Origin: Streptomyces sp. RKAG293
Lineage (GTDB): Bacteria; Actinomycetota; Actinomycetes; Streptomycetales; Streptomycetaceae
Assembly: GCF_023701745.1 (NCBI RefSeq)
Contig: NZ_JAJOZB010000001.1
Coordinates: 4,842,501 to 4,906,500 of the forward strand
Length of the DNA: 64,000 nucleotides
Reading direction: 5' to 3'
Shown: piece by piece, positions 1 to 64,000 of the stretch
Position numbering within the stretch: position 1 is the stretch's first letter
How the letters are laid out: every line of letters starts with the position of its first letter
Translations under genes and position numbers: made by a program
Notes under the pieces: generated by a model
The model's input: only the letters and a program-made list of their open reading frames with translations
The model's database searches: none
Told to the model about the DNA's origin: nothing

Positions 1-103
1 GCTCGATCCCCGCCGGGTCGGCGGTGACGTGGTAGCGCTTGATGGAGCGGCCCCCCACCTCGACCGGTGGCAGCACCCGCAGCAGTTTCTCCGTGAAAGC
101 CAT
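1..103 (-). CDS. Hypothetical protein, N-terminus only (partial)
   Basis: An open frame on the minus strand begins with ATG at 103 and runs off the left edge, giving 34 residues that start MAFTEKLLRVL and contain VGGRSIKRYHV. I do not recognise the family. It is divergent from the WYL regulator next door, and the operator palindrome between the two starts suggests it is that regulator's target. Too little is visible to assign a function. Confidence 0.55.
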   Translation of the reverse strand, partial: MAFTEKLLRVLPPVEVGGRSIKRYHVTADPAGIE

Positions 104-120
104 GGCTGGACCGTAGAGCC

Positions 121-149
121 ACTTCACTGACATCTTGTGTCAGTGAAGT
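121..149. promoter_or_regulatory. Perfect inverted repeat, probable operator of the WYL regulator
   Basis: Two 12-bp arms, ACTTCACTGACA and TGTCAGTGAAGT, are exact reverse complements separated by TCTTG. The right arm covers the start codon of the regulator at 137. Its position between two divergent starts is typical of an autoregulatory operator that controls both genes. The identity of the binding protein is inferred. Confidence 0.7.
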
Positions 150-1099
150 CCAGCCGTCTGCTCTCCGTTCTTCTGCTGCTCCAGACCCGGGGCCGGATGA
201 CCGCCGCCCAGCTCGCGCAGGAGCTGGAGGTGTCGGTACGGACCGTCTACCGGGACGTCGACGCGCTGCACGCGGCGGGCGTCCCGCTCTACGGCGACGC
301 CGGGCACTCCGGCGGCTACCAGCTGCTCGCCGGCTACCGCACCCGGCTGACCGGACTGAGCGCGGGCGAGGCGGAGGCGCTCTTCCTCTCCGGGATCCCC
401 GGCCCCGCCGCCGAGCTGGGACTCGGCGCCGCCCTCGCCGGCGCCCAGCTCAAACTGCGCGCGGCGCTCCCGCCCGAGCTGCGCGCCCAGGCCGAACGCA
501 TGCAGGCGAGATTCCATCTCGACGCGCCCGGCTGGTACGCGGACGACGCTGACGTCCCGCATCTGCCGCAGGTCGCGGACGCGGTGTGGCACAGCCGGGT
601 GCTCGACGTCCGTTACCGCCGCTGGAAGGCGCCGACCGATGTCGACCGGCGCCTGGAGCCGTACGGGCTGGTGCTCAAGGCGGGCCGCTGGTACATCGTC
701 GCCGGGCCGGGGCCGTACACCTACCGCGTCGACCACATCCTCGAACTCACCGTGCTCGACGAGGAGTTCCAGCCACCTGGGGACTTCGATCTGGCGGGCT
801 ACTGGCAGCGCTACCAGGCGGACTTCCACGCCCGCCTCCACCAGGGCGAGGCGCTGGTCCGGCTCGCGCCGGGCGCCGCGTCCCGGCTCACCGGAGCCGC
901 CGCCCGCGCCCTGGCCGCCACCGGAACCCCGGAACCGGACGGCTGGACCCGCGCGACGCTTCCGATCGAGTCCCTCGACCACGCCCACGGCACGTTCCTC
1001 GCCCTCGGCACGGACGTCGACGTCCTGGGCCCCCCGGAACTGCGCTCCCGGCTGGCCGAGACGTCCCGGACCCTCGCGGAGCGCTACGCCTCCGCGTGA
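137..1099 (+). CDS. YafY/WYL-family transcriptional regulator
   Basis: This 320-aa protein has an N-terminal winged helix-turn-helix (about residues 5-60, with LAQELEVSVRTVYRDVDAL) followed by a WYL-type sensor domain. The middle part contains RRLEPYGLVLKAGRWYIVAG, the hallmark stretch of the family. Such proteins bind DNA and sense a ligand through the WYL domain. The GTG at 137 lies inside the operator palindrome, and a second GTG at 143 is an alternative start. The gene is divergent from the partial gene at the left edge, its likely target. The ligand is unknown. Confidence 0.88.
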   Translation: MSVKSSRLLSVLLLLQTRGRMTAAQLAQELEVSVRTVYRDVDALHAAGVPLYGDAGHSGGYQLLAGYRTRLTGLSAGEAEALFLSGIPGPAAELGLGAALAGAQLKLRAALPPELRAQAERMQARFHLDAPGWYADDADVPHLPQVADAVWHSRVLDVRYRRWKAPTDVDRRLEPYGLVLKAGRWYIVAGPGPYTYRVDHILELTVLDEEFQPPGDFDLAGYWQRYQADFHARLHQGEALVRLAPGAASRLTGAAARALAATGTPEPDGWTRATLPIESLDHAHGTFLALGTDVDVLGPPELRSRLAETSRTLAERYASA

Positions 1100-1158
1100 C
1101 GGCGCCGCCGGCCTGGCGGCGCCGGCCCGGGGAGGGCGAACCCGGGCACAATGACGCT

Positions 1159-2133
1159 GTGCTGCATGTGCGAGTGATCAGTCCCGTGGAACGCACCGAC
1201 GAGGTGCTGAGGACCGCCACCGACTGCCCCGCGGTGGTCAACGTGGTGCGACTGTCCGGCGCGGCGTACGCGCCGCCGGGCGACGTCGTCGAGTTCGACG
1301 TGGCCAGGGAGGCGGCCAACGGCGTGCTCGCGCGGTTGCGCGCGCTGGGGTTGAAGGACAGCGGCGGGATCACCGTCGAGGAGCTGTATCTGTCGATCTC
1401 CACCGCCGCGGAGAAGGCCGAGGAGCTCGCACCGGGGGAACCCGACGACGCCGTCGTCTGGGAGGAACTGGCCGCGCGCACCGCCGCCGAGACCCGCCTC
1501 ACCTGGGCGTTCCTGGCCTTTCTGGCGCTCGCGACACAGATCGCGGCGATCGGCGCGCTGCTGGACCAGCCGATCCTGATCGTCGGCGCGATGGTGCTGG
1601 GCCCCGAGTTCGGTCCGGTGGCGGCGGCCTGCTTCGGCGTGCTGCGGGGCGATCTGCGGCTGATCGGCGCGGCCGTGCGCACCCTCGTCATCGGTTTCGC
1701 CGTCGCGATCGCGATCACGACGGCCTGCGCGGTCACCAGCCGGCTGCTGGGCTGGATCACTCCGGACATGCTGGACAACAGACCGACGACCGACTTCATC
1801 ATCCACCCGGACAAGTGGTCGTTCATCGTGGCGCTGCTGGCCGGCGTCGCGGGAATCCTGTCGATGACCGCGGGCAAGTCCGCGGCCCTGGTGGGCGTCT
1901 TCATCTCGGTCACCACGGTCCCGGCGGCGGGCAACATCGCCGTGGCCGTCGCGCTCGCGCACTGGCACGAGGTCGCCGCCTCGTTCCAGCAGCTCGGCGT
2001 GAACCTCGCCGGCATGCTGCTGGCCGGCACGGTCACCCTCTTCGTTCAGCGCTTCCTGTGGAACCGCTACGGCCTGCATGTCGCGACGGGCCACCGTCCG
2101 GATGGCACCGGCGCAATGAATCAAGGAAGTTGA
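1159..2133 (+). CDS. DUF389 family membrane protein
   Basis: From GTG 1159 this encodes 324 aa. The first 110 residues are soluble (ACT-like beta/alpha pattern). About five or six membrane segments follow, including LIVGAMVLGPEFGPVAA, the signature of the DUF389 (TIGR00341-like) family. Function in the family is not established. The open frame extends far upstream, but only as a shadow of the WYL gene, so the start was placed just before the conserved N-terminus. GTG 1168 is an alternative. The gene is downstream of the WYL gene on the same strand with a 60-bp gap. Confidence 0.75.
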   Translation: MLHVRVISPVERTDEVLRTATDCPAVVNVVRLSGAAYAPPGDVVEFDVAREAANGVLARLRALGLKDSGGITVEELYLSISTAAEKAEELAPGEPDDAVVWEELAARTAAETRLTWAFLAFLALATQIAAIGALLDQPILIVGAMVLGPEFGPVAAACFGVLRGDLRLIGAAVRTLVIGFAVAIAITTACAVTSRLLGWITPDMLDNRPTTDFIIHPDKWSFIVALLAGVAGILSMTAGKSAALVGVFISVTTVPAAGNIAVAVALAHWHEVAASFQQLGVNLAGMLLAGTVTLFVQRFLWNRYGLHVATGHRPDGTGAMNQGS

Positions 2134-2299
2134 CGCAAGACTTCGACGGACTGCCGTATTTAGAAGGTAAGTCGACGGAATTCTTCGGTAGGAACCTTGT
2201 GGAACCGGGAGTGGGGTCCTACTGTCACCTCACCCTCATGGCGGCTGCTTCGCCGTGCGGGTCCCAGGCGTTCGTCCTCCCGAGAGAAACGAGCATGCG

Positions 2300-4393
2300 A
2301 TGTCACGGAGCATCACCGGTGCTGTGGCGAAGTGGTCGGACGCACCGCGGCGAAGAGCCGCGGTGGCGGTCGCGTCGCTGACCGCGGCGGCCGTCGGGCT
2401 CAGCGTTCTGGCCGGTGGGACGGCCTCGGCGGGATCTGCCGCGGGTGGCGGTGCCGGCCCGGTGGTGACGCGTGCCGCCCTTGCTCCGGCGCTCGTCGCG
2501 GGCCGGGGCGCGAGCGTGGGATTCGCCGAGCAGGAGGCGGAGAACGCCGCGACGAACGGCACGGTCATCGGCCCGGGCCGCACCGCGTACACGCTGCCGG
2601 CGGAGGCGTCCGGGCGCCGGGCGGTCTCCCTGACGCCGGGCCAGTACGTCGAGTTCACGCTGCCCGCCGCGGCCGACGCGATCACCGTGCGCTACAGCAT
2701 TCCGGACGCGCCGGGCGGCGGCGGGATCACCGCACCGCTCGACGTCACCGTGAACGGCAGGAACCGGACCACCGCGACCCTGACGTCGCAGTACTCCTGG
2801 CTGTACAACCAGTATCCGTTCTCGAACGACCCGAACGCCGGGCTGCTGCACCCCGATTACTGGGTCACCGAGTGCGCCTGTGTGCCCGCCGCCACGACGC
2901 CCGCCCCGGAGTTCGCGACGCCGTTCCGCCCCAACCACTTCTACGACGAGCAGCGGCTGTCGCTCGGCAGGAAGTACCGCGCGGGCGACAAGGTGCGGCT
3001 CACCGTTCCTGCCGGGAGCAAGGCCTCGGCCACCACCATCGACCTGCTCGACTCCCAGCTCGTGGGCGCGCCGCACGTCGCCGTCGTCGCGGCGAACGTG
3101 CTGGCGTTTGGCGCCGACCCGTCGGGCCGGCGCGACTCGGCCGACGCGATCGACCGGGCGATCGCCTTCGCGCAGCGGACGCACCTCAAGGTCTACCTCC
3201 CGCCGGGCACCTACCAGGTGAACCGCCACATCGTCGTCGACAACGTGACGATCGAGGGCGCCGGCAGCTGGTACACGATCATCAAGGGTCACCAGGTCTC
3301 CCTCAGTACGCCACTAGGGGGGCACCCCCGGCCGGAGGTTGGGGGAGGTTCGGTGCACACCGGGGTCGGTTTCTACGGCAAGGACGCGGCGGCCGGCGGC
3401 AGCAGCAACGTCCACCTGTCCGGCTTCGCCGTCGAGGGCGATGTGCGCGACCGGGTCGACACCGACCAGGTGAACGGGATCGGCGGGGCACTGAACAACT
3501 CGACGATCGACGGCCTCTACCTCCACCACACCAAGGTCGGCATGTGGTTCGACGGGCCGATGACGAATCTGCGGATCACCGACAACGTCATCGCCGACCA
3601 GATCGCCGACGGCCTCAACTTCCACACGGGTGTCACGCACTCGCTCGTGTCGAACAACTTCGTCCGCAACTCGGGTGACGACGGCCTCGCCATGTGGTCC
3701 GAGAAGACCGGGAACGCGGGCAACACCTTCGACCACAACACCGTGCAGACACCGGTGCTCGCCAACGGCATCGCGATCTACGGCGGCACCGACAACACGG
3801 TCTCGAACAACCTGATCGCGGACCCGATCCGGGAGGGCAGCGCCATCCAGGTCGGCTCCCGCTTCGGCTCCGAGGCGTTCACCGGACATCTGTGGATCAC
3901 CGACAACACCACGGTCCGTGCCGGCACGTACGAGCTGAACTGGAACATCGGGCTCGGGGCGATCTGGTTCTTCGCGCTGGAGAAGAACATCGACGCGGAC
4001 ATCCGGGTGACCGGTGACCACTTCCTCGACAACACCTACAACGCGATCATGCTGGTCTCCGACTGGCCGGTGAAGGACCTGTACTCGATCACGAACGTCC
4101 ACTTCAAGGACATCAGGGTCGACGGCACGGGCACCTCGGTGGTCAGCGGCCGCGCGGCGGGATCCTCGTCCTTCGAGAACGTGGACGCCCGTAACGTCGG
4201 TGCGGTCGGGGTCAACAACTGCGGCTCGTTCCACTTCACGCCCGCCGGATCCGAGTTCGCCCTGACCGATCTCGGCGGCAACGACGGCGGCGGTACGACC
4301 GGCCCCTGGCTCGCGCCCTGGGAGCTGCCGAACACCATCACCTGCGACGACCGCCCGGCGGTGGTCGCACCGCCGGCCCCGTCCGCTTGGTGA
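2300..4393 (+). CDS. Secreted GH87-type alpha-1,3-glucanase (mycodextranase-like)
   Basis: The 697-aa product starts MSRSITG (ATG 2300) and has a signal peptide with an Arg-rich n-region (APRRRAAVAVASL) ending near ASA. A beta-sandwich carbohydrate-binding-like domain follows (EQEAENAATNGTVIG to about residue 245), then a right-handed beta-helix opened by FGADPSGRRDSADAI. In GH87 enzymes the catalytic acids are, as I recall them, one Asp plus an Asp pair 23 and 24 residues later. Here D437, D460 and D461 (ADGLNFH and NSGDDGLAMW) match that spacing exactly. The likely role is hydrolysis of alpha-1,3-glucan outside the cell, for example fungal wall glucan. A short in-frame palindromic repeat interrupts the helix region. 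Confidence 0.8.
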   Translation: MSRSITGAVAKWSDAPRRRAAVAVASLTAAAVGLSVLAGGTASAGSAAGGGAGPVVTRAALAPALVAGRGASVGFAEQEAENAATNGTVIGPGRTAYTLPAEASGRRAVSLTPGQYVEFTLPAAADAITVRYSIPDAPGGGGITAPLDVTVNGRNRTTATLTSQYSWLYNQYPFSNDPNAGLLHPDYWVTECACVPAATTPAPEFATPFRPNHFYDEQRLSLGRKYRAGDKVRLTVPAGSKASATTIDLLDSQLVGAPHVAVVAANVLAFGADPSGRRDSADAIDRAIAFAQRTHLKVYLPPGTYQVNRHIVVDNVTIEGAGSWYTIIKGHQVSLSTPLGGHPRPEVGGGSVHTGVGFYGKDAAAGGSSNVHLSGFAVEGDVRDRVDTDQVNGIGGALNNSTIDGLYLHHTKVGMWFDGPMTNLRITDNVIADQIADGLNFHTGVTHSLVSNNFVRNSGDDGLAMWSEKTGNAGNTFDHNTVQTPVLANGIAIYGGTDNTVSNNLIADPIREGSAIQVGSRFGSEAFTGHLWITDNTTVRAGTYELNWNIGLGAIWFFALEKNIDADIRVTGDHFLDNTYNAIMLVSDWPVKDLYSITNVHFKDIRVDGTGTSVVSGRAAGSSSFENVDARNVGAVGVNNCGSFHFTPAGSEFALTDLGGNDGGGTTGPWLAPWELPNTITCDDRPAVVAPPAPSAW
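3313..3348 (+). repeat. GGGGGCACCCCC...GGGGGAG-type palindromic repeat inside a gene
   Basis: The segment GGGGGGCACCCCCGG followed by CCGGAGGTTGGGGGAG resembles a short palindromic repeat that is common between genes in Streptomyces genomes (from memory). Here it lies in the reading frame of the GH87 gene and encodes a Gly/Pro-rich loop (GGHPRPEVGGGS) in the beta-helix. The frame stays open across it. Confidence 0.55.
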
Positions 4394-4434
4394 CGTCCAA
4401 CTGAGCTTGTGTTGAACGGAATTCACCGCTTCAG

Positions 4435-4480
4435 AGCGGGGCCGGCCGTCCGGGAAGCCACCCGGGCGGCCGGCCCCGCT
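4435..4480 (+). terminator. Hairpin terminator after the GH87 gene
   Basis: Arms AGCGGGGCCGGCCG and CGGCCGGCCCCGCT are exact reverse complements and are extended inward by CCGGG/CCCGG. There is no U-tract, as is usual in high-GC actinobacteria. It begins about 40 bp after the GH87 stop codon. Confidence 0.75.
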
Positions 4481-4488
4481 GTCGTGGG

Positions 4489-4986
4489 GGCGCTCGACGG
4501 GACGGGGCGCTCGCGAAGGAGCAGCCCGGCGAGTTCGTACCGCCGGCCCGGCGGGCCTTCGACGCCTACGGCCCGATCGCCTGCGATCTGCTCTCCGCGG
4601 CCCTGGCCGCCGCCGGGCAGCCGGCCGGGGCCCGGCGGGTGCTGGCGCGGGCGCCGCCGGTCCGGCCGGACCACTTCTTCAAGGTCTTCGCGACCTTCCG
4701 TGCGATGACCATGGTCGCGCTCGGCGAGAAGGAGGGTGCCGAGGAGCCGTACGCGGCGCTGCTGCCCTACCGCCACGCACCGCCGCCCAGCTCGGGCTCC
4801 ACCGTGGCGATCCGGCCGGTCGCGTACACGCTCGGCGAGCTCGCACGGCTCCCCGGCCGCGACGCCGAGGCCACCGAGCACTTCGCCCGTGCGGACGCCA
4901 TCGCTCAGCAGTGGAACACCGCCCTGGGGAGATTTCCCGGCCGACCACAGGGCGTGAGCTATGTTGAGCAGGAGCGGCATGGATAA
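4489..4986 (+). pseudogene. C-terminal fragment of an AfsR/LuxR-type ATPase regulator
   Basis: A frame open from about 4489 to TAA 4986 encodes Ala/Leu-rich helical repeats (YGPIACDLLSAALAAAG, VAYTLGELARLPGRDAEATE, HFARADAIAQQWN) like the TPR tail of large BTAD or LuxR ATPase regulators. It has no start codon with a ribosome site and no N-terminal domains, because the GH87 terminator lies immediately upstream. It is best read as a leftover gene end. Its stop codon runs into the ribosome-binding site of the following RpiR gene. Confidence 0.6.
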
Positions 4987-4998
4987 GGAGGCGCACCG

Positions 4999-5916
4999 GT
5001 GCCATCGGGGCAGCAGGCACGGGCACAGGCGGCTGCGATCACCCCGGGTGGGCAGCCCCAGGAGCAGGAGCGTGCCCCAGCGGACCGCGTCCACGCGCTG
5101 TTCAACGGCCATCGCCTGTCCCCCGGACAGCGCCGTATCGCCCAGTACCTGATCGACCACCTCACCGAGGCCGCCTTCCTCTCGATCACCGAGCTCGCCG
5201 AGCGGGTGGGCGTCAGCCAGCCGTCCGTGACGCGTTTCGCCACCTCCCTCGGCTTCAGCGGCTACCCCGCCCTGCGGGACGTGCTGCAGCCGATCGCCCT
5301 GAGCGCGGTCGCCGGGTCGCCGGAGAGCCGGGAGCAGGTCCGCCGCAATGAGCTGCAGGCGGCGGTCGACACCGAGATCGAGAACCTGGAGAACGTGCGG
5401 CGGCTGCTCGCCGACACCGACCAGGTGCTGGACATCGGCCGTGAGCTGGCCCATTCCGTGCCGCTGACGGTTCTCGGACTGCGGATCTCGGCGCCGCTCG
5501 TGGAGTACTTCGCCTATGCCGCCCGCCGCATCCACCCCGATGTGCGGGTGGTGACCCGCGGCGGCAGCGTCGCCTTCGACGCGCTGCTGCAGTCCCGGGC
5601 GGCGGGCGGGGCGTGGGTGCTGGCGTTCGCCATGCCCCGGCACGCCAAGGAGACCCTGGCCGCGCTGCGGGCCGCCCGCAGCGCCGGGCTGCGCATCGCG
5701 CTGATCACGGATCTCACCCTGGGCCCGCTGGTGGACGAGGCGGACGTGGTGCTGACCGCCGGCACCGGCTCGCGGCTGGTCTTCGACTCCTACGCGGCCC
5801 CGGGAATGCTCTCCGCGGCCCTGCTGCAGGCCATGGCCGACGCCGATCCTGGGCGGACGCAGGCGCGGCTCGAGGGGTACGAGCAGGTCGCCGATCAGCA
5901 CGGTTTCTTCCTCTGA
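4999..5916 (+). CDS. RpiR/MurR-family transcriptional regulator (HTH + SIS)
   Basis: This 305-aa regulator starts at GTG 4999, eight bases after AAGGAG. Residues about 30-105 form the HTH_6 domain (ITELAERVGVSQPSVTRFATSLGFSG). Residues about 140-280 form a SIS domain, which binds phosphosugars, with the motif AFAMPRHAKETLAALRAA. Members sense amino-sugar or sugar phosphates. No sugar-catabolic gene adjoins it here. The palindrome at 5982-5999, just after its stop, is a candidate binding site. Confidence 0.85.
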   Translation: MPSGQQARAQAAAITPGGQPQEQERAPADRVHALFNGHRLSPGQRRIAQYLIDHLTEAAFLSITELAERVGVSQPSVTRFATSLGFSGYPALRDVLQPIALSAVAGSPESREQVRRNELQAAVDTEIENLENVRRLLADTDQVLDIGRELAHSVPLTVLGLRISAPLVEYFAYAARRIHPDVRVVTRGGSVAFDALLQSRAAGGAWVLAFAMPRHAKETLAALRAARSAGLRIALITDLTLGPLVDEADVVLTAGTGSRLVFDSYAAPGMLSAALLQAMADADPGRTQARLEGYEQVADQHGFFL

Positions 5917-5981
5917 GAACCCGCTGGAGAACCCTCTAGAAACCGTTTTCACCGCCCGTGCGGCGCCGCCTTGCCCGGAAT

Positions 5982-6022
5982 GTATGAATTTTTTCATACC
6001 CTTGCGTACTCGACGGTATATA
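5982..6022 (+). promoter_or_regulatory. GTATGAA-N4-TTCATAC palindrome overlapping a candidate promoter
   Basis: GTATGAA (5982-5988) and TTCATAC (5993-5999) are exact inverted repeats around TTTT. A TATATA box at 6017-6022 lies 18 bp after TTCATA, so the right arm could be a -35 element. RpiR-family operators often contain TGAA/TTCA arms, and this site is 66 bp after the RpiR gene. The downstream gene at 6247 would have a leader of roughly 215 nt. Confidence 0.45.
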
Positions 6023-6246
6023 TGTTTACTGCAAGCGGCGCCTGGGCCCACCGGACGCCATTGGAGAGCGTGACCCGCCCTCCCGACGGAACACCCGGGC
6101 CGACGCTCCCTCCTCGTGGCGCGCCCGGGGTGTTCACACCGGGCGCTCGCACCCGCGGAGCGCCCACGGCAGCCTCGGTCAACCCCTGGGCCGAGGCAGC
6201 CAACAACCTCTTGATCAGAGTTCGGCACTCTTCGGAAGCGACGAGA

Positions 6247-6636
6247 ATGTCCCAGACGACCCTCACCACGCTCAGCCCGGACTGGCCCTGCCAGGTCAAA
6301 TCACCCGGGAACCCCGACTGGGAACGCACCGCCACCCGCTGGCTGCGTGACCTGCTGCCGGCCCGCTACGCCGGATACTCCACCCTCACCCGCCACCCGG
6401 CCCTGCTCGCCCGCCACGCACAGCTCCAGCTCCAGTACGAGATGCGCGCGGTCCAGGTGGCGATGACCACCAGCCGGGCCGAGCTGCCCACCATGGGCAT
6501 GGTCGAGGCCGTCATCGAGAACACGATCCGCCTCTACGCCGTCGAGCTGGAACAACTGAGCCGCCTCGCCCGCGGCGTCCGCCTCGTCACCGAGGCCCTC
6601 GTAGCAACCACCGCCACCTCCCCACGCAGACGCTGA
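6247..6636 (+). CDS. Conserved hypothetical protein, 129 aa
   Basis: From ATG 6247 (MSQTTLTTLSPDWPC) the product is a mostly helical soluble protein with LRDLLPARYAGYSTLTRHP and an Ala/Leu-rich second half ending in basic residues. I see no catalytic motif or membrane segment. The frame stays open to 5971 upstream, but that stretch is low-quality coding and contains the promoter-like palindrome. Function unknown. Confidence 0.55.
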   Translation: MSQTTLTTLSPDWPCQVKSPGNPDWERTATRWLRDLLPARYAGYSTLTRHPALLARHAQLQLQYEMRAVQVAMTTSRAELPTMGMVEAVIENTIRLYAVELEQLSRLARGVRLVTEALVATTATSPRRR

Positions 6637-6702
6637 CCAGCGCCGTCGGTGCCTGGGGTCGTGCGGACCCGGGGCATCCGGTCTCCTGGGGAACGCGTGG
6701 AC

Positions 6703-6736
6703 GGGCCCCGGGAGCCGTACCTGGCTTCCGGGGCCC
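6703..6736. terminator. Hairpin between convergent genes
   Basis: GGGCCCCGGGAGCC and GGCTTCCGGGGCCC pair with one G-T wobble around a 6-nt loop. The hairpin lies between the plus-strand gene ending at 6636 and the minus-strand methyltransferase ending at 6815, so it can serve both. Confidence 0.65.
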
Positions 6737-6814
6737 TGTGAGTGCCCATACGCACCTGCCGTGCGGGCGGACCGATGGTGTCGCGCCGCACCTTTCCCAC
6801 GTGACCGACGTGAG

Positions 6815-7474
6815 TCAGCGCTTACGGGCGATGGTGATGCCGTCTGCCATCGGAAGCATGGAGAGGTCGATGCGTTCGTCGGCGAGGAGGGTGTCGTTGA
6901 CGGAGCGGACGCCGAGGGTGTCGGGGTCCTGCTGGGTGGGGTCGGTCACCCGGCCGGACCACAGGGTGTTGTCGAGGACGATCAGGCCGCCGGGCCGGGT
7001 GAGGGCGAGGGACTGTTCGTAGTACTGCGGGTAGTGAGCTTTGTCCGCGTCGATGAAGACCATGTCGAAACAGGCGGGACCGCGCTCGAGGAAGAGGGCG
7101 TCCAGGGTCTCCAGGGCGTCGCCGAGGCGCAGTTCGATGCGTTCGAGGAGCTCGGCCTCCTGCCATGCGCGGCGGGCGACGGCCGTCCATTCCTCGCTCA
7201 GGTCGCAGGTGACGAGCCTTCCGCCGGCGGGCAGGGCGCGGGCCATGCACAGTGAGCTGTAGCCGGTGAAGGTGCCGATCTCCAGGACCTCGCGCGCGCC
7301 GGTGAGGCGGATCAGGAGCGCGAGGAGCTGGGCCTCCTCCGGGAGGATCTGCATGATCCGGTCGGGCAGCGCGGCGGTCTCCTCGCGCAGCTTTCGCAGC
7401 ACGGGTTCCTCGCGCAGCGAGACGTCGCGGACGTAGTCGAGGAGGGCGGGGGTCATGTCGATCTGGTCACGCAT
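6815..7474 (-). CDS. SAM-dependent O-methyltransferase (Methyltransf_3 type)
   Basis: The 219-aa protein has the class I methyltransferase fold of the caffeoyl-CoA/catechol O-methyltransferase group. Motif I is [19 protein letters not shown]. The acidic SAM-ribose-binding strand is [11 protein letters not shown], the metal-binding region is [16 protein letters not shown], and [10 protein letters not shown] follows. These enzymes transfer a methyl group from SAM to a hydroxyl of small aromatic substrates, using Mg2+. AGGGAG precedes the ATG at 7474. The substrate cannot be inferred. The left end of an IS3 element lies about 95 bp upstream of its start. Confidence 0.85.
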
Positions 7475-7637
7475 GTCGGCTCCCTGTCAGGGCGTCGGCC
7501 GGGATGGCGGGGCTGTTCTGGCGGTCGGCGTCCTGGACCGTGTCTCCGCCGGGGTACCAGGGCGCAGGTGAGGTGATCCCCGTGGTGTGGACACACCTGA
7601 CAATGGATTTTGTTGATCCTGGAAGGTGTAGATCCAC

Positions 7638-7946
7638 GTGGCAAGGCCCTCGAAGTACAGTGCGGAGTTCCGGTCCGACGCGATCGCGTTGTGGCGGGCT
7701 TCGGCCGGCAGGCGGACGTTCAGGGACGTCGCGGCCGATCTGAACGTCAATCCCGAGACGCTGCGGACCTGGGTGCGTGACGCCGACGGCCGTCCGGTCA
7801 CCTCCGGCGCGTCGCAGGACACCGAGGCCGAGCTGGCCCGGCTGCGGGCGGAGAACGCCCGGCTGGCCAAGGCGGAGAAGGAATGGCAGCTCGAGCGGGA
7901 GATCCTGCGACGGGCAGCCGCCTATTTCGCGCGGGAGATGAAGTGA
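7638..7946 (+). CDS. IS3-family transposase OrfA
   Basis: This 102-aa protein has an N-terminal helix-turn-helix (RTFRDVAADLNVNPETLRTWVRDAD) and a C-terminal leucine-zipper-like helix (LARLRAENARLAKAEKEWQLE). These are the DNA-binding and dimerisation parts of IS3 OrfA. It starts at GTG 7638 with GGAAGG upstream. Its stop overlaps the orfB start at 7943, where ribosomal frameshifting normally makes the OrfAB transposase. OrfA itself looks intact. Confidence 0.88.
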   Translation: MARPSKYSAEFRSDAIALWRASAGRRTFRDVAADLNVNPETLRTWVRDADGRPVTSGASQDTEAELARLRAENARLAKAEKEWQLEREILRRAAAYFAREMK

Positions 7947-8571
7947 AGACCGCCGCTTGGGACTTCGTCTCCGCCCACGCCGGGATGCTCGGCGTCAAGC
8001 GGATATGCCGGGTGCTGGAGGTCTCCCGCTCGGGCTACTACCGGTGGATCGCCGGCGCCCAGGCCCGCGCTCGGGCTACTACCGGTGGATCGCCGGCGCC
8101 CAGGCGCGGTCGGAGCGGCAGGGAGCCGAGGACGCCCTGGTCGAGGAGATCCGCGAGATCGGCTACTCGATGGCCCCGCACATACGGGCCGAGCTCGTCA
8201 TCGACGCGCTCCAGGCCGCGGTCGCGACCCGCGGCGGCAACGCCGCCGGAGTGATCTTCCACGCGGACCGCGGGTCGCAATACACCTCGGCCGCGTTCGC
8301 CCAGGTCTGCGACCGGTACGGCATCCGCAGGAGCATGGGCCGGGTCGGCTCGAGCTATGACAACGCCCTCGCCGAGAGCTTCTGGCAGGGCCTGAAACGA
8401 GAAACGATGCACCGGAAGCTGTTCTCGACCATGCGGCAGGCGAGGCTGGAGATCTTCCAGTGGCTCACCTACTACAACGCCCGCCGACGCCACAGCGCGC
8501 TGAACTACCTCTCCCCGATGGAGTTCGAACAGCAGCACCACAAGACAACTAAACTCTCACTCGCAGCATGA
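7943..8571 (+). pseudogene. IS3-family transposase OrfB, broken by duplication and deletion
   Basis: The reading frame begins normally (VKTAAWDFVSAHAGMLGVKRI). It then shifts frame at a 41-bp tandem duplication starting at 8028 and resumes as GAQARSERQGAEDALVEEIREI. The next residues jump directly to HIRAELVIDAL. The stretch that normally carries the HTH_21 domain and the first catalytic Asp of the DDE triad is therefore missing. The second Asp (HADRGSQYTS) and the Glu (YDNALAESFW) remain. The C-terminus is normal. The product cannot be an active transposase. Confidence 0.85.
8028..8109 (+). repeat. 41-bp tandem duplication in orfB
   Basis: GCTCGGGCTACTACCGGTGG and the following bases recur with a 41-bp period at 8028 and 8069. 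The unit length is not a multiple of three, so it changes the reading frame and inactivates orfB. Confidence 0.85.
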
Positions 8572-8716
8572 ACCCCTGTGTCCACACTCCGGGGGGCACC
8601 TCACGGCCCGAGCACGTACTCGACCTGTTTCGTCTCGCAGCCTGAGAACGTATCAGCCCTGCCGGCGGGACGCGGCAGTGTGCGAGTCTCGACACCTCGG
8701 GGGGCCGAGCGGGTGG

Positions 8717-9367
8717 TCAGCGGTCGCTGTGGCCCGGGATGACATGGCCGTGCTCGTAGGCGAGGACCACGGCGTGGGTGCGGTTGGCGGCGTTCAACTT
8801 GGTGAGGACGCTGCTGACGTGGGTTTTGACGGTTTCGAGGCTGACGACCAGGGTCTCGGCTATCTCGCGGTTGGTGCGGCCGGTCGCCATCAGCTGGAGG
8901 ACCCCCAGTTCGCGTTCGGTGAGCTTGGCGTCCGCCTGCCGTACGGGGCGGGCGTGCGCGCCTACGAGGCGGCGGACCGCATCGGGGAAGAGCATCACCT
9001 CGCCCTTCGCGATGGTGCGGACTGCGTCGGCGATCTGCTGGGACGGAGTGCGTTTGAGGACGAAGCCGTCCGCACCCGCCAGCAACGCGTCGTAGACGTT
9101 CTCGTCGTTCTCGAACGTCGTGACCATGATGATCCTGGGAGGGTCGGCCAGCTCAGCGCGGAGCAGCCGGGTGGCCTTGATGCCGTCGAGGCCGGGCATC
9201 TGGATGTCCATCAGGACGACGTCCGGCCGGTGCGCGGAGACCGTCGCCAGCGCCTGGGTCCCGTCGGCGACGTCGGCCAGCACGGTCAGGCCACGGGCAG
9301 TCAGTAGCGTGCGCAACCCCGTTCTGGCGAGCTCGTCGTCATCGACGAGAACGACGCTGACGTTCAT
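8717..9367 (-). CDS. NarL/LuxR-type response regulator
   Basis: From ATG 9367 this is 216 aa: a receiver domain with acidic residues D9-D11 and phospho-acceptor D54 (VVLMDIQMPG), then a LuxR HTH (LTERELGVLQLMATGRTNREIAETLVVSLETVKTHVSSVLTKL, read in pieces). The start codon overlaps the stop of the sensor kinase as ATGA (9364-9367), so translation is coupled. A longer frame upstream lies inside the kinase gene and was not used. The signal and the target genes are unknown. The divergent DUF998 gene beyond the kinase is one candidate. Confidence 0.92.
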   Translation of the reverse strand: MNVSVVLVDDDELARTGLRTLLTARGLTVLADVADGTQALATVSAHRPDVVLMDIQMPGLDGIKATRLLRAELADPPRIIMVTTFENDENVYDALLAGADGFVLKRTPSQQIADAVRTIAKGEVMLFPDAVRRLVGAHARPVRQADAKLTERELGVLQLMATGRTNREIAETLVVSLETVKTHVSSVLTKLNAANRTHAVVLAYEHGHVIPGHSDR

Positions 9368-10671
9368 CGCCCGTCCCGCAGCGGAAGCCGGGCCAACAGC
9401 CGCCACTGCCCGTCCTCGGGGCCCACTGTGAGCTCGCCGCGCAGCAGCCGGGCCCGCTCGGCGATCCCGGCCAGCCCGCGCCGCCCACGGGGCGCGGTGC
9501 TGGCGTTCGTGATCCCGTCTCGCCCGCGCGGAGGCGGAGAGGGAGCGGTAGCTTCACCCGCGGGCTCGTGGAGCTCGCGCGAGGGCGTGGCGACGGCGAT
9601 CGGGTTGGCGAGGTCCAGGCGCAGCCAGCGGCCCACGATGCGCAGGCGAAGGGTGATGCGGCCGGGCGCGCCGTGGCGCATGGCGTTCGTGAGCCCTTCC
9701 TGGACGATGCGGTAGCCCTCGCGGGAGATGTCGGCGGGAACGTCGGCGAGATCGCCGTCCACCTCGATGTCCAGGGCGGTGCCCGCGGCGCGCACGTTCT
9801 CAGTGAGTTCGCGCAGGTCGTCCAGGGTCCGGTGGGGATCGGCGGCGGTGGGTTCGGCGCGCAGGACGCCCAGGACGTGGTCGAGATCCTCGAGCGCGGC
9901 GCGGGAGGTGTCCTCGATGCCCGCCAGGGCGCGGCGGGCGGCGACCGGGTCGGTCTCCATCAGTTCGGCGGCCACCGCGGCCTGGATCGTGGAGGCGGTG
10001 AGTGTGTGCCCGATCGAGTCGTGCAGCTCCTGCGCCAGCTGGTTGCTCCGGGCGAGCCGATCGCGCTGCTCCTCCAGGGAGGTGAGGCGTTCGGCGGCGC
10101 CGTGCGCGAGCAGGAACGGGGCCGATCCGCGCAGCAGAGCGACGGCCGCCGCGCTCAAATAGACCGTCAGCGCCAGCGCGGCGAGCGCCACCGGAACGCT
10201 CCAGGCGCCCGCCCATCCGCCGCCGACCCGGACGGACGCCCCGGGCAGGTCGACGCGGTCGCCGCCGTCCCGCCACACCAGGGGGAACGTGAGCGCCGGA
10301 ACGAGCAGCAGCGCGGTCGCGACCATGAGGACGGCCCCGGTGAAGGCGTGCGCGCCCAGCCAGGCCGACGTGCGCAGCCAGCGTGAGACCCGGAACCGGG
10401 TGCCGTGCATCGGCACCGGGATGGCCGTTCCGAGCAGCCGGTTGGCCCCATGCACTGAGGCCGTCCGCGCGGCCTCGGGGTAGCCGAGCAGGACGAATAG
10501 CAGCAGGTAGACGACGCTGAACGCCACCGTACGGAACGTCCCGGACGGCACGATGGCGGCGGCCGCCGCGGCGGGCAGCACCGGCAGCAGCCCCAGCAGC
10601 GCGCCGGTGAAGGCGTACACCCAGCCGACGTAGGTACCCACGTGGAGCACTGGTCTCAGCATCCGCAACAT
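9364..10671 (-). CDS. Two-component sensor histidine kinase (HisKA_3 type)
   Basis: The 435-aa membrane kinase has about four to six hydrophobic segments in residues 10-185. A HisKA_3 dimerisation domain follows, with the phospho-acceptor H217 in QELHDSIGHTLT, then a HATPase_c domain (N box EGLTNAMRHG and a glycine-rich end GRRGLAGIAERARLL). It pairs with the coupled NarL-type regulator. There is no extracytoplasmic sensor domain, so sensing is probably within the membrane. AAAGGA lies upstream of the start. Confidence 0.9.
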   Translation of the reverse strand: MLRMLRPVLHVGTYVGWVYAFTGALLGLLPVLPAAAAAAIVPSGTFRTVAFSVVYLLLFVLLGYPEAARTASVHGANRLLGTAIPVPMHGTRFRVSRWLRTSAWLGAHAFTGAVLMVATALLLVPALTFPLVWRDGGDRVDLPGASVRVGGGWAGAWSVPVALAALALTVYLSAAAVALLRGSAPFLLAHGAAERLTSLEEQRDRLARSNQLAQELHDSIGHTLTASTIQAAVAAELMETDPVAARRALAGIEDTSRAALEDLDHVLGVLRAEPTAADPHRTLDDLRELTENVRAAGTALDIEVDGDLADVPADISREGYRIVQEGLTNAMRHGAPGRITLRLRIVGRWLRLDLANPIAVATPSRELHEPAGEATAPSPPPRGRDGITNASTAPRGRRGLAGIAERARLLRGELTVGPEDGQWRLLARLPLRDGR

Positions 10672-10834
10672 GCCCTGATCCTTTCAATGTGCATCCGGTG
10701 TGTGCCACCACTCATCCGAGCGTCCCGTTTCTCCCTCGTACGGGGGAGGCCGATTTGGCTCGTCCCCGCGATGCCGGGACGGGGCCCGCCCCGGCATCGT
10801 CGGTTGTGTTCACACCGACTGAGAGGGGCACCGG

Positions 10835-11470
10835 ATGACGACGGCCACACGGACGAGAGCGGGCGCGGTGGCGTGGATCGTGGGCGCCGCCCAGTTCTTC
10901 CTGATCCATCTGATCGTTCAACTGAGCTGGAAGAACCCGTCCTACAGCTGGTCGCGCAACAACGTCAGCGACCTGGGCAACCTGCGGTGCGGGCCGTGGG
11001 GCGACAACAAGCGGTACGTCTGCTCGCCGCTGCACAACCTGATGAACGTGGGGATCGCGCTGGAAGGACTGCTGCTCCTGACCGGCCTGATCGTGATCGG
11101 CTCCCTGTGGGAACGGCGCCTTGCGCAGGGCCTCCTGTGCGTCGCGGCAGGCGCATGGATCATGGTCGGGTTCGTGCCTGCGGACTCCAACGAGAACCTG
11201 CACGTCCTGGGCGCGCTGCTCGTCACGGTCTTCGGTAACCTCGGCCTGATCCTGCACGGATGGCGGCACCAGCGGCGGCCCGACCGAGTTCTCGCCCTCT
11301 GCCTCGGCCTCGCCGGCTTGCTGGCCACGTTCCTGTTCTTCGCCCAGATCTACCTGGGGCTGGGCATGGGCGGCATGGAACGGTTCGCGGTCTTCGGCAT
11401 GCAGGCATGGACGTTCGTCACCGGCTGCCTCCTGCTCCGTACAGGCTCTCGGGTGCAGAGCCGAGCCTGA
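10835..11470 (+). CDS. DUF998 family membrane protein
   Basis: This 211-aa protein starts at ATG 10835 after GAGAGGGG. It has about six membrane segments and the DUF998 features WSRNNVSDLGNLRCG and LHNLMNVGIALEG. It is divergent from the two-component operon with a 160-bp gap. This arrangement suggests, but does not show, control by that system. The biochemical function of the family is not known. Confidence 0.75.
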   Translation: MTTATRTRAGAVAWIVGAAQFFLIHLIVQLSWKNPSYSWSRNNVSDLGNLRCGPWGDNKRYVCSPLHNLMNVGIALEGLLLLTGLIVIGSLWERRLAQGLLCVAAGAWIMVGFVPADSNENLHVLGALLVTVFGNLGLILHGWRHQRRPDRVLALCLGLAGLLATFLFFAQIYLGLGMGGMERFAVFGMQAWTFVTGCLLLRTGSRVQSRA

Positions 11471-11790
11471 CTCGCCGCTATCCATCGGATCCGCGAGTTC
11501 GGAGGACCCGGGCGGCGACCGACAGCTGAACCTGGCCTTAGGGTAGGCACGGGACAGCCCCGGCACTTTCGCCGGGTCGATCGCTGCCCGGGGGCGGGCG
11601 CCGCGGGTGACCAGCTCGGAGCTCAATGGGACGAAGCCTCCGAGACCATAGTGACGCGACCGCGCGAGAACCGAAACGGTCGACCTTGGGTGGGAGCAGG
11701 GCAGGCTGGGCCACCAGCCTTGCCACCAGAACGACTTGTCGTCCCCTGGAGCCGTCCGAGGCCTTTGAACCGGGGATCAGCGGAGCGACC
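11471..11790. other. Intergenic region, nothing convincing
   Basis: These 320 bases lie between two convergent membrane-protein genes. Short frames are present on both strands but have shadow-like composition and no ribosome site. GCCCCGGCACTTTCGCCGGG near 11557 could form a weak hairpin. I see no other feature. Confidence 0.4.
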
Positions 11791-12477
11791 TCAGGCGGAT
11801 CCGACGAGCACACGATCGGTGAGTCGGCGGGAGACGAACAGGACGGCCAGTCCGAGAACGAAGCCGTAGGCGGAGACCAGGCCGTGGCCGTTGTCCTGCC
11901 CGAACCACATGGCCAGGCCCAGGGCCGGGACGGCGAGCGCGAGCAACCGCTGATTGCGATTCGCTGCGTGCTGCAGCAGGGCGGCGGCAAGGGTCGAGCC
12001 GAGGAAGTAGGTCGCGCCGGAGCTGCCGGCGAAGTTCCTCGGGTCGGTGCTGCGTTCTTCGCCGAAGAGGGCGTCGATCCAGGACGGCAGCAGGATGCCC
12101 GCGAAGAACAGCGCGGTCGCGATAGGCCACTTCCAGTACCACTGCGCGAAGGCCGCGATGACGGCGAGGGTGGCGAGGTTCCAGGCCGTTCCGCCGATGC
12201 CGCCGTTCTGCATGAACACCGACGTCACGACGCGCCACCACCCGCTCTTGGCAGGATCGGCGTCGAGGGCATCCATTGCCCCGCTCCAAACCTGCTGCAG
12301 TACCACCGCCCCGACGGCCACCGTGGTCACCGCGATGGCCGCCCAAGGCACCGGCCGGCCCTCCCACGGCCGCTCGCCGAGCAGCGCCAGCCCGCAGCGG
12401 AACATGAGCACCATCAGTGCCGCGGTGGTGAGGTTGAAAATGATGACGTCCACTTGTCCCCCGATCTTGAAAAACAT
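11791..12477 (-). CDS. Rhomboid-like intramembrane protease family protein
   Basis: The 228-aa product has about six membrane helices. It contains WWRVVTSVFMQNGGIGGTAW (rhomboid L1-like W-R region), a Ser motif GSSGATYFLGS, and a later His in DNGHGLVSAYGFVLG. The Ser and His positions fit the rhomboid catalytic dyad in TM4 and TM6. A second protein with the same plan lies at 13753-14436. The start at 12477 has only a weak ribosome site. The substrate is unknown, and it could be an inactive homologue. Confidence 0.6.
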   Translation of the reverse strand: MFFKIGGQVDVIIFNLTTAALMVLMFRCGLALLGERPWEGRPVPWAAIAVTTVAVGAVVLQQVWSGAMDALDADPAKSGWWRVVTSVFMQNGGIGGTAWNLATLAVIAAFAQWYWKWPIATALFFAGILLPSWIDALFGEERSTDPRNFAGSSGATYFLGSTLAAALLQHAANRNQRLLALAVPALGLAMWFGQDNGHGLVSAYGFVLGLAVLFVSRRLTDRVLVGSA

Positions 12478-12808
12478 CTGATTCTTGCATCAACCAGGGT
12501 CGAAAGAAACCGCAGGCCGGGGCTTACCGACGGGTTTTCGGAGGCGGTACGATCGAAGATCGAAAAGCTCGAGACCAGGCTGTCCGGGCACAAGCCCGAC
12601 GAGCCGCCTGCCGCCGCCACACGACGACTGAGGGCTGTCCCGTAGTCCCTGGCGGGGCACCCGACGACAGCTACGGCACCCCGCTGCGTTGTCGGAACGC
12701 CCGCCGGCGTGTCCGGCAGATCCGGCCTTCATGGCACGGGAGTTCAGCCGCTGGCGTGGCGAATCCTTCGGTGGTGCCGGGTCGCGCTCCGGTAACCCTG
12801 AGGGCTCC
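12478..12808. other. Intergenic region, possible mobile-element scar
   Basis: No gene is supported here. GGGCTGTCCCGTAGTCCC near 12633 resembles the outer ends of some Streptomyces insertion sequences, but I found no partner end or transposase code. The rest is unremarkable. Confidence 0.3.
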
Positions 12809-13576
12809 TCAGGCCTGGCGTGTCGGCAGGACGACGATCTGGCGGAGGTTGACCGTGCGGGGGCGGCTGGCGACGTAGGCGACGAGGTCGGCGATCTGTT
12901 CGGCGGTGAGCGGGCCGATGAGGTCGAAGAGCTCGCCGAGCTGGCCGTCCGAGCCGAGCCCGGGGTTGTCGATGTGGTTGCCGAGTTCGGTGTCGGTGAG
13001 CCCGGGCTCGATGTTCGTGACCCGGACGTCACGGGGGCCGAACTCGGTTCTCAGCGAGGCCGACAGCTGAGTGAGGGCGGCCTTGGTCGCACCGTAGACC
13101 GCGTAGCCGGGGAAGGCCACATGGGCCCCGATCGAGGAGATATTGATCAGGTCAGCGGTGTGCCCGTCCGCCGCTGCCGAGATCAGGTCGGCGGTGAAGG
13201 CCTCGATGACGTTCAGGACACCGGTCACATTGGTGTCGATCATTCGGGCCCACTCGTCGGCCCTGCCGTGCTCGATCGGGTTGGGCAGCATCACCCCGGC
13301 CGCGTTGACCACCAGATCGACCCGTCCCAGCTCCGCCTTGGCCCGTCGGGCCACGCCGGTGACGGCGTCCCGATCGGTGACGTCGACGGGCAACGCGAGC
13401 GCGCGGCCGCCTGCGGCATCGATCCGGTCCGCGAGTTCCTTGAGGCGTTCCTCGCGGCGGGCCAGGAGAGCCACGCTCGCGCCGTGCTCGGCGAGGAGCA
13501 GCGCCGCGGCGGCGCCCATGCCGCTCGCCGCGCCGGTGATGACGGCCGTCCTGCCGGACAGGGTGGTATAGCTCAT
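12809..13576 (-). CDS. Short-chain dehydrogenase/reductase
   Basis: This classical SDR of 255 aa has the cofactor motif TGAASGMG (residues about 15-22) and the NAAG motif (VVNAAGVM). The catalytic Ser lies in INISSIGAHVAF, with Tyr and Lys in YAVYGATKAAL. It ends with a substrate-binding loop EPGLTDTELGNHIDNPG. The basic residues after the first strand (LARREERL) suggest NADP(H). It lies between two rhomboid-like genes. The substrate cannot be told from sequence. Confidence 0.88.
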   Translation of the reverse strand: MSYTTLSGRTAVITGAASGMGAAAALLLAEHGASVALLARREERLKELADRIDAAGGRALALPVDVTDRDAVTGVARRAKAELGRVDLVVNAAGVMLPNPIEHGRADEWARMIDTNVTGVLNVIEAFTADLISAAADGHTADLINISSIGAHVAFPGYAVYGATKAALTQLSASLRTEFGPRDVRVTNIEPGLTDTELGNHIDNPGLGSDGQLGELFDLIGPLTAEQIADLVAYVASRPRTVNLRQIVVLPTRQA

Positions 13577-13752
13577 GGTGAGGTCCCCTTTTCAGTCGGT
13601 CCGATTCTTCGGTCAGCGGCGTTACCCGGTCCAAGACCTGTGGGCTACCGGTCGATGCCTCAGGAGTCTCTCGTCGGCGGGACATTTGTACTGGCGAGAG
13701 CAGGACCGGTCGGCTCTGCCGCAGGCCTCCGTTCCGACTTGATACTTGCCGC

Positions 13753-14436
13753 ATGCCGATCTTCAAGCGCTTTCCGATGCTGACCACAGCGGTGTTCCTG
13801 AGTACTCTCGGGGTCGATGTCGTGCAGTTCTCGGCGCACGGAGTCCTCGAGGATCTGCAGCGGACCCCGGCCGGCCTGCACGGCGGCTGGTGGCGTACGG
13901 GCACCGCGCTCTTCGTTCAGGACGGCGGTATCTTCGGCGCGGTGACCAACCTGGTCTTCCTGCTGGTGATCGGCACGATCGCCGAGCAGACGCTGTCGAG
14001 GCCGCGCTGGCTCCTGCAGTACTTCGGGGTGGGCCTGGCCTCGGAGTTCGTCGGATACGCCTGGCAGCCGGTCGGCGGTGGCAACTCCATCGCGGTCTGC
14101 GGGCTGGCCGGTGCGGTCGCCTTGGCACTCTGGCAGGAGGACGCATCTCTGCCCGGATACACGGCGCAGGCGCTGCTGTTCTGGAGCGGAGCCCTGGTCG
14201 GCACCCTCTGGTCGAGCGGCTACCTCCTGTCGGCCCTCGTCTGTGTGGCCGGCTCGGTGCTGATCCGGATCTGCGCGGAGAACCGGGTGGCCGTCGGCCG
14301 GCCGACGGCCCTGGCTGTGGCCGCGGTCGGGGTCGGGTTGACCGCCGCCGAGAACATCCACGGTCCGGCGCTTCTCCTCGGTGGTATTTTCGCCGTGCTC
14401 CTGTCGGTCAAGGTGCACCAGCCGGGTGACGTCTGA
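13753..14436 (+). CDS. Rhomboid-like membrane protein
   Basis: The 227-aa protein shares its plan with the protein at 11791: WWRTGTALFVQDGGIFGAV, NLVFLLVIGTIAEQ, then a Ser motif GNSIAVCGLAGA and a late His in ENIHGPALLLGGIF. The Ser sits in GNSIA instead of the usual GxSGA. Its stop TGA shares one base with the ATG of the AfsR-like gene (TGATG at 14434-14438), so the two are translationally coupled. Confidence 0.6.
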   Translation: MPIFKRFPMLTTAVFLSTLGVDVVQFSAHGVLEDLQRTPAGLHGGWWRTGTALFVQDGGIFGAVTNLVFLLVIGTIAEQTLSRPRWLLQYFGVGLASEFVGYAWQPVGGGNSIAVCGLAGAVALALWQEDASLPGYTAQALLFWSGALVGTLWSSGYLLSALVCVAGSVLIRICAENRVAVGRPTALAVAAVGVGLTAAENIHGPALLLGGIFAVLLSVKVHQPGDV

Positions 14437-16523
14437 TGTGGGTCGCACTGCTGGGCCCGGTCAGGGTCCTGCGCGCCGACGGAACGCCGGTCAACGTCGG
14501 AGGTCCGCTGGTCCGAACGCTGCTGACCCTCCTCGCCGTGGAACCGGGAAGGACGGTCCCCGCCGACCAATTGGTCGACGCACTCTGGGGTGAACGGACT
14601 CCGGCGAACGCGGCCAACGCGCTGCAGACGCTGGTGAAACGGCTGCGCGCCGCCCTCGGCCCGGAGCTTCCGATCGTGGCGGGGGCTTCCGGTTACGCCC
14701 TGGCGATCGAGCCGGAGGACGTCGACGTCCAGCGCTTCACCCGGCTCGCCGCCCAGGGCCGAGTGTCCCTGCGGCGTGGCGACGCCAGCTCTGCGGCGGC
14801 CCTGCTCGACGAGGCGCTCGAACTCTGGCGCGGCCCCGCCCCGGCGGAGCTCCGGTTCCTCGAGGACCAGCGGCTCGACTCCGTGGAGGCCAGGGCGGAC
14901 GCCTACCTGGCTCTCGGCCGGGCCGCTGAGCTCGTCCGGGAACTCGCGGCGGCCGCCGCCGCGCAGCCGCTGCGCGAGTCCCTCGCGGCCCGGCTGATCC
15001 GGGCCCAGGCGGCGGCAGGGCTGCGATCCGAGGCGACAGAGACCTTCGAACGGACCCGGGACCTGCTCGCCGGGGAGCTGGGAGTCGATCCGTCGCCCGC
15101 TCTGGCCGAGGCCTTGCGGATCACGATGCTCCCCGTCGGTCCGCCGACCAATCTACGGAGCAGGCTGACCAGCTTCGTCGGGATGGACGCCGAGGTCGTC
15201 CGGACCGGTGCGCTGCTCGAGGCCACCCGGTTGGTCACCTTGGTGGGCCCTGGCGGAGTCGGAAAGACCCGGCTGGCCTGCGAGGCGGCGATCCGGCTGG
15301 CCGACCGCTGGCCCAGCGGGAGTTGGCTGGTCGAGCTCGCCCCGGTGGCCGACGGCGCGTCGGTGGGCAGTGCGATACTGTCGGCCCTCGGCGTCCGCGA
15401 CATCCTCGAAGGCGACCCGTCCGACCAGCTCGTGGCGGTGCTGACCGGCAAACGGTTGCTGCTCATCGTCGACAACTGCGAGCGCCTGCTGCAGGCGGTG
15501 GCCCCGCTGATCGACGGGATCCTCGCCCGCTGTCCTGAGCTGACGGTGCTCTGCACGAGCAGGGAACCCCTCGGGGTGGACGGCGAGATGCTCTGCCCGG
15601 TGCCGCCGCTGGCGCTTCCGCCGGCCGACGCCACCGTGGCCGAGGCGGCCGGCTTCCCGGCCGTACGGCTGCTCACCGACCGGGCCGTGGCCGTGCGGCC
15701 CGGCTTCGTCCTCGACAAGGACAACTGCGCGGACGTCTGCGCGATCTGCCGTCGGCTGGACGGTCTGCCGCTCGCCATCGAACTCGCCGCCGCCCGGCTG
15801 CGGGCGCTGAGCCCGGCTCAGATCGCGGCCCGGCTCGATGACCGGTTCCGGTTGCTGACCGGCGGCAGCCGGGCGGCGCTGCCCCGGCATCAGACCCTCC
15901 GCGCCGTCGTCGCCTGGAGCTGGGAGTCACTCACCGGCCCTGAGCGCGAACTCGCCCGCAGGCTCTCGGTCTTCTCCGGAACCGCGACCATGGACAGCGC
16001 CGAGCGGGTCTGCGGCGGCGACGTGCTCGAAACGCTCACTTCGCTGGTGGACAAGTCCCTGGTGGAGACCGACGGTGAGCGCTACTGGATGCTGGAGACG
16101 ATCAGGGCGTACGCCGCCGAGGAACTGGCGGCGGCGGGGGAGAGCACCGCGGTGGCGAGGACTCACGCCGACTACTTCCTGGACCTGGTGGAGCGAGCCG
16201 AACCCATGCTGCGCACCTCGGAACAGGCCGACTGGATCGCCCGGCTGATCGTCGAGAACGACAACTGCGTGGCGGCCCTCGACTGGGCGATCTCGGCCGG
16301 TGACGTCGAACGGTTGCTGAGGCTCTGCGGAGCGCTCGTCTGGTACTGGCTGCTCCGAGGGTGCCGTGCTGAGGCGGACCTGTGGCTCCACCGGGTCCTG
16401 GACCTGGTGGACGGAGGTCCTCCGCCTGCCCCGGCCGGGGTCTGCCCGAGCCGTTCGGCCCTGGCCCGGTTCCGTCAGGCCCAGGCCGAACTCGCCCGCG
16501 GCCAGGGCGACCTGAATCGCTGA
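14436..16523 (+). CDS. AfsR/SARP-type regulator with BTAD and NB-ARC domains, short C-terminus
   Basis: The 695-aa protein has an OmpR-like winged helix (residues about 1-90), a bacterial transcriptional activation domain (about 95-240), and an NB-ARC ATPase with Walker A LVGPGGVGKTRLACEAA, Walker B LLLIVDNCERLL and GLPLAIELAAARL. After about residue 610 only a short helical stretch precedes the stop. Relatives usually carry a long TPR tail, so the C-terminus seems to be lost. Such proteins bind DNA near promoters of secondary-metabolism genes. It is coupled to the upstream rhomboid-like gene. Confidence 0.82.
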   Translation: MWVALLGPVRVLRADGTPVNVGGPLVRTLLTLLAVEPGRTVPADQLVDALWGERTPANAANALQTLVKRLRAALGPELPIVAGASGYALAIEPEDVDVQRFTRLAAQGRVSLRRGDASSAAALLDEALELWRGPAPAELRFLEDQRLDSVEARADAYLALGRAAELVRELAAAAAAQPLRESLAARLIRAQAAAGLRSEATETFERTRDLLAGELGVDPSPALAEALRITMLPVGPPTNLRSRLTSFVGMDAEVVRTGALLEATRLVTLVGPGGVGKTRLACEAAIRLADRWPSGSWLVELAPVADGASVGSAILSALGVRDILEGDPSDQLVAVLTGKRLLLIVDNCERLLQAVAPLIDGILARCPELTVLCTSREPLGVDGEMLCPVPPLALPPADATVAEAAGFPAVRLLTDRAVAVRPGFVLDKDNCADVCAICRRLDGLPLAIELAAARLRALSPAQIAARLDDRFRLLTGGSRAALPRHQTLRAVVAWSWESLTGPERELARRLSVFSGTATMDSAERVCGGDVLETLTSLVDKSLVETDGERYWMLETIRAYAAEELAAAGESTAVARTHADYFLDLVERAEPMLRTSEQADWIARLIVENDNCVAALDWAISAGDVERLLRLCGALVWYWLLRGCRAEADLWLHRVLDLVDGGPPPAPAGVCPSRSALARFRQAQAELARGQGDLNR

Positions 16524-16619
16524 CACGCGCTACCAGCGGTTTGCCAGGCGTCTCCACGACCCTGTCCACCGGGGTGTGACCGGCGGGGTGGTCCTTCTCC
16601 ATTGATCGAGGGGTGAAGT

Positions 16620-17537
16620 GTGCAGGTGGATCTGAGGGTGCTCCGGTACGTGATCGCGGTGGCGGACGAGGGAGGGTTTCAGCGGGCGGCCGCACGGCTG
16701 CATCTCGCGCAGCCATCGTTGAGTCGGCAGATCCGGGATCTGGAACGTGCCATGGGGGTACGGTTGTTCGACCGACGGCCGACGAGGCTGACGGTGCCGG
16801 GAGAGGTCTTCGTGGAGTCGGCCCGGCTGCTGCTGGCCGAGGCCGACGGGCTGGTGGAACGCACGTTGAGGGCAGCCGGCACCCGGCATGCCCGGCTCGG
16901 CTACGTCGGGGTCGCGGGCTATGACACCGTGCCGAGGCTGCTGGCGGCCGTCCACGACAGCCATCCAGGCATCCAGGTGGACGCACGCGAGGCCTGGACG
17001 CCCGATCTGGAGTTGGCGCTGCGCGATCGCAGGCTGGACCTGGCTCTGTCGTACGGCATGGTCCAGCGTGACGGCCTGCTCAGGGCCGTCTTGCGTCGTG
17101 AGCCGCTGGTGGCGATCGTGGACGCCGGGCATCGGCTGGCCGCCGTTCCCGCCATCTCGCTCGGCGACCTGCACGGCGAGACGTTCTGTTTCTTCGCGCG
17201 GCATCTCGCTCCGGGCTACTACGACCAGGTGGTGGAGGCGCTCGGCGCCGCCGAGGCGGACTTCCCGCTCTGGGAGCATCCACTGCCGGGATTGCGGCGG
17301 ACCCCGCTCCGAGGCCGTGAGGGATTCACCCTCGTTCCGAGATCGGTGGCTCCGCATCTGCCGGGGCATCTCGTCTCGGTGCCGCTCCACGAGGATCTGC
17401 CACCGATCGACCTTGACATCTTCTGGCGTCCCGACGACCTGTGCCCGGCCGGGCTGCTCCTGCTCCAGACGGTCCTGGCGACCGCGAGCGCCCAGTCCTG
17501 GCTGATCCCGACAGACCCTTCGGGCATCAGTCGATAG
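16620..17537 (+). CDS. LysR-family transcriptional regulator
   Basis: The 305-aa protein has an N-terminal LysR HTH (LRVLRYVIAVADEGGFQRAAARLHLAQPSLSRQIRDLE, in pieces) and a periplasmic-binding-like effector domain. The GTG at 16620 gives the family-typical N-terminus MQVDLRVLRY. It precedes, on the same strand, the SDR/oxidoreductase/MFS gene set that it most likely controls. The 78-bp gap could hold a promoter. Confidence 0.88.
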   Translation: MQVDLRVLRYVIAVADEGGFQRAAARLHLAQPSLSRQIRDLERAMGVRLFDRRPTRLTVPGEVFVESARLLLAEADGLVERTLRAAGTRHARLGYVGVAGYDTVPRLLAAVHDSHPGIQVDAREAWTPDLELALRDRRLDLALSYGMVQRDGLLRAVLRREPLVAIVDAGHRLAAVPAISLGDLHGETFCFFARHLAPGYYDQVVEALGAAEADFPLWEHPLPGLRRTPLRGREGFTLVPRSVAPHLPGHLVSVPLHEDLPPIDLDIFWRPDDLCPAGLLLLQTVLATASAQSWLIPTDPSGISR

Positions 17538-17615
17538 CTGATGCGTATTGGACCCGGCGATCGGCCGAAATCCACACTGGCCCAGTTCCCCTCAAGCCTG
17601 GCAAAGGACGAGCCC

Positions 17616-18374
17616 ATGCCCCCATCCGTACCGGTACGTGACCTCGAAGGGAAAGTCGCTCTCGTGGTCGGCGGCTCGCGCAACCAGGGAGCGGCGTTCG
17701 CTGAGAACCTCGCCTCCCGCGGCGCCACCACCGTGATCAGCTATCTCGGCAATGAGCAGGCTGCTCTCGACACCGTTACCGTCCTGGAAAAGCACGGCGT
17801 GACGGCCGAGGCGGTCCGTTCCGACGCCACTTCCTCGGCCGACGTCGACGAACTGTTCCACGACGTTGTGGCCCGCCATGGCCGGATCGACATCGTCGTC
17901 CACACGCCGGGCGCGGTCATCAAGAAGCCGCTCGCCGACTTCACCGACGAGGACTTCGACCATCTGATCAATCTGAACACCCGGAGCGCGTTCAACACGC
18001 TGCGGGCCGCAGCCAACGCTCTCGCCGACGGCGGGCGCTACGTGGTGCTCTCCACCACGCTGACCTCGATCATGACCGGCCCGTACGGGCTGTACTCGGG
18101 TTCGAAGGCCGCCGTCGAGCGCATGGTGCTCGCCGCAGCCAAGGAACTCGGGGTGCGCGGCATCACGGTCAACGCGGTCGCTCCCGGCCCGATCGACGAC
18201 TCGTTCTACCGGGGCGCGGAGACGCCCGAGTCGATCGAGGCCGCCACCCATCACAGCCCCCGCAACCGCCTCGGCCTGCCCGAGGACGTCGCGCCCGTCG
18301 TCGGCTGGCTGGTAGGCGCCGAGGCCGGCTGGGTCTCCGGCCAGACCGTGCGCGCCAACGGCGCGATGTTCTGA
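17616..18374 (+). CDS. Short-chain dehydrogenase/reductase
   Basis: This SDR of 252 aa starts at ATG 17616 after AAAGGACG. The glycine motif is VGGSRNQGAAFA. The usual NNAG is replaced by HTPG (VVHTPGAVIKK). The catalytic residues are Ser (VVLSTTLTS region), Tyr (YGLYSGSKAAV) and Lys. It ends with GWVSGQTVRANGAMF, typical of the 3-oxoacyl-reductase-like group. It is the first gene of the set downstream of the LysR regulator. Confidence 0.87.
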   Translation: MPPSVPVRDLEGKVALVVGGSRNQGAAFAENLASRGATTVISYLGNEQAALDTVTVLEKHGVTAEAVRSDATSSADVDELFHDVVARHGRIDIVVHTPGAVIKKPLADFTDEDFDHLINLNTRSAFNTLRAAANALADGGRYVVLSTTLTSIMTGPYGLYSGSKAAVERMVLAAAKELGVRGITVNAVAPGPIDDSFYRGAETPESIEAATHHSPRNRLGLPEDVAPVVGWLVGAEAGWVSGQTVRANGAMF

Positions 18375-18517
18375 CCACCTGCTTCCAGGAGCACACGTTC
18401 ATGCCCGGATCCGGGGTCACCAGAAGTCCGAACTGAGGCAGACGGTTCCGACTGTCGTGGTCCTGGCCGTCCTCGTCGGTTCGGTGATGCCGGCGGGACC
18501 GGTTCGTGCTCCGGGGG

Positions 18518-18613
18518 AATCTGGCCGTCACCAGGCTCTGCACCCTCGCGATGACCTACACCGTAATGCCCGCCCCCACCCGGCTCCTCGGCTCCTGGCC
18601 GCGGAACCCATGA
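18518..18613 (+). pseudogene. Degenerate C-terminal piece of a membrane protein
   Basis: Between the SDR and the next gene, one frame reads NLAVTRLCTLAMTYTVMPAP then TRLLGSWPRNP and a stop. It resembles the last helix of small membrane proteins linked to antibiotic-biosynthesis-monooxygenase domains. The part just upstream continues in another frame (VVVLAVLVGSVMPAGPV). It is probably the scar of a deleted gene, and this is a weak call. Confidence 0.3.
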
Positions 18614-18627
18614 AGGAGGACCGTTCC

Positions 18628-19554
18628 ATGCGCGCCCTGATCGTTGATCCGGCCGGCCACTCGAAGATCCGGTTCGGCGAGGCACCGGTCCCGGTGCAGG
18701 GCCCCGGACAGGTCCTGATCGAGGTTCTGAACTCCTCGCTGAACGCTGCCGAACTGCGGTTCGCCGGGCTGTCGGAACCGGGGGCGGTTCCCGGTTTCGA
18801 TGCTGCGGGCATCGTGGTCGCGGCGGCCGCCGACGGCAGCGGGCCCGCGGTCGGCAGCCGGGTTGTCTCCTTCGCTGAAGGCGGCGGCTGGGCTGAGCTC
18901 CGCGCGGTCGACAGCGCCGATGTGGCGGTGGTGCCGGACTCGGTGGACCTGGCGGTCGCGGCGACCCTACCGGTGGCGGCAGGTACGGCGATGCGCGCGG
19001 TCTGGCAGGCAGGGCCGATCGCCGGACGGCGGGTCCTGGTGACCGGGGCGTCCGGGGGAGTCGGCTCGTTCGCAGTGCAGCTCGCCGCGATCGGCGGCGC
19101 GCACGTGATCGCCTCGGTCGGCTCCCGCACCTCCGGCACGGGTCTGGCAGAGCTGGGCGCGGCCGAGGTCGTTCTCGGCCTGGACGGGGTGGCGGAGCCG
19201 GTCGACGTGATCATCGACATGGTGGGCGGGCCTCAGCTGGTCGAGGCGTACGCGCTGCTGGCCTCGGGAGGGAACGTGCAGAGCGTCGGCTGGGCCTCCG
19301 GGCAGGCCGCGCTCTTCCCTGCCGGGTCGACGCTGGGCCGTAAGGATCCGACATCGATCACCTCGGTCTTCAACGGCGGCGGAATCACCGACCGGCAGCA
19401 GCAGCTCAAGGTCCTGCTGAAGCTGGTCGCGGAAGGGCGGCTCCGGGCAGCCATCGGCTGGCACGGCTCGTGGGAGCGGTTTGCCGAGGCCGCAGACGCG
19501 CTGACCGGCCGTACGTTGCGGGGCAAGGCCGTCTTCGATGTGCCGGCCCGATGA
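18628..19554 (+). CDS. Zinc-independent quinone oxidoreductase / alcohol dehydrogenase-like enzyme
   Basis: The 308-aa protein starts at ATG 18628, seven bases after AAGGAGGA. It has a GroES-like N-terminal domain (PGQVLIEVLNSSLNAAELRF, PGFDAAGIVVAA) and a Rossmann domain with VLVTGASGGVGSFAVQLAA. The Cys/His zinc ligands of true alcohol dehydrogenases are absent, so it fits the NADPH:quinone-reductase group. Its TGA overlaps the next ATG (ATGA, 19551-19554). Confidence 0.85.
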   Translation: MRALIVDPAGHSKIRFGEAPVPVQGPGQVLIEVLNSSLNAAELRFAGLSEPGAVPGFDAAGIVVAAAADGSGPAVGSRVVSFAEGGGWAELRAVDSADVAVVPDSVDLAVAATLPVAAGTAMRAVWQAGPIAGRRVLVTGASGGVGSFAVQLAAIGGAHVIASVGSRTSGTGLAELGAAEVVLGLDGVAEPVDVIIDMVGGPQLVEAYALLASGGNVQSVGWASGQAALFPAGSTLGRKDPTSITSVFNGGGITDRQQQLKVLLKLVAEGRLRAAIGWHGSWERFAEAADALTGRTLRGKAVFDVPAR

Positions 19555-20192
19555 GCGACGACAATCAGGCCGCGTTCATGTCGGCCCTGGTGACAGAGCA
19601 TTTCGTCCTGCAGTCGGCGGCTTCCACCACGGTCAGCGAGTCCACCGGCCGGGCTTCGCTCTATCTGGCGGCGCTCTCCAGTTCGCTGGTAGCGACCGGT
19701 TTCGCCGCCCAGTCTCCGCACATGTTCGTACCGTTCGTGGCGACGCTGATCCCGGCACTGCTGATCCTCGGCTTTTTCACTTCGGTGCGGCTGGTCGACA
19801 CGGGCGTCCAGAACCTCCGGTACCTCGCGGGGATCGCCCGGATCCGCGAGTACTACCGGGAACTGGATCCCCGGGCGCCGTACTTCTTCACCGAGTGGGG
19901 CGGCGGGACCCGCCACGACGAGCGCGCCGAGGTGCTCGCCTCGCTCGGCACCCGGCGGAGCCGGCTGCTGGGGCTGTCCACCACCGCGAGCATGGTCGCC
20001 GCGATCAACAGCATCGTCGCCGGGGCGGGCGCGGTCCTTGTCGCAGTGTCGATCTCGGGGCGGGAGCACACCGCGTTCATGGTGCCGCTGGGCGTCCCCG
20101 CGGCCGTGGTCTGCATGACCCTCTTCTGCCGGTACCAGGACTCCCGCTATCTGGCCCTGGACTTCGAGAACAACGGAAAGGCTGAGAAATGA
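19551..20192 (+). CDS. Conserved small membrane protein
   Basis: The 213-aa protein has a hydrophobic pair near residues 35-75 (LYLAALSSSLVATGFAAQ, VATLIPALLILGFFTSV) and a second pair near 150-195, with a charged loop between them (REYYRELDPRAPYFFTEWG). The N-terminus contains TEHFVLQSAASTTVSESTGR. I recognise it only as a conserved actinobacterial membrane protein of unknown role. It overlaps both neighbours by ATGA, so it is made with the oxidoreductases. Confidence 0.7.
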   Translation: MSDDNQAAFMSALVTEHFVLQSAASTTVSESTGRASLYLAALSSSLVATGFAAQSPHMFVPFVATLIPALLILGFFTSVRLVDTGVQNLRYLAGIARIREYYRELDPRAPYFFTEWGGGTRHDERAEVLASLGTRRSRLLGLSTTASMVAAINSIVAGAGAVLVAVSISGREHTAFMVPLGVPAAVVCMTLFCRYQDSRYLALDFENNGKAEK

Positions 20193-21019
20193 TCCTGGTG
20201 ACGGGGGCTTCCGGCAATGTCGGCGGTGAGCTGGTCGGCGTGCTCGCCGCGGCCGGACGGCCGGTGCGTGCGCTGATCCGCGACACGGAGAGGTTCGAGG
20301 CCCGGCCGGGCGTGGAGGTCGTGACCGGGGACCTGAACCGCGCCGAGACCCTGACCGGTGCGCTCGACGGAGTGGAGGGCGTCTTCCTTCTCGGCGGGTT
20401 CGCCGACATGCTCGGCGTCCTGGACCGGATCCGCTCGGCCGGGGCCGGACACGTCGTTCTGCTGTCGTCCCGGTCGGTGGCAGGCGGCGACCCGGCGAAC
20501 GCGATCGTGGCGATGCACCAGGACTCCGAGGCGGCGGTCCGCGGGTCCGGAGTCGGCTGGACGATCCTCCGCTCCAGCGGCTTCATGTCGAACACCTTCG
20601 AGTGGGTCCCGCAACTCCGCGACGGCGACGAGGTCCATGCGCCCTTCGCCGAGGTCGGGATCGCCGTCATCGACCCGTACGACATCGCCTCGGTCGCGGC
20701 GGCGGTGCTGAACGACCCGGATTACCACGGCAGGCACCTCCACATCAGCGGCCCCGAGGCCCTGCGCCCGGCCGACCGCCTGGCGACCCTCGCCAGGGTC
20801 CTCGGCCGCCCGTTGACGTTCCGCGCCCAGCCCGACGCCGAGGCGCGGGCCGAGATGAGCCGTACGGTCCCGGAACGGTACGTCGACGCCTTCTTCCGGT
20901 TCTTCTCCGACGGAGACTTCGACGACGCCCCGGTCCTGCCGACGGTCGAGGTCGTCACCGGCCGCCCCGCGCGCACCTTCGAGGACTGGGCGACCGCCCA
21001 CGCCGGAGCGTTCTCCTGA
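20189..21019 (+). CDS. NmrA-like NAD(P)-binding protein
   Basis: This atypical SDR of 276 aa has the N-terminal motif MILVTGASGNVGGELVGVLA. It continues VVTGDLNRAETLTGALDGVEGVFLL and ends with a small C-terminal domain. The usual SDR Tyr-x3-Lys pair is not obvious, as in NmrA regulators and NAD(P)H-binding isoflavone-reductase-like proteins. It starts inside the stop codon of the upstream gene (ATGA). Confidence 0.82.
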   Translation: MILVTGASGNVGGELVGVLAAAGRPVRALIRDTERFEARPGVEVVTGDLNRAETLTGALDGVEGVFLLGGFADMLGVLDRIRSAGAGHVVLLSSRSVAGGDPANAIVAMHQDSEAAVRGSGVGWTILRSSGFMSNTFEWVPQLRDGDEVHAPFAEVGIAVIDPYDIASVAAAVLNDPDYHGRHLHISGPEALRPADRLATLARVLGRPLTFRAQPDAEARAEMSRTVPERYVDAFFRFFSDGDFDDAPVLPTVEVVTGRPARTFEDWATAHAGAFS

Positions 21020-22209
21020 GTGCGCGGCTGCTGGTCCCGGCGACGTTCGTCACCTCGCTCGGGAACAACATCCAGCTGATCGCCTCCACGCTGCTGCTCG
21101 TCCGGGCGAACGGGACGATGCTCGCGGTCGGCTGGCTGTTCATCGCGGTCGCGCTGCCCCAGGCGGTGCTCTCCCCGTGGTTCGGCCGGCTCGCCGACCG
21201 GTTCGACCGGCGCAGGCTCTGGCTCGGCTGCGACCTGACCAGCGCTGTGGCCGCCCTCGCCCTTCCGCTGGGCGGCCACAGCAGCCACATCGTGTACGGC
21301 TCGAACTTCGCACTCGCCGTGGTCAGCGCGCTGTTCATGCCGACGAGCGCGGCTCTGATCAAGGAACGAGTGCCATCCGGTGAACTCCGCCGGTTCAACG
21401 CCCGGTACGAGATCGCGCTCCAGGCCGGCTCGCTCCTCTCGGCCTCGGTCGGGGGATGGGCCGTGCAAGGCCTCGGACCCGACCTGTTGTTCACTTTCAA
21501 CGCGGCTACCTTCGCGGTCTCCGGGCTCTTCGTCTACCAAGTCGGCAGGCGGCCCGCAAAGCCGCTGTCCACCGCGCCCGGCGAGCCGGTGGGCGGCGAT
21601 GGCTCGCGCATGCCGGTCGGGCCGCTCATCCTGCTGTACGCCCAGGGCAACATCGTCGTGACTGTCTTCAACGCGCTCCTGCCGATCCTCGTGCTGAAGG
21701 AACTGGCCGACGGGCCGGGTCTGCTGGGGATCATCGATGCCGTCGGCGGCACCGGGTTCCTGCTCGCCGCCTTCGCCTACAGCCGGATCAATCGATTTCC
21801 CGACCTGCGCATCGCGCTGGTCGGCTACCTGGTCAACGACACGATGCTGGCGCTGCAGCCCCACTTCGGCCCGACTGTGCTCACCGCGACGGTCTTCCTC
21901 GGTGCATGGAGCTTCGGCCAGGCCCGGATAGCCAGCCGGGCCCTGCTGCTGGAGGCGGCCCCGTACGACCAGGTGGGCCGGGTCTTCGGCCGGGCGAACG
22001 CGATCGGACTCACCTCGACCATCCTGGTCATGCTCACCGTCGCGACGCTCACCGACCACAGCGATACTCGCTTCGGCTTCGCCGCCCTCGCAGCGATCAC
22101 CGGCCTGACCGCGCTGACCGCCGCCCTGACCACCCGGCGAACACGGCGCAACCTGGAGCTCCGCGATGGACTGATCCGCCGGCGGGGCTGGCTCACCGAA
22201 CCCGAGTAG
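21016..22209 (+). CDS. MFS transporter, probable drug/metabolite exporter
   Basis: The 397-aa protein has about 12 membrane segments and the MFS motif GRLADRFDRRRLW between TM2 and TM3, like MFS_3 exporters. No ATG or GTG lies in frame before TM1. The only close start is CTG 21016, whose last bases overlap the upstream TGA (CTGA). Using ATG 21118 would delete TM1. It closes the SDR/oxidoreductase gene set and may export its product. A transposase scar follows directly. Confidence 0.78.
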   Translation: MSARLLVPATFVTSLGNNIQLIASTLLLVRANGTMLAVGWLFIAVALPQAVLSPWFGRLADRFDRRRLWLGCDLTSAVAALALPLGGHSSHIVYGSNFALAVVSALFMPTSAALIKERVPSGELRRFNARYEIALQAGSLLSASVGGWAVQGLGPDLLFTFNAATFAVSGLFVYQVGRRPAKPLSTAPGEPVGGDGSRMPVGPLILLYAQGNIVVTVFNALLPILVLKELADGPGLLGIIDAVGGTGFLLAAFAYSRINRFPDLRIALVGYLVNDTMLALQPHFGPTVLTATVFLGAWSFGQARIASRALLLEAAPYDQVGRVFGRANAIGLTSTILVMLTVATLTDHSDTRFGFAALAAITGLTALTAALTTRRTRRNLELRDGLIRRRGWLTEPE

Positions 22210-22228
22210 TGAGACGCGATCCCGAACG

Positions 22229-22401
22229 AGGTCATTTCGAACTCGTTCACCGCACCGCATTTCCGACGCGCACACGCCCAACGCGCGATCATCCGCTACA
22301 TCGAAGTGTTCTACAACCGCCAACGCCTCCACTCCGGGCTCGGCTACAGGACCCCTCGGAAGGTCCAATCCGACTACGAGCAAAGGCAATTCGCGGCGTA
22401 G
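22229..22401 (+). pseudogene. C-terminal remnant of an IS3-family OrfB
   Basis: One frame reads FELVHRTAFPTR. The next frame continues AHAQRAIIRYIEVFYNRQRL then HSGLGYRTPRKVQSDYEQRQ and a TAG at 22399. That is the conserved C-terminus of IS3-type transposases, with a frameshift between the two parts. No terminal repeats or orfA remain. It marks a past insertion exactly at the left edge of the peptide-locus region. Confidence 0.75.
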
Positions 22402-22460
22402 AAGCCCATCAAACCACTGTCCGAGAAGCACAAGGCCCCTCAGACGACATCGGGTGAGGG

Positions 22461-25347
22461 ATGTTCGCTTGTTGCTCGACCACTGATTTGAGGCTTGCCT
22501 TGCCCTACGCGATTCTCGGGCCGTTGGAGGTCCAGTCCTTCGGCCGACTCGTTGAAGTGGCCCGTCCGAGGCGACGTGCCGTACTCGCTTTTCTTCTCCT
22601 TCACGCCAATCGGTGGGTCAGCACCGAGCAACTGGTCGACGGGCTCTGGGGCGAGGAACCGCCGCGTACCGCCCGTGCCCAGATTCACACAGCGGTTTCA
22701 GCACTGCGCAGCGGGCTACCGGACGAGCTTGCCGGAGGGCTGTCCTCAGAGGGGTCCGGATACCGGCTGCGCGTGGCGGAGGGGGACCTTGACTCAGCGG
22801 AGTTCAGTCGACGGTTCACCGCCGCACGAGAGTTCGCCGAGAGCGGCGAGAAGGAGGAGGCGGCCCGGTTGTTGCGGTCCGGCCTGGGCCTCTGGCGTGG
22901 GGATGCGCTGACCGGGCTGGAGGCGCCCTTCGCGGGACCGGCCCGCGCTCGGTTGGAGGAAGAACGCTTCGTCGCATACGAACTGCTGGCAGACCTTGAG
23001 ATGAGCTTCGGAAGGCACCATGAGCTGCTTCCGGAGCTCACCAACCTGTTGAACCAGTACCCGGCCTGTGAGTCGATCGCGGAGCGCCTGACCGTGGCGC
23101 TCTACCGCAGTGGACGGCAGGCCGACGCTCTTGCGGTAGTGCGCAGGCTGCGCAGACTGCTAGCCGACGAGTACGGCCTGGACCTTGGGAAGCGCCTCGT
23201 GGAGCTTGAGGCTGCCATTCTGAGGGGTACCCTCCCGCCGCAGTCTTCGCCGCAGTCTTCGCCGCAACCGTCCGGGCCCGCTGTGCCAGTTCGGCCCGCC
23301 CCGGTGAGCGACAGCCTGGCCGACCGCGAGCTCCGAATTCATCGTCCTGCTCAGCTGCCCCGGGCGACAGCAGGATTCGTTGGGCGGGGTGCAGAGTTGG
23401 CCAAGCTCGGAATTCTGGTCGGCTCCGCACCGGGTGACACCGGCGTCGCGCTGATAAGTGGTCCGGCCGGGGTGGGCAAGACGTCGTTGGCGCTCCGATG
23501 GGCCCACTCCAGGGTCGGCGACTTCCCTGACGGTCAGCTGTTCGCAGATCTGCACGGCTACGATGCGGTGGACTCCGAGGTCCCCGGCCGGGTGCTGGAA
23601 CGGTTCCTGGTGGCGCTGGGCGTCCCCGGGTACGAAATCCCCGCCGACATGGCGCACCGCGAGGACATGTATCGCTCCCGGATGGCCAACCGCCGCATGT
23701 TGGTGGTCCTCGACAACGCACGGGACTACCAGCAGGTTTGGTCGCTTCTTCCCGGGACGGCACAGTGTCTCGCCCTCGTGACCAGTCGCGGAAAGATGGG
23801 CAGGCTGGTGACGGAGACAGGTGCCGTGTCCATCCCGCTCGGGCTGCTGACGCTGGAGGATTCAGTGGAGGCACTCGGTCAGATTGTCGGGGCTCCGCGG
23901 GTTGAGGCTGCCCCGGGTGCAGCCCGGGATCTGGCCCGGTTGTGCGGCGGTCTGCCGCTCGCTCTGCGGATTTCTGCGGTACGGCTGGTCGAGGAACCAA
24001 TGATCCCAGTAGCTGTGCTGGTAGCCGAGCTGACCCCGGAGGAGGGAAGGCTGGCCGGCCTGGGTCTGCCGGGTGAAGATCACACGGTGTCCCGGGCCCT
24101 GGATCACACGTATGCGCGGTTGACTGCGGAGCAGGCCCGGCTGTTCCGGGTGCTCAGCCTCCATCCCGGAGCGAGCTTGGGTTCCGCAGCCGCCGAGGCA
24201 GTCGCCGGGCGGCAGGAAACGCTTGGCGGGACATCTTCGGTGCTGGTGCGGCAGTCGCTTCGCGCGCTCGATGCGGTCCATCTGCTCGATCAGACGGAGC
24301 ACGACCGATATTCGATGCACGATTTGGTGCGGCTGTACAGCCGGAAGGTGGCGCCGTTGTCACCGGCCGAGGAGGAGCTAGCCATGGATCGGCTGTTCGA
24401 CTGGTACATCAGTGCCTCAGCCTCAGCTCACGAAGTCCTCACTCCCGGTGGCGCGAGGGTTGTACCGGATCTTAAGCATCTCTCGTCGGGTCTGTCGCCG
24501 TTCGAGGACCAGGACGAGGCGCTGCGCTGGTTCGACCAGGAGATAGAGGCTGTGGCGTCACTGATCCGGCTGGCCGTGGCGCGGCGTGATCACCGCGTGG
24601 TGTGGCAACTATCGTCCTCGATATCCACGTATCTGATGAGGCGCCACCGTCTCGATCTGCTGGTGGAAACCCAGCAGCTGGGTGAGCACGCGGCGCGAGA
24701 GGTTGGGATGGAGTTGGAGGCTGCGGCGATCGCCGCCAAACCTGGGAATCGCCTACTCCACGCGGCTCGATCCTCGGAGTGCGGACCCGTTCGAGCGGGC
24801 AATTGCGATCTCCGTCCGCCACGGTGAGACCCGGCGGGCTGCCGGAAATCGGCTCGATCTCGGGAATCACCAACTCAATCTCGGGCTGCTGGCCGAGACC
24901 GCACGTGTCGGCGTGGCGGCAGTGGAATCCGCGCGGGACCTCGACTACCGCTGCATGCCGGCATTGGCGTTGAGTAATCTCGGCCTGACCCGATCGAACT
25001 TGGGCGCCCACGAGCAGGCGCGTCCGTGGCCATCTGGTCCGGCCCCGGTGCGGCTCGGCGCGGGGGAGGACTGGCTTGCCCTCAGCCGTGAGGCGCTCGC
25101 CGGCGCCCGCCGTGCCGGCAATCCACTGCTGGTGGGCGAGATACCGGACCAGATCGGAATCACGTTCACCATGAGGGGCTCGATTGACGAGGCACGTGAT
25201 GCCTGGCGCGAGGCTGTGCAGGTGTTGTCGGAGGTCGGGAGTTCCACGGCGGACGAGGTGCGGGCCGAACTGCGAGGGGTCCCCGACTCGCTCCCCCGGC
25301 GCGCCGCAGACGATCAGGCGGACGTGGCGGAGTCGCCCAGCAGGTAG
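22461..25347 (+). pseudogene. AfsR/SARP-family regulator with a frameshift
   Basis: The first frame (22461-24827) encodes an OmpR-like DNA-binding domain (YAILGPLEVQSFGRLVEVAR), BTAD and an NB-ARC ATPase with Walker A ISGPAGVGKTSLALRWA and Walker B MLVVLDNARDY. At about 24735-24745 the TPR code shifts frame and continues to 25347 (NLGIAYSTRL, LGNHQLNLGLLAETARVG). One extra base near GCCAAACCTGGG explains it. The N-terminal 750 residues could still act as a DNA-binding activator, as many SARPs lack the tail. TTG 22488 or 22500 are alternative starts. It is the likely local regulator of locus 1, with which it converges. Confidence 0.75.
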
Positions 25348-25832
25348 ACCAGCTCGTCCCAGCCGATGGTGACGGCTCCCGCTATCGCCCCGGCACCCGC
25401 CGCAGCTCCCCACACGGGCAGGGTCTCGGCACCGCCGGGTAGCAGCCCGGCAGCCAACGCGGCGGCTGCGAGCAGTGCGTTGCGCGTCACGAATGCGGCG
25501 GTACTGCCCGTCCCTGGAGTGGTAGCCGAGCTGAAACAGCGGCAGGCAGCGGCCCGCCCCGCCTGGACAGTGGCCACCGTAAAGGCGACGAGGAGACCAA
25601 GCACGAGGGCGGCTCCCGCCTCCCGCAGGGTGAACAACAACAGCACCGCGGCGAGCTCGCTGATCACCACTCCGATCGCGGTGGGTGTTCGGAACCGGGC
25701 CGGGAGCCAGACGAAGTCGTCGAGCCCCGCCGTGAACCTGGTCATCGTCGCGCGGCTGCGGCACTTGCTGATCGCCGCGACAGCGAAGACCACGGCCAGC
25801 ATGACCCGGGCGGCCAGCTCGGTGACGGTCAT
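25314..25832 (-). CDS. MauE/DoxX-like membrane protein
   Basis: The 172-aa protein has about four membrane segments with AVVFAVAAISKCRSRATMTRF at the start and a cytosol-side or lumenal pair CRCFSSAT. MauE-type proteins assist disulfide formation or electron transfer to thioredoxin-like partners. In this locus it lies with a thioredoxin-like protein and a cysteine-rich peptide, which supports a role in oxidising or maintaining Cys residues. It overlaps the convergent AfsR-like frame by 34 bp. Confidence 0.75.
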   Translation of the reverse strand: MTVTELAARVMLAVVFAVAAISKCRSRATMTRFTAGLDDFVWLPARFRTPTAIGVVISELAAVLLLFTLREAGAALVLGLLVAFTVATVQAGRAAACRCFSSATTPGTGSTAAFVTRNALLAAAALAAGLLPGGAETLPVWGAAAGAGAIAGAVTIGWDELVYLLGDSATSA

Positions 25833-25935
25833 GTCGTCCTCCAGATGTGGTGCGGGCTCAGAGACGTCTCAGTGTTTCGATGGATCGGGCCGCGTAGTAG
25901 CCGATGCAGGTGGGGTGACCACGTCCGGTGCCGTC

Positions 25936-27756
25936 TCACCGGGGTTCCTCGGACAGCGCGTACTGGTATCCCTCGGCCTGGGCGGCGAAGAGTTCTGCGT
26001 ACTGGCCGCCGTGTTCGATCAGCTGCTCATGCCTGCCCTGTTCGACGACCTGCCCGCCGGCGAGCACTACGATGGTGTCGGCATCGCGGAGTGCCGAAAG
26101 GCGGTGGGAGATCAACAGACTGGTCCGTCCGGCGCGATGGCGGGCCAGGGCCTGGTGCACGCGCTGCTCGGCAAGCGGGTCGAGACCGGAACTCGGCTCA
26201 TCGAGGACCAGCAACTCGGCGTCCTCCCGAAACAGCGAGCGGGCCAGTGCGACCCGCTGCCACTGGCCGCCGGAGAGCAGCACCCCCTTCTCGTTCGAGG
26301 CGTCCAGGAAGATCCGGCTGAGCATGGTGTCGTATCCTCGGGGCAATCCGGCGATTGTCTCGTCGATGTCGGCTCGAGCCGCGGCGGTGCGAACCCGTTC
26401 GAGGTCATCCATCAGCTCCGGCGAGCCGATGCCGATGTTGTCCCGGGCGTTCATGTCGTACGTCATGTAGTCCTGAAAGGTGGCCCCGATCCGGCGGCGG
26501 AGTTCGTCCACCGACAGAGTTCGGATGTCCTGCCCGTCCCACAGGATTCGCCCGCGTTCGGGATCGTAGAAGCGGCACAGCAGTTTGACGAGGGTGCTCT
26601 TGCCCGCGCCGTTGGCACCCACCAGCCCGACTGCCTGTCCATACGGCAGGATGAGATCGAGGCCTCGCAGCACCCACGGGTCGTCAGGTTTGTAGCGGAA
26701 CCACACGCCATCGAACTCGATGCCTTGGCGCAGTGCACGCGGCACCAGCTCGCCGCTGGGCAGATCGGCGGGCATCCGCAGCAAAGTGAGGTAGCGGGCA
26801 AACAGCTGGAGTGCCTCGTCTGTGCGGCCCAGCTGCATCAGCACGGAGGAAAGTGCCCCCTGGATCGCTGCCACCGCTGCGGTGAAGAGGGTCATCTCAC
26901 CTAGGGTGACGCCTCCTCGTAGCACCTGCCGGGCTATGACGACCCCGGCGACCCCGGCGACCGCGGCGCCGAGCACGGCCAGGGCCGACTGGACGGCGGC
27001 GTCGCGCCGGGTGACCGCCAGGGTGGCGGCACTGGTCTGTCGCAGGTTGTCCATCGCCCGGCGATGGATCAACGGGCCGGCGCCGAACAGTCGCACCTCC
27101 ATGACCGCCCGACGGTCCGTCAGCAGCGCCCGGTAGAAGAACTGGCGCCGTGCGGTGGCCATCATGGACTTCGTGGTGTCGGCCTGCTGCCGCGCCAGCC
27201 GCAGTTGACCCGCGACCGAGACCGCGACAGTGCCTACCAGCAAGAGCCCCATCGGCGGCCAGAGCGCAAGGACGGCGCCCAGGAACCCCGCGACGGTAAT
27301 ACTGCTGCGTACGGTGGCCAGCAGAAAGTCGAGCACCTGGCGGGGAGCATTCTGTGCGGACTGCTCGGCAAGCCTGATGGTGTCCTGAGTCTCCGGGTCC
27401 TCGAAAGGCCGGAGGCTGCGGAAGTCGTTGATACGGCGGTACAGGAGGTCTTGTGCCCTGAGGTTGACGGCCTGCCCTGTCGTGGCCGTTGTCAGGGCGG
27501 AGACCGAACTGAGGACAGCGGACAGGCCGGCGAGCGCAGCAACGCCCGCCGCCAGAAGGCTTACCCGGCCGCTCTCCGCGCCGGGCGCGGCCAGATCGTC
27601 GACCAGCAGCTTGCCGAGGTAGGCGGCCCCCGCAGGGACGGCACCGGAGAGCAAAGCCAGCAAAAGCTGGCCGACCATTCCCATCGGGGCGGCATGCCAG
27701 CCCAGCTGGAGTGCTCGGCCCGTGACTCGCAGACGGGCCGCCGCCCGCGAGGTCAC
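25936..27756 (-). CDS. ABC exporter with fused membrane and ATPase domains
   Basis: The 606-aa protein starts at GTG 27756, overlapping the stop of the thioredoxin-like gene (GTGA). Residues 1-330 form a six-helix exporter domain. Residues about 350-590 form an ATPase with Walker A GLVGANGAGKSTL, Q-loop TFQDYMTYDM, signature LLSGGQWQRVALARS and Walker B ELLVLDEPSSGLD. It lacks the C39 peptidase domain of bacteriocin exporters, so leader removal must come from other enzymes, such as the S26 or M50 proteases nearby. It most likely exports the mature peptide of locus 1. Confidence 0.88.
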   Translation of the reverse strand: MTSRAAARLRVTGRALQLGWHAAPMGMVGQLLLALLSGAVPAGAAYLGKLLVDDLAAPGAESGRVSLLAAGVAALAGLSAVLSSVSALTTATTGQAVNLRAQDLLYRRINDFRSLRPFEDPETQDTIRLAEQSAQNAPRQVLDFLLATVRSSITVAGFLGAVLALWPPMGLLLVGTVAVSVAGQLRLARQQADTTKSMMATARRQFFYRALLTDRRAVMEVRLFGAGPLIHRRAMDNLRQTSAATLAVTRRDAAVQSALAVLGAAVAGVAGVVIARQVLRGGVTLGEMTLFTAAVAAIQGALSSVLMQLGRTDEALQLFARYLTLLRMPADLPSGELVPRALRQGIEFDGVWFRYKPDDPWVLRGLDLILPYGQAVGLVGANGAGKSTLVKLLCRFYDPERGRILWDGQDIRTLSVDELRRRIGATFQDYMTYDMNARDNIGIGSPELMDDLERVRTAAARADIDETIAGLPRGYDTMLSRIFLDASNEKGVLLSGGQWQRVALARSLFREDAELLVLDEPSSGLDPLAEQRVHQALARHRAGRTSLLISHRLSALRDADTIVVLAGGQVVEQGRHEQLIEHGGQYAELFAAQAEGYQYALSEEPR

Positions 27757-28313
27757 ACGGTCTCCCTGGACCGCACCGGCCGGCCCTCCGGGAGCGACAG
27801 TCCCACGCCGTCGAGAGTGTGACCGGCGTGGGTGACCACCCCATCACGCAGCCTGAGCAGAGTGGGGTAGGAGGCGACATTCCCGAACGCGGCGGCGACC
27901 TCCGTCTCGTCCGCCAGCACGGCGACCTCCCCTACCGCACTGAGCTTGGCCGCGATCACCTCCGAGCCCGCCTCACCGACGACGAAGAAGAGTGGCTCGG
28001 TGCCGCCGGTGCGCAGCAAGCCGCCGTCACCGTCGAGTGATTCGATCAACTGGGCACACGGACCGCAGCCCACCATCACGAAGCCCACGAATCGCTCACC
28101 GGCCGCGACGTCAGTTCTGGCGACCGGTCGGCCGGTGACGGTCTCGGCGCGGAACTCGCCTACCGACAGGCCTACGGGCGGCAGCTTCCTACCGCCTTCG
28201 CCCGAGCCGGCCTCGATGTCCTTCACCCGGCGGATGACGGCGAAGGTGAGAGAGAGGTTGAGCGCTGTGGCGATCCCGAGGACCGCGGCGAGCACGCACA
28301 ACGTGACAAGCAT
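27753..28313 (-). CDS. Membrane-anchored thioredoxin-like protein
   Basis: The 186-aa protein has one N-terminal membrane helix (LVTLCVLAAVLGIATALNLS) and a TlpA/thioredoxin-like domain with the redox motif CGPC (FVMVGCGPCAQLIESL) and the cis-Pro region ASYPTLLRLRDG. It should face outside the membrane and act as a thiol oxidoreductase. It is first in the minus-strand operon with the ABC exporter and the MauE-like protein. Together with the eight-Cys peptide across the divergent promoter, this points to disulfide handling during export. Confidence 0.85.
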   Translation of the reverse strand: MLVTLCVLAAVLGIATALNLSLTFAVIRRVKDIEAGSGEGGRKLPPVGLSVGEFRAETVTGRPVARTDVAAGERFVGFVMVGCGPCAQLIESLDGDGGLLRTGGTEPLFFVVGEAGSEVIAAKLSAVGEVAVLADETEVAAAFGNVASYPTLLRLRDGVVTHAGHTLDGVGLSLPEGRPVRSRETV

Positions 28314-28487
28314 TGTCTTCCCTAACTATGTGGCCTGCGGATTTTCAGACTTGGGCCCCGCCATCGAGAGCGGCGGAGGACGGTTGTCGAATGCACGCCT
28401 TATTCTGCCCAGTCGCCCTCTGCATTTCCTCTTCATTCCCTACTCGCCGGGAACGGGTCGCGAGAATCAGCTCACATCCATTCGGAG

Positions 28488-28503
28488 TGTGATGCGCATC
28501 ACA
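28488..28503. promoter_or_regulatory. CRP-type palindrome TGTGATGCGCATCACA
   Basis: This 16-bp perfect palindrome matches the general CRP consensus TGTGA-N6-TCACA exactly. The Streptomyces Crp protein is known to control secondary metabolism. Its central position between divergent operons makes it a credible regulatory site. The protein that binds it is inferred. Confidence 0.6.
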
Positions 28504-28518
28504 TCCCTGATATTCCTC

Positions 28519-28536
28519 TTGCCAAGCGGGTGGCAA
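28519..28536. promoter_or_regulatory. TTGCCA-N6-TGGCAA inverted repeat
   Basis: Two exact 6-bp arms lie 16 bp after the CRP-like palindrome. The spacing resembles an operator for a dimeric repressor. No cognate protein can be named. Confidence 0.4.
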
Positions 28537-28787
28537 AAAGCTGTACGGTTTCGACGTTCGATCTTCCGACTCGAAGTCCGAGACCGAGGATCAGCATTGA
28601 TCGTCCCTTCCGGCCCGTCGGCGAATTATTCCGGCCCACCCGCAGGATATGTTCAATACTCATGACGCATCGAACCGCCTCATTCAACCGCCCGGGCCGG
28701 GGAAACAGTGCACCGGTCAGGGCGGAACGTCGATCCTCGCCGTACGGTGACTACGTCTAACATTGACGATATCCCTAGCTACTACTG

Positions 28788-29294
28788 ATGATTGAACCTC
28801 CCGTACCCATGAATCTCATCATCTCCATATCCATTGCATTCCTTGCGCTTCTCGCTGCGGCACGTTGCATGATATTTCTCGTCATCGTGCGAGGTCGGAG
28901 CATGGAGCCCCAGTACTACGACGGGGATCGCGTACTGGCCGTCAAGGGCGGGCTTTTCGGCCGCCCGAAAGTGCACGACGTGGTCGTCGTGAGGCGCTCG
29001 GGCGGTGGAGACCGTGGTCGCACCCCTGGACTGTTCATCAAAAACGTCGTGGCCGCACCGGGCGATCGGGTGCCCGAGCTCTTCGTCGGTGTCACCGGCG
29101 CCGCCGCAGGTGACAGCACCCCCGAAGGCCGATACCTGGTGCTGGGCCGCCATCGGGCCAGCGAGGACTCCAAGCAGTGGGGCTACGTGGCGGGCGCCGA
29201 AATCGTCGGCAAAGTGCTGCGCCCGCGAGCCGGACAGGCTGTCGGCTCCGCGCGGCCGCAAAACCGTCCCGCAGATTTCCGTCGCGAGGCCTGA
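28788..29294 (+). CDS. S26-family signal peptidase
   Basis: The 168-aa protein has one N-terminal membrane helix (IISISIAFLALLAAARCMIF) and the type I signal-peptidase core. The catalytic Ser is S38 in RGRSMEPQYYDGD, and the catalytic Lys is K85 in FIKNVVAAPGD. A final motif includes YLVLGRH. Signal peptidases cut after small-x-small motifs. The next gene encodes a peptide with ASA just before its Cys-rich part, an attractive substrate. ATG 28809 is an alternative start. It opens the plus-strand operon of locus 1. Confidence 0.85.
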   Translation: MIEPPVPMNLIISISIAFLALLAAARCMIFLVIVRGRSMEPQYYDGDRVLAVKGGLFGRPKVHDVVVVRRSGGGDRGRTPGLFIKNVVAAPGDRVPELFVGVTGAAAGDSTPEGRYLVLGRHRASEDSKQWGYVAGAEIVGKVLRPRAGQAVGSARPQNRPADFRREA

Positions 29295-29358
29295 TGCAAT
29301 TTCAGCGCCTTAAGCAACGGGATACATAGATCCGTTACCAACCCTGAAGGAAGCAGCA

Positions 29359-29526
29359 ATGACCCGCAACCTCGGCGACCGAATTCTGACCGCCATGATC
29401 GGCCGGAAGACTGCCTCGGCCGGCTGTGCTCCCGACTGCGAGAGGATTCCCTGCCGCTACGGCAACCAGTTCTGCTACAAGACGTGCTGCTTCACGCCTA
29501 ACTGTGGCTATTCCTGCAGCAACTAG
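29359..29526 (+). CDS. 55-aa cysteine-rich precursor peptide (eight Cys)
   Basis: ATG 29359 lies seven bases after GAAGGA. The product starts MTRNLGDRILTAMIGRKTAS. Its second half has Cys at 23, 27, 32, 39, 43, 44, 49 and 53, including a CC pair, with Tyr, Pro and Asn between them. Cleavage after ASA (residues 19-21) would release a 34-aa core with eight Cys, enough for four disulfides. The leader has no hydrophobic core, so normal Sec targeting is doubtful. The context of signal peptidase, ThiF enzyme, M50 protease, thioredoxin-like protein and ABC exporter marks it as a RiPP-like precursor. I do not recognise a known family. Confidence 0.82.
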   Translation: MTRNLGDRILTAMIGRKTASAGCAPDCERIPCRYGNQFCYKTCCFTPNCGYSCSN

Positions 29527-29560
29527 ACCTGCCGACCGAACCACAATCGAGAGGATGAAC

Positions 29561-29686
29561 ATGTCTGACGAGAACTCGTGCACCGAGATCATCGAGGTGC
29601 CGGCAGGGGATGCCGCTGCCGATCTGATCGAGATCCGGCTGCTCGACAGGATCGAGACGATCCGTGTGAAGGCTTCCTCGGGCTGA
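29561..29686 (+). CDS. 41-aa acidic peptide ending in SSG
   Basis: ATG 29561 follows GAGAGG by six bases. The product begins MSDENSCTEIIEVPAGD, continues with an acidic Leu/Ile-rich stretch (LIEIRLLDRIETIRV) and ends KASSG. It has a single Cys. Because E1/ThiF enzymes activate the C-terminal carboxylate of a protein or peptide, often Gly, this peptide is a plausible substrate or carrier for the ThiF enzyme encoded next. It could equally be a second precursor. It is 34 bp after the Cys-rich peptide gene. Confidence 0.72.
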   Translation: MSDENSCTEIIEVPAGDAAADLIEIRLLDRIETIRVKASSG

Positions 29687-29704
29687 TGTCCCACCACTGA
29701 AGGC

Positions 29705-29738
29705 GCCGGCGGGGCAGGATTCAACCCGCCCCGCCGGC
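29705..29738 (+). terminator. Hairpin between peptide genes and enzyme genes
   Basis: GCCGGCGGGGC (29705-29715) and GCCCCGCCGGC (29728-29738) are exact inverted repeats with a 12-nt loop. It sits after the peptide gene and before the ribosome site of the ThiF gene. It probably acts as a partial terminator or mRNA stabiliser, giving more peptide than enzyme. Confidence 0.65.
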
Positions 29739-29761
29739 CCCACCTACGAGGAGCCAGCGCC

Positions 29762-30838
29762 ATGAAAAACCCAATGGTGAAAGAAGAGCATCTTCCCTAC
29801 CGGCATGAGGACGGCACGGTCCGCATCGGAGGCGAGCTCTACGGGTTGGCCGCCGCTATCCGTGATCCACACGGGTGGATCTGGGCCTCACTCACCCTGA
29901 TGGACGGTCGGCACACCGAACCGGAGATCGCCGAACTGCTCCGTCTTCAGTACCCCGCCCTGACGCCGGAGACCGCTGCCGGACTGGTCGCGCAGCTCAT
30001 TGCCACTGGCTACTGCGAGGACGCCGCTGCCCGCATTCCGGAGGAACTCAGCGCTCACGAAATGGCGAAGTACAGCCGAAACCAGGCATTCTTCCGACGT
30101 GTCGGCCTGAATCAGGAACAGGGGCCCTGGGACGCCCACATCGCCCTGAGTAGATCGCGGGTCCTCATCCTCGGACTCGGCGGCACGGGAAGCCACGCGG
30201 CCTGGTCGCTCGCCGCTGCTGGCGTCGGCCACATCCACTGTGTGGACGGCGACACGGTGGAACTCAGCAATCTGACCAGGCAGGCGCTATACACGGAGGC
30301 CGACCTCGACCGCGCGAAAGCCGAGGTCGCGGCGGAAAAGCTCCGTGGTGTGAACTCCGCTGCCGAGGTCACCTTCGACCTCGGCAGGGTGGAGACCCAG
30401 GAGCAGCTGGCGCACCTGCTTGCAGGGTATGACGTGCTCGCCCTCTGCGCGGACGAACCCGACTCGGAAACGATCCGTGGCTGGGCCTCGGCCGCCTGTG
30501 CCGAGGCCCGCATCCCATGGGTCGGAGGTGGATACAACGGCCCGCTGGTGACCGTTGGCGTCTTCGGCCCGGACGGTCCCTGTTTCCAGTGCCTTGCCGC
30601 GGGCGAGGAGGCCCTGATCCCGCCAGGATCGACCCCACCCCATCTGGGTGGTCCGGGAGTGATCGCCCCGTCCGCCGCGATCTCCGGCCACTTGGTCGCC
30701 TACGAGACCATCGCACTGCTCACGGGGATCTCACGAAACCCGCCGGGGTACGTGCGCGGACTCAATCTCATCTCCCCGGACGATCACGTCCACGTACGGC
30801 ATCCGGCTCTGCCGGAGTGCGGAAACTGCAACGCATAG
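29762..30838 (+). CDS. E1/ThiF-like adenylating enzyme with PqqD-like N-terminus
   Basis: The 358-aa protein has an N-terminal domain (about residues 8-95, HEDGTVRIGGELYG...LLRLQYPALTPETAAGLVAQL) like PqqD/RRE peptide-binding folds. An E1 Rossmann domain follows, with the ATP motif GLGGTG (138-143), acidic VDGDTVELSNLTRQ and KAEVAAEKL. Four Cys form a zinc site: C274/C277 (CFQC) and C353/C356 (CGNC). Related enzymes such as MccB and PaaA activate RiPP precursors as acyl-adenylates. GAGGAG precedes ATG 29762. It is probably the central modifying enzyme of locus 1. Confidence 0.85.
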   Translation: MKNPMVKEEHLPYRHEDGTVRIGGELYGLAAAIRDPHGWIWASLTLMDGRHTEPEIAELLRLQYPALTPETAAGLVAQLIATGYCEDAAARIPEELSAHEMAKYSRNQAFFRRVGLNQEQGPWDAHIALSRSRVLILGLGGTGSHAAWSLAAAGVGHIHCVDGDTVELSNLTRQALYTEADLDRAKAEVAAEKLRGVNSAAEVTFDLGRVETQEQLAHLLAGYDVLALCADEPDSETIRGWASAACAEARIPWVGGGYNGPLVTVGVFGPDGPCFQCLAAGEEALIPPGSTPPHLGGPGVIAPSAAISGHLVAYETIALLTGISRNPPGYVRGLNLISPDDHVHVRHPALPECGNCNA

Positions 30839-30858
30839 GGTCTTCGAAGACAGGACAC

Positions 30859-32163
30859 ATGGCGGACACCGAAGCACACTGTGTCGTATTCCATCCTCTG
30901 GGATTCCGGGCTGACGGCCGCCACTGGATCGTCGGACGGAGCGACACCGGACCGTATGTGACGGTCCCCCAGGAGGGTATGGCGGCCATCCGGCTGCTCA
31001 AGGACGGCATGTCGCCTCCCGAAGTGCAGCAGCGAATGCTGAACGAATCGGGGAAGAGCATTGACGTCGAACAGTTCGTCAGGTCCATGGCCGCGCTCGG
31101 ATTCATCCGCTCCATGGACGGGCACGGCATCGACTCCCCGCCGGCCGCGCGCCCGACGCTTCCGCGCGTTCGACCCGGGCATGTCCGGTGGATGCTCAGC
31201 CCCGTTCTCCACGGGGTGCTCGTCACGGTTGCCCTGACCGGTCTGATCATGATGGCAGCCAGACCCGAGCTGCGCCCCCACTGGGGCGATCTGCTCTGGA
31301 GTGATCACGGAAGTCCGGCCCTGCTGGGGGACGCGGCCCTGACCTGGCTGCTGATCCTCTTTCATGAACTCGCCCACCTGTTCACCGCCAGGGCAGCGGA
31401 CGTTCCCGGCGTCATCAGGATGGGCACGCGTCTTCAGTTCCTCGTGGTTCAGACGGATGTCTCAGGGGTCTGGCTACGCGAAAGGCCGACCCGGATCGCG
31501 GTGTATCTCTCCGGCATGATGCTGGATCTCACTGTGTTCGGCGGTTGCATCCTCCTGGAGGCGGCAACCGGCTCCAGCCGACTTCTTTCGGTCGTGGCTG
31601 TCACGGAACTCGGCGCAGTCGCAGCTGAGTTCATGGTCTTCATGCGGACTGACCTCTACTTCCTGCTGCAGGACCTGCTCGGCTGCCGCAACCTGTACCG
31701 CGATGCCCTGCAGTACTGCCAGCACGTCCTGACCAGGTGCCTCGGCCGGGCGACGTCCTCGCCACTCTCCGGACTGGACCGCGTCGAGCGGCGCAGCGTG
31801 CGCACCTACGCAGTGCTCATGGCCATCGGTTCCGCCGCGTGCGTGCTACTGGTCTTTCTGGGCTGGACGAACGTGACGCTGGTGCTGCTGGCGCACTCGG
31901 CCGACGAATTCCTCACCGCGCCGAACTGGCTCTCAGTCGCGGACGCGCTGGCAACGACATTGATGCTGATAGGGGTCCAGGCGCTGTGGGCCAACGCATG
32001 GTGGCGCAGGCACGGCACCGCTGTCCGGAACAGCTGGAGGCCGTCCGGGCGGCCCCGGCGGCGAGGCAAACATGACGGTATCCCACTTCCCACTGGGCAT
32101 CCGACTCACAACCCGGAAGGCCCCGAGGGCTCGTGGCAGCCCCGGGTCTCCGAAGGCAGCTGA
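30859..32163 (+). CDS. M50-family metalloprotease with PqqD-like N-terminus
   Basis: The 434-aa protein has a soluble N-terminal domain (residues about 10-85) that resembles PqqD/RRE domains, then six or more membrane helices. The zinc motif HELAH (residues 169-173) lies in a helix, and a later Asp in RTDLYFLLQDLLG fits the third ligand of site-2 proteases. M50 enzymes cut within membranes or remove leaders. Here a role in precursor cleavage, immunity or signalling is inferred from its place directly after the ThiF gene. ATG 30859 was chosen for the short gap. Confidence 0.8.
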   Translation: MADTEAHCVVFHPLGFRADGRHWIVGRSDTGPYVTVPQEGMAAIRLLKDGMSPPEVQQRMLNESGKSIDVEQFVRSMAALGFIRSMDGHGIDSPPAARPTLPRVRPGHVRWMLSPVLHGVLVTVALTGLIMMAARPELRPHWGDLLWSDHGSPALLGDAALTWLLILFHELAHLFTARAADVPGVIRMGTRLQFLVVQTDVSGVWLRERPTRIAVYLSGMMLDLTVFGGCILLEAATGSSRLLSVVAVTELGAVAAEFMVFMRTDLYFLLQDLLGCRNLYRDALQYCQHVLTRCLGRATSSPLSGLDRVERRSVRTYAVLMAIGSAACVLLVFLGWTNVTLVLLAHSADEFLTAPNWLSVADALATTLMLIGVQALWANAWWRRHGTAVRNSWRPSGRPRRRGKHDGIPLPTGHPTHNPEGPEGSWQPRVSEGS

Positions 32164-32279
32164 CCCACGTTTCCTCGATTCTCGCAGTCGCCAGCATGAG
32201 CAATCTGCGCATATCTTTGAGCCGCTCCTACGGCGTTCATTCCGGACGACGGGCGACGTCTGAAGTTCCCTCCTTGACC

Positions 32280-32820
32280 TGGACAGCCTGATACTGGGAC
32301 GGATGGTCCCGGAGAAAGCAGCCAACCGCCTTGCTCCAGCAGCCATCGCAGGGCCTCGCCCGGCCCGGTCGCTGCTGCGGACAGCGCGCCGGCGTTCAAA
32401 GGCCGGTAGGCGATGAACGGGACTTCGTGCGCCCGGCCGTAGTCGACCGCAGGATCATCCGGCTCGTCGCGGTTGAACGCGTTCTGCACGGCCGCGACCT
32501 GGATCTCGGCCGACCCGTACGGATCTGCTCCACGTCGACCTTGGACACGCCGATGTGGCCGATCTTCCCCTCCTCTTGGAGCAGGCGAAGCGCACCGACT
32601 TGCTCGGCGAGGGGTACCGCGGGGTCTATGCGGTGGAGGGAGCACAGTTCCGGGCGCCCGACCGCGAGGCGGCGCAGGCCGGCCTCGACGGCGGCGCGCA
32701 GGTACTCCGGCCGGCCCAGGGGCACCCAATGGTCGGGGCCGGGGCGTATCACGCCGAACTTCGTGGCGATCAGCACGTGCGGCGGGTAAGGGCGCAGCGC
32801 TTGGAACTGCTGGTGGAGCT
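32280..32820 (-). pseudogene. Aldo-keto reductase pseudogene
   Basis: One minus-strand frame reads ALRPYPPHVLIATKFGV, PLGRPEYLRAAVEAGLRRL and LLQEEGKIGHIGVSKVDVEQ. At about 32515 the code changes frame and continues EIQVAAVQNAFNRDEPD, EVPFIAYRPLNAG and ALRWLLEQGG. This is the second half of an aldo-keto reductase with a frameshift. The N-terminal barrel with the catalytic Tyr is missing. Longer frames on the plus strand are its antisense shadow. Confidence 0.75.
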
Positions 32821-33104
32821 GACCACTCCGGTCCAGCGCCAGTTCTTCGGCTGGGTGTGGTCCCGGGCCCGCCATATCCACGCGGATCGCCGGGCCTTTG
32901 ACGCGACCGTCGCCCGCCTCGCCGGCGAGCCCACCCCGGCGTAGGGCCGGCCGGTCAACATCGCGGCGAGCGGGTAGTCCCGGGAGCGCGGGTGGCGCAT
33001 CTGACCCTCGCTCACGTTTGGCGATACGTGCGACCGGAACGGGTTCTTCGGGTGCAAAGACCTCTGACGGTTCCGACGGACCGGCTCCCGGACGCGGGGC
33101 GAGG

Positions 33105-34100
33105 TCACGAGCCGTCGGAGAACTCGGGTGAGGTGGCGATCAGGTAGCCGAGCTGGGTGCGGTTGGTGCTGCCGAGGTGGGTGGCGAGTTTGGCGATGTG
33201 GGCGCGGCAGGTGCGCACGCTCATGCCGAGGCGGCGGGCGATGCTCTCGTCCATGAAGCCCTCGACGAGGAGCCGGGCAATGCTCCGCTGCACCTCGGGG
33301 ATGGGGTCGCCCGGTGTCGGATCCGTGCCCGCGGGTTCGTTCAGCGGGGTTGCCCGGTCCCAGGCGTGTCCGAAGACTCCGGCCAGATAGCTCACCAGGG
33401 CGGGCTCACGGATCTCCAGGGCGGCCTGGCGGTCGCTGCGTGCGGGGACGAACGCGGTCGTCCGGTCGAAAATGATGAGGCGCTCGAAGAGCTCGTCGAG
33501 GGTGCGGAACTCGATCCCTCCCACTTCAGCCATTCTCTCGATGTAGGCCATGGTGGGTGCGCTGTGGCGCACGGTGTGCTGATACAGCGTGCGGGTTCGC
33601 ACCCCCCGATCGGCGAGTGCCCTGGCGCGTTCCAGCGCGGAGGTCAGGGTCGCCGGCGTCCGGCCGCCGCCGGGCTGGACGGTGATCGATTCCTCCTTGC
33701 ACGCGGTGGCCGCTTCTTCGACGGCTGCGTCGATGGCGGGCAGGCCCACGAGAAGGGTGACGCTGGCGCGGGAGCGATGGGCGTGCGCCTCGTACATCGC
33801 CTGGATCGGTCCGAGTGCGACCTGAAGGTCAGCAGCGCGCCGTTGGCGCTGCTGGATCTCCTCTTCGAGGGGGCGCACCAACATGGCCAGGGCCGTGGAG
33901 GGACGGATAGGGGCGACAAGGCCGTCGTAGCCCGGAATCCGCTGCAGTAGTTCCATACGGGTCAGGCATGACGGCATTCCTTCCTCGCTGGCCGAACCCT
34001 GGCGCACGCAATCGGCGTAGAACTGCACTCCGATATCGCACAGCCCGAGGTCGATTCGACCGTCTTTGTCCGATTTGGAGCACATTGGTTCGGGGCTCAC
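33105..34100 (-). CDS. LuxR-family transcriptional regulator
   Basis: The 331-aa protein has a C-terminal LuxR HTH (FMDESIARRLGMSVRTCRAHIAKLATHL, in pieces) and a long N-terminal part with a predicted coiled coil (RPLEEEIQQRQRRAADLQVAL) and a phospholipase-D-like or TrmB-like effector region. Similar regulators accompany lanthipeptide and other RiPP clusters in Streptomyces. It is divergent from the small secreted peptide and ThiF genes of locus 2. ATG 34085 is an alternative start with a better ribosome site. Confidence 0.8.
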   Translation of the reverse strand: MSPEPMCSKSDKDGRIDLGLCDIGVQFYADCVRQGSASEEGMPSCLTRMELLQRIPGYDGLVAPIRPSTALAMLVRPLEEEIQQRQRRAADLQVALGPIQAMYEAHAHRSRASVTLLVGLPAIDAAVEEAATACKEESITVQPGGGRTPATLTSALERARALADRGVRTRTLYQHTVRHSAPTMAYIERMAEVGGIEFRTLDELFERLIIFDRTTAFVPARSDRQAALEIREPALVSYLAGVFGHAWDRATPLNEPAGTDPTPGDPIPEVQRSIARLLVEGFMDESIARRLGMSVRTCRAHIAKLATHLGSTNRTQLGYLIATSPEFSDGS

Positions 34101-34205
34101 CTTCTGGCGCTGTAACTAGTGCCGAACTCTAACCGTTGATCGAGGCTGTTGCTCCGGGTCAAACTTCAATCACCGGCCGGGGGAAACGCGCCGGATCGGC
34201 AAGAT

Positions 34206-34382
34206 ATGAATGGGGGAAGGGTGTTCATTACCTTCCGCAAGAGCGTCCTTGTATTGACCGCGGTGGCAGCGGCCTGGGGAATTTTCACTGGGTTGTGCGC
34301 CGGTTCCGTCGGTGCGGTCGAAGCGCGAGATGTGAGCTTCGGACCAGTTCAGGACCATGTCTGGGACATTCGCTCAGCATGA
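34206..34382 (+). CDS. Small protein with signal-peptide-like segment (58 aa)
   Basis: From ATG 34206 the product has a basic start, a hydrophobic core (SVLVLTAVAAAWGIFTGLCAG) and a 20-odd-residue acidic tail ending DHVWDIRSA. It would be secreted or anchored. It lies between the LuxR regulator and the ThiF gene on the same strand as the latter. GTG 34221, directly after GGGGGAAGG, is another possible start. I cannot assign a family. It may be a further peptide of locus 2. Confidence 0.45.
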   Translation: MNGGRVFITFRKSVLVLTAVAAAWGIFTGLCAGSVGAVEARDVSFGPVQDHVWDIRSA

Positions 34383-34465
34383 TCCCAGGCAAGGCCGGCC
34401 GTGGGACGGGACGTAGGGCCAGTCCTGGCAGAGCCGGATGAAAATCCCCGGTGAGGAGGACTGTG

Positions 34466-35521
34466 ATGGAACGCGTACGCCTTCGGCAGAGGGTCATGAA
34501 GTTCATCGATGGTGACCGTATAAAGCTCATCATGCGGGATCGGGGGATCTCCTTGCCGGACAGTCCGGCGAATCGCCGGGTTGTCGCGCAGCTGGCAGAA
34601 GGCGCCAGTAGACGTGAGGTTCTTGATGGATCCTCTGGAATCTCTGCCGAGGACCTAGAATCCGCCCTTGGAGCCCTGGATGGAATCAGGGCACTGGAAC
34701 GGTTGGATGTTCCGCACGATTTCACGGATGCCGATCTGGAGCGGAACTCCCGTACGGTCGAGTTTCTTTCGGCGGAAGAGAATGGCCGCGGGAATCGATT
34801 CGAGATGCAGGCCCGCGTCCGCGACGCCCGGGTCCTGCTGATCGGCACCGGTGGCCTCGGCAGCTGGATCGCCTACGGCCTGGCCGCAGCCGGGGTGGGT
34901 TCGCTCCGGCTGGTCGACCCCGACGTGGTGTCCCTGTCCAACCTCAACCGCTCGATCCTCTACGACGAGGAGACGGTGGGGCGGTCCAAGGCCGAAGTGG
35001 CACGCGAGCGCCTGACGGCTTTCGCGCCCAGGCTGCGGGTGGAGTGCTGCCTTGAGTACGTCACGGCGCCCGATGACGTTGCCCGTCTCGCCGAGGGCTG
35101 TGACCTGATCATCAACGTGGCGGATCAGCCCCACCGCACGATCCGGCGGTGGGTCGCTGCGGGCGCCCTGTTGGGCGGCGTTCCGGTTCTGGAGGCCGGT
35201 GGCGGCCGGGTCGGACCGTTCTTCCTTCCCGGTGTGTCCAGCTGCAGCGGCTGCCTCCAGGCATCCCAGGCGGAGCCCGGCAGCCCGCGCGACGTCCTCA
35301 TGGAGCAGGACAACGTTTTCCCGGGCCGTTCCGCAGGGTCTCTCGTCGCCTATCCGGCCGCCGAGGCGGGCGTCATTGTCCTGGAGGCGTACCGCTTCCT
35401 GTCGGGAATGGCGGAGCCGGCCACCAGGAACGCCTACCTCGCCGAAGGAAAGAGCTTCTTCGATGGCAAGCGCATTGAGCTTCCTCGCCACCCGCGCTGT
35501 CGCGTGTGTGCCGAGAGATGA
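34466..35521 (+). CDS. E1/ThiF-like adenylating enzyme
   Basis: The 351-aa enzyme starts at ATG 34466, six bases after GAGGAGG. An N-terminal winged-helix-like part (residues 1-115) precedes the E1 domain with ATP motif GTGGLG (127-132), LVDPDVVSLSNLNRS and KAEVARERL. Zinc-site Cys are C260/C263 (CSGC) and C345/C348 (CRVC). It is related in plan to, but clearly different from, the locus 1 enzyme. The two 20-aa peptides follow directly, so they are its likely substrates, by analogy with MccB (microcin C7) and PaaA (pantocin A). Confidence 0.86.
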   Translation: MERVRLRQRVMKFIDGDRIKLIMRDRGISLPDSPANRRVVAQLAEGASRREVLDGSSGISAEDLESALGALDGIRALERLDVPHDFTDADLERNSRTVEFLSAEENGRGNRFEMQARVRDARVLLIGTGGLGSWIAYGLAAAGVGSLRLVDPDVVSLSNLNRSILYDEETVGRSKAEVARERLTAFAPRLRVECCLEYVTAPDDVARLAEGCDLIINVADQPHRTIRRWVAAGALLGGVPVLEAGGGRVGPFFLPGVSSCSGCLQASQAEPGSPRDVLMEQDNVFPGRSAGSLVAYPAAEAGVIVLEAYRFLSGMAEPATRNAYLAEGKSFFDGKRIELPRHPRCRVCAER

Positions 35522-35579
35522 ACTTCCGGAGGGCGTCGGCCTTCCGGAGAGAATTCATAAGGGCAGGAGGTGTTTCAGC

Positions 35580-35642
35580 ATGGAGATCGTCGAGGTCGTG
35601 GCCGAGGAGTTCGAGGCCCTCAACAACATGGAGTACGCGTAA
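35580..35642 (+). CDS. 20-aa precursor peptide, copy 1
   Basis: ATG 35580 lies downstream of AGGAGGTG. The peptide is MEIVEVVAEEFEALNNMEYA: very acidic, no Cys, with an EE pair and an NN pair. A near-identical gene lies 124 bp downstream with the same ribosome site. Being duplicated, translated from strong sites and placed behind a ThiF enzyme, it looks like a RiPP precursor or a carrier peptide. Canonical microcin C precursors end in Asn, and this one ends Tyr-Ala. Confidence 0.72.
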   Translation: MEIVEVVAEEFEALNNMEYA

Positions 35643-35703
35643 TTCGATGGGGTGCTGCCCTTGAGAATTTCTGCACCGATATGGCGGGAGGAGGTGTTTC
35701 AGC

Positions 35704-35766
35704 ATGGAGATCGTCGAGATCATGGCCGAGGAGTTCGAGGCCCTCAACAACGTTGAGTACGCGTAA
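35704..35766 (+). CDS. 20-aa precursor peptide, copy 2
   Basis: ATG 35704 lies downstream of GGAGGAGGTG. The peptide MEIVEIMAEEFEALNNVEYA differs from copy 1 at only three positions (V6I, V7M, M17V), all conservative. Selection on the peptide is suggested because the changes keep charge, the EE and NN pairs and the YA end. A large hairpin at 35811-35849 follows it. Confidence 0.72.
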   Translation: MEIVEIMAEEFEALNNVEYA

Positions 35767-35810
35767 TGCGAAGGGGCACCGCCCCTGAAAATCACCGCTC
35801 GATGTGATGT

Positions 35811-35849
35811 GAGGGGTGCCGTGCGCCGTCGAGGCGCAGGGCACCCCTC
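35811..35849 (+). terminator. Nested hairpin after the 20-aa genes
   Basis: GAGGGGTGCC (35811-35820) pairs with GGCACCCCTC (35840-35849), and inside it GCGCC pairs with GGCGC. It sits between the small genes and the ribosome site of the hydrolase. As in locus 1, it could limit read-through so that peptides outnumber enzymes. Confidence 0.65.
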
Positions 35850-35875
35850 ATCCGCTCTTCCAGGAGGAGATCCAC

Positions 35876-37531
35876 GTGGCCCGGAGCCGAAGCCTCACCG
35901 CCACTCCCGCGGTGGTCGAGGGGGCGCAACGTGCCCGAATCGTTAAGCGCGCGGTCGGATCGTCGCAGGCCACGGCGACTGTCCTTGTCGCCCAGGGCGA
36001 CGACGTTCTACTGGAAGGACTCATCGGCCCAGAGGGATCGGGTCTGCGGATGCCCGCCGGCCCGCACGATGACGTAGAGCTGCACGGCCTGCTGGCCGAC
36101 GGCCGCGCCGTGCTGTCCACTCTCGACGGGACCTTCCGTACCCTGCGCGCTGTACAAAGGCACGAATCCGAAGTCCTTGCGACTCTGGATGAACCTGGCC
36201 AGGTCGTTGTCCAAGGAAGATTTGTTTACCATGCAGGCCCTGCCGGCGTGACGCGCATCACGCCCGGAGAAAGTAGGAAGCGGCAGAGCTTCCCCTTTTC
36301 CGTATCGTCCTTTGCGGCGAGCGATGACGGCCGGGTGATCGCTGGAATCAAAGGATCTGGTAGCCGGTCAGAAGTAGTTCTGGAAAGCCGACTTGAAGCC
36401 CTTCGCTCACTGCTGAAGGCGTCGGATTCGGCCGTGCCGACTGAACTCACGCTCTGTCCGGACGGCTGTCATCTGTCGGTCGCCGTCCGTACGGTCGAAG
36501 GCCGCGAAGCCCATATCTTCGACACCGCGACCGGCTCCCGGCTCCGCATCGTGACGGGTGTCGGCCGGACTGCTGTCCTCATCTCCGGCTGCACGTTGCT
36601 GGCAGTGGACGATTCCTGGCCCTATGCCAAGGTCCTGGAGGTGCCCTGCGCCGGCGGCACCATGGACTCCCACACCATCGACGCCTCCGTCCTGGCCCTC
36701 CTCGAAGATGCCAGCGGGCCGCTGGTCCACTGCACGCGCCCGGACCACCCGCCGTCAGTGGTCCGCCTCGCCGAACTCATCGACCAGGCGGGCAGCCAGG
36801 ATCCGCCCCGGCACCACGCGGTCACCACTCGCTGGGGAAGCCTGCGCGTCCTGACCGTCCCTGCGGCCGATCCGGTCGGCGACATCGTCATGCTGCACGG
36901 AGGTCCGTTCGGTGTGTGGATCCCGCGCTGGGATCCCCAGATGCAGCTCCTGACGGCGCACGGTTATCGCGTCCATCAGGTGGAAGCCCCGTACACGGCC
37001 TCCTTGCGCCGCGCCCACACCCGCTTCGTACCAGGCGACTTCGGCAGCAAGGACGTCGAGAGCATCACCGACGCCGTCACCGCACTGGCCTCCCAACGGC
37101 CCCTGCTGATGTACGGGTTCAGCTACGGAGGGCTCCTCGCCGCCCGAACCTCCGCCCGGCTCCCCGGCATCGTGAACGGCGTTTTCCTCCAGAGCGCTCT
37201 GTGGCGCAGCCAGGACCTGCAGCGGCTGATCGATGACGGGGTGCCTGCCCCGGGGGATCTGCGCTCGTTCCTCGCGCACGCCTTTCCCGGGGGACAGGTG
37301 CACCTGCCCGAGGTGCGGCTGCGCGCCGAGCTGCCGACCGCAGTCGTGCACGGGACCGATGACCTCATCGCTCCCGTCGATCTGGTCGAGGCAGCGTGCG
37401 CCGCGGCTCCTGAGATCGTCCTGACCCGCCTGCCCGGCGAGGGGCACATACCCCGGCGGGCTTCATCCGTGGTCCAGGCACTCCACGCAATGAAGACATG
37501 GCTCCAGCACTGCGAAGGCACCTTGCGATGA
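35876..37531 (+). CDS. Alpha/beta hydrolase of prolyl-oligopeptidase (S9) type
   Basis: The 551-aa protein starts at GTG 35876 after AGGAGG. Residues 1-320 look like a degenerate beta-propeller. The C-terminal part is an alpha/beta hydrolase with oxyanion motif MLHGGPFGVW, nucleophile Ser in YGFSYGGLL, Asp in VHGTDDLIAP and His in GEGHIPRR. S9 enzymes cut short peptides, which fits trimming, release or detoxification of a 20-aa product. Its TGA overlaps the next ATG (ATGA, 37528-37531). Confidence 0.82.
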   Translation: MARSRSLTATPAVVEGAQRARIVKRAVGSSQATATVLVAQGDDVLLEGLIGPEGSGLRMPAGPHDDVELHGLLADGRAVLSTLDGTFRTLRAVQRHESEVLATLDEPGQVVVQGRFVYHAGPAGVTRITPGESRKRQSFPFSVSSFAASDDGRVIAGIKGSGSRSEVVLESRLEALRSLLKASDSAVPTELTLCPDGCHLSVAVRTVEGREAHIFDTATGSRLRIVTGVGRTAVLISGCTLLAVDDSWPYAKVLEVPCAGGTMDSHTIDASVLALLEDASGPLVHCTRPDHPPSVVRLAELIDQAGSQDPPRHHAVTTRWGSLRVLTVPAADPVGDIVMLHGGPFGVWIPRWDPQMQLLTAHGYRVHQVEAPYTASLRRAHTRFVPGDFGSKDVESITDAVTALASQRPLLMYGFSYGGLLAARTSARLPGIVNGVFLQSALWRSQDLQRLIDDGVPAPGDLRSFLAHAFPGGQVHLPEVRLRAELPTAVVHGTDDLIAPVDLVEAACAAAPEIVLTRLPGEGHIPRRASSVVQALHAMKTWLQHCEGTLR

Positions 37532-38769
37532 CCATCCCCACCCTCCCCAAACACGTCCCCACCCCGGGCGCTCCCGCATTCGCCCAACGTTTGCGCGCGC
37601 TCATGACCGCCGGGACCCCGGCCGTCTGCCCCATTCACGTCGGGCTCGGTGATCCCGTGCCCGGCTCCAGCAGTCTGGCGACGATCACCCATGCCATCGC
37701 CCGCCACCTTGTGGACGGCACCGCCGACCAGCTGCCCGTCTTCAACACCGCCCCACCCCCGGCCCTGCGCATCCTTCAAGCAGCCAGTTGGGCCCGGCTC
37801 GATGCCATGACCGGCGACTTCGACCAGATGCCCGCCGACCTGGCCGGCGACCTCTGGCACTGCGTGGGCGCGGTGTGCGCAAGCCCCGGCGAACTGACCC
37901 GCGCCGAAGGGCGCGCCGCCAGTGACCTTCTGCTGCGGCTCGGCTACCCCCGACGCGCCGGTGAGGTCCTCGGCCTGCTGGACGCCGATATCCACACCCA
38001 CGTGTTCCACCCCGAGACCGTGCGGGCAGAGCTCGCCGTCCTGTTCCGGCTGCATCCCGGAGCGCAGGACATCCTGGAGGAACGGGCGCTGCAGGCCGCC
38101 GCCGACGAGAGCCTGCCGCCCCGGGCCCGTCTGGCACTCGCCAACTTCGTGGTGGTGCGCAACGGAAAGCGCGGAACGCAGACTCTGGCCCTGCACACGG
38201 CGGCCTGGTTCGGGCAGCAGGCGATGGCGCAGATCACCGGCAGCGGCATGGACCGTCACCTGGCGGAGCACACCCTGTACCGGGCCATCGCCTACGTGCC
38301 GTTCCTGCGCAAGGACGGCGATCAGACCATGGAACTCCTGGACCGGGCCGCGCTCGCCCTGGAGGACGCTTGCCCGTCGCCGGATGCCGGCTTGCAGCGC
38401 CTTGCCTGGGAAGACCATGCCTTCCCCATGTTCGAGACGCTGTCCAAGACCCTTCTCGCCCAGGGAAAGACCGAGCAAGCGCTGGCATCGAGCGAACGTC
38501 TGACCCACCTCAGCCCCTACGACCACCGGGCCTGGGCTGTCCGCGCGCAAGCACTCGTGGCAGCGGGGCACCTCGAAGACGCAGCCGTCGCATGGGAGCA
38601 GACGCTTCCGCAGGGCGGCCTGCCCGTCGCCGCGGCGCTCTTCTACCTCGGCTGGGTCCACCAGCAACTCGGGTCACCCGCCGAAGCGGCCGAGCACTAC
38701 CGGCGCTCCCTCGCCGTGGACCCCACCGCCCCCGTCGTCAACGAGCATCTGGAAGCGGTGACGGCGTGA
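37528..38769 (+). CDS. TPR-repeat protein
   Basis: This 413-aa protein is almost entirely helical. It ends with clear tetratricopeptide repeats (ALASSERLTHLSPYDHRAWA, AALFYLGWVHQQLGSPAEAA, EHYRRSLAVDPTAPVV). The N-terminal 200 residues are not recognised. It has no membrane segment or catalytic motif. It overlaps both neighbours (ATGA upstream, GTGA downstream) and so is made in step with them. It may act as a scaffold in the locus 2 pathway. Confidence 0.75.
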   Translation: MTIPTLPKHVPTPGAPAFAQRLRALMTAGTPAVCPIHVGLGDPVPGSSSLATITHAIARHLVDGTADQLPVFNTAPPPALRILQAASWARLDAMTGDFDQMPADLAGDLWHCVGAVCASPGELTRAEGRAASDLLLRLGYPRRAGEVLGLLDADIHTHVFHPETVRAELAVLFRLHPGAQDILEERALQAAADESLPPRARLALANFVVVRNGKRGTQTLALHTAAWFGQQAMAQITGSGMDRHLAEHTLYRAIAYVPFLRKDGDQTMELLDRAALALEDACPSPDAGLQRLAWEDHAFPMFETLSKTLLAQGKTEQALASSERLTHLSPYDHRAWAVRAQALVAAGHLEDAAVAWEQTLPQGGLPVAAALFYLGWVHQQLGSPAEAAEHYRRSLAVDPTAPVVNEHLEAVTA

Positions 38770-40016
38770 GCATCCCCGCCCGCATTGCACCCGGGCCGGC
38801 ACCCGCTACACACCGACGCACGGACTTCATCCGCCTGTGGGTGGCTCAGACCTTCTCGAACCTCGGCGATGCGATCTTCCTCGCCTCCGTCGCCTGGTCG
38901 GCGACCTCGCTGTTCGGCGATGTCCAGGGCGCCATCAGCGTCGGGCTGGCGCTCTTCCTGCCGACGGCCCTGCTGCTCCCGCTGGCCGGCGTCATCGTCG
39001 ACCGCTACCCGCGCCACCGGCTGCTGCTGAACACCGACGCCGTCCGGGCCATCGTCACGGCAACCCTGGGGATCTTCCTGATCACCCAGCCGATGTCCCT
39101 GCCGCTGCTGCTCGCCACCGTGGTCATCGTCCAGGTCACCGGCCTGCTCTTCCAGCCGAGCATGCACTCGCTGCTCGGGCAGGTCGCGCAGGACGACACG
39201 ACTCTGCTCCGGTTCGACTCCTGGCTGCTCGCCTCACGGATGATCGCAACGATCCTCGGGCCGCTCGTCGCCGGCTTCGTCATCGTCCATGGGCTCGGCA
39301 CCGCCCTGTTGATCGACGCCACCACGTTCTGCGTCTCCTTGCTCGGCCTCTTGGCGGCCCGGCGTCTGCTCACCACCCCATCACCGGCGGGCCCCGCCAC
39401 TCGCACCGGCATCCTGCGCGAGGCGAAAGAGGGCGTGAGGGTCGCTCTCGCCGACCCGGTCTTCCGCAAGATCGCCCCCACCCTGCCCATGATCGACCTG
39501 GTCGGGGCCGCGGTGACCCTTCTCCTCCCCGCGCTGCTCCTGCAGCACGGCGTCATCGACCCCAAGGGCTACGGCCTGCTGATCTCGGCGTGGGCCGTCG
39601 GGCGCTTCTCCGGTCTTCTCCTGCTGCGCATACCGCGCATGCGGGCGTACCGCGGGACCCTGATGGCGGTGAACTGCGCGGCCCAGGCACTGACCGTCGT
39701 CGCCATCGCCCTCACGCCCAGCCTGCCCCTCGCCGTCGTCCTGTTCGTCGTCCTCGGCATCCCTTCGGGCGGTGCGTCGGTCAGCGTCAGCGCCTACATC
39801 CAGACGCAGATCCCCAACGAACTGCGCGGCCGGGTCTTCGCCCTCCTGCAGACCACCGTCACCGCCTCCGTAGCACTCGGGCCGCTCCTCGCCGGCGGCA
39901 TCACCGCCTGGCGCAGCCCGAGCAGCGCGCTGGTACTCATGGGCCTGGCGCTGTTCCTGGTCGGTGTGCCCCCGCTCATCAGCAGGAGCGTGCGCCAGTG
40001 GCAGCCCGTCAAGTGA
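38766..40016 (+). CDS. MFS exporter
   Basis: The 416-aa protein starts at GTG 38766, overlapping the stop of the TPR gene. It has about 12 membrane helices and the MFS motif GVIVDRYPRHRLLLNTD between TM2 and TM3, as in MFS_3 (enterobactin-exporter-like) proteins. In microcin C and pantocin pathways an MFS protein exports the product or gives immunity. The same role is likely here. Its stop overlaps the flavin-reductase start (GTGA). Confidence 0.85.
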   Translation: MSIPARIAPGPAPATHRRTDFIRLWVAQTFSNLGDAIFLASVAWSATSLFGDVQGAISVGLALFLPTALLLPLAGVIVDRYPRHRLLLNTDAVRAIVTATLGIFLITQPMSLPLLLATVVIVQVTGLLFQPSMHSLLGQVAQDDTTLLRFDSWLLASRMIATILGPLVAGFVIVHGLGTALLIDATTFCVSLLGLLAARRLLTTPSPAGPATRTGILREAKEGVRVALADPVFRKIAPTLPMIDLVGAAVTLLLPALLLQHGVIDPKGYGLLISAWAVGRFSGLLLLRIPRMRAYRGTLMAVNCAAQALTVVAIALTPSLPLAVVLFVVLGIPSGGASVSVSAYIQTQIPNELRGRVFALLQTTVTASVALGPLLAGGITAWRSPSSALVLMGLALFLVGVPPLISRSVRQWQPVK

Positions 40017-40594
40017 GAACGATGGTCACGTCCGACCGGGCCTCGGCCCCCGCACGATCAGGGTCGGTTGCGCGCGGGCCCGGCCTCGCAGAAGCCGGCA
40101 CGGAGCTGCCCACCGCCGCCCGATTCCGCGCCTCCTCCCGGCTGTGGCCCACCGGTGTCGCCGTACTCACCACGAAGGACGCCACCGGAGCGCCGCACGG
40201 CACCACGGTCAACTCCCTCACCACGATTTCCCTCGACCCGCCGCTGCTCCTCGTGTCTCTGGGGTCGAGTTCGCGAGCCCTGGAACACATCTCCGACACA
40301 CGGGTCTTCGCTCTCAACGTGTTGTCACGCGATCAGGAACCGCTCGCCCAGAACTTCGCCCAGCCCGGACGCCGAGGTGGCGCCGACGCGTTCGCGGAGA
40401 TACCCACGGAAGCGGGATCCCGGACCGGCTGCCTCCTGCTCACCGACTCGATCGGCTACTTCGAGTGCGGAGCGCAGAGGATCGAGGCTGTCGCGGACCA
40501 CTGCCTGGTGATCGGCGCCGTTCTGTCCTGCGGAGACCTGCAGACGGCGCCACCCCTCGTCTTCGCCAACGCCGCCTTTCGACAACTCCGCTGA
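40013..40594 (+). CDS. Flavin reductase-like protein
   Basis: The 193-aa protein has the flavin_reductase-like fold: FRASSRLWPTGVAVLTTKD, HGTTVNSLTTISLDPPLLLV and RVFALNVLSRDQEPLAQNFA. It should bind FMN/FAD and, with NAD(P)H, supply reduced flavin. No partner monooxygenase is encoded nearby, so it may serve an enzyme elsewhere or act directly. GTG 40013 overlaps the MFS stop, making it the last gene of the coupled set. Confidence 0.84.
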   Translation: MRTMVTSDRASAPARSGSVARGPGLAEAGTELPTAARFRASSRLWPTGVAVLTTKDATGAPHGTTVNSLTTISLDPPLLLVSLGSSSRALEHISDTRVFALNVLSRDQEPLAQNFAQPGRRGGADAFAEIPTEAGSRTGCLLLTDSIGYFECGAQRIEAVADHCLVIGAVLSCGDLQTAPPLVFANAAFRQLR

Positions 40595-40645
40595 CGCAAC
40601 CGGCGCCCCCGGTGGCCGAAGGGCGTCAGGGCACGGCGGTGCGTA

Positions 40646-40738
40646 AGTGGTCTGAACAACAAAGAAGCCCCAGGCCGCTGGCCAGGGGTTCGTGGAGCAA
40701 GTGAAGGAACTCGAACCCATGCTGCGGGCTTGGGAATC
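40646..40738 (-). repeat. Degenerate copy of the tRNA-Gly 3' half and its terminator
   Basis: AGTGGTCTGAACAACAAAGA, the hairpin CCCCAGGCCGCTGGCCAGGGG and GGAACTCGAACCC...GGGCTTGGGAA match, with scattered changes, the region 42656-42749 that holds the tRNA-Gly terminator and the T-arm to anticodon part of the tRNA. The 5' half of the tRNA is missing, so it cannot work as a tRNA. It forms a direct repeat with the intact gene 2.0 kb away. Confidence 0.75.
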
Positions 40739-41036
40739 GACGAGGTCTGCGGGACTGGTGTGTTATCTGACCTGCGAAAACGGGAGATCCAATGGCTCCC
40801 GGGGCGGTCTGGGCTGCTCCGTTGTTGGCCGGGGTTTCCGGTCTGGAGGCTATGGCTAGGGCATGCGGTGGCCGAGGCGGCCCATGGAGGCGCGATGGCT
40901 TGTCGGATCAGCTCCGTGGCCGGTGCACGCTGTGCGGCGGGACAGCCAGGCTACGAGGGCAAGGGCGCTCGGGAAATGGGCCTTTTCCTTCGCGGCATGG
41001 TCCGGCGCTGCCACGCTGGTCGTCGTGACGTACGTC

Positions 41037-42170
41037 GTGAGCGTGGAAACCCACATCCCGGAGGGTGCTCCGGAGATGGACCCCCTGCAACGGGCAGGCG
41101 CGGTAGCGATCCTTGAGGACGGGCTCGACTCGGTGGAGGGCATCGAAGGCCCGGACGGGATGGAGGTCGACCTTCACGAGACGATCGTGGCCGTTCATCC
41201 GGGCGGGGCGCTGCTCAAGATCTTCGTGGACGCTCCGGCGCTGGAGTTCGCCGAGGAGGCAGTGCGTTCGGTGGTGGAAGAACTGCTGGAGCGCTCCGAG
41301 CTGTTGGCGGAGTGGACGGTCGACAAGTGCGAGGTCCAGCTCCACCCCGATCTGGCCAAGGAGAGCCTCGACGCCGCCGACGGCCCGAACGCTCCTCCCG
41401 ATGATCCGGCTTCCCGCAAGGCCCGCCATGCCACACAGGCTGCCGCTGGAAGTGGGGGCAACGACTATGACGCGGCGGCAGATGCTGCGGCGACACGGGA
41501 CCGAATGCTGGCCATGGCGGTTGAGCTGCGCTCCTTTTCACCTGTGATGTTCGGCGTGCTCGATGACGAGGAGGAAGAGGGTGAAGAGGGGGGTGAGCGG
41601 GACTTCGGTGCCCTGCCGGAGGATGCCAAGCTTGCGGCCGGCGCCCTGGTGTACGGGATGCACCTGTTGGTGGACGAACTCTTCGAGGACGTGGAGACGC
41701 TGAGCCGGGAGCGCACCAACGTCGCCGAGTGCGACCGGCCGTTCTGGCTGTTGGAAGAGTTGCCCGAGCGCTATGCCCTTCAGTACGACGCCCATTTCGC
41801 GCGCCGCTTCCTGGTGACCGCGATTGCCATGACCACCCGGTTCACCAGCGGCAGCTTCGAGCAGCTCAGTTGTCTTGCGGAGGAGCTCGCCCTCCGGCTG
41901 CTGCTGCGCGAGGCCGAGGTCTGCCTGGACGGGGTCGGTCTCCTTGATTCCGGGGTATCGGACGCGCTCGAATCGTTCGCCGCGAACCTCCATAAGGACA
42001 TGGACCACGAGTGGCTGTACGACGACGCGACGGACGGGATCGATGAGAGCCCCGTCGGGGAGGCCCTCGGCATCGGGCCCATGTCGATCGGCTCGTGGTT
42101 CACGCCATTCAACGAGGGCCGCTACGTGCACCCGTACGCGCAGGACGAGCCGAAGGAGGCGGCGTCGTGA
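41037..42170 (+). CDS. Hypothetical acidic protein, about 377 aa
   Basis: The frame is open from 40863, but coding character begins near GTG 41037 (MSVETHIPEGAPEMDPLQ). GTG 41025 and 41043 are alternatives. The protein is soluble and acidic, with a low-complexity stretch LDDEEEEGEEGG. A helical second half contains ERYALQYDAHFARRFLV and CLAEELALRLLLREAEVCL. I do not recognise a family. It lies alone between the pseudo-tRNA repeat and the intact tRNA-Gly, inside the direct repeat. Confidence 0.65.
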   Translation: MSVETHIPEGAPEMDPLQRAGAVAILEDGLDSVEGIEGPDGMEVDLHETIVAVHPGGALLKIFVDAPALEFAEEAVRSVVEELLERSELLAEWTVDKCEVQLHPDLAKESLDAADGPNAPPDDPASRKARHATQAAAGSGGNDYDAAADAAATRDRMLAMAVELRSFSPVMFGVLDDEEEEGEEGGERDFGALPEDAKLAAGALVYGMHLLVDELFEDVETLSRERTNVAECDRPFWLLEELPERYALQYDAHFARRFLVTAIAMTTRFTSGSFEQLSCLAEELALRLLLREAEVCLDGVGLLDSGVSDALESFAANLHKDMDHEWLYDDATDGIDESPVGEALGIGPMSIGSWFTPFNEGRYVHPYAQDEPKEAAS

Positions 42171-42569
42171 GCCGAGCGCCGCTCGGTAGGCGCCCGTAGA
42201 CGCGAGGTCGGGGGCCGGAGAGTCCCTTTGCCGTCGCGCTCATGCCTCGACGGTGAATGCTGCTTCGTACCCGCCTGACGACGAAGAGGCGGTCACCGCG
42301 CTAGATGGAAATCAGAACGGTCCCTGCTCCGACGTGCCTGCCCTGCACTGTGTTTCAGGCGGTCAGCTGGTTCGCTGACATCAGTGAGTGATCGCCCGCC
42401 ATCGCGCGCCCCTTCGGTCAGCTTCCCGTGCTCCTCCCACACGGGCGAAGCCTCCGGACATCGCGTCACACGAAGGGTTGCAGGACGGAACTGCACTGTC
42501 AGTGCTATGCGTTAGCTCTGTGACTGCCTCGAAGCAGGAAGCAGTCGGCCTGAGATACGGGAGAACTCC

Positions 42570-42665
42570 ATGGCGCCAAGCTCGGACATCAACAAGATCA
42601 TCCGGGAGAAGCCGATCTTCAGAGTTAGGGCACACGGAGGGCACGGCAAGCCCTTAGTGGTCTAG
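42570..42665 (+). CDS. Possible small protein (31 aa)
   Basis: ATG 42570 follows GGGAGAA. The product begins MAPSSDINKIIREKPIFRVR and ends just before the tRNA terminator, with its stop TAG inside the repeated block. It has no recognisable domain and may be a truncated gene start. The rest of 42171-42569 holds a short hairpin after the previous gene (CCGAGCGCCGCTCGG) and nothing else that I can support. Confidence 0.25.
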   Translation: MAPSSDINKIIREKPIFRVRAHGGHGKPLVV

Positions 42666-42674
42666 ACAACAAAG

Positions 42675-42701
42675 AAGCCCCGGGCCGCTGGCCTGGGGCT
42701 T
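42675..42701 (-). terminator. tRNA-Gly terminator
   Basis: On the minus strand AAGCCCCAGGCC pairs with GGCCCGGGGCTT around a short loop, followed by CTTTGTTGT. It begins about eight bases after the tRNA 3' end, a standard intrinsic terminator. Confidence 0.8.
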
Positions 42702-42708
42702 TGTGTGG

Positions 42709-42779
42709 AGCGAGTGACGGGAATCGAACCCGCGCTCTGAGCTTGGGAAGCTCATGTTCTACCATTAAACTACACTCGC
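42709..42779 (-). tRNA. tRNA-Gly (anticodon CCC)
   Basis: The minus strand folds into a cloverleaf. The acceptor stem is GCGAGTG/CACTCGC, the D arm is in GTTTAATGGTAGAAC, the anticodon stem is TGAGC/GCTCA with loop TTCCCAA (anticodon CCC), and the T arm is CGGGT-TCGATTC-CCGTC. CCA is not encoded. The 3' part is duplicated in degenerate form at 40646-40738. Confidence 0.93.
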
Positions 42780-43013
42780 GCGGCACGCCGGTTTGGGGCG
42801 TGGCACCGTCGCATACTGTACCGCATGGTCGGCCCTGGGCGCGTTTTCGCCTGGGGCCTTCGTGTTGTCGGGGGGCGGCGTGGGGGCTGGGGATGTGGCT
42901 GCGGGGGGCGGGGGTTGGGGCGTAGTTTGGGGGTCGGAGCGGCGTGTGGAAGATGGCCTGCCTCATCCCCTAATGTGGCTTTTGTCGTCCACGGAAGTTG
43001 GGGAAGGGAAGCG

Positions 43014-43175
43014 ATGGATCGCACCGTCGTTCGTTGTGCCGAGGGGCACGTGTTCAGCACCGCGTCGTTCCCGATGCAGAATCTGGGTGTCGGCCGGCTG
43101 GGCCCCGGGCGGTTGTTGAGGTGTCCGCGCTGTGCGCGGTTGCGGCATGCGGTGCCGGTGGAGAACGGAAAGTAG
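43014..43175 (+). CDS. Small zinc-ribbon-like protein (53 aa)
   Basis: ATG 43014 follows GGGAAGG. The product MDRTVVRCAEGHVFSTASFP continues to LLRCPRCARLRHAVPVENGK. One CxxC pair plus an earlier Cys-x3-His suggests a single zinc-binding knuckle. Such small proteins are conserved in Streptomyces near dcd. Function unknown. Confidence 0.65.
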   Translation: MDRTVVRCAEGHVFSTASFPMQNLGVGRLGPGRLLRCPRCARLRHAVPVENGK

Positions 43176-43244
43176 CGCAAGTGATGCCGCGCGGCTCCGG
43201 TCAGGATTGGGCCGGGGCCGCGTCGTCCGCGTAACCTTCGGGAC

Positions 43245-43820
43245 GTGCTTCTCTCAGACAAGGACATCAGGGCCGAGATCGACAGCGGACGGGTGCGGGT
43301 CGACCCCTTCGACGAGTCGATGGTGCAGCCGTCGAGTATCGATGTGCGGCTGGACCGGCTCTTCCGCGTGTTCGAGAACCACCGGTACCCGCATATCGAC
43401 CCGGCGGTGGAGCAGAGCGATCTGACCCGGCTGGTCGAGCCGGAGGGCGACGAGCCGTTCATCCTTCATCCGGGTGAGTTCGTGCTCGCGTCGACCTATG
43501 AGGTCATCTCGCTCCCCGACGACCTCGCGTCGCGCCTGGAGGGGAAGAGCTCGCTGGGCCGGCTGGGGCTGGTCACGCACTCGACGGCCGGCTTCATCGA
43601 CCCCGGGTTCTCCGGGCACGTGACGCTGGAGCTGTCGAATCTGGCGACGCTGCCCATCAAGCTGTGGCCGGGGATGAAGATCGGTCAGCTGTGCCTCTTC
43701 CGGCTGACCTCGCCGGCCGAGCACCCGTACGGCTCGGAGCGGTACGGATCGCGCTACCAGGGACAGCGCGGGCCGACGGCCTCGCGGTCGTTCATGAACT
43801 TCCACCGGACGCAGGTCTGA
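43245..43820 (+). CDS. dcd: dCTP deaminase
   Basis: The 191-aa protein has the full Dcd sequence. It begins [17 protein letters not shown] and has [11 protein letters not shown] and the catalytic region [22 protein letters not shown] with its conserved Glu-Arg context. It ends with [15 protein letters not shown]. It makes dUTP from dCTP for thymidylate synthesis. The trimer active site is complete. The phosphoribosyltransferase gene starts one base after its stop. Confidence 0.95.
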
Positions 43821-43821
43821 C

Positions 43822-44031
43822 ATGGCGGCCGTGCGGGAGAACCTGACGTACGAGGGCTTCGGGCGTGCCGTGCGCGAGCTGGCGCAGACGATCGCGGACG
43901 ACGGGTACGAGCCCGACGTCGTGCTGTCGATCGCGCGCGGCGGGGTCTTCGTGGCGGGCGGTCTGGCCTACGCGCTGGACTGCAAGAACATCCACCTGGT
44001 GAACGTCGAGTATATGTCGCTGGCTGCATAG
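43822..44031 (+). pseudogene. Phosphoribosyltransferase, 5' part (split by the AICE)
   Basis: ATG 43822 begins a phosphoribosyltransferase N-terminus (NLTYEGFGRAVRELAQTIAD, EPDVVLSIARGGVFVAGGLA). After NVE the frame leaves the family and stops at 44031 in element DNA (YMSLAA). The missing PRPP loop and C-terminus lie at 56713-57030. Joined at the shared AACGTCGAGT, the two give a continuous protein of about 170 aa (LVNVE-FYTGVG). The truncated product lacks the PRPP-binding motif and should be inactive. Confidence 0.9.
44002..44011 (+). repeat. attL core (AACGTCGAGT)
   Basis: This 10-bp sequence is the last stretch shared by the chromosomal phosphoribosyltransferase code and the right end of the element. 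Crossover within it restores the reading frame exactly. Confidence 0.75.
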
Positions 44032-44132
44032 CAGCGGGCCGCTGAGCATGGCAAATGCCCTGCTCAGCGTACGTCTTACTCGATCTGGATCATCCTGTTC
44101 GTTGCCGTCGTTTGCGGCTGATCACCGACCCT

Positions 44133-44150
44133 GTGCTGAGGCCGTGCTGA
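44133..44150 (+). repeat. GTGCTGA direct repeats near the left end
   Basis: GTGCTGA occurs at 44133-44139 and 44144-44150, an 11-bp period. The same motif and period occur at the right end (56643, 56654). They are good candidates for integrase arm-type sites. Confidence 0.55.
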
Positions 44151-44235
44151 CTCCTGCTGCCCGGCCGGAGCAGGCTGACGGGGAAACCTTGCCCACGCGC
44201 GATGACCCCCACCATGTGGCTAGGGGAACAGTTAA

Positions 44236-44268
44236 GCCCCGTCTCTCGGGGCGGACGAGAGACGGGGC
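44236..44268 (-). terminator. Hairpin after the XRE/DUF397 pair
   Basis: GCCCCGTCTCTCG and CGAGAGACGGGGC are exact 13-bp inverted repeats. It lies 26 bp after the DUF397 stop on the minus strand and ends that operon near the element's left end. Confidence 0.75.
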
Positions 44269-44293
44269 CCAAAGGTTCGCGGCGCGGCGTGAG

Positions 44294-44503
44294 TCAGACG
44301 GCCGGAAACTCGCCGCCCTGGACGCCCGCGACGAACGAGCGCCACGCATCGGGGGAGAAGCTGAGCGCCGGACCGTGGGGGTCTTTGGAGTCACGGACGG
44401 GAACGACACCCGGGATGCCGTCGGCAACCTCAATGCACTCGCCGCCGTTGTTCTGGCTGTAGGTGGAGCTCCGCCAGCTCTCGCTGGGGATGGTGTGGTT
44501 CAT
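44294..44503 (-). CDS. DUF397 family protein
   Basis: The 69-aa protein has the family pattern ESWRSSTYSQNNGGECIEVA, then VVPVRDSKDPHGPALSFSPD and AWRSFVAGVQGGEF. DUF397 proteins are made with XRE/DUF5753 regulators in actinobacteria, and some pairs behave like toxin-antitoxin or signalling pairs. Its ATG overlaps the regulator's TGA (44500-44503). Confidence 0.88.
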   Translation of the reverse strand: MNHTIPSESWRSSTYSQNNGGECIEVADGIPGVVPVRDSKDPHGPALSFSPDAWRSFVAGVQGGEFPAV

Positions 44504-45327
44504 GAGTAGCAGTCCTTCGAAATGGAGTCGATGATGTCTGGCGACTCGTCCGGCGGTGCGGCCATGGCCTTGAGCAGATCATAGGCATCGTTTGCCGCCG
44601 TCACGTCGTCAGTTTCTGCCAGTAGATAGCCCTTGGGGAAGCCATCTACGTGCACGACGTCACCGCCTTCTTTGAACGACAGCACGCCGAACGGGCTTGC
44701 CCAACCGTGGTGCTTGCCCGTGTCCCGGATGATCTGCACTCGGTGCGTCGGATCGTCGGCAAGGACACGCAGGTGAGCGAGTTGGGCACGCATGACGCCG
44801 CCGTCGGCAACGACGTTCCGTAGTACCGCTTCGTTGAGGACCAACCACAGTCGCGTTGGTACGTCACGTTCGAGGATGCGTTGGCGCTCGATGCGCGAGG
44901 TCACCAGGTCGTCAAGGTTGGTCGGCCGACCGGTTCGCAGTACCGCTCGTGCGTAGTCCTCGGTCTGCACAAGCCCTGGAAGTAGTTGGGGATGGAACAT
45001 GCGAACAGATGTGGCCTTCTCCTCAAGTTCCACGTAGCGGCGGAACCAGGGCGGGAAGCCGAACCTCATCACGAGCGGCCACAGTCGAACGAAGCGACCG
45101 TTTGAGTTCGGGAACACCCGGTCGCACGCCTGTGCGAACTCCAGCGAGGGGACGCGTTCGCCGTTCTCGATCTTGGCCACCAGGGAGTAACCGCAGTTCG
45201 CCTCTTTGCCTAACGCCGCACGCTTCATGTCCAGCCGCTCACGCTCTAGCTGTACCTCGCTGCCGAACAGCTTCAAGGGGGACGCGGCAGGGTCGGCCGG
45301 GTCGGTTTGCTCGTTCTCGACACTCAT
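44500..45327 (-). CDS. XRE-family regulator with DUF5753 domain
   Basis: From ATG 45327, after GAGGGGAG, this encodes 275 aa. The N-terminal HTH contains LERERLDMKRAALGKEANCG and YSLVAKIENGERVPS. The DUF5753 domain follows (FHPQLLPGLVQTEDYARAVL, RQRILERDVPTRLWLVLNEA, VQIIRDTG). It is coupled to the DUF397 gene. The 20-bp palindrome in its promoter is probably its operator. Confidence 0.88.
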   Translation of the reverse strand: MSVENEQTDPADPAASPLKLFGSEVQLERERLDMKRAALGKEANCGYSLVAKIENGERVPSLEFAQACDRVFPNSNGRFVRLWPLVMRFGFPPWFRRYVELEEKATSVRMFHPQLLPGLVQTEDYARAVLRTGRPTNLDDLVTSRIERQRILERDVPTRLWLVLNEAVLRNVVADGGVMRAQLAHLRVLADDPTHRVQIIRDTGKHHGWASPFGVLSFKEGGDVVHVDGFPKGYLLAETDDVTAANDAYDLLKAMAAPPDESPDIIDSISKDCYS

Positions 45328-45346
45328 TGGAACTCCCCTCGCTCTT

Positions 45347-45366
45347 TGGACAGTTCGAACTGTCCA
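45347..45366. promoter_or_regulatory. 20-bp perfect palindrome, probable XRE operator
   Basis: TGGACAGTTCGAACTGTCCA is fully self-complementary. It lies 20 bp upstream of the XRE start and about 85 bp upstream of the divergent gene at 45451, so one site could control both directions. Confidence 0.65.
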
Positions 45367-45450
45367 GGGTTCCACCCTGTTGAGCGTACGCACCGGAGAG
45401 CAAGGGTGGGAGTACACACAGCAACGTGGGCAGCGAGGCGAGGTAGTTCG

Positions 45451-45774
45451 ATGGACGCGAGATTGCAGGCTGCCGAAGATGATCGGCGGCGGATCGCGGA
45501 GGGGGACGTTGTCTCCGCTCAGCGTGGGGCGGATTCGTCGGCATCCACCTTGCGGGAGGTTCTGGACTCCTTAGGTCTGAGCCACGATGACGTGCGGGGT
45601 ATCAGGGGTCGGAGCAACCTCCGAGGAGACGCGTATGTCTGTCTTGGGACTGTCTCCAAAGCAGGGGCTGACCGCCTGCTTGATGTGCTCTTGGCCTACC
45701 GGTTCGATCAGCTCCGTCGTAGGGCGGTCCCGGTGGTCCGTCAGCCCGACAGTCCTGCGGGCGGTGCGGAGTGA
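45451..45774 (+). CDS. Hypothetical AICE protein, 107 aa
   Basis: ATG 45451 gives MDARLQAAEDDRRRIAEGDV. A second part, TLREVLDSLGLSHDDVRGIR then GDAYVCLGTVSKAGADRLLD, follows. It is soluble and charged, with no known domain. It is divergent from the XRE gene and overlaps the next small gene by GTGA. Confidence 0.65.
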   Translation: MDARLQAAEDDRRRIAEGDVVSAQRGADSSASTLREVLDSLGLSHDDVRGIRGRSNLRGDAYVCLGTVSKAGADRLLDVLLAYRFDQLRRRAVPVVRQPDSPAGGAE

Positions 45775-45875
45775 GGCGCTTAGCGGCCTGGACCGGCCCG
45801 CTCTTCATCGTTCTCGTCGCGGGATCCTGCGGTCTGGTCATCGGTCTTGTGCTCGCTAGTCCCCGGCATCTGTAG
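45771..45875 (+). CDS. Small membrane peptide (34 aa)
   Basis: GTG 45771 overlaps the previous stop. The product MRRLAAWTGPLFIVLVAGSC ends GLVIGLVLASPRHL: one hydrophobic helix with a basic N-terminus. Translational coupling supports it as real. Function unknown. Confidence 0.5.
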   Translation: MRRLAAWTGPLFIVLVAGSCGLVIGLVLASPRHL

Positions 45876-45887
45876 AGGAGAACGGTC

Positions 45888-46046
45888 GTGTTCGGATCAC
45901 CGCAACCCACGTTCGGAGACTTCTCCCGACAGCGAGAGTGCCGGCCAAAGGAGAAGCCTCGCCAACCACCGGTTGCAGGTGGGCCGGGGCAGGAGGGGGA
46001 GGAGGCCCGCGGTGAAGGTGCTTCCTCGGAACCTGGCTCCGCGTGA
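45888..46046 (+). CDS. Small hypothetical protein (52 aa)
   Basis: GTG 45888 follows AGAGGAG. The product begins MFGSPQPTFGDFSRQRECRP and is rich in Gly, Glu and Pro, probably disordered. It follows the membrane peptide by 12 bp in the same small-gene operon. Confidence 0.45.
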   Translation: MFGSPQPTFGDFSRQRECRPKEKPRQPPVAGGPGQEGEEARGEGASSEPGSA

Positions 46047-46095
46047 GCAGTTCGAACACATCGGCGGACGCTCACCGCCTGTCGTGGGGAGGTGA
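46012..46095 (+). CDS. Possible small peptide (27 aa)
   Basis: GTG 46012 comes after AGGAGGGGGAGGAGG, an unusually strong ribosome site. It encodes MKVLPRNLAPREQFEHIGGR and seven more residues, overlapping the previous gene in another frame. The ribosome site is the main evidence, because the G-rich run could also be part of the upstream coding sequence. Confidence 0.35.
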   Translation: MKVLPRNLAPREQFEHIGGRSPPVVGR

Positions 46096-46177
46096 TTTCG
46101 CTGGTTTGGCTTCCGGCGGACCGACAGGAGTAGAACACTGTCGGTAACCCGACTGTCACAGGAAGAGAGTTCGAGTC

Positions 46178-46423
46178 ATGGCACGTCTGCCGTACGACCC
46201 CCTCTGGGACGAGGACAGCCGCTACATCCCGTGGCTCGACGGACCCAATGACCGCTGGCATGTCTGTGACCGCGAAGGGCCGTACACCATGGTCACCGAG
46301 GGGAAGTCTGAGGAACCCCTCGTGTTCGCGAACAAGCAGGCTGCACAGCAGTGGCTTGATGCGAAGTATCGGGAGTGGGGTCACCATCCCCGAATCAAGA
46401 AGGTCTCCCCAAGGGGGCAGTAG
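46178..46423 (+). CDS. Hypothetical AICE protein, 81 aa
   Basis: ATG 46178 gives MARLPYDPLWDEDSRYIPWL, then DGPNDRWHVCDREGPYTMV and a C-terminal FANKQAAQQWLDAKYREWG. It is rich in aromatic residues and compact. No family assigned. It is one codon away from the following zinc-ribbon gene, so the two are probably co-translated. Confidence 0.6.
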   Translation: MARLPYDPLWDEDSRYIPWLDGPNDRWHVCDREGPYTMVTEGKSEEPLVFANKQAAQQWLDAKYREWGHHPRIKKVSPRGQ

Positions 46424-46582
46424 ATGATCTGCAACAACTGTTCAGCGACCATGGTGAAGGAGGGGGAGTGGATGCGCTGCTACGGATGCGGGAACTCCGT
46501 GAACGTTGGCTCGCAGTACGTCCCTGGTTCCGTGGGGCTGCCGGTCGTTCCGCTCATGCTCGGTAGCCGACAACTGCTCTGA
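46424..46582 (+). CDS. Small zinc-ribbon protein (52 aa)
   Basis: ATG 46424 directly follows the upstream stop. The product begins MICNNCSATMVKEGEWMRCY and then has GCG: two CxxC pairs (CNNC and CYGC), the layout of a zinc ribbon, followed by a hydrophobic tail. A strong terminator follows at 46601. Confidence 0.6.
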   Translation: MICNNCSATMVKEGEWMRCYGCGNSVNVGSQYVPGSVGLPVVPLMLGSRQLL

Positions 46583-46600
46583 CGCACCTTCGCCAAGACG

Positions 46601-46640
46601 GCCCCGGCCATGCGCACTCCCCGTGGTGCATGGTCGGGGC
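46601..46640 (+). terminator. Hairpin terminator
   Basis: GCCCCGGCCATGCGCAC and GTGCATGGTCGGGGC pair with small imperfections and are followed by TTT. It ends the small-gene operon of the element. Confidence 0.65.
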
Positions 46641-47275
46641 TTTGCGCTGCCGGGGCTGGTCCCTGGCCGGTTGGGCTTGAGCCACGGAAAGCCAGCCACG
46701 ATGGCGGGTCTGCCGGCCGACTTGGCGCGGGAGGCTCGCCGCACTCCCACCGTGCTCAGCCACTCCATGCGCCTGTGCGTGACGGCGCGTTGTGGTGTCG
46801 GCCGTGGCCGTGGTCTCCGGTGCTGGGTGGGGTTGGTCCTGGTGGTGGTTGTGCTGGGCAGGCTTCCCGCGGCTTCATGGGTAGCGTTGTCGTGGGCTGT
46901 GCTGGTCGTATGGGTGTCCGGCTGTGTCTGCTGCGAGTCGTGGGTGTGGCCTGGTTGGGCTGCTGTGGGGCTGTCGGAGTTGCTTCCTGCTCCTGGTGTC
47001 CGCTTCTTCTGGCCTTGCGCGCTGAGCGGCCCGGGGCCGCCGGAGCGGGGCGGAGACAGGAGCGGTGGCGGCCACGGGCCGCCAGCGCGCGCGGCCCGCG
47101 TCAGCGGGCCGCCTTGATCCAGTAAAGAAACTCTTAACAGCTCTGCTGCTGACCGGCTGTGGCTGGTTCTGTCGGAGGCGGCTGGTGCGTCCAGTTGGCT
47201 GATCACTGCGATCGCGCAGCGCCGCAGCGCCCCGCTGCACACAGATGAGCGTGCAACGGGGCGCTAGCGATGAAG
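46641..47275. other. Gene-free stretch with strong G/T skew
   Basis: Long frames exist on both strands but lack a ribosome site and codon bias, and their products are Trp/Cys/Gly-rich. From about 46790 to 47000 the plus strand is strikingly G- and T-rich. It could be a structured RNA or single-strand initiation site, but I see no defining motif. Confidence 0.35.
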
Positions 47276-48142
47276 CTATCCGTTCCAGCCCGCGTAGGCG
47301 CCGATGCCGCACGAAACCCAGCCCACATACGGGATGAGACGTACGATCATTCGCTTACCGAGTACTACCATCACCTTCGCGAGACCCATGCGCGCCAGGT
47401 CCTTGAGACCGAAACACCCCATGATCATGTTGATGGTCTGGCTGAACCAGTTGGGATCAGCGACCACCGGGTAGGCAAAACGCCCGCTGGCGTGGTCCAC
47501 CACCTGAGTGAGCGTCGTGCCGTCCGTCTCGAAACGAGTCGGAACAGCAACCCCGTTGGCATCCTTCGCCCAGGGGGTCGCAGCCGCTACGACAATGGCG
47601 CCTTCGCCATCGAGGATCGTAGCGCTACCGTCCTCAGCCAGTTCCACCCTGCCGCCCGCCGGCACCGCCACCTTGTAGGCGAAACGCGTAGGAGCGTCTG
47701 AGCTGGCGATGGTGGTGAGCATCTGGATTCCCGTGGTGGTCGGGATGACAGCGCTAGCGCTGCCATTGGTTCCCGGGTAAATCACCGTGCCGTCGCTCAG
47801 CCGCGTAGCATCCTTGGCTTCGTTGGCGTTCGGCAGGTCGATAGTGACCGGAGGCGCCCCCTCGGACTTGAGGAAAACGCCGTCTTCGGGGTTCTTGGGA
47901 ACCTCCATGGTCACGCCGCCCTGCTTGACGACGGCGGCCGAGTCAGCGTCCGTGGTCGACTTGACTGGTTCGGCAACGAGACTGCCATTTCTGGCATCGG
48001 TGCTGTTTAGAGCGGTAGCCACCTCCGAGGAGGAGACGGCGTCACCTGCGTCGGCGGTAGCCATGCTTGGTGCCGCCAGCATGACTGCCGTGGTCACTAT
48101 CGCGGTCGACACCAACATGGCACCGCTACGGATGAAGCGCAA
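47276..48142 (-). CDS. Secreted hypothetical protein, AICE cargo
   Basis: The chosen TTG start at 48142 follows GGGGGA by four bases. ATG 48118 is an alternative. The 288-aa product has a signal peptide (LVSTAIVTTAVMLAAPSMA, cleavage near ATA), an acidic middle with KDATRLSDGTVIYPGTNGSA and PTRFAYKVAVPAGGRVELAE, then YPVVADPNWF. The hydrophobic end is IPYVGWVSCGIGAYAGWNG. Similar exported proteins of unknown function are common in Streptomyces. The lower GC upstream and the isolated position suggest cargo. Confidence 0.7.
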   Translation of the reverse strand: MRFIRSGAMLVSTAIVTTAVMLAAPSMATADAGDAVSSSEVATALNSTDARNGSLVAEPVKSTTDADSAAVVKQGGVTMEVPKNPEDGVFLKSEGAPPVTIDLPNANEAKDATRLSDGTVIYPGTNGSASAVIPTTTGIQMLTTIASSDAPTRFAYKVAVPAGGRVELAEDGSATILDGEGAIVVAAATPWAKDANGVAVPTRFETDGTTLTQVVDHASGRFAYPVVADPNWFSQTINMIMGCFGLKDLARMGLAKVMVVLGKRMIVRLIPYVGWVSCGIGAYAGWNG

Positions 48143-48579
48143 TTTTCCCCCAGGGTCTAGACGCGAAAATGACAACTCCTGCCATGAATTCGTCCAGTTT
48201 TTGGTTCTGGCGAAATGGCACTCTGGTGAGGCCCGGATTTCGCATCCGGTCTCGCCTTGATGGAAGTATGCACCGTAGTTGTGTTCAACAACGTTGATGA
48301 TTGAAAGATGCACTAAAGTGATAGAAAATGATAGATCAAATTCCGGCGGCTTTTTTTAGATACTTTAGAGCGAGACCCCGCGTGAGCTGGAGGGATGTCT
48401 CCGAGCTGGCGGATTAAAAATTTCGGTCCATCTGCACTCGAACTACCTTTCGCCTTATGAGATATACGCCTTGACATTTGGCGGCGTGAACTTGTGCAAC
48501 CGGGATTGAATGGCCGAATCGTGATTCTGTACTTGGTTCCGTGGTGATCGGTCCAGTGAGTGCGATGAGTAAGACTGCG

Positions 48580-48612
48580 GCTCAACTCCGCTGCAATTAA
48601 GTGGAGTTGAGC
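48580..48612. repeat. Inverted repeat GCTCAACTCC-N13-GGAGTTGAGC
   Basis: Exact 10-bp arms are separated by 13 bp, without a T-run. It lies upstream of the DnaA-box-like sites and could be a terminator stem or protein site. Confidence 0.5.
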
Positions 48613-48770
48613 ATGTGCGTTCGGATTTTCGGCGGCCCGTGACGTTGAGAATCACTCGCTCGAAGTGCGCAGGGGCTCGGGACGAGTTGCGCGCCGGAGC
48701 TGTTGCTCTTTGGGGGGTTTTATGGCATATCGAGTTGTTCGCACTAGATTCAGACTTGGGTTCTTGAAAC

Positions 48771-48779
48771 TTATCCACA
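48771..48779 (+). promoter_or_regulatory. DnaA-box-like site TTATCCACA
   Basis: TTATCCACA is the classical strong DnaA box and is unusual in such GC-rich DNA. A second box lies 131 bp downstream. Confidence 0.5.
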
Positions 48780-48901
48780 GGCGTTTCCTTGCAAGATCCG
48801 TTCATGAACACGTCCAGAGTTTCCCCTTGGCGCCCGTTTGCCCACGTCACTGGTGTGCCTGGCCTGTGCTGCCTGCGAACCGGTCCCTTCGGCGCGAAAA
48901 G

Positions 48902-48910
48902 TTGTCCACA
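48902..48910 (+). promoter_or_regulatory. DnaA-box-like site TTGTCCACA
   Basis: TTGTCCACA is the preferred Streptomyces form of the DnaA box. It has the same orientation as the site at 48771. Confidence 0.5.
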
Positions 48911-48991
48911 GGGGAGAGGTGTCCGCTTTCCCTGGGTGGATGGCCCTTCGGCCGCGCAGTGCGGCTCTGGAGGAAGGCGGATCCGCATGTA

Positions 48992-49007
48992 TGTGACGGG
49001 CGTCACA
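48992..49007. promoter_or_regulatory. CRP-type palindrome TGTGACGGGCGTCACA
   Basis: It matches TGTGA-N6-TCACA and also the Streptomyces form GTG-N6-GNCAC. A one-mismatch relative, TGTGATGTCCATCACG, lies at 49692-49707 in the same region. Confidence 0.5.
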
Positions 49008-49532
49008 GCTCTTCGGGCGGTGAGGGAGTCACGCAAGCGCCGCTCTCGGCACCTCTATTGCCGACCCCGTGGAAGGCGGTTCGTGGGGCGGTCGATGGAA
49101 GGAAGTGACGTGCTTGTGATGCAGGTCATATCAGGTCGTGTGAGCCGCGCTGTCACATCGGGGCCTTTTTCGCCACTTCCTCAGGGTGAGGAACAAAGAA
49201 GCGGTGCTGAACCAAGGCGCCGGTTTCAGTGCGCGGGTCGGTCGACGAGAGGTGATGGCGTGAGACGACGGGTGTTGGGCGGGAGCGTGGCCGGCCCGTG
49301 TGGCGGGCTCGGATGTGAAGTCCTTGACCGCCTGGCGGGAGGAATCGGCCTTGGCGCGGGCGTGGGCCGTCGGCGGCCTTGCTCTGGTGCCAGGCTGCCA
49401 ACAGGGCGCGGGTTCGGCCGTGTCACTGGTCCGGGTTTGCTAGCGGGTGCGTTGGACCGAGCAAGCGGCGCGAAGGGTGGCCGGAGTGCGGCGTTTCCTG
49501 GGTAATCCACGGCTGCGGAGCGGCACCCGCAA

Positions 49533-49597
49533 CATCACTGAACGGAGATGCCGAACTGTGATGTGGGGAGCGCTTTTCAGTGACGTTTTCAGTGATG
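49533..49597. repeat. TTTTCAGTGA direct repeats with an inverted partner
   Basis: TTTTCAGTGA occurs at 49574 and 49586, a 12-bp period. CATCACTGAA at 49533 is the reverse complement of TTCAGTGATG at 49588-49597. This is a cluster of probable protein-binding sites. Confidence 0.45.
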
Positions 49598-49742
49598 TCG
49601 CCGACGCAGGCTGCTCGTGCGGACAGCGAAGCGCGGCTCTTGCCGTCGTCGTCGAAGGAGCCGCGAAGCGCCTATCCAACGGGGAGGGGAATGTGATGTC
49701 CATCACGCGAACGAACGGCGTGGGAGCGGCTGTTGTGTCCGC

Positions 49743-49778
49743 CTGCGTACGGCTGCGTCCGCCTGCGTCCCACTGCGT
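49743..49778 (+). repeat. CTGCGT iterons, four copies at 10-bp period
   Basis: CTGCGT starts at 49743, 49753, 49763 and 49773, each followed by AC or CC. The exact 10-bp phasing puts all copies on one face of the helix, as in plasmid iterons or activator arrays. Confidence 0.5.
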
Positions 49779-49945
49779 ACGGGGGTCCGGAACGCGCTCA
49801 CGCGAAGTTGATCAAGGTCGTTTGGCGCGACCGGAATTCCGCTCTACAGTCCGTGATCCTGCCGGGGCGACCGGCGGCGGTACGGGGGCTGGCGATGCGT
49901 GAGGGCAGTGACGGAACGGGTTCGGAGCGAAGCGGGGGAATGGTG

Positions 49946-50107
49946 ATGACGGAACAGGATCTGCGGCTGATGCGGGAGATTGCCGAACTCGGGTCCCGGA
50001 TGGTGGCCGACCTGGACGAGGTGCGCGAGCGCCTTACGGGTGTTCAGGTGCGGATTGGTGCTCTAGGTGCTGGACCTTCGACTCAAGTTCGGTCACCTGC
50101 TGCTTGA
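49946..50107 (+). CDS. Small hypothetical protein (53 aa)
   Basis: ATG 49946 follows GGGGGA. The product MTEQDLRLMREIAELGSRMV then ADLDEVRERLTGVQVRIGAL forms a short coiled coil. It converges with, and overlaps by 74 bp, the 3' end of the GntR gene, which also encodes a coiled coil there, so part of the signal could be complementary shadow. Confidence 0.4.
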   Translation: MTEQDLRLMREIAELGSRMVADLDEVRERLTGVQVRIGALGAGPSTQVRSPAA

Positions 50108-50564
50108 GCCCGGTGACCTGAGCGCTCATGGCGCGCATCTGGTCTCGGAGGCCGATCAGGAATTCCGTCATCGCGGATGCCTGATCGCCTCCGGGGGCCG
50201 GGGCCGGCTGATCCGGTTCCGTGGCTTCCTCGTCGCTTTCGCCGGTCGCTTGGGGTTCGCCGGTGCTCTGCGTGTACCAAGCGGGCGGGGTGTAGTCGAA
50301 CGTGAACTCGCCGGTGTAGTCGGGCTTGTAGTTCGACTCTGCGATGTAGGTGCCTCGGCCTTGGACGGAGTAGACCAAGCCCTCGTCCTTCAGGACCCGT
50401 AGGGCCGCGTGCACGGTGGCATTGGCGATGCCGAGTTCGTCCTTCAGCTCGCGTGCTGACGGAAGGCGGTCGCCAGGGCGCAGTGTTCCGGTCCGGATGT
50501 CCTCACGGATCTTGTCTGCGGCCAGTTGGTACGGCGGCCGCGGGCCGTTGGCAGGCAGCGTCAT
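50034..50564 (-). CDS. GntR-family regulator of the AICE (KorSA-like role)
   Basis: From ATG 50564 this encodes 176 aa. A GntR winged helix (YQLAADKIREDIRTGTLRPG, LPSARELKDELGIANATVHA, ALRVLKDEGLVYSVQGRGTY) is followed by a Pro/Glu linker and a C-terminal coiled coil (MSAQVTGLKQQVTELESKVQ). In pSAM2 the GntR protein KorSA represses replication and transfer genes. The equivalent position here, divergent from the transfer operon, supports that role. Repeated CTAGATCG sites lie just upstream. Confidence 0.85.
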   Translation of the reverse strand: MTLPANGPRPPYQLAADKIREDIRTGTLRPGDRLPSARELKDELGIANATVHAALRVLKDEGLVYSVQGRGTYIAESNYKPDYTGEFTFDYTPPAWYTQSTGEPQATGESDEEATEPDQPAPAPGGDQASAMTEFLIGLRDQMRAMSAQVTGLKQQVTELESKVQHLEHQSAPEHP

Positions 50565-50579
50565 ACACCGAGGATAGTC

Positions 50580-50674
50580 CGATCTAGAGCGACCTGAACA
50601 CCTGCGCGTCCAGCGGGCTCCTGTGGTGGGAAACATCTCTAGATCGTTCCGAACGCATGAGATTACCTAGATCG
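50580..50674. promoter_or_regulatory. Three CTAGATC sites, probable GntR operators
   Basis: CGATCTAGAG (50580-50589) is the exact reverse complement of CTCTAGATCG (50637-50646). A third copy, CCTAGATCG, lies at 50666-50674. An inverted pair CCGAACGC/GCGTTCGG (50649 and 50692) overlaps the area. All lie between the divergent GntR gene and the transfer operon. Confidence 0.65.
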
Positions 50675-50755
50675 CACTTGACTCCTCCAGAGCGTTCGGG
50701 CACTGTTGATCTCACGCCGGGCCCGTCGGGGTTCGGCTCAACGAAGGAGCAAGTC

Positions 50756-51103
50756 ATGGCACGTGCATTCGCGAAGGTCGACACCGCCGGATCGATGTTC
50801 ATGGTGGCGGTGACGGCGGTGGACAAGCTGAAGGACACCGCGAAGGACATGCCGCCGGAGCGGGCGTTCGACCGCAATAGCGGTGAGGCGCTGTCGGTGG
50901 TGAACCTGGTGGAGATGTTCGAGGGGCGTGCGCAGATCCTGAAGATCACCGTTCCGGCGTCGCAGATCCCGGACAAGCTCGCCCCGGGTGCGGTGGTGCG
51001 GCCGGTGGGCCTGGTCGCCTCCCCGTGGGGGATGAAGGGCATGGGCGACGCGGTGAACGTCGGTCTGTCCTACCGCGCTGAGGGCCTGGAGCTGGTCAAG
51101 TGA
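50756..51103 (+). CDS. Conserved AICE protein, 115 aa
   Basis: ATG 50756 follows AAGGAG. The product begins MARAFAKVDTAGSMFMVAVT and has KLKDTAKDMPPERAFDRNSG, LKITVPASQIPDKLAPG and VVRPVGLVASPWGMKGMGD: a compact beta-rich protein. Proteins of this kind stand at the head of transfer operons in Streptomyces elements. Its role is unknown. It overlaps the next gene by GTGA. Confidence 0.75.
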   Translation: MARAFAKVDTAGSMFMVAVTAVDKLKDTAKDMPPERAFDRNSGEALSVVNLVEMFEGRAQILKITVPASQIPDKLAPGAVVRPVGLVASPWGMKGMGDAVNVGLSYRAEGLELVK

Positions 51104-51330
51104 CCGCCGCCCCGGAAGACACCCCCGTCCTGTGGGGGCCGCCACGCGCCTACCCGCTGGATCACGTGCCCGGCGATGACCGGTTCACCGAGCAGTTCGT
51201 GAAGTCGATGGGCGCGCTGCTCGTGGCCCATGGCTATCCGCCGCTGGACAACCTGACGGACTGGGGCGATTTCGAATTGGCCCTGGTCGAGTTCCTGTTC
51301 GACACCCACAACGAAAGGAGGCCGGTATGA
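51100..51330 (+). CDS. Small AICE protein, 76 aa
   Basis: GTG 51100 overlaps the upstream stop. The product MTAAPEDTPVLWGPPRAYPL continues FVKSMGALLVAHGYPPLDN and ends before the translocase. No domain is recognised. The double coupling (GTGA and ATGA) shows it is part of the transfer operon. Confidence 0.7.
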   Translation: MTAAPEDTPVLWGPPRAYPLDHVPGDDRFTEQFVKSMGALLVAHGYPPLDNLTDWGDFELALVEFLFDTHNERRPV

Positions 51331-52727
51331 CCCCCGAAACGATCACGCACTATGCGCCGTTGCTCGTGGCGCTGGGCCTGGTGGTGCTTGTGGTGCTGGG
51401 CATCCGGATCGCCGTTCGCTACCTGCGGGCCGATACCGAGATGCGGGCCAGCATCCGCCAGGCAGCCCGCATACGACGTCGCTGGGTGCGTCTGGCGTTG
51501 ATGTTGGGCCTGTCGGTCGTGGACAAGAAGCCCACAATCGTGGCCTCGATGACGGCCAAGGACGGGCAGGTACCCAAGCCCCGGGAGAAGACTCCCAAGA
51601 TCTCGACGGTCCCGGACCGGTTCGGGGTCATCGTGCATGCGAACTGCCTGCCGAACGTGGGCCTGGAGGACTTCAAGAACAAGGCCGCCTACCTGGCGGA
51701 CGACTGGGGATGCACCCGGCTGTCGGTACGGCAGAACGGCCCCGGGAAGGTCATCATGCGGGCGGTGCGCACGGACCCGCTGATCGTGCCCACCACGTTC
51801 GTTCCCTCCGGGCTGCCGCTGGCGGATGTGAGCATGTGGGATCTCGGGGTGGATGAGTACGCCGAGCTGGTCACGCTGCGGGTGTCCAACATCCCCGGCA
51901 TCACGGTGGCCGGCCTGCCCGGGTACGGGAAAACGTCCCTGATCAACGCCATCGTGTGCCGTCTGGCGCCGTCCGGTGCGGTGCAGATCGTTGTCCTGGA
52001 CGGGAAGGTGTCCTCGGCCGATGAGGGCGACTACGCCGACATGGTGAAACGTCTCTTCGCCTTCGCCGGTGACGACCTGGAGGAAGCCAACAAGCTCCTG
52101 CAACGGCTCGTCGCGCTGCGGCGTGAGCGCTCGTCCACCATCCGGCGGGTGCTGGGGGTGGCGAACATGTGGCGCGTTGGCCCGTCGCCGGAATGGCCGC
52201 TGGTCGTCGTGATCATCGATGAAGCGCACACGTACTTCCGTGAGCACAAGGGCAGCGACCCCAAGACCAAGGCGCTTGCGGCGCTGGCTGCGGAGAACGC
52301 CCGGCTGGTGGAAGACCTCGTCAAGAAGGGCCGCTCGATTGGGATGGTGGTCATCCTCGCCACGCAGAAGGCGACCGGTGATGCGATCCCGACGTTCATC
52401 CGGGACGTGTGCCCGGTCGGGCTGTCCTTCGCGCAGAAGACGGCGGAAGCCTCCGTGGCCGCGCTGGGGGAGGACATCCGCAACTGGCCGGACGCCAACC
52501 CGGTGCTGTTGCAGGACCCCGGATACGTCGGGGTCGCCGCGATGGTCACCCAGGGGCAAGAGGGCTTCATCCGGGTCCGGATGCCGGAGGTGGACCCGTA
52601 CTACGCCGCGCAGATCGCCGCCGACACCGCCCACCTGACCGCCGACCCCACGGACCTGCTCCGCAAGGCCCTGACCGCACCCCCGGTGATGTTCAAGAAC
52701 CTCCCCCGCCCTCGTGCGGGCCGCTGA
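51327..52727 (+). CDS. traSA: TraSA-like FtsK/SpoIIIE DNA translocase
   Basis: The 466-aa protein has one or two N-terminal membrane segments (residues about 10-30 and 54-64) and an FtsK-type ATPase. Walker A is GLPGYGKTS (196-204), Walker B is PLVVVIIDEAH and a later motif is VILATQKATGD. Single Tra proteins of this type move double-stranded element DNA between Streptomyces hyphae. It is larger than soluble regulators and lacks the gamma domain of chromosomal FtsK. The symbol is by analogy with pSAM2. Confidence 0.9.
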   Translation: MTPETITHYAPLLVALGLVVLVVLGIRIAVRYLRADTEMRASIRQAARIRRRWVRLALMLGLSVVDKKPTIVASMTAKDGQVPKPREKTPKISTVPDRFGVIVHANCLPNVGLEDFKNKAAYLADDWGCTRLSVRQNGPGKVIMRAVRTDPLIVPTTFVPSGLPLADVSMWDLGVDEYAELVTLRVSNIPGITVAGLPGYGKTSLINAIVCRLAPSGAVQIVVLDGKVSSADEGDYADMVKRLFAFAGDDLEEANKLLQRLVALRRERSSTIRRVLGVANMWRVGPSPEWPLVVVIIDEAHTYFREHKGSDPKTKALAALAAENARLVEDLVKKGRSIGMVVILATQKATGDAIPTFIRDVCPVGLSFAQKTAEASVAALGEDIRNWPDANPVLLQDPGYVGVAAMVTQGQEGFIRVRMPEVDPYYAAQIAADTAHLTADPTDLLRKALTAPPVMFKNLPRPRAGR

Positions 52728-52767
52728 CCCCGCCCCACACCCCAGAGCGAAAGGAGGACACCGCGCG

Positions 52768-53460
52768 ATGACCGCCACTGCGGACCGGAACACTCAACGC
52801 ATCGTCACCGCCGTGATGGCGGTCATCGCGGCCCTGGCCTTCACCTTCTCCTTCGGCAACGTCTGGTCCCTGGCGCTTCGCCTGGGCGTCCCACACCCCG
52901 TCGCACCGCTGATCGCCCCCATGGTGGATCTGTCCGTGGTCGGCCTCCTGGTCGCCTTGCGCCACCTGGCCTTGCACGGCATTGCCCCGGTCGAACTCGC
53001 CCCGGCACAGCGCCTGATGCACGTGTGCGGGCTCCTGACCCTGGCCCTGAACATCGCCGAACCCCTGGTTGCCCGGCACTACGGCCGCGCCGCCCTCGAC
53101 ACCGTCGCACCCCTGCTGCTCCTCGGCTGGGGCAAGGTCGGGCCCCTGCTCCTGGCCCACTTCCACACCACCATCCCGGACCCCTCGACCGCTCCCGCGA
53201 CCACGCCGCAACCGGCTACGGCCTCCGGCTCGGTCCCGGCCGCTACGACTCCGGCCCTGGTGCCCGGCTCGGTCGACCCGGCTCCCGCTTCGGCTGCGGT
53301 CTCCCGGCCGGTCCCCGCTCCGCTGCTGGAGGCTGGGCGCCGGATCGCCGCCGACCATCAGCAACGGCACGGGCACCACATCACCGCCCCGGAACTGGCG
53401 AGCCGCCTCGGCGTCGCACCTCAGTTGGCCGGTGCCGTGCACGCGCACCTCACCGCCTGA
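52768..53460 (+). CDS. Spd-like spread protein (DUF2637-type)
   Basis: ATG 52768 follows AAAGGAGG. The 230-aa product has four membrane helices (IVTAVMAVIAALAFTFSFGN, LIAPMVDLSVVGLLVALRHL and two more), a Pro/Ala-rich linker and a small C-terminal helix-turn-helix-like part (ITAPELASRLGVAPQLAGAV). Such proteins are encoded beside Tra in Streptomyces elements and help spread DNA within the recipient mycelium. Confidence 0.75.
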   Translation: MTATADRNTQRIVTAVMAVIAALAFTFSFGNVWSLALRLGVPHPVAPLIAPMVDLSVVGLLVALRHLALHGIAPVELAPAQRLMHVCGLLTLALNIAEPLVARHYGRAALDTVAPLLLLGWGKVGPLLLAHFHTTIPDPSTAPATTPQPATASGSVPAATTPALVPGSVDPAPASAAVSRPVPAPLLEAGRRIAADHQQRHGHHITAPELASRLGVAPQLAGAVHAHLTA

Positions 53461-53586
53461 GCATCCGGCCGCCGGCCTAACCCACCACCCCGCACAAACC
53501 CCCGTGGCTGCGGCCAGGAACCGCCATGCCCACACGCACGGTTCCTGGCCGGGTCACCCCTACCCACAAGGAAGGACACCACCGCC

Positions 53587-55170
53587 ATGACTACTCCTGC
53601 CCCGGCCCCGGAACAGATCAGCCGGGCCGCACACGAACTGCTCGCCCGGTGGTGCCCACCTGCCCAGCTCGCCACCCTCAGCACCCCGCCCCCGGCCCTG
53701 CCCGAACCGACCCCGGCCCCGCCGGTCATGAGCACCGCCACGCGTGACCTGCTCGCCCTGGCCCAACTTCCCGACTTCGACCGGGTCCAGGAGCAGATTG
53801 ACCGCCTCGGCGGCTGCACCCATCCCGTTCAGCTCACCGGATACTCCGCCACCCTCAACGCGACCACCGGTGAAGCCCTGCACGTGTTCAACACCGAGGA
53901 TCACCCCACGGGCAGGCTCCTGTTGCCGTGCGGCAACCGGCGTGGCTCGCGCTGCCCGGCCTGCTCCCGCGTCTACGCCGCCGACACCTACCAACTGATC
54001 AAAGCCGGGCTCTCCGGCGGCAAGGGCATCCCGGAATCCGTCTCCGGGCACCCGCGCGTGTTCGCCACCTTCACCGCCCCGTCCTTCGGCGCGGTCCACA
54101 ACCGGGCGAAGAACGCCACCGGTACTCGCCTTACCTGCAAGTGCGGCCACCGCCACACCCCCGACGATCCGTCCCTCGGTACTCCGATCAACCCCACCCG
54201 CTACGACTACAGCGGGGCCGTGCTGTGGAACGCGCACGCCCCCGCCCTGTGGCAGCGCTTCACCGTCTACCTGCGCCGCACCGTCGCCGCCGCTCTGAAA
54301 CTGACCGTGCGCGCCCTGAACAAGGTTCTGCGGATCTCCTTCGCCAAGGTCGCCGAGTACCAAAAGCGCGGCCTGGTCCATTACCACGCGATCATCCGCT
54401 TCGACGGACCCGAGGGAAGCGACCAAGAGCCCCCGGAGAAGGCCACGACCCTCGTTCTGATCAAGGCGATCCGGGCCGCTGCGAAGGCCGTGTCCGTGCG
54501 CCTGGACGACAACGACGCGATCGGCTCCCGCGTCTTTCGCTGGGGGCGTCAGATCGACGCACGGTCTCTGAGTAGGTCACCCACCAAGCTCTCCGATCAC
54601 AAGGTGGCGGCCTACGTCGCGAAGTACGCCACCAAGGGCGCCGAATCCGCGGGGACCCTCGACCGCTCCGTCACCTGCCCCAACTGCAAAGGGCGCGGCT
54701 TCCGCACCACCGATGGACACCGCACCGAGTGCCTGCCCTGCGACGGCACCGGGCAAGGCCAACCTCTCGTCCACCTCGTGGTGCAACGCCACGTCCGCCA
54801 AATGATCCGCACCGCATGGGACCTCGGCGGAATCCCCGACCTGGCCCACCTCAAGCTTCGTCACTGGGCTCACATGCTCGGCTTTCGGGGTCACTTCTCC
54901 AGCAAATCCCGCCGCTACTCCACCACCCTCGGCGAACTCCGGAACACCCGCCGGGCCTGGCGCACCGAACGCGCCCACGAACGCATCCGTGCCGGCCTAC
55001 CCGAGGAAGAACAAGAACACACCACCCTCATCACCGAATCGTCCTGGGCCTACCTCGGCAACGGATACAGCCCAGGGGAAGCGCTCCTCGCCGAAACCAC
55101 GCGCCAACAACACGCCCTCGCCACCCAACTCCATTCCGAAGAAACCGTACGTGGAGGTGATTCCAGTTGA
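53587..55170 (+). CDS. repSA: RepSA-like rolling-circle replication initiator
   Basis: The 527-aa protein resembles RepSA of pSAM2. It has Cys motifs (CGNRRGSRCPACSRVYAADT, CKCGHRH), the HUH-type motif LVHYHAIIRF and a downstream zinc-like CPNCKGRGF...CLPCDGTG. The Tyr of the nicking motif is probably in VAAYVAKYATKG. It would nick the element's double-strand origin during the circular phase. It is coupled to xis by TTGA. The symbol is by analogy. Confidence 0.88.
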   Translation: MTTPAPAPEQISRAAHELLARWCPPAQLATLSTPPPALPEPTPAPPVMSTATRDLLALAQLPDFDRVQEQIDRLGGCTHPVQLTGYSATLNATTGEALHVFNTEDHPTGRLLLPCGNRRGSRCPACSRVYAADTYQLIKAGLSGGKGIPESVSGHPRVFATFTAPSFGAVHNRAKNATGTRLTCKCGHRHTPDDPSLGTPINPTRYDYSGAVLWNAHAPALWQRFTVYLRRTVAAALKLTVRALNKVLRISFAKVAEYQKRGLVHYHAIIRFDGPEGSDQEPPEKATTLVLIKAIRAAAKAVSVRLDDNDAIGSRVFRWGRQIDARSLSRSPTKLSDHKVAAYVAKYATKGAESAGTLDRSVTCPNCKGRGFRTTDGHRTECLPCDGTGQGQPLVHLVVQRHVRQMIRTAWDLGGIPDLAHLKLRHWAHMLGFRGHFSSKSRRYSTTLGELRNTRRAWRTERAHERIRAGLPEEEQEHTTLITESSWAYLGNGYSPGEALLAETTRQQHALATQLHSEETVRGGDSS

Positions 55171-55346
55171 GGGGCGGATCGAATCAGTTGTTGACCCCTT
55201 CTCAGACGGCCGATTTTCTTGCGGTCTCTCTCAGCACTCTCTATAGCAATTGGCGTGTATGGGGCCTGAAGGGCTACCGGGTCGGCAAGCATCTTCGATT
55301 TCGTGAGCGGGACTTGGAGAACTGGCTGGAACTCAAGTCCGCGTAG
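55167..55346 (+). CDS. xis: Excisionase (Xis), HTH_17 family
   Basis: TTG 55167 overlaps the repSA stop (TTGA) and follows GGAGGTGA by seven bases. The 59-aa product MRGGSNQLLTPSQTADFLAV, SLSTLYSNWRVWGLKGYRVG, KHLRFRERDLENWLELKSA is a MerR/HTH_17 fold, typical of AICE Xis. It acts with Int to excise the element. The position between repSA and int is canonical. Confidence 0.88.
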   Translation: MRGGSNQLLTPSQTADFLAVSLSTLYSNWRVWGLKGYRVGKHLRFRERDLENWLELKSA

Positions 55347-55393
55347 TTGGAAATCGTCGATCACCGCGATAGATCTAAACGAAGGGTGAGGAA

Positions 55394-56626
55394 ATGGGAT
55401 CGATCATCAAGCGTTGCGGTTGTTCAATCACGGATTGGGACGGCTGCGATCATCCGTGGATGGTCAGGTGGCGTGAGCCTGGGGGCCGTTCGGGCCGTCA
55501 GAAGGAGCACACTTTTGAGAAAGGGGCTGCGGGCAAGAAGCTCGCTGAGAAGTGGGAACGGAAGGTTGAGCGCCAAAAGGACACAGGTTCCTATATCGAC
55601 CCCGAGAGGTCCAAGCGGACGTTCGCGGACGTATGGAACGAGTGGATCAATGCGGGTTTGGATGATGGGGAATTGGCGAAATCCTCACGAATCCAGTACT
55701 GGAGTGTGTACCGCAACCACTTTGAGAAGTCCTTTGGTGGCCGTGCCATCGGCTCTGTGAGTGCGGGCGACATTTCCCGCTGGGAGACCTCACAGAAGGA
55801 GCGTGAATATAAGCCCTATGGGATTGCCGTACGGCGTAATATTCTCGCGTCAGTCTTCAAATACGCATGGGAGGCTGAAATAATCGCCAAGAATCCGTGC
55901 AAGAAGGCTGACCCCCGCAAGCGCAAGACTGTAGACGTCTATCGCGCAATCGATCCGTCGGAAGTGCCGGAGACGTGGGAAGTTGAGGCCATCCACGACA
56001 ACATTCGGCCGTGCTTCCGCTCTGCAATCTGGGGTATGGCAGGCACGGGAATGCGCCCCGGTGAGGCGCTGGGTGTCTCAACGGCCAAGTGGGACCAGGC
56101 TGCGGGTCTGTACGTCGTTAACGCTCAGCTCACTTCGTTCACCGCGAACGATGGTGCCGGTCGTGGCACAGGGATCAAAGATGAGGTCAAGTGGTCGCGT
56201 CACGGCCGGACAGCTCCTGTCGCGGACATCACGGCTGAGGCATGGTCCACTCACGTCCAGACCTTCGGAACGTGGGGCGATGAAGGGTGGCTCTATGAGT
56301 CGGAGATGTACACAGACCGCCATCCCTCTCGTACGACCTTCTCTAGCCGCTGGCGACAGGCTGTCGATCTTGCCGGACTGGAGGACCGAAAGCTGACCCC
56401 CAAGTCTCTGCGGCACTTCTTCGTCTCAACGGCCATCGCTGCCGGGGTGCCTCTACCGGAAGTTGCGGTCTGGGTCGGACACTCCAGTAGCAAGGTCACG
56501 GAGAAGATTTACTTCCACCTGCTCAAGGGCGCGGACAAGCGGGCCAAGGGGGCGATCGCACTTGCGCTGGCGCAGAACCTTTCGGATGCTTTGGAGGGGG
56601 AGCGCCGCGTCCACCGTGCTGAGTGA
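55394..56626 (+). CDS. int: Tyrosine-recombinase integrase
   Basis: The 410-aa integrase has an N-terminal arm-binding part, a SAM-like core-binding domain (TFADVWNEWINAGLDDGELA) and the catalytic domain. The first catalytic Arg is R221 (GTGMRPGEALG). The HxxR box reads K337-S-L-R340 with Lys for His, a tolerated change. H363 (WVGHSSS) and the nucleophile Y373 (KIYFHLL) follow. It ends 87 bp before attR. It targets a protein-coding gene, unlike the tRNA-specific pSAM2 integrase. Confidence 0.92.
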   Translation: MGSIIKRCGCSITDWDGCDHPWMVRWREPGGRSGRQKEHTFEKGAAGKKLAEKWERKVERQKDTGSYIDPERSKRTFADVWNEWINAGLDDGELAKSSRIQYWSVYRNHFEKSFGGRAIGSVSAGDISRWETSQKEREYKPYGIAVRRNILASVFKYAWEAEIIAKNPCKKADPRKRKTVDVYRAIDPSEVPETWEVEAIHDNIRPCFRSAIWGMAGTGMRPGEALGVSTAKWDQAAGLYVVNAQLTSFTANDGAGRGTGIKDEVKWSRHGRTAPVADITAEAWSTHVQTFGTWGDEGWLYESEMYTDRHPSRTTFSSRWRQAVDLAGLEDRKLTPKSLRHFFVSTAIAAGVPLPEVAVWVGHSSSKVTEKIYFHLLKGADKRAKGAIALALAQNLSDALEGERRVHRAE

Positions 56627-56660
56627 CCGCTAGCGAAATGCGGTGCTGAGCTGGTGCTGA
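56616..56660 (+). repeat. GTGCTGA direct repeats near the right end
   Basis: GTGCTGAG lies at 56616, 56643 and 56654. The last two have the same 11-bp period as the left-end pair. The first copy overlaps the end of the integrase gene. Probable Int or Xis binding sites. Confidence 0.55.
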
Positions 56661-56691
56661 GCCGAAGGGCAGTCAACGGGCGTTATGCCTG

Positions 56692-57030
56692 GTGGCTGCC
56701 CCTCTGGTGTTTAACGTCGAGTTCTACACCGGTGTGGGCACCACGCTGGAGATGCCCGTGATGCTCGCCCCGGTGCCCGACGCCATCGACTTCAGCAACA
56801 AGCGCGTGCTGATCGCCGACGACGTCGCCGACACCGGCAAGACGCTGAAGCTGGTGCACGACTTCTGCGTCGGGCATGTCGCCGAGGTCCGCAGTGCGGT
56901 GATCTACGAGAAGACGCAGTCGCTCGTGAAGTGCGAGTACGTGTGGAAGCGCACCGACGACTGGATCAACTTCCCGTGGTCCGTCGACGAGCCCGTGGTG
57001 AAGCGGGCCGGGCAGGTTCGGGACGCCTGA
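56692..57030 (+). pseudogene. Phosphoribosyltransferase, 3' part (split by the AICE)
   Basis: After the attR core the code continues FYTGVGTTLEMPVMLAPVP, the PRPP-binding motif VLIADDVADTGKTL and EYVWKRTDDWINFPWS, typical of a hypoxanthine/xanthine-type phosphoribosyltransferase tail. A GTG at 56692 in element DNA is in frame, so a fragment could be translated, but it lacks the N-terminal half. Precise excision would rebuild the gene. Confidence 0.88.
56713..56722 (+). repeat. attR core (AACGTCGAGT)
   Basis: This copy matches 44002-44011 exactly. It is followed by the 3' part of the phosphoribosyltransferase gene in the correct frame. It lies 87 bp after the integrase stop codon, the usual Int-att arrangement. 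Confidence 0.75.
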
Positions 57031-57050
57031 GCGATCCGCAATGGGCAAAC

Positions 57051-57084
57051 GTAAGGGGCGCTTCCCTCGGGAAGCGCCCCTTAC
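57051..57084. terminator. Bidirectional hairpin terminator
   Basis: GTAAGGGGCGCTTCCC and GGGAAGCGCCCCTTAC are exact 16-bp inverted repeats with a tiny loop. It lies between the convergent phosphoribosyltransferase and Yip1-like genes. Confidence 0.85.
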
Positions 57085-57086
57085 TG

Positions 57087-57974
57087 CTAGATCACCGGGA
57101 GCTTGAAGAGGACCAGCAGCGCGATCAGTTGGATCGAGGCGGCGCCCAGCGCCTTGGGCCAGGGCAGGTCGTGGGACTTGCTCACCATGGAGGTGAGCAG
57201 GGCCGCGCAGGCCAGCCAGGTGACCCAGCCGATGATCTGGACGAGTCCGTTGGCGCTGCCGAGGAACATCGCGAAGAGCAGGCGGGGCGCGTCGGTGAGC
57301 GAGGTGACGAGCATCGCCAGGCCGATGGTGGGGGCCCAGGAGCCGTCGCCGCCGAGCTGGCGGGCCAGCGCGTGCGTCACGGTGCCCAGCATCAGGCCGC
57401 TGAGCGTGACGGCGACCGCGGTGCTGATCACCCACGGGACGCTCGACGACACGGTCGCGTTGAGGACGTCCTCACGGGCCGCGTCGAAGCCGAAGACCGC
57501 CAGCAGGCCGTAGAGGAACGTGACGGTCAGGGCCGGGCCCCAGACCGCGTGGTCCCGCATCTGCCAGAAGGTGTGGCCGGGGCGCAGCGCGATACCGCTG
57601 ATCAGCTGCTTCCAGTGCAGCCGGGGCCCGGAGGGCGGCGCGGTGGTCTGCCCCGCGCGGTACGTGGAGATGTTGTCGTTGCCGGGGCCGCCCTGGTCCG
57701 GGCCGGCGTACGGCTCGTACGGCGCGAACTGGTCGGGGGAGCCGGGGAGGGTGAAGGCGCGGGTGTGGCCCGGGTTGTCGTTGTACGCCGGGGCCGGCGC
57801 CGGGCCCGGAGCGGGCTCGCCGAAGTATTCGGGCTCACCCGACGGGGTGCCGCCCTGCCCGCCTCCGTAGCCCTGCGGATAACCCTGCGGTTGTCCGTAG
57901 TTCTGAGGGCCACCGTGCTGGGGCGCCTGCTGCCCGCCGTGGTCCCGTCCGCGTCGATTCCTGAATCCAGCCAC
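57087..57974 (-). CDS. Yip1-domain membrane protein
   Basis: From GTG 57974 (MAGFRNRRGRDHGG) the 295-aa protein has a long Gly/Pro/Gln-rich disordered N-terminus (about 125 residues) and five membrane helices, including LTVTFLYGLLAVFGFDAA, WVISTAVAVTLSGLMLGTV and GWVTWLACAALLTSMVS. The helices match the Yip1 family. An upstream GTG at 58055 is possible. The cellular role is unknown. Confidence 0.72.
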   Translation of the reverse strand: MAGFRNRRGRDHGGQQAPQHGGPQNYGQPQGYPQGYGGGQGGTPSGEPEYFGEPAPGPAPAPAYNDNPGHTRAFTLPGSPDQFAPYEPYAGPDQGGPGNDNISTYRAGQTTAPPSGPRLHWKQLISGIALRPGHTFWQMRDHAVWGPALTVTFLYGLLAVFGFDAAREDVLNATVSSSVPWVISTAVAVTLSGLMLGTVTHALARQLGGDGSWAPTIGLAMLVTSLTDAPRLLFAMFLGSANGLVQIIGWVTWLACAALLTSMVSKSHDLPWPKALGAASIQLIALLVLFKLPVI

Positions 57975-58204
57975 GTCATCGAACGTACCGGTTCCCGCTG
58001 GGCGCCGGGCCCGGAGGCCGGTTCCACGGGGGCCTTTGCTGCCAACCTGTGACACGTGACGACACGGCCTTTGGGGGACCTTTGGCCCTGATTCATGTGA
58101 CTTATGCGGGGGCTGGTGGGGCTGGTGGGAACTCAGCGTCGTTAGATGGGGGGGACATCTCGGGATTTCCGGGACGCAGCAGTCACATCAGAAGGAGCCG
58201 TTCC

Positions 58205-59005
58205 ATGGCCGTACGTACCGCCCGTAACGTCAGAACCGCCGGAATCGCGGCCGTCGCCGCCGCGGTGCTCGCGATGACGGCGGCCGGCTGCGGGTCATCG
58301 TCGGGGTCCGGGTCGGCGAAGGGATCCGGCTCCGATTCCGCCCCGTCCGCGAAGTCCGGGGCGAAGTCCGGGGCGCAGGCCGGCGCCGGGGCCGACGGCG
58401 GTGCCAAGGGCGCCGTCGACGCGGCCACGCTCTCGCAACTCCCCGCCCGGATGGCCGCGGACGGTACGGCGATCGTCGTCGGCGACCCGAAGGCGCCGAA
58501 CACGGTGAAGGTCTACGAGGACCCGCGCTGCCCGTACTGCATGCACTTCGAGCAGGGCGGCGGCTCGGCGCTCGCGAAGCTGGTGAAGGACGGCAAGGTC
58601 AAGGTCGAGTACACGATCGCGTCCTTCCTCGACTCGAACTTCGGCGGCAGCAGCTCGGTGAAGGCGGCCAACGCGATGCGCGCGGCCGTCGACGCGGGGA
58701 AGTTCCCCGAGTTCCACTCGGCGGTCTTCGAGAACCAGCCCGAGGAGCCCGCCGACGGCTTCACCGACGCCTTCCTGCTCAAGATCGCCGACACCGTGAA
58801 GGGCCTGAATACCACGGCCTTCCAGAAGGCGGTCAAGGACCAGACCCACAAGGACTGGGTGGCGACGTCCGAGAAGGCCTTCGAGGCCTCCGGCTCCAAG
58901 GGCACCCCGACGGTCCTGGTGAACGGCAAGAAGGTCACGCCGGAGAAGGCCGTCTACGACGCGGCCGCGTTCACCAAGGCGCTCAAGGACCTCGGCATCG
59001 GCTAG
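58205..59005 (+). CDS. DsbA-family thiol oxidoreductase, lipoprotein
   Basis: ATG 58205 follows AAGGAG. The 266-aa product has a lipoprotein signal with lipobox TAAGC, a Ser/Gly-rich linker and a thioredoxin-like DsbA domain. The active site is CPYC in VYEDPRCPYCMHFEQGGG, the cis-Pro region is GTPTVLVNGKKV, and a helical insert lies between. It would sit on the outer face of the membrane and catalyse disulfide exchange. A 22-bp hairpin ends the gene. Confidence 0.88.
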   Translation: MAVRTARNVRTAGIAAVAAAVLAMTAAGCGSSSGSGSAKGSGSDSAPSAKSGAKSGAQAGAGADGGAKGAVDAATLSQLPARMAADGTAIVVGDPKAPNTVKVYEDPRCPYCMHFEQGGGSALAKLVKDGKVKVEYTIASFLDSNFGGSSSVKAANAMRAAVDAGKFPEFHSAVFENQPEEPADGFTDAFLLKIADTVKGLNTTAFQKAVKDQTHKDWVATSEKAFEASGSKGTPTVLVNGKKVTPEKAVYDAAAFTKALKDLGIG

Positions 59006-59014
59006 GACGGGAAA

Positions 59015-59062
59015 ACGGAGCGGGGACGGCACGCCCTTCAGGGCGTGCCGTCCCCGCTCCGT
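59015..59062. terminator. Long bidirectional terminator
   Basis: Perfect 22-bp arms (59015-59036 and 59041-59062, beginning ACGGAGCGGGGACGGC) surround the loop TTCA. It separates the DsbA-like gene from the convergent Fe-S oxidoreductase gene. Confidence 0.9.
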
Positions 59063-59068
59063 GTCAGG

Positions 59069-61333
59069 TCAGGAGTTGCTTGCCGCCTCCGCGGGCTCCT
59101 CCACCGGGCCCTCGACGTCAGGCACCACAGGCGTCTTGACCGACTGCAGCAGCAGCTGCGAGACGTCCACGACCTGGAGGTTCTCCTTCGCCTTCCCGTC
59201 GTTCTTCTTGCCGTTGATGGAGTCGGAGAGCATCACCAGGCAGAACGGGCAGGCGGTGGAGACGATGTCCGGGTTGAGGGACAGCGCCTCGTCCACGCGC
59301 TCGTTGTTGATGCGCTTGCCGATGCGCTCCTCCATCCACATGCGCGCGCCGCCGGCGCCGCAGCAGAAGCCGCGCTCCTTGTGCCGGTGCATCTCCTCGT
59401 TGCGGAGACCGGGCACCGCCTTGATGATGTCGCGCGGCGGTGTGTAGACCTTGTTGTGCCGGCCCAGGTAGCAGGGGTCGTGGTACGTGATCAGGCCCTC
59501 GACCGGGGTGACCGGGACGAGCTTGCCCTCGTCCACCAGGTGCTGCAGCAGCTGCGTGTGGTGGATGACCTCGTACTCGCCGCCGAGCTGCGGGTACTCG
59601 TTCGCGATGGTGTTGAAGCAGTGCGGGCAGGTCGCGACGATCTTCTTCTTGGTCTTCTCGACGACGATGCCTTCTTCGGCGTCCTCACCGAAGGCCATGT
59701 TCAGCATCTCGACGTTCTGCTGGCCGAGCTGCTGGAAGAGGAACTCGTTGCCCAGGCGGCGGGCGGAGTCGCCCGTGCAGTTCTCCTCGCCGCCCATGAT
59801 GGCGAAGGAGACCCCGGCGATGTGCAGGAGCTCGGCGAAGGCCTTGGTGGTCTTCTTCGCGCGGTCCTCCAGGGAGCCCGCGCAGCCGACCCAGTACAGG
59901 TACTCGGTCTCGGAGAGGTCCTCGATGTCCTGGCCCACGACCGGGACCTCGAAGTCGACCTCCTTGACCCAGGCCAGGCGCTGCTTCTTCGCCAGGCCCC
60001 AGGGGTTGCCCTTCTTCTCCAGGTTCTTGAGCATCGTCCCGGCCTCGCTCGGGAACGCGGACTCGATCATCACCTGGTAGCGCCGCATGTCGACGATGTG
60101 GTCGATGTGCTCGATGTCGACCGGGCACTGCTCGACACAGGCGCCGCACGTGGTGCAGGACCACAGGACGTCCGGGTCGATGACGCCGTTCTCCTCGGCG
60201 GTGCCGATGAGCGGACGCTCGGCCTCCGCCAGGGCGGCGGCGGGTACGTTCGCCAGCTGCTCGGGCGTGGCCTTCTCGTTGCCCTCGGCGTCCTTGCCGC
60301 CACCCGCGAGCAGGTACGGCGCCTTGGCGTGCGCGTGGTCGCGCAGCGACATGATCAGGAGCTTGGGGGAGAGCGGCTTGCCGGTGTTCCAGGCGGGGCA
60401 CTGCGACTGGCAGCGGCCGCACTCGGTGCAGGTGGAGAAGTCGAGCAGGCCCTTCCAGGAGAAGTGCTCGATCTGGGAGACGCCGAACTGGTCGTCCTCG
60501 CCCGGGTCCTCGAAGTCGATCGGCACGCCGCCGGAAGCCATCGGCTGCAGCGCGCCGAGCGCGACCGCGCCGGACTCCTCGCGCTTGAACCAGATGTTGG
60601 GGAAGGCCAGGAAGCGGTGCCAGGCGACGCTCATGTCGGTGTTGAGGCCGACGGTGATCGCCCAGGTCATCGTCACACCGAGCTTGATCATCGCCGTGAG
60701 GTAGACCGCGTTCTGCAGTGCCCCGGTGCTGAGCCCCTTGAAGGCCGCGACGATCGGGTACGAGGCGAAGTACGCGGCCTCGTAGTGGTCCACGCCGTGC
60801 AGTGCGCCCTCCAGCCCGCGCAGCGTAAGGATCGCGAGGCCGATGACGAGGATGACGTACTCGACGAAGTACGCCTGCCAGGACGTCGAGCCGGCGAAGC
60901 GCGACTTGCGGCCGGCCCGCGAGGGCAGGTTCAGCAGCCGGATCGCCATCAGGACCAGGATGCCGACGGTCGTCGCGAGCGCGATGAACTCGGTGTACAT
61001 CTCGTACGGCAGGAAGCCGCCCAGCACCGGCAGCGTCCAGTCGGCCTTGAAGAGCTGGCCGTACGCGGTGAGGATCGTCAGCCCGAGGGTCAGGAAGCCG
61101 ACGGCGACGAACCAGTGGGCGACGCCGACGACGCCCCACTTGTTCATGCGGGTGTGGCCGACGAACTCCACGCCCAGGGTCTTGGAGCGCTGCACCGGGT
61201 CGCCCGTGCGGGAGCCCTCAGGGGTGGGCTGGCCGAGCTTGATGAACCGGTAGATCTGCGCGACGGCGCGGCTGATGAGCGCAACGCCGACCGCGGTGAG
61301 GACCAGCGACACAATGATCGCGGCGAGTTGCAT
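59069..61333 (-). CDS. Large (Fe-S)-binding oxidoreductase with membrane domain
   Basis: The 754-aa protein starts at ATG 61333 after AGGAG. The N-terminal 270 residues hold about six membrane helices, like the heme b subunits of nitrate or heterodisulfide reductases. Two 4Fe-4S motifs follow (CTECGRCQSQCPAWN and CTTCGACVEQCPVD), then two CCG domains (YWVGCAGS, CPHCFNTIANEYP, HDPCYLGRHN, GFCCGAGGAR). It resembles the HdrD/GlpC-type quinone-linked oxidoreductases widely conserved in actinobacteria. The electron donor is unknown. Confidence 0.88.
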   Translation of the reverse strand: MQLAAIIVSLVLTAVGVALISRAVAQIYRFIKLGQPTPEGSRTGDPVQRSKTLGVEFVGHTRMNKWGVVGVAHWFVAVGFLTLGLTILTAYGQLFKADWTLPVLGGFLPYEMYTEFIALATTVGILVLMAIRLLNLPSRAGRKSRFAGSTSWQAYFVEYVILVIGLAILTLRGLEGALHGVDHYEAAYFASYPIVAAFKGLSTGALQNAVYLTAMIKLGVTMTWAITVGLNTDMSVAWHRFLAFPNIWFKREESGAVALGALQPMASGGVPIDFEDPGEDDQFGVSQIEHFSWKGLLDFSTCTECGRCQSQCPAWNTGKPLSPKLLIMSLRDHAHAKAPYLLAGGGKDAEGNEKATPEQLANVPAAALAEAERPLIGTAEENGVIDPDVLWSCTTCGACVEQCPVDIEHIDHIVDMRRYQVMIESAFPSEAGTMLKNLEKKGNPWGLAKKQRLAWVKEVDFEVPVVGQDIEDLSETEYLYWVGCAGSLEDRAKKTTKAFAELLHIAGVSFAIMGGEENCTGDSARRLGNEFLFQQLGQQNVEMLNMAFGEDAEEGIVVEKTKKKIVATCPHCFNTIANEYPQLGGEYEVIHHTQLLQHLVDEGKLVPVTPVEGLITYHDPCYLGRHNKVYTPPRDIIKAVPGLRNEEMHRHKERGFCCGAGGARMWMEERIGKRINNERVDEALSLNPDIVSTACPFCLVMLSDSINGKKNDGKAKENLQVVDVSQLLLQSVKTPVVPDVEGPVEEPAEAASNS

Positions 61334-61599
61334 GGAGGGCTCCTCGGGCCTGCGCGAGCGGGGATTACTAAGCGGTAACTTATCCGGTCTCCCGCTGAGA
61401 TTACCCGGGATACCCGGCCTCATACAGCCGCCCAGCCGGTGATCTGTGTCGCTGTGTGACCGATCGGACTCCGCGCACGGGCGGCCGGCCCGCATCCGTC
61501 GGTGATCCGTTCGTGGGAAATATGACTATAGACGCACAAAAGCCCAGCAATACGGCTATGGAGTAGGGCGACAACCGTCCCGCGACGACTGGGTGATGG

Positions 61600-62244
61600 G
61601 TGATGCGTTCCGTGGCGACGCCGGGGACCCGCAGGATGCTGCGGTTCCTGGGTCTGGGGATGGCCCTGCTGCTGGGGGTGTCGGCGGCGCTCGGCTGGAT
61701 GGCCTACCGCAGGCTCAACGGCAACATCCGCACCGACGAGGTCGCCGCCCGGGTGCTCGCGGAGCACCCGGAGGAACGTCCGCCGGTGCTCGTTCCCAAG
61801 GCGCGCAACGTCCTGGTGCTGGGTACGCGGTCGGCGTCGGTGACCCTGCTCCATGTGTCCGCCGACGCCAGGCGGACGGCGGCCGCCGTCACCGTGCCCG
61901 GAGACCTGATGGCGCGGACCCCCGGCTGCACCGGCTGCACGATCCGGGCCTTCGAGGCGCTCACCGGCATCCGGGTCGATCACCACGTGGTGATCGACCT
62001 CAAGGGGGGCGGGGGCGCCGGGGGGCAGCTGCGGACCTTCGCGACCACGACCGTCACCGCCGACGCGGGACTGGACTCGATCCCCGAGCTCTACCCGCTC
62101 GCCGAGCTGTACCCGCTCTCCCCGTTCTCCCCGCTCGTGGACGGTGTCCGCGGCCGGCCAGGACACCGGCTCCGGTCGGTGACCGTGCCGCACGGGCCGG
62201 CCGCGGGTGCGCTCTTCCGGGCGTTGCGGGAAGATCGATTCTGA
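61600..62244 (+). CDS. LytR-CpsA-Psr-like protein, short and degenerate
   Basis: This 214-aa protein has one membrane helix (LGLGMALLLGVSAALGWMAY) and YRRLNGNIRTDEVAA, as in LCP cell-wall ligases. It then has ARNVLVLGTRSASV, VTVPGDLMARTPGCTGC and FEALTGIRVDHHVVIDLKG. These match the start of an LCP domain, but the conserved Asp and Arg residues are largely absent and the second half is replaced by a Pro/Leu-rich tail. It is probably not a functional ligase. GTG 61600 and ATG 61603 are both possible starts. Confidence 0.6.
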   Translation: MMRSVATPGTRRMLRFLGLGMALLLGVSAALGWMAYRRLNGNIRTDEVAARVLAEHPEERPPVLVPKARNVLVLGTRSASVTLLHVSADARRTAAAVTVPGDLMARTPGCTGCTIRAFEALTGIRVDHHVVIDLKGGGGAGGQLRTFATTTVTADAGLDSIPELYPLAELYPLSPFSPLVDGVRGRPGHRLRSVTVPHGPAAGALFRALREDRF

Positions 62245-62315
62245 GGCCGGAGGCGCAGCAAAGGACCAGGTCACAGCCTTGCGACCGAAGCTGTGAGCGA
62301 TCGAACAGTCGAAGA

Positions 62316-64000
<1,685 letters not shown>

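Follow-up and report, generated by a model that had tools for sequence, protein, structure and literature searches.

The 64,000-nt stretch of Streptomyces sp. RKAG293 DNA analyzed here (the window) carries an operon-like row of five genes, encoding an S26 protease, peptides of 55 and 41 aa, a ThiF-like enzyme and an M50 protease, in the order originally predicted and with intergenic gaps of 64, 34, 75 and 20 nt, respectively. The divergent genes for a thioredoxin-like protein, an ABC exporter and a MauE-like protein were likewise located. The features are as follows:

22461..24827, + strand: SARP-type regulator, 788 aa (Trans_reg_C, BTAD and NB-ARC; PF03704 E = 9e-35, PF00931 E = 2e-7)
25314..25832, - strand: MauE-like membrane protein, CxC (PF07291 E = 1e-16)
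25936..27756, - strand: ABC exporter, permease plus ATPase (profile matches)
27753..28313, - strand: membrane-anchored thioredoxin-like protein, CGPC (CxxC at residue 83)
28788..29294, + strand: S26 signal-peptidase-like protease (TIGR02227, 69.6 bits; cut-off 47)
29359..29526, + strand: 55-aa Cys-peptide precursor, 8 Cys, KTASA↓GC (family alignment A2)
29422..29523, + strand: predicted mature core GCAPDCERIPCRYGNQFCYKTCCFTPNCGYSCSN, 34 aa, placed by the conserved AxA site
29561..29686, + strand: 41-aa LD peptide, predicted substrate of ThiF and M50 (alignment A3)
29660..29683, + strand: tail of the LD peptide, IRVKASSG (Lys at -5)
29762..30838, + strand: ThiF-like adenylyltransferase with N-terminal RRE (PF00899)
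30859..32163 (from ATG), + strand: M50-type intramembrane metalloprotease with N-terminal RRE (HELAH motif; AlphaFold model)

Comparison with relatives resolves the locus into two separable modules. The first (module 1) combines the Cys peptide and its conserved AxA cleavage site with the thioredoxin-like protein, MauE, the ABC exporter and S26; the second (module 2) groups the 41-aa LD peptide with the ThiF and M50 enzymes. Neither small peptide matched a family in Pfam or NCBIfam. Since a single-sequence search of 35 genomes of its genus with the 55-aa peptide gave no significant relative, a profile was needed for the Cys peptide. Its relatives are present in many genomes (best E = 3e-24), and a PDB search using the profile found none. 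Alignment A2 revealed the AxA site and the pattern C..C...CC...C...C to be invariant, with 8 Cys in the window peptide and often 6 in its relatives, and 2 Streptomyces copies differed by 11 synonymous codons versus 1 non-synonymous. The core remaining after ASA has 34 residues, as had been foreseen, and a computed monoisotopic mass of 3794.41 Da with four disulfides. S26 possesses both the Ser and the Lys catalytic motifs (GRSMEP and KNVVAAPGD) and is predicted to cut the AxA leader. The CxxC of the thioredoxin-like protein is kept as CGPC or CPSC in relatives, while MauE, the presumed partner in disulfide formation, co-occurs with the Cys peptide at other loci too. Homologues of the ABC exporter adjoin Cys peptides elsewhere (40-72% identity), and no C39 peptidase domain was reported among its profile matches. 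Gene content and knowledge of these families suggest that the ABC transporter would export the 55-aa precursor, that the dedicated S26 peptidase would cut its amphipathic leader at ASA↓G, and that the thioredoxin-like/MauE pair would make the disulfides. Module 1 is widespread in Streptomycetaceae, mostly without ThiF.

ThiF matched PF00899 (E = 7e-45) and, below the family cut-off, PaaA-like_N (PF21475; E = 3e-4). Its best solved relatives are MccB (profile E = 6e-48) and PaaA (5ff5, matched over residues 3-228), and its AlphaFold model (pLDDT 92) superimposed on MccB with a TM of up to 0.79, modeling ThiF as an MccB/PaaA-like adenylyltransferase. The E1 catalytic residues are retained; R173, K186, D231 and C274/C277 are invariant, and C353/C356 nearly so. 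M50 contains HELAH at residues 169-173 and a conserved RTDLYFLLQDL motif. In its AlphaFold model (pLDDT 87), the membrane part resembles SpoIVFB (Z 8.7), and residues 7-88 align to lasso B1:leader complexes (Z 10.7, rmsd 2.1, 79 aligned), modeling the N-terminus as a leader-binding domain (RRE). For both structure models, alignments were rebuilt leaving out a few rows from plasmid records. The PqqD-like domains that had been proposed for both proteins are evident in these models, each of which starts with a winged-helix of the same topology, such that RRE-topology domains, as in RRE-dependent RiPPs, are modeled on ThiF as well as M50.

Co-occurrence was counted among 395 family genomes using a distance of 2 kb. 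An LD peptide was present within 2 kb of ThiF in 49 of 64 places, and ThiF within 2 kb of the LD peptide in 54 of 60 (chance, ~0.004); some of the 15 ThiF places in which no LD peptide was detected represent contig ends or divergent sequences. The Cys peptide was present at only 7 of the 64 ThiF places. These frequencies argue that the substrate of ThiF is very likely the 41-aa LD peptide and, as shown by co-occurrence, the ThiF-M50 pair belongs with that peptide. The original prediction had instead assigned ThiF to the Cys peptide, an assignment at odds with the finding that most Cys-peptide loci lack ThiF, whereas ThiF-M50 is nearly always accompanied by homologues of the 41-aa peptide. Its broader proposal of a RiPP system stands insofar as the locus is conserved and RiPP-like, encoding a disulfide-rich peptide that bears an S26 cleavage site, genes for export and for oxidation, and the RRE-bearing ThiF and M50 enzymes.

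The window's ThiF belongs to a monophyletic clade of 16 loci (SH support 99); the Cys peptide is present at 10 of these, counting the window. Relatives of the Cys peptide thus lie beside ThiF genes at nine further loci, and the original prediction survived a search that could have overturned it. Since module 1 accompanies this single ThiF clade in three genera, at 7 places where 0.01 would be expected, a functional link of some kind between the two modules is likely. The suggested new class, in which a ThiF enzyme is combined with a disulfide-rich peptide, is better read as two joined modules. Taken together, we consider it probable, with good confidence, that this soil-bacterium locus is the union of two peptide systems, in which ThiF-M50 acts with the LD peptide and not with the Cys peptide.

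The LD-peptide family shares the motif IEIRxLDxIET (alignment A3) within a leader of ~33 aa. In the window's clade, Lys occupies position -5 in 16 of 16 LD rows (12 distinct tails) while neighboring residues vary, which suggests ring closure in this clade. Tails are near-identical at loci with and without module 1 (QNKQIDT/QNKQIDS vs QSKQIDS; DSKAISR vs ETKAVSR). In the model for module 2, ThiF and M50 are each predicted to bind the IEIRxLDxIET segment through their RRE domains, and ThiF would adenylate a carboxylate in the short tail. The C-terminal one is the likeliest target because that residue varies (R, S, G, T or N in the clade; G in the window). In the window's clade, the invariant Lys may then attack the adenylated carboxylate to form a five-residue lactam, and M50 would free the tail. 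The LD product of ThiF is probably a separate product or a signal.

If a separate product, it may be a secreted antibiotic, either a microcin C-like nucleotide peptide or a cyclic peptide, with the locus making two independent products. We view this as possible, though not as the expected outcome. The fold closest to that of ThiF is MccB, and Asn is the C-terminal residue of many LD peptides in other clades, both consistent with an antibiotic. However, most ThiF-M50 pairs have no recognized dedicated exporter alongside, no MccE- or MccF-type gene was found among annotated neighbors, and the variable C-terminal residue in the window's own clade likewise argues against this assignment.

A signaling role would have the ThiF-modified peptide released by M50 in the manner of Eep, perhaps re-imported by Opp, and switching on the Cys-peptide cluster via the SARP. 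We regard this as somewhat doubtful. A SARP gene adjoins ThiF at every locus of the window's clade (16 of 16) and is rare in other clades (raw counts), but antibiotic clusters commonly carry SARPs anyway. Oligopeptide (Opp) importer genes adjoin several Streptomyces loci, also a raw observation; this linkage may just reflect a shared chromosomal site, and there is no Opp among the window genes read. In Firmicutes, the M50 protease Eep frees pheromones that TPR-type regulators sense, and full-length SARP relatives contain NB-ARC and TPR domains. The window SARP nevertheless lacks an in-frame TPR (a weak TPR-like stretch, 24682-25347, E = 1e-3, lies in a different frame), and its close relative in genome G154 is a short SARP. 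The most specific form of this model, in which a cyclic LD peptide (Lys side chain to C-terminus) released by M50 signals with the SARP to control the disulfide-rich secreted peptide, is doubtful. If true, it would represent a new post-translationally modified peptide-signaling circuit in actinomycetes, assembled from a widespread and so far undescribed RRE-ThiF/RRE-M50/LD-peptide family.

A model in which the 8-Cys peptide is itself the ThiF substrate, modified for example at a C-terminal Asn in the way MccB modifies MccA, with the 41-aa peptide serving as helper or in-trans leader, is improbable. ThiF and the Cys peptide share one operon, their union is conserved at the ten clade loci, and Asn does end the window Cys peptide; however, the terminal residue in relatives is V, C, A, P, I, S, G or another, and we rejected an MccB-like modification of this residue because it is not conserved. 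Moreover, ThiF is absent from most Cys-peptide clusters, including 14 of 22 strong Cys-peptide places. The closest export module to that of the window (G154; ABC 72% identical) has no adjoining ThiF, and another genome (G142) retains the Cys module with ThiF truncated and M50 absent. Conversely, ThiF clusters are mostly without the Cys peptide yet with LD peptides, as at dozens of ThiF-M50-LD loci in Streptomyces, Microbispora, Microtetraspora, Nonomuraea and Nocardia. That adjacency arose by chance, or that the small ORFs are non-genes, as their failure to match any curated family might suggest, is exceedingly improbable given the many genomes with homologues that keep conserved motifs, synonymous-biased codon changes and co-occurrence far above chance.

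A literature search (MauE with signal peptidase; ThiF with S26 or M50; the peptide motifs) returned no description of module 2 or of the union, and LD peptide/RRE-ThiF/RRE-M50 apparently constitutes an undescribed actinomycete RiPP family, extending from Streptomyces to Streptosporangiaceae and Nocardia. Correcting the ThiF substrate aims a mass-spectrometry test at the right molecule, for which Lys at -5 provides a specific chemical prediction, and the union with a disulfide-rich module allows one to ask if a modified peptide controls the synthesis of a second one.

With respect to known systems, decRiPPter (2020; Kloosterman et al., PMC7794033) describes Streptomyces MauE clusters, one also with MauD, that have precursors of at least 8 Cys, with a role in precursor modification proposed. 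In the window, too, MauE and a precursor with at least 8 Cys share a cluster, and this part of the locus had been anticipated by that work. Its text mentions neither ThiF nor S26, a comparison made by description rather than precursor sequence.

Microcin C7 MccB, the best structural match to the window ThiF, similarly combines an RRE with an E1 adenylyltransferase. In contrast to the 7-residue MccA with its essential C-terminal Asn, the 41-aa LD peptide has a ~33-aa leader and a variable C-terminus, ends in G in the window, and is accompanied by M50 and SARP. Pantocin A PaaA shares the RRE-E1 architecture, the PaaA-like_N match and solved relative 5ff5, but LD tails such as IRVKASSG and IDSKAVAR lack its Glu-Glu-Asn core (EEN), and no partner oxygenase was seen. 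Ring closure near the C-terminal end of a peptide is also catalyzed by ThiF-like enzymes, namely GrcB (thiolactone), EnfB (enterofaecin) and IndF (indolylamide), although on Firmicute peptides with other tails (PMC12250964, PMC12150305). For a ring closed from the C-terminal carboxylate, as in the enterofaecin/IndF type, the invariant Lys at -5 is suggestive. IndF is partnered by an M16 protease, and GRC requires radical SAM enzymes and a C-terminal Cys, whereas the window has no radical SAM match (the nearest is ~300 kb away) and its LD tail no Cys. Azole RiPPs have a YcaO cyclodehydratase with a ThiF partner, but the cluster has no YcaO; all YcaO matches of the genome lie ~3 Mb away. The RiPP M50 proteases EpeP and TglG/TmoG (reviewed in PMC10885120) and the daptide protease NF041824, to which the window M50 has a weak profile match, are alike in that a membrane M50 frees the product from a ribosomal peptide. 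The window M50 differs from these in possessing its own RRE and in pairing with ThiF.

The genes named in the original prediction were all found in the window at the positions it gave, with S26, both peptides, ThiF and M50 sharing one strand:

28788-29294, S26 protease (firm domain call)
29359-29526, same strand as S26, 55-aa Cys peptide
29561-29686, same strand as S26, 41-aa peptide (LD peptide)
29762-30838, same strand as S26, ThiF (firm domain call)
30859-32163, same strand as S26, M50 protease (weak by Pfam; HELAH motif and model)

Successive genes in this row are separated by 64, 34, 75 and 20 nt, and the thioredoxin-like (Trx), ABC and MauE genes, the latter two with firm domain calls, are divergent from it. 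Despite the weak Pfam match, the identity of M50 is settled because of its HELAH motif and structural model. The genome, a 9.27-Mb member of the Streptomycetaceae, also carries next to the cluster a short ORF (32396-32881) that corresponds to no more than a portion of an aldo/keto reductase (PF00248), possibly a gene remnant.

Whereas the original prediction had ThiF act in one RiPP system with the eight-Cys peptide, its constant companion is the 41-aa LD peptide. ThiF-M50 pairs were collected from whole-genome searches, plasmid records (including one Nocardia plasmid) and a ThiF-alignment scan of genome contigs, which gave matches in Streptomyces, Microbispora, Herbidospora, Planotetraspora, Nonomuraea, Microtetraspora and others. 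Small ORFs bearing the motif IEIRxLDxIET adjoin nearly all of the collected ThiF genes. Across 395 family genomes, an LD peptide lay within 2 kb at 49 of 64 ThiF places, and ThiF within 2 kb at 54 of 60 LD places, compared to a chance expectation of 0.004. Three arrangements recur. In Streptomyces and the window's genus, ThiF-M50 accompanies divergent LD peptide and M14 carboxypeptidase genes; Streptosporangiaceae loci have ThiF-LD-DUF6879, to which M50 may or may not be added; and in the window's clade LD-ThiF-M50 is joined by a SARP regulator. DUF6879 proteins adjoin LD peptide and ThiF in ~28 Streptosporangiaceae loci (e.g. L116, L135 and L144), a neighbourhood that may hint at their function. 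On a Streptomyces sp. NBC_00464 plasmid (L108:10250-10440), a 23-aa and a 25-aa LD peptide lie downstream of M50, each with two Cys in its tail (AQSCPRCA, AVCHEDVPCS).

The Cys peptide is part of a different module. A profile built from ten Cys peptides (amphipathic leader, invariant AxA, core C..C...CC...C...C) found 22 strong places in the family sample, only 8 with ThiF within 12 kb. Where ThiF was lacking, ABC and S26 stood alongside in most fetched loci, and Trx-like or MauE genes were usually present too; at one (L227) all four were absent. Locus G154, whose module is the one most closely related to the window's (ABC 72%, Trx 63%, MauE 58%, S26 56%), has no ThiF, M50 or LD peptide in the neighbourhood of that module, while another locus (G142) retains the module next to a ThiF match spanning residues 12-130 only, and lacks M50. 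Some Cys-peptide clusters (L079 and L217) each encode two different Cys precursors.

The union of the two modules is nevertheless real: 7 ThiF-Cys-peptide neighbours were observed in the genome sample versus 0.01 expected by chance. In a FastTree phylogeny of 100 ThiF rows (SH support, no bootstrap), the window's ThiF falls inside a clade of 16 (support 99). The Cys peptide is present in 10 of these 16 loci and absent within the fetched flank at four (L076, L077, L113 and L141); two contigs were too short to judge. LD tails are similar in members with and without the Cys module, which argues that ThiF chemistry is independent of the Cys peptide.

The ThiF model (pLDDT 92) resembles MccB, with TM up to 0.79, and also PaaA, in agreement with the sequence profile. 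GxGGxG, R173, K186, D231 and the C274/C277 Zn pair do not vary and C353/C356 hardly do; adenylation is therefore expected from these residues. In the M50 model (pLDDT 87), the N-terminal RRE, a leader-binding domain, aligns with lasso B1:leader complexes over 79 residues (Z 10.7, rmsd 2.1), and the membrane part matches SpoIVFB (Z 8.7). The N-terminal domains of ThiF and M50 align in register by profile (hhalign E 0.0096, though with a probability of just 4%), such that support for a common RRE comes mainly from the models.

The ThiF enzymes known from RiPPs activate a carboxylate by adenylation, and a nucleophile then attacks it (PMC12150305). In the window's clade the LD tail comprises eight residues after IET. 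All 16 rows (12 distinct tails) have Lys at precisely the fifth position from the end; the four positions that follow it and the two before it are variable. On the simplest reading, ThiF would activate the C-terminal carboxylate of the LD peptide, and the Lys amine would attack it. Counting against Lys attack, the corresponding Lys is absent from other LD clades (tails such as GDSNSNGT). The activated group could instead be the invariant Glu of IET.

A signalling role for the LD/ThiF/M50 product is attractive: SARP is clade-specific, with a gene nearby in all 16 loci of the window's clade, M50 proteases release pheromones in other systems, and Opp importers adjoin several Streptomyces loci. 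However, the Opp genes may merely mark the insertion site, and the window's SARP has no TPR part in frame. An antibiotic as a second product is equally plausible. A weak TPR-like continuation of SARP lies in another frame (24682-25347), and the gene seems frameshifted, through either sequencing error or decay of the regulator. The SARP query also matched a further SARP-like regulator at 14436-15572.

A second ThiF-like gene (34451-35521), unrelated to that of the cluster, precedes a pair of almost identical 20-aa ORFs, MEIVEVVAEEFEALNNMEYA and MEIVEIMAEEFEALNNVEYA; genes for a hydrolase, a TPR protein and an MFS exporter come next. The region (34451-35800) has the appearance of a small ThiF RiPP cluster of its own; this ThiF-like gene had no relative at E 1e-40 in the 34 other genomes of the genus.

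Neither the LD/ThiF/M50 family nor its union with the Cys module was described in the literature searched, which covered few subscription papers. The Cys module itself was anticipated, though not characterised, by decRiPPter, whose Streptomyces candidate families combine MauE with precursors of at least 8 Cys. The ThiF RiPPs found in reviews and primary papers are microcin C, pantocin, GRC, enterofaecin and IndF.

Follow-up and report, generated by a model that had tools for sequence, protein, structure and literature searches.

The 41-Residue Open Reading Frame

The 64,000-bp stretch of Streptomyces sp. RKAG293 DNA analysed here (the window) carries a gene for a 41-residue peptide next to a gene of the ThiF family, which raises the question of whether this peptide is a carrier, an accessory of a neighbouring cysteine-rich peptide or a precursor modified by the ThiF enzyme. 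An acidic open reading frame (ORF) of 41 residues with one cysteine and an SSG end, which an earlier note had placed just before the ThiF gene, was confirmed at positions 29561–29686 of the forward strand. The ORF comprised 41 codons with an ATG start and a TGA stop, was preceded by a Shine-Dalgarno-like AGAGG site 6 nt 5' of the ATG, and translated to MSDENSCTEIIEVPAGDAAADLIEIRLLDRIETIRVKASSG. The peptide contained nine Asp/Glu and four Lys/Arg residues, a single cysteine (Cys7) and the C-terminus SSG, and was encoded once in the source genome. The ORF began 34 bp 3' of an ORF for a Cys-rich peptide (29359–29526), and a gap of 75 bp separated its stop codon from the ATG of the ThiF gene (29762). 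Neither small peptide matched NCBIfam or Pfam in a scan of the window peptides, and the same scans extended to six relatives gave no real family.

Two clear homologues of the 41-residue peptide, located beside ThiF orthologues, were found by searching 394 genomes of the family, and five further homologues were located with the ThiF orthologues as a guide. The pattern [VILFM]x[VILM]Rx[LM][DE]xxET, followed by 6–14 residues and a stop codon, occurred 21 times in 518 kb of locus sequence. All of these occurrences were in ThiF loci; for 20 of them the distance to the ThiF gene was a few hundred bases at most, and for one it was 2.6 kb. First-order Markov control sequence (10.4 Mb) yielded no occurrence. 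Because homologues sharing the internal block lay shortly before a ThiF orthologue in each of seven further genomes and the pattern was absent from the control, the ORF is a genuine coding sequence and not a chance reading frame.

Conserved Leader and Variable Core

The conserved part of the peptide was the internal segment I23-E-I-R-L-L-D-R-I-E-T33 (29627–29659, forward strand), which had the general form I-x-I-[RK]-x-L-[DE]-x-x-E-T among 52 non-redundant homologues. Leu28 (–4), Glu32 (0) and Thr33 (+1) were invariant in all 52 peptides, Arg or Lys at position 26 (–6) and Asp or Glu at position 29 (–3) were present in every one, and positions 23 and 25 were hydrophobic with the exception of one Ala. 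The segment after Glu-Thr consisted of 7–12 variable residues rich in Ser, Asn and Gly; in the window it was IRVKASSG (29660–29683, forward strand). Judged from this alignment, the peptides have the leader-and-core architecture of precursors, with a fixed leader and a varying core, and the 41-residue peptide belongs to a widespread family of small actinobacterial peptides with a common leader and a differing tail of about eight residues.

The C-terminal residue was Gly in 16 homologues, Asn in 14, Ser in 7, Ala and Thr in 4 each, Cys and Arg in 2 each, and Gln, Glu and Met in 1 each (n = 52). In the eight closest relatives, the window included, the peptides ended with ASSG, ACNN, HQDG, SIVR, QIDS, QIDT, AVAR and AVAR, and thus with the residues G, N, G, R, S, T, R and R. 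The terminal Gly, to which the earlier note gave a possible special role and whose invariance was to be judged by alignment of homologues, was therefore not conserved, an outcome that the note itself had named as refuting its idea; it appears to be unimportant, and the varied C-termini rule it out as the reactive group. The role proposed for the cysteine was not borne out either, since no Cys was present in six of the eight closest peptides, and Cys was rejected as the reactive residue. Cys occurred in the core of 15 of the 52 homologues; the window core had none.

These residues bear directly on a ThiS/MoaD/SAMP-like sulfur carrier, in which the terminal Gly would be adenylated and thiocarboxylated. 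Such a role would fit the ThiF-family partner and the terminal Gly of this one sequence, but it is extremely improbable: the peptide has only 41 residues, no Gly-Gly terminus and a leader-and-core architecture, its C-terminal residue varies widely in the 52 homologues, contrary to an invariant Gly-Gly, and the NCBIfam and Pfam scans gave no ThiS or MoaD family match. The homologues lacking a terminal Gly led to rejection of this role.

The ThiF Enzyme and the Membrane Protease

The ThiF gene (29762–30838, forward strand) encoded a 358-residue adenylyltransferase with a RiPP recognition element (RRE-ThiF), whose nearest solved relative, N-terminal region included, was PaaA (PDB code 5ff5). Profile residues 3–323 were aligned with PaaA residues 7–347, including the recognition region; the Pfam PaaA-like_N match (3.3e-4) was below the family cut-off, and the N-terminal recognition domain was assigned by sequence homology. 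The catalytic part was also aligned with MoeB and, over the whole length of the catalytic domain, with MccB. Residues Arg173, Lys186 and Asp231, which correspond to the ATP and metal residues described for MccB and EnfB (PMC12250964), were kept in all 114 relatives. Three of the zinc-type cysteines were likewise kept in 114 of 114, and the fourth was kept in 113 with one gap. A single-sequence AlphaFold model of the enzyme had a mean pLDDT of 35.6. The conserved residues and the alignment to PaaA point to a putative active adenylyltransferase that would bind the leader.

The alignment with MccB suggests a microcin C-like alternative, in which the C-terminal carboxylate would be adenylated and the nucleotide kept, giving a peptide-nucleotide whose variable core decides uptake or target. 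Asn, the C-terminal residue of 14 of the 52 homologues, is in keeping with this alternative. However, the C-terminal residue is neither Asn in the window nor invariant, the N-terminal region of the enzyme was aligned with PaaA and not with MccB, and the neighbouring genes examined included none recognisable as a tailoring or immunity gene of the microcin C type, which makes such a product rather unlikely.

The next gene (30859–32163, forward strand) encoded a membrane metalloprotease with an HELAH motif, a likely leader protease. It matched daptide_HExxH below the cut-off (1.8e-8) and Peptidase_M50 also weakly, and a PqqD-like region at its N-terminus was read from the residue pattern. The HExxH motif was intact in all 56 full-length homologues, and a gene for an HExxH membrane protease was present in at least 57 ThiF loci despite short flanks. 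Such a metalloprotease is the usual third partner of the ThiF enzyme and the peptide; in other branches of the family, genes for DUF6879 or an M14 carboxypeptidase were added.

The gene in the window showed two features by which RiPP precursors are recognised, a short ORF beside a ThiF gene whose product has a recognition domain at its N-terminus, and a fixed leader followed by a variable core. Because the leader is conserved, the core is variable, the gene is linked to the ThiF and protease genes and the adenylation residues are intact, the 41-residue peptide is very probably a RiPP precursor that serves the adjacent RRE-ThiF as its dedicated substrate.

Distribution of the Peptide–ThiF Unit

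A total of 116 distinct ThiF loci were collected by class-level and family-level searches and from further regions. A motif peptide was located beside the ThiF gene in 91 of them, mostly at a distance of 200 bp or less. The remaining 25 had no motif match within the flank examined; one of four such loci inspected (L088) had a variant motif peptide. A single-protein scan of genome contigs returned one distant locus. In the ThiF tree, the window enzyme fell within an eight-member clade (SH-aLRT 99) inside the larger family, and the Lys-containing core was present in every member of that clade.

Of the 35 genomes from the same genus, 20 carried ThiF genes with 44–48% identity that adjoined divergently transcribed ORFs of 24 residues, for example MASTIVIRQLDKKETTGDSNSNGT. 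Within one genus the core hardly varied among about 20 genomes (20/35), an indication of a physiological role. In L090, L143 and L148, a single ThiF gene was accompanied by two motif peptides whose cores differed, and in L023/L092 (7009–9676) the motif peptide MKIQIRKLERIETTVACACGSCSDC, whose core is Cys-rich, lay beside a diverged ThiF (34%) and a protease.

A second, diverged ThiF gene was observed in the window at 34451–35521, with 35% identity over the catalytic part; no close relative of it was found in 190 family genomes. It was followed by tandem ORFs of 20 residues with good ribosome sites at 35580–35642 and 35704–35766 (MEIVEVVAEEFEALNNMEYA and MEIVEIMAEEFEALNNVEYA) and by an alpha/beta hydrolase gene at 35816–37531. 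The region 34451–37531 has the appearance of a ThiF RiPP locus in its own right.

Literature searches with the leader strings and with ThiF, M50 and Streptomyces returned no description of the precursor family. The peptide family is apparently undescribed, and RRE-ThiF RiPPs as a kind are already known. Since 27,400 RRE-ThiF candidates were given in PMC12150305, the present enzymes probably lie within that network, without being described there. No actinobacterial enzyme is among the ThiF-like RiPP enzymes named in a review (PMC12250964).

The Cysteine-Rich Peptide as a Separate Module

The Cys-rich peptide of 55 residues (29359–29526, forward strand), read as a precursor of its own, was accompanied by genes assigned by family scans and co-occurrence: an S26 signal-peptidase-like protein (28788–29294, forward strand), a TlpA-like thioredoxin-fold protein (27753–28313, reverse strand) whose homologue in L054 matched AhpC-TSA/Redoxin, an ABC exporter (25936–27756, reverse strand) and a MauE-like membrane protein (25314–25832, reverse strand; PF07291, 7.6e-17). 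Homologues of the Cys-rich peptide were found with TlpA-like, MauE, ABC and S26 genes and with no ThiF gene in the 17–20 kb regions of L054–L057, and within the family sample none of these genomes belonged to the set carrying a close ThiF. Conversely, the regions of L050 and L051 contained the peptide, ThiF, protease and a SARP-type regulator but lacked a Cys-rich ORF.

Both peptides were encoded in six of the eight loci of the window clade, and in the window only 34 bp separate one ORF from the other, as would be expected if the 41-residue peptide acted in trans, by guiding the ThiF enzyme to the Cys-rich peptide or by being joined to it. This role is nevertheless very unlikely, given that the leader motif is missing from the Cys-rich peptide, which is kilobases away from the ThiF–peptide unit in L047–L049 (the L047 match being weak, E 0.002) and was found neither in L050 and L051 nor among the 20-kb loci that represent the wider family, while its module occurs with no ThiF in L054–L057. 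Because the ThiF–peptide unit is usually found with no Cys-rich peptide, and the Cys-rich module is found with no ThiF, the two peptides do not appear to be donor and acceptor of one required reaction. Thus, one half of the two-peptide idea was retained, as the 41-residue peptide is most likely the ThiF substrate or second precursor (91 of 116 loci), whereas the carrier or donor role with respect to the Cys-rich peptide received no support. The two may still be linked as one cluster, for example as signal and product.

In L054 (8586–13018), L055 and L057, the Cys-rich peptide, TlpA-like, MauE, ABC and S26 genes formed a compact ThiF-free cluster, and the leader of the Cys-rich peptide ended with ILPK..A.A, followed by many cysteines. 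These peptides are possibly a disulfide-rich secreted family absent from NCBIfam and Pfam.

Proposed Modification of the Core

The ThiF-type RiPP enzymes known so far begin by adenylating a carboxylate of the peptide, which another group then attacks: GrcB joins Glu to Cys, IndF joins the C-terminal Ile to Trp, and EnfB forms a C-terminal imide (PMC12250964, PMC12150305). For the precursor in the window, we infer leader binding, adenylation, cyclisation and cleavage. The leader element IEIRLLDRIET would be held by the N-terminal recognition domain of the ThiF enzyme, leaving the last 7–8 residues (IRVKASSG) as the core. With ATP, the enzyme would adenylate a carboxylate of the peptide, either that of the C-terminus or that of the invariant Glu32, and a nucleophile would displace AMP to give a dehydrated cyclic peptide. 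The HExxH membrane protease would then cut off the leader.

The common part in the group of eight was I-[EQ]-[IV]-R-[LM]-L-D-x-I-E-T-I-x-x-K, and in each peptide exactly four residues came after the Lys. The invariant Lys (Lys37 in the window), four residues from the C-terminus, would be the likeliest nucleophile in this clade and would give a small lactam; the fixed distance fits a five-residue lactam between Lys and the C-terminal carboxyl group, with Glu32-to-Lys37 as the alternative linkage. A Lys lactam in the clade of eight is proposed tentatively, with the odds against it. Because Lys is not conserved outside the clade and the residue at Glu+5 varies among the homologues (Ser 15, Arg 10, Lys 6, Cys 5 and Leu 5; n = 52), there is no universal nucleophile in the family. 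A macrocycle from Glu to residue +5 was rejected as a universal rule; Lys, Ser or Cys occupied this position in 16 of 20 peptides, but Arg in 10 and Leu in 5 of the 52.

ThiF-like RiPP enzymes use one activation step to make different bonds, and few have been assigned so far. With its fixed leader, its 50 or more distinct peptides and the natural exchange of Lys, Ser, Cys and Arg in the core, the precursor family provides ready substrates for establishing which residue the enzyme activates and which one makes the attack.

Regulatory Neighbours

A SARP-type regulator gene with BTAD and NB-ARC domains (22461–24827, forward strand) was homologous to SARP genes located directly downstream of the metalloprotease gene on the same strand in L049–L053, which encoded BTAD and NB-ARC and, in L050, also TPR. 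The window ORF ended at 24827 without TPR repeats, and an overlapping frame (24682–25347) had weak TPR matches; a frameshift or sequencing error in 22461–25347 is possible. In L050 (132–11589) and L051, the peptide–ThiF–protease–SARP unit adjoined an oligopeptide-permease operon with SBP_bac_5, and typA/bipA was also present in L050.

A mature peptide that controls the neighbouring SARP and, in the window, the Cys-rich bacteriocin-like module would be compatible with the precursor assignment. The positions of the SARP and permease genes, and cores that are short and hydrophilic and hardly differ among about 20 genomes within a single genus, agree with such a signal; SARPs are, however, common in these genomes, and DUF6879 or M14 genes take the place of the SARP in other branches. 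A signalling role is thus conceivable but doubtful, and the SARP and permease context is a lead, not a result. BldK in Streptomyces imports a 655-Da signal peptide (PMC9640686). A large actinobacterial RiPP family of ThiF-cyclised pheromones of about eight residues, rich in Ser, Asn and Gly and sensed via oligopeptide permeases and SARPs, to which the BldK-imported signal could belong, is a decidedly unlikely extension.

Comparison with Known Systems

The HExxH membrane protease was weakly similar to the daptide membrane protease (NCBIfam NF041824, 1.8e-8), but it fell below the family cut-off and no other daptide gene was identified. Microcin C7 (MccA/MccB) shares the catalytic domain and the zinc-type cysteines, whereas its precursor has 7 residues against 41 in the window and its terminal Asn is not conserved here, where Gly is found.

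The pantocin A system (PaaP/PaaA; PMC12250964) was similar in its short precursor with an N-terminal leader and in the RRE-ThiF, whose alignment with PaaA begins in the recognition region. However, its Glu-Glu-Asn core is absent from the window (IRVKASSG) and from all 52 homologues, and no 2OG oxygenase was recognised among the window neighbours. Furthermore, the window ThiF keeps CxxC...CxxC zinc-type cysteines that are not aligned in PaaA, and the window system has a membrane HExxH protease as a partner.

A short precursor and an RRE-ThiF are also shared with GrcA/GrcB, which forms a Glu-Cys thiolactone, and with IndA/IndF, which joins Trp to the C-terminal carboxyl group (PMC12250964, PMC12150305). 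Their leaders differ from the one described here, and the window core contains neither Trp nor the Cys nucleophile of a GRC-type thiolactone. The ind system also has a protease partner, of the M16 type in contrast to the M50-like protease of the window. The likeness proposed here to both systems lies in the reaction itself, in which a side chain close to the C-terminus would attack an activated carboxylate.

Follow-up and report, generated by a model that had tools for sequence, protein, structure and literature searches.

A candidate RRE-ThiF RiPP cassette with twin 20-residue precursor genes in Streptomyces sp. RKAG293

Positions 34466–40594 of a 64,000-nucleotide (64-kb) stretch of Streptomyces sp. 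RKAG293 DNA, the whole of which is referred to as the window, on balance probably constitute a rare RRE-ThiF ('TLAT') RiPP cassette in which the enzyme ThiF2 adenylates a peptide carboxylate, a hydrolase trims the peptide and an MFS protein exports it. The best reading is a new ThiF-type RiPP variant, distinct from both microcin C and pantocin A. The cassette comprises genes for an E1/ThiF-like enzyme, two 20-residue peptides, a hydrolase, a TPR protein, an MFS protein and a flavin reductase, and displays the traits of RRE-ThiF (TLAT) systems, namely a ThiF domain with ATP/Mg residues, a fused N-terminal RRE and a co-conserved short precursor gene, the last in one other species. Since the same cassette, carrying four or more peptide copies, is also found in one other Streptomyces, the locus probably makes a peptide natural product. 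A preceding sequence-only reading had described a ThiF enzyme followed by twin 20-residue peptide genes with three conservative differences, and these ORFs and their coordinates were confirmed, as was the coupling of the hydrolase, TPR, MFS and reductase genes, which overlap or almost touch. The span it proposed took in the seven genes but omitted a divergent regulator (33105–34100) and a small ORF (approximately 34206–34382). This regulator and small putative secreted ORF travel with the cassette.

ThiF2 (34466–35521, plus strand) matched PF00899 (E 1.4e-44) and is predicted to combine an RRE with a ThiF-like adenylyltransferase in an MccB-type fold. The AlphaFold2 model (pLDDT 89.8) gave MccB as its best fold match (Z 32.1, rmsd 3.5, 329 aligned residues), the alignment covering model residues 2–350 and thus the full length including the RRE, in agreement with the claim of the sequence-only reading that a ThiF enzyme directs a peptide locus arranged like that of microcin C. 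PaaA was next among RRE-bearing enzymes (Z 27.8), and MoeB gave a Z of 28.1. The N domain of the model has the order strand-strand-strand-helix-helix-helix and aligns with MccB from residue 1 and with PaaA from residue 11; no Pfam model matched it. Residues R162, K175, D220, C260, C263 and C345 were invariant in 28/28 aligned sequences and C348 was present in at least 90%, so that the Arg/Lys/Asp and CxxC/CxxC residues of MccB are retained. R162/K175/D220 are spaced like R167/K180/D225 of EnfB, which a passage of PMC12250964 names as ATP and Mg residues. The best profile match to the family alignment was PaaA (6.8e-63). MccB and ThiF2 share an ADxP Asp and CxxC pairs, and none of these is seen in PaaA in the alignments as printed. 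No NCBIfam ThiF/MoeB model reached its cut-off for ThiF2. In the tree, ThiF2 and its Streptomyces flavotricini homologue formed an isolated long branch (support 1.0) with locus L029 as nearest sister (0.945), other branches carrying ThiF relatives with M50 proteases, including locus 1 of the window, and those with 19-residue TRK(A/T)S peptides.

Downstream on the same strand lie the candidate precursor peptides 1 (MEIVEVVAEEFEALNNMEYA, 35580–35642; S. flavotricini counterpart MQFVEIVAEEFEALNNIEYA) and 2 (MEIVEIMAEEFEALNNVEYA, 35704–35766), each with an 8-base SD match. When 12–40-residue ORFs on both strands of the window were ranked by SD match, 15 starts had at least 6 bases, five at least 7 and two at least 8; these two are the twins and no other ORF of this size reached that value. 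The twins differ at V6I, V7M and M17V with zero synonymous changes, position 17 varying as M/V/I among the copies. Every complete copy is open, all copies end in Tyr-Ala, and E9, E10, E12 and E18 were present in all copies seen. EE and NN both occur, the EE being followed by Phe. Neither window peptide contains R, K or W, and Trp and Cys are absent from the peptides. Between-species copies and the window twins were 78–94% identical in the SD stretch, 92–94% in the CDS and 9–49% in the flanks (stretches containing N counted in), consistent with SD and CDS being conserved around peptide 2 and spacers not. For window peptide 1 and its S. flavotricini counterpart, 16/16 common residues used identical codons (probability approximately 1e-4, assuming independent draws at local codon usage), compared with only 129/259 common residues of ThiF in the same species pair. 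The missing synonymous change could also reflect recent transfer or conversion of the peptide stretch. The 20-mer matched nothing in NCBIfam. Unmodified and leaving out the formyl group, peptide 1 has a calculated mass of 2329.049 Da, which would become 2311.039 if water were lost and 2658.102 if AMP were added. Leader homology of residues 1–13 with peptides of M50-associated ThiF loci (e.g. L017) was dropped because in a profile test the peptides resembled other ThiF leaders no better than shuffles did (p 0.17–0.18 for the twins, 0.11 for S. flavotricini). Short precursor-like ORFs, judged by eye, adjoin 24/45 related ThiF loci and, in another set, 7/13.

In the gap that separates the peptides from the hydrolase gene, a strong RNA hairpin is predicted on the plus strand (35809–35852, ends approximate; stem GAGGGGUGCC/GGCACCCCUC; -44.5 kcal/mol, z -6.3, matched by 0/200 shuffles). 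Its S. flavotricini counterpart (-35.3 kcal/mol, z -5.4, 0/200 shuffles) lies between the last peptide copy and the hydrolase gene, and the hairpin is a putative attenuator or processing site. Folds of the spacers between and after the twins were unremarkable (z -0.4 and -1.5). A promoter scan found none, and terminator-like sites numbered four against 2.8 expected; the hairpin was not counted among these because it has no T run.

The four remaining genes are also on the plus strand. The hydrolase (35876–37531) had been called S9-type; it does resemble S9 enzymes, but alpha/beta hydrolase is the more accurate term, the best Pfam match being Abhydrolase_1 (7.8e-10) with Peptidase_S9 (0.0082) below cut-off. 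It is a candidate leader peptidase with a motif-assigned triad, Ser416/Asp496/His524, unchanged in the S. flavotricini homologue, and at profile level it weakly resembles an aminopeptidase (chain 3azo_A, E 0.0019); its predicted structure had a pLDDT of only 45.8 and was kept out of the fold search. It is followed by the TPR protein (37528–38769; TPR_2 4.2e-11 and other TPR models), the putative MFS exporter (38766–40016; MFS_3 1.2e-23; TIGR00900 1.1e-43, below its cut-off) and a flavin reductase of two-component monooxygenase type (40022–40594; PF01613 3.8e-35; StyB-type model 1.9e-31, below its cut-off). Pfam analysis of the cassette proteins detected neither an oxygenase partner for the reductase nor a PaaB-type 2OG-Fe(II) oxygenase. 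EamA transporters and YcaO cyclodehydratases were likewise absent among the proteins scanned, as were assembly enzymes such as a peptide aminoacyl-tRNA ligase or a PLP enzyme.

The divergent gene (33105–34100, minus strand) encodes a LuxR/DUF7436-type regulator (GerE 6.3e-07; DUF7436 1.1e-05, below its cut-off), and a homologue occupies the same place in the S. flavotricini locus (L028). Beside it on the plus strand, the small ORF starts at ATG 34206 or GTG 34221, the choice being uncertain; its product combines a stretch resembling a signal peptide with a D-x-x-W motif (DHVWD), the L028 counterpart ending PRDLGWD. The ORF appears to lack a good ribosome site because the SD-filtered scan did not report it. 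Similar small ORFs are divergent from 25/33 related regulators, that of the window included, and the ORF is a candidate secreted Trp-motif pro-peptide paired with the regulator, which with this putative pro-peptide of its own probably switches the cassette. Such a regulator–peptide pair was not described in open-licence full texts on Streptomyces regulators with peptide pheromones.

The whole cassette, with the same genes in the same order, is present in S. flavotricini, where the peptide gene occurs in at least four near-identical tandem copies, four being visible in an array that contains an N gap. Identities between the two were 74% for ThiF, 73% for MFS, 71% (over 405 residues) or 70% (over 409 residues) for TPR, 61% for the regulator, 54–55% for the hydrolase and 49% for the reductase. 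Absence of the small ORFs beside homologous ThiF genes had been named as a finding that would speak against the twins; the opposite was seen, as the sole close homologue among the matches listed has at least four copies. In samples of the databases no third carrier was found, and with two carriers known, conservation therefore rests on one species pair. ThiF searches gave matches in 1/35 genomes of the genus (1e-40), 9/391 of the order (1e-30; the eight others at 30–39% identity), 1/396 of the phylum (1e-32) and 1/248 relatives of S. flavotricini (1e-45). Where one genome alone matched, it was that of the query or of S. flavotricini. The hydrolase matched 1/293 order genomes at 1e-20, its own. 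A genome-contig scan with six exact patterns gave no match; with alignment patterns the best 80 of 594 stretches were analysed, so that further carriers may exist, and none of the other 79 loci had a hydrolase, TPR or reductase match at 1e-6. Plasmids yielded no ThiF at 60% identity or above and no peptide match, and the cassette was not described in open-licence full texts on ThiF RiPPs.

From the gene content, the conservation of cassette and peptides, the predicted enzyme fold and the catalytic residues, we infer a pathway in which the 20-residue peptides, once translated, would be bound through their N-terminal part by the RRE of ThiF2. ThiF2 and ATP would then generate an adenylated peptide carboxylate, with the C-terminal Ala20 as the most likely site, and the acyl-adenylate would be captured either by a nucleophile within the peptide, from backbone or side chain, or by an outside amine, giving a ring or an added group. 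The S9-like hydrolase may trim the peptide, the flavin reductase may supply reduced flavin for, or itself perform, a redox change, and the MFS protein would export the product under the regulation proposed above. Several near-identical precursor genes, strong ribosome sites and a hairpin after the last of them may keep precursor in excess over enzyme. Several points count against the best reading: no side-chain nucleophile is obvious in the Tyr-Ala terminus, the flavin reductase has no oxygenase, the peptides resemble other ThiF leaders no better than shuffles, the hydrolase model has a low pLDDT, and conservation is seen in a single species pair. A bolder proposal, which we hold only tentatively, is a new ThiF-RiPP class with tandem codon-frozen 20-residue genes, whose MccB-fold enzyme activates the C-terminal Ala for a transformation new to the family, either carrier-peptide chemistry or a ring closure coupled to redox, and which a regulator and secreted Trp-motif peptide of its own would switch.

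ThiF2 could instead activate a Glu side chain (E9/E10, E12 or E18), with cyclisation through Glu in a peptide that has leader and follower parts, as suggested by the Glu pair, by the four Glu residues in all copies seen and by the rank of PaaA, second among RRE-bearing fold matches and first among profile matches. A passage of PMC12250964 describes PaaA as an RRE-ThiF enzyme acting on a Glu-Glu pair. Such pantocin-like chemistry is nevertheless unlikely, given that PaaA lacks the Asp and CxxC pairs kept by ThiF2 and that the EEN core, 2OG-Fe(II) oxygenase and EamA transporter are missing here. In pearlin-type pathways a peptide serves as a reusable scaffold for building small molecules. The near-invariant 20-mer might similarly carry a small molecule built on its ThiF2-activated C terminus, released by the hydrolase before reuse; the several copies, near-identical within and between species down to codons, and a redox protein and hydrolase with no recognisable peptide-crosslinking partner fit this idea, which is quite improbable in view of the missing assembly enzymes and of the variation at position 17, such as a core residue might show.

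Nucleotide conservation beyond what the protein sequence needs would also be expected if the repeated element were an RNA or DNA regulatory repeat, open by chance and not a gene. This we consider very improbable, as conservation spans ribosome site and ORF and drops on both sides, all complete copies are open, the twins alone in the window have SD matches of at least 8 bases, and related ThiF genes adjoin short ORFs of their own. Finally, a ThiF domain shared with MoeB and ThiF (MoeB Z 28.1) would fit a sulfur-carrier or housekeeping E1 acting on another substrate, the peptides belonging elsewhere; the failure of NCBIfam ThiF/MoeB models to reach cut-off, the RRE-like N domain and the co-conservation of ThiF2 with the peptides make this highly unlikely.

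RRE-ThiF enzymes form a different bond in almost every system examined. None of microcin C, pantocin A, GrcB, EnfB and IndF is actinobacterial, and the words Streptomyces and actino are absent from the main text of the RRE-ThiF review PMC12250964. The cassette offers a bounded, testable unit of one enzyme, one cheaply synthesised 20-residue substrate and two source species, and if the regulator truly pairs with the small secreted ORF this would provide a handle to turn a silent pathway on.

Comparison with known systems bore out the earlier view that neither the microcin C nor the pantocin A scheme fits. The cassette shares with microcin C, whose MccC is an MFS protein, a short precursor, an MFS exporter and an RRE-ThiF enzyme that has the fold and the catalytic residues of MccB; here, however, the precursors are tandem 20-mers ending in Ala and not Asn, and the basic three-gene microcin C set contains nothing equivalent to the hydrolase, TPR protein or flavin reductase. 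Pantocin A (PaaP/PaaA/PaaB/PaaC) likewise has an RRE-ThiF enzyme and Glu-Glu in its peptide, whereas the present locus has no Glu-Glu-Asn core, PaaB-type oxygenase or EamA transporter and its enzyme differs from PaaA at the ADxP Asp and CxxC pairs. Enterofaecin (EnfA/EnfB) combines a precursor of approximately 21 residues with an RRE-ThiF enzyme of the same R/K/D spacing, but here the (V/I)RKA leader and WWIVI-type core are absent and there is one MFS gene versus its four transporters. According to a passage of PMC12250964, the C-terminal carboxylate of the 21-residue EnfA is activated and the ring closed by a backbone amide, and therefore no side-chain nucleophile is needed. In the IndF indolylamide and GrcB thiolactone pathways an RRE-ThiF enzyme also activates the carboxylate of a short precursor, although the present peptides lack Trp and Cys. 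Actinobacterial ThiF plus MFS loci (L015, L020 and L041) differ in an unrelated peptide, a ThiF of approximately 26–29% identity and no detected hydrolase/TPR/reductase set, but share a short (19-residue TRK(A/T)S) peptide, an RRE-ThiF enzyme and an MFS protein, and in L020 there is also a small D-x-x-W ORF alongside a related regulator in divergent orientation.

We read this locus as a new form of RRE-ThiF RiPP system that is rare, has been conserved as one unit and carries its precursor gene in several copies. The locus described in the sequence-only reading is real. In the window, whose source genome comprises 9.27 Mb in three contigs, a ThiF gene (ThiF2, 34466-35521) and two 20-aa ORFs (35580-35642 and 35704-35766) precede a compact run of four genes, which encode in turn an S9-like alpha/beta hydrolase, a TPR protein, an MFS exporter and a flavin reductase. 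Streptomyces flavotricini NGL1 (locus L028) encodes a ThiF with 74% identity over the full length, and its neighbours follow the same gene order (regulator 61%, hydrolase 54%, MFS 73% and reductase 49% identity, with the TPR protein at 71% over 405 aa or 70% over 409 aa in two comparisons); the next-best ThiF among the matches listed (80 loci) shared 37% identity over part of the protein only. When window 24001-46000 was compared with L028 DNA, similarity was confined to approximately 33142-40264, thus bounding the cassette, less firmly at its right edge as L028 extends only about 0.8 kb beyond the reductase. The other ThiF locus nearby, the first in the window (29359-32163), lies outside the cassette. 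It contains a Cys-rich 55-aa ORF, a 41-aa ORF with a VKASSG end, a ThiF whose N domain weakly matches that of PaaA, and a protein that scores below the cut-off of the model for the daptide intramembrane metalloprotease. A tRNA-Gly (ccc) gene just downstream of the cassette region (42706-42779) is a possible landing site.

The twin peptides are MEIVEVVAEEFEALNNMEYA and MEIVEIMAEEFEALNNVEYA. Among ORFs of 12-40 aa on both strands of the 64 kb, they alone have a Shine-Dalgarno match of at least 8 bases, and they account for two of the 15 starts with a match of at least 6. The L028 peptide MQFVEIVAEEFEALNNIEYA is present in four visible copies, one broken off by a run of N, and a pattern search of the whole S. 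flavotricini genome returned the same four and no others. Between species and between the window twins, ribosome sites were 78-94% and coding sequences 92-94% identical, with flank identity falling to 9-49% (N in some flanks scored as mismatch). All codon differences among copies are non-synonymous (three between the window twins, four between species). At all 16 residues common to window peptide 1 and the S. flavotricini peptide the codons are identical, compared with 129 of 259 for ThiF; the probability of such agreement is approximately 1e-4 if codons are drawn independently at the frequencies seen in window genes. Any one of three causes could account for this identity: a strong codon bias serving high expression, gene conversion, or recent transfer. 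In both species a strong hairpin separates the last peptide from the hydrolase gene (window z -6.3, L028 z -5.4; 0/200 shuffles each), and the two loci with TRK(A/T)S-type peptides that were folded each have a hairpin separating the peptide from ThiF (z -4.4 and -3.6). Because the peptide hairpin has no T run, we only infer a role in attenuation or processing.

Regulators of the divergent LuxR/DUF7436 type are common in Streptomycetaceae: at a threshold of 1e-35, relatives of the one in the cassette were found in 109 of 150 family genomes, its own included. Beside 25 of 33 related regulators (30 loci from the family-genome search, one being the window, plus L028, L020 and L044) lies a divergent small ORF whose N-terminal part is hydrophobic and which contains between one and five D-x-x-W motifs. 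Random control windows gave 8 matches; no more than 3000 were drawn, and the number skipped among these was not counted. The contrast is exploratory since the criterion was fixed after first results had been seen. The window's own small ORF has no good ribosome site. Across window 33105-34382 and L113-L142, the small ORFs, which are putatively secreted, often carry Trp motifs in repeats (DSGWG, DTVWD, DIAWF, DPVWD). From sequence, the arrangement looks like a widespread peptide-pheromone pairing, of which no description was found in open-licence literature on Streptomyces regulators with peptide pheromones.

Judged by eye, a short ORF with a ribosome site was recognisable at 24 of 45 ThiF loci scanned and at 7 of 13 others in a second set. 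The main share of these ORFs fell into three groups: TRK(A/T)S peptides of 19 residues, with MFS genes at some loci; I-x-I-R-x-L-D-K-I-E-T peptides, with M50 proteases at most; and short MKIQAKKVE peptides in Brevibacillus. The twins lie outside all three groups, resembling the leaders no better than shuffles did. In a second ThiF family, from Streptomyces, Kutzneria and Goodfellowiella, the ThiF gene is closely preceded by 19-aa peptides, for example MSVAMTTRKASIAGQANEG (L015 7279-7338, L020 7163-7222, L033, L036, L039, L041, L044, L045, L053 and L075), with MFS matches in some. In a Salmonella plasmid record (L022, 5882-5935) a 17-aa ORF, MKFTKHATSNAKLALVG, lies upstream of an MFS gene and a ThiF that covers the query at 28.5% identity, and in Streptosporangium (L090, 5450-5672) two different peptides stand in tandem upstream of one ThiF.

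No NCBIfam ThiF model attained its cut-off with ThiF2. An AlphaFold2 model built from 24 aligned sequences (mean pLDDT 89.8) had E. coli MccB as its top structural match by Foldseek and a second aligner (Z 32.1, rmsd 3.5, 329 residues, model 2-350), with the pantocin A enzyme PaaA second among RRE-bearing enzymes (Z 27.8); MoeB and ThiF structures matched only from residue 84 or later. The N-terminal domain is assigned as an RRE because MccB and PaaA alignment rows cover it, most other rows not reaching there, and because its modelled order is strand-strand-strand-helix-helix-helix. R162, K175, D220 and three of four zinc-type cysteines are invariant in 28/28 sequences, the fourth cysteine being present in at least 90%. 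The spacing of the former (13 and 45 residues) equals that of R167/K180/D225, named for the enterofaecin enzyme EnfB in the relevant section of a review (PMC12250964). The printed alignments show both the ADxP Asp and the CxxC pairs in MccB, an equivalent Asp plus the CxxC pairs in MoeB, and neither feature in PaaA. This pattern leans, short of proof, towards C-terminal activation, as described in passages on MccB and, in PMC12250964, on EnfB.

ThiF2 would bind and adenylate the 20-mer. Cys, Trp, Lys, Ser and Thr are absent from the peptides, which leaves as candidates for capture, should the C-terminal Ala be activated, a backbone amide (as for the precursor EnfA in the same section of PMC12250964), the N terminus freed by cleavage or an external amine. 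The hydrolase, whose triad by our own assignment (S416/D496/H524) is unchanged in L028, is the likely trimming enzyme. The flavin reductase is of the two-component monooxygenase type, with no oxygenase partner in the cassette. As for the likeness of layout to microcin C and pantocin A that had been proposed, membership of either fails on the features tested; the leading interpretation is still that ThiF2 works like MccB.

Follow-up and report, generated by a model that had tools for sequence, protein, structure and literature searches.

A 12.7-kb AICE interrupts a purine-type phosphoribosyltransferase gene downstream of dcd in Streptomyces sp. RKAG293 and may append an ssrA-like tail to the host fragment

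Organization of the locus

The window analysed here, that is, the whole 64-kb stretch of DNA taken from a genome of 9.27 Mb (G000:C1:4842501-4906500), contains a phosphoribosyltransferase (PRT) gene divided into two distant parts, the first of which directly follows dcd. Host genes and boundaries are arranged as follows.

43245..43820, + strand: dcd (dCTP deaminase), open reading frame, host gene directly upstream of PRT, present in 34 of 35 genomes of the genus
43822..44031, + strand: N-terminal PRT fragment, consisting of 60 host residues, NVE (core) and the tail YMSLAA, stop codon TAG at 44029-44031
44002..44011, + strand: attL core AACGTCGAGT, direct repeat; the same core is found in six other species, in some with 1-2 substitutions
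56713..56722, + strand: attR core AACGTCGAGT, direct repeat
56713..57030, + strand: orphan C-terminal PRT part, 105 codons and stop, open reading frame from the joined-frame analysis

Exactly two copies of the 10-bp core AACGTCGAGT are present in the 64-kb window, and none of its reverse complement. The two PRT parts occur separately in the genome, and joining 43822-44001 to 56713-57030 gives an open frame of 165 aa that matches Pfam PF00156 over residues 12-151 (91.5 bits) and contains the complete PRPP motif VLIADDVADTGKT, exactly as a preliminary description of this DNA had proposed for the fusion of both halves at the shared core. The same description had placed an AICE at 44002-56722 inside a PRT gene beside dcd, which proved correct to the base, and the anatomy given below agrees with it. 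A chance repeat taken for a boundary was considered as well and is ruled out, since six loci in other species carry relatives of the integrase at the same core, bringing the integrated loci to seven, and only two copies of the core exist in the window.

The description had also made its proposal depend on an intact gene in relatives free of the element, and this is what two genomes of the same genus hold: the PRT orthologues of G007 (98% aa identity) and G019 (96%) are uninterrupted, with a predicted empty site around the core. Ten nucleotide differences separate the joined gene from that of G007, which points to a recent insertion and is too few for measuring decay of the halves. Because the halves join in frame and empty sites are present in G007 and G019, precise excision by Int and Xis is predicted to rebuild an intact PRT gene, and the earlier claim that integration breaks the gene while excision restores it is upheld as a prediction of this kind.

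The integrated element

Genes of the element are listed below.

44294..44503, - strand: DUF397 protein (PF04149)
44500..45417, - strand: XRE-type HTH and DUF5753 regulator (PF13560, PF19054)
47276..48313, - strand: cargo gene, 345 aa, no Pfam or NCBIfam match
50034..50636, - strand: GntR regulator with the position and type of KorSA (PF00392)
50756..51103, + strand: SCO3933-family regulatory protein (NF051478, 71 bits, just below the cut-off of 80)
51327..52727, + strand: Tra, FtsK/SpoIIIE-like DNA translocase (PF01580, above cut-off)
52768..53460, + strand: SpdB-like membrane protein, DUF2637 (PF10935, above cut-off)
53587..55170, + strand: RepSA replication initiator (PF20199, 495 bits)
55170..55346, + strand: xis, excisionase, with a TTG start overlapping the end of rep (TIGR01764, above cut-off)
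55394..56626, + strand: int, tyrosine integrase (PF00589), relatives of which sit in the same PRT gene

Judged by its gene content, the 12.7-kb element between the cores is a complete pSAM2-type AICE with tyrosine integrase, excisionase, RepSA and FtsK-like Tra. The site-specific integrase adjoins one att site and direct repeats flank the whole, a RepSA-type initiator is encoded, and a single FtsK/TraB-like translocase scores 25.9 bits against a PF01580 cut-off of 24; xis, int, rep and tra are all intact reading frames. Integration into a tRNA 3′ end, a usual trait of AICEs and not a required one, is not seen here, as attB lies inside the PRT gene and the sole tRNA of the window is located at 42706-42779. 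No compensating PRT is encoded inside the element, the other PF00156 matches of the genome all lying outside it. The 345-aa cargo protein has, from its sequence, the look of an exported one.

Identity and distribution of the interrupted gene

The solved proteins closest in sequence to the PRT are archaeal purine phosphoribosyltransferases, GpT-2 (4z1o) and 1vdm, from Sulfolobus and Pyrococcus, respectively, and the NCBIfam XPRT and HGPRT models match it only below their cut-offs. Among 395 genomes sampled across the family, 289 have the gene, several of the counts given here being based on one genome per species, and any insertion in it is limited to about 2% of the family's gene-bearing genomes. 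Within the genus it is intact in 8 of 35 genomes versus 34 of 35 for dcd, and when 30 dcd loci were inspected, 22 proved to lack a PRT behind dcd; in a near relative with an identical dcd protein (G020, L130) the PRT after dcd has decayed to about 28 codons and lost its start codon. On these grounds the PRT appears to be a dispensable salvage-type gene. An essential or housekeeping role is ruled out by its absence from most of the genus, and the preliminary description, which called the gene "housekeeping-like", has to be revised in this point. In one further genome (G274:C1:1213516-1213991, L066) the PRT is matched in two frames, which signifies a frameshift near codon 120 due to either decay or sequencing error.

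Recurrent insertion at the same core

Searching genomes, one for each species, with three aligned integrases as query returned six loci, all with the PRT C-terminus at attR, in Streptantibioticus rubrisoli, Streptomyces sp. DSM 15324, S. hilarionis, S. caeruleatus, S. graminilatus and S. muensis; attL ends were located in all six. Since two of the three query integrases, those of S. rubrisoli and S. caeruleatus, had originally been found via the split PRT, only the other four loci are independent confirmations. RepSA, xis and int mark five of the six as AICEs (for the S. rubrisoli element, of about 5 kb, only these three genes were checked). The sixth, in S. graminilatus (L075/L125), is a prophage of 57 kb that shares xis-int, lacks RepSA and encodes ribonucleotide reductase and DNA polymerase. 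The same xis-int also stands in a metagenomic phage contig with terminase and portal genes (L124), next to a site with the appearance of an unintegrated attP. An integrase family dedicated to one attB inside the dispensable purine-PRT gene after dcd appears to be the best explanation of these sequences.

Scanning IMG/VR with the integrase of this element alone revealed no relative of it, the plasmids searched held no close relative of the integrase, the known phages searched held no close relative of the PRT, and further Streptomyces samples gave no new element at this core. It may be added that the xis-int-attP module is common to AICEs and to unrelated phages (the S. graminilatus prophage and L124). 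A more distant integrase relative (G408:C2 at about 4008600, L115/L087) has an insertion-sequence-like transposase gene where attR is expected and is uninformative. Integrases of about 40% identity (G613, G365, G480 and G308:C30; L088, L089, L090 and L109) adjoin the 3′ end of an apparent tldD, so called from the translated flank only, and were left out of the tail comparison below.

The PRT gene accepts other elements as well. In G375 and G239, prophages of 36-37 kb occupy a position about 30 bp downstream of the core, and just inside attL both carry a full-length PRT copy (L062:1325-2258 with L063, G375:C276; L064 with L065, G239:C17); in that of G375, portal, minor capsid and tail genes were identified, along with a serine integrase at attR. 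Two IMG/VR records (L128, L129) display the same combination of N-terminal fragment and full PRT copy. Lysogens of this second type thus probably keep a functional PRT gene, and by their sequences these phages, unlike the AICEs, seem to make good the damage they cause. At two contig ends (L067, L068, in G276:C2 and G276:C12) the PRT is also broken near this second site, probably by another inserted element lost in assembly.

An element-encoded tail at attL

Location of the core in the N-terminal PRT part was given correctly in the preliminary description. The reading frame of this part does not end there and runs past the core through six codons contributed by the element up to the stop, an extension that the preliminary description does not mention.

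44011..44031, + strand: tail codons TAT ATG TCG CTG GCT GCA TAG (YMSLAA and stop), ssrA-like degron candidate

In-frame tails of the six RepSA-bearing AICEs read YMSLAA (this element), YMCLAA, YFGLAA, YFGLVA, FSLAA and FGLAC, so that four end in LAA, one in LVA and one in LAC, and neither of the two phages has such an ending: the S. graminilatus prophage adds V and a stop, and the attP of L124 encodes neither a stop nor LAA within its first 16 codons. Tails at the second site (...TTVPNQ, ...CGRI and ...ARCA) do not end in LAA either. The tmRNA tag of the host studied here, ANTKRDASAFSLAA, terminates in AFSLAA, those of other carriers in FALAA, YALAA or FSLAA, and the S. caeruleatus tail FSLAA is identical to the last five residues of the tag of this host. 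With a C-terminal L-A-A-COOH and an aromatic residue just upstream, YMSLAA has the composition of an ssrA-like signal.

Composition shuffles of the arms produced an L[AV]A tail with a probability of 0.0005; read in either alternative frame, the real arms contain no LAA. LAA codons differ in a purely synonymous manner (CTG GCT GCA here, CTT GCC GCA in S. rubrisoli, CTG GCT GCT in S. hilarionis and TTG GCG GCC in S. caeruleatus); between S. rubrisoli and S. caeruleatus four of nine bases are changed and the peptide is the same (simulated P 0.001). If the arms are aligned by codons, LAA is also kept across an in-frame length difference of one codon. In the integrase tree the six AICE tails fall into about three lineages, with the S. 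graminilatus phage integrase closely related, and given this number the tail statistics are suggestive and not conclusive. The S. graminilatus phage integrated at the same core with its tail altered, which speaks against any need for the tail bases in recombination.

Two hairpins are found near the ends of the element.

44040..44069, + strand: terminator-like hairpin just 3′ of the tail stop codon, no T-run (fold -25.1 kcal/mol, z -3.6)
56667..56702, + strand: hairpin between int and attR (fold -27.5 kcal/mol, z -4.2)

Of the consensus pairs of the right one, four of nine carry double changes among relatives, a sign of covariation; the left one is strong in this element and in the S. caeruleatus group and weak in S. 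rubrisoli. A consensus terminator scan of both ends called none in this element, its hairpins being devoid of T-runs.

Possible meaning of the tail

We propose, with a probability of roughly 0.6, that integration both knocks out the PRT and tags the remaining fragment for ClpXP, so that the outcome would be a reversible knock-out with clean-up of its debris. At the level of sequence the PRT is inactivated by the insertion. Translation of the 60-residue stub together with dcd very likely continues, because only one base lies between the dcd stop and the PRT start (TGA-C-ATG, TGACATG). To it the attP arm adds 5-6 residues in frame, with LAA before the stop as in the host tmRNA tag, and the tagged stub would then be delivered to ClpXP and destroyed, as its sequence and the published specificity of ClpXP suggest; precise excision by Int and Xis would restore the gene. 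Both hairpins may insulate transcription of the element from the dcd operon, even though they are without T-runs. In Streptomyces, ClpXP turnover of sigma-AntA depends on a C-terminal Ala-Ala (PMC7142297) and GFP-ssrA is degraded by ClpXP1P2 (PMC9765437). For E. coli ClpXP, YALAA is a sufficient tag on GFP, and LAA alone is too short on the folded protein (PMC7652416); the tails described here have an aromatic residue in addition to LAA and are attached to a stub that is probably unfolded.

The reading that best withstands this evidence otherwise, to which about one chance in three may be given, sees a plain gene-splitting AICE for which the PRT is a tolerated landing site and the LAA tail a functionless product of shared attP-arm descent, a relic that could be kept for DNA reasons, being needed by Int and Xis as DNA. 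Dispensability of the gene, tail-less phage-borne versions of the same module, the small number of independent lineages, the one AICE ending in LAC and the known occurrence of AICEs in protein-coding genes (PMC9513070) all speak in this direction; on the other side stand the LAA preserved through synonymous changes and, if codon-aligned, through the one-codon length difference, the agreement of the tails with the tmRNA tag ends of their own hosts, and the S. graminilatus element, which integrated without such a tail. A regulated switch in the manner of active lysogeny, with salvage turned off when the element integrates and on when it leaves, had been suggested in the preliminary description and would suit the exact in-frame restoration predicted, the intact xis and int and an enzyme related to archaeal purine PRTs, but it is highly improbable for a gene that most of the genus lacks, that has decayed in one near relative and that carries any insertion in so few of the family's gene-bearing genomes, with no sign of regulated excision and no signal linking excision to nucleotide state known or seen.

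Extension of the degron reading to the whole group is more tentative, and we would put it slightly below even odds: gene-splitting conjugative elements would carry in their attP arm a mimic of the tmRNA tag that fuses a ClpXP degron to the host fragment, phages with the same integrase would do without it, and unrelated phages at this gene would bring a replacement copy, making two separate solutions. No case in which integration gives a host protein fragment a degron was found in the open-access literature searched. The LAA-ending tail at attL is what is new here; AICEs in protein-coding genes and an att-linked ssrA-like tag on a phage repressor are already known.

Comparison with known systems

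Most AICEs use tRNAs as integration sites (PMC3218068), and discussion of how elements landing in genes limit the harm to their hosts has so far centred on tRNA targets, in which the gene is reconstituted. One small host gene now shows two other apparent solutions, a degron in the attachment site and a replacement gene as cargo, the first of which, if true, would mean that att-linked proteolysis reaches host proteins as well as phage repressors. With pSAM2-type AICEs the element shares tyrosine integrase, excisionase, RepSA, FtsK-like Tra, SpdB-like protein, GntR regulator and direct-repeat att sites; unlike them it breaks a protein gene within its first 40%, whereas they rebuild a tRNA 3′ end. 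Protein-coding genes account for 14 of 51 AICE insertion sites in one Streptomyces population, rlmN being an example, and AICE03 of Streptomyces RLB3-6, located in rlmN with a short repeat of 11 nt, resembles our element in this respect; its target gene is different, and no tail on its truncated product appears to have been reported (PMC9513070). In the integration-dependent immunity of mycobacteriophage BPs, recombination at attP likewise changes the presence of an ssrA-like C-terminal degradation tag, but there the phage's own repressor loses the tag on integration, while here a host fragment gains a candidate one (PMC4557955). As in active lysogeny and phage-regulatory switches such as phiSa3 in hlb of Staphylococcus, the disrupted gene should be restorable by precise excision, yet in distinction from them neither regulated excision nor a needed target gene is indicated here (PMC6597384). 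Finally, the serine-integrase prophages share with this AICE the same host PRT gene, entered 30 bp further on, and differ in bringing next to attL a complete replacement for the gene they interrupt.
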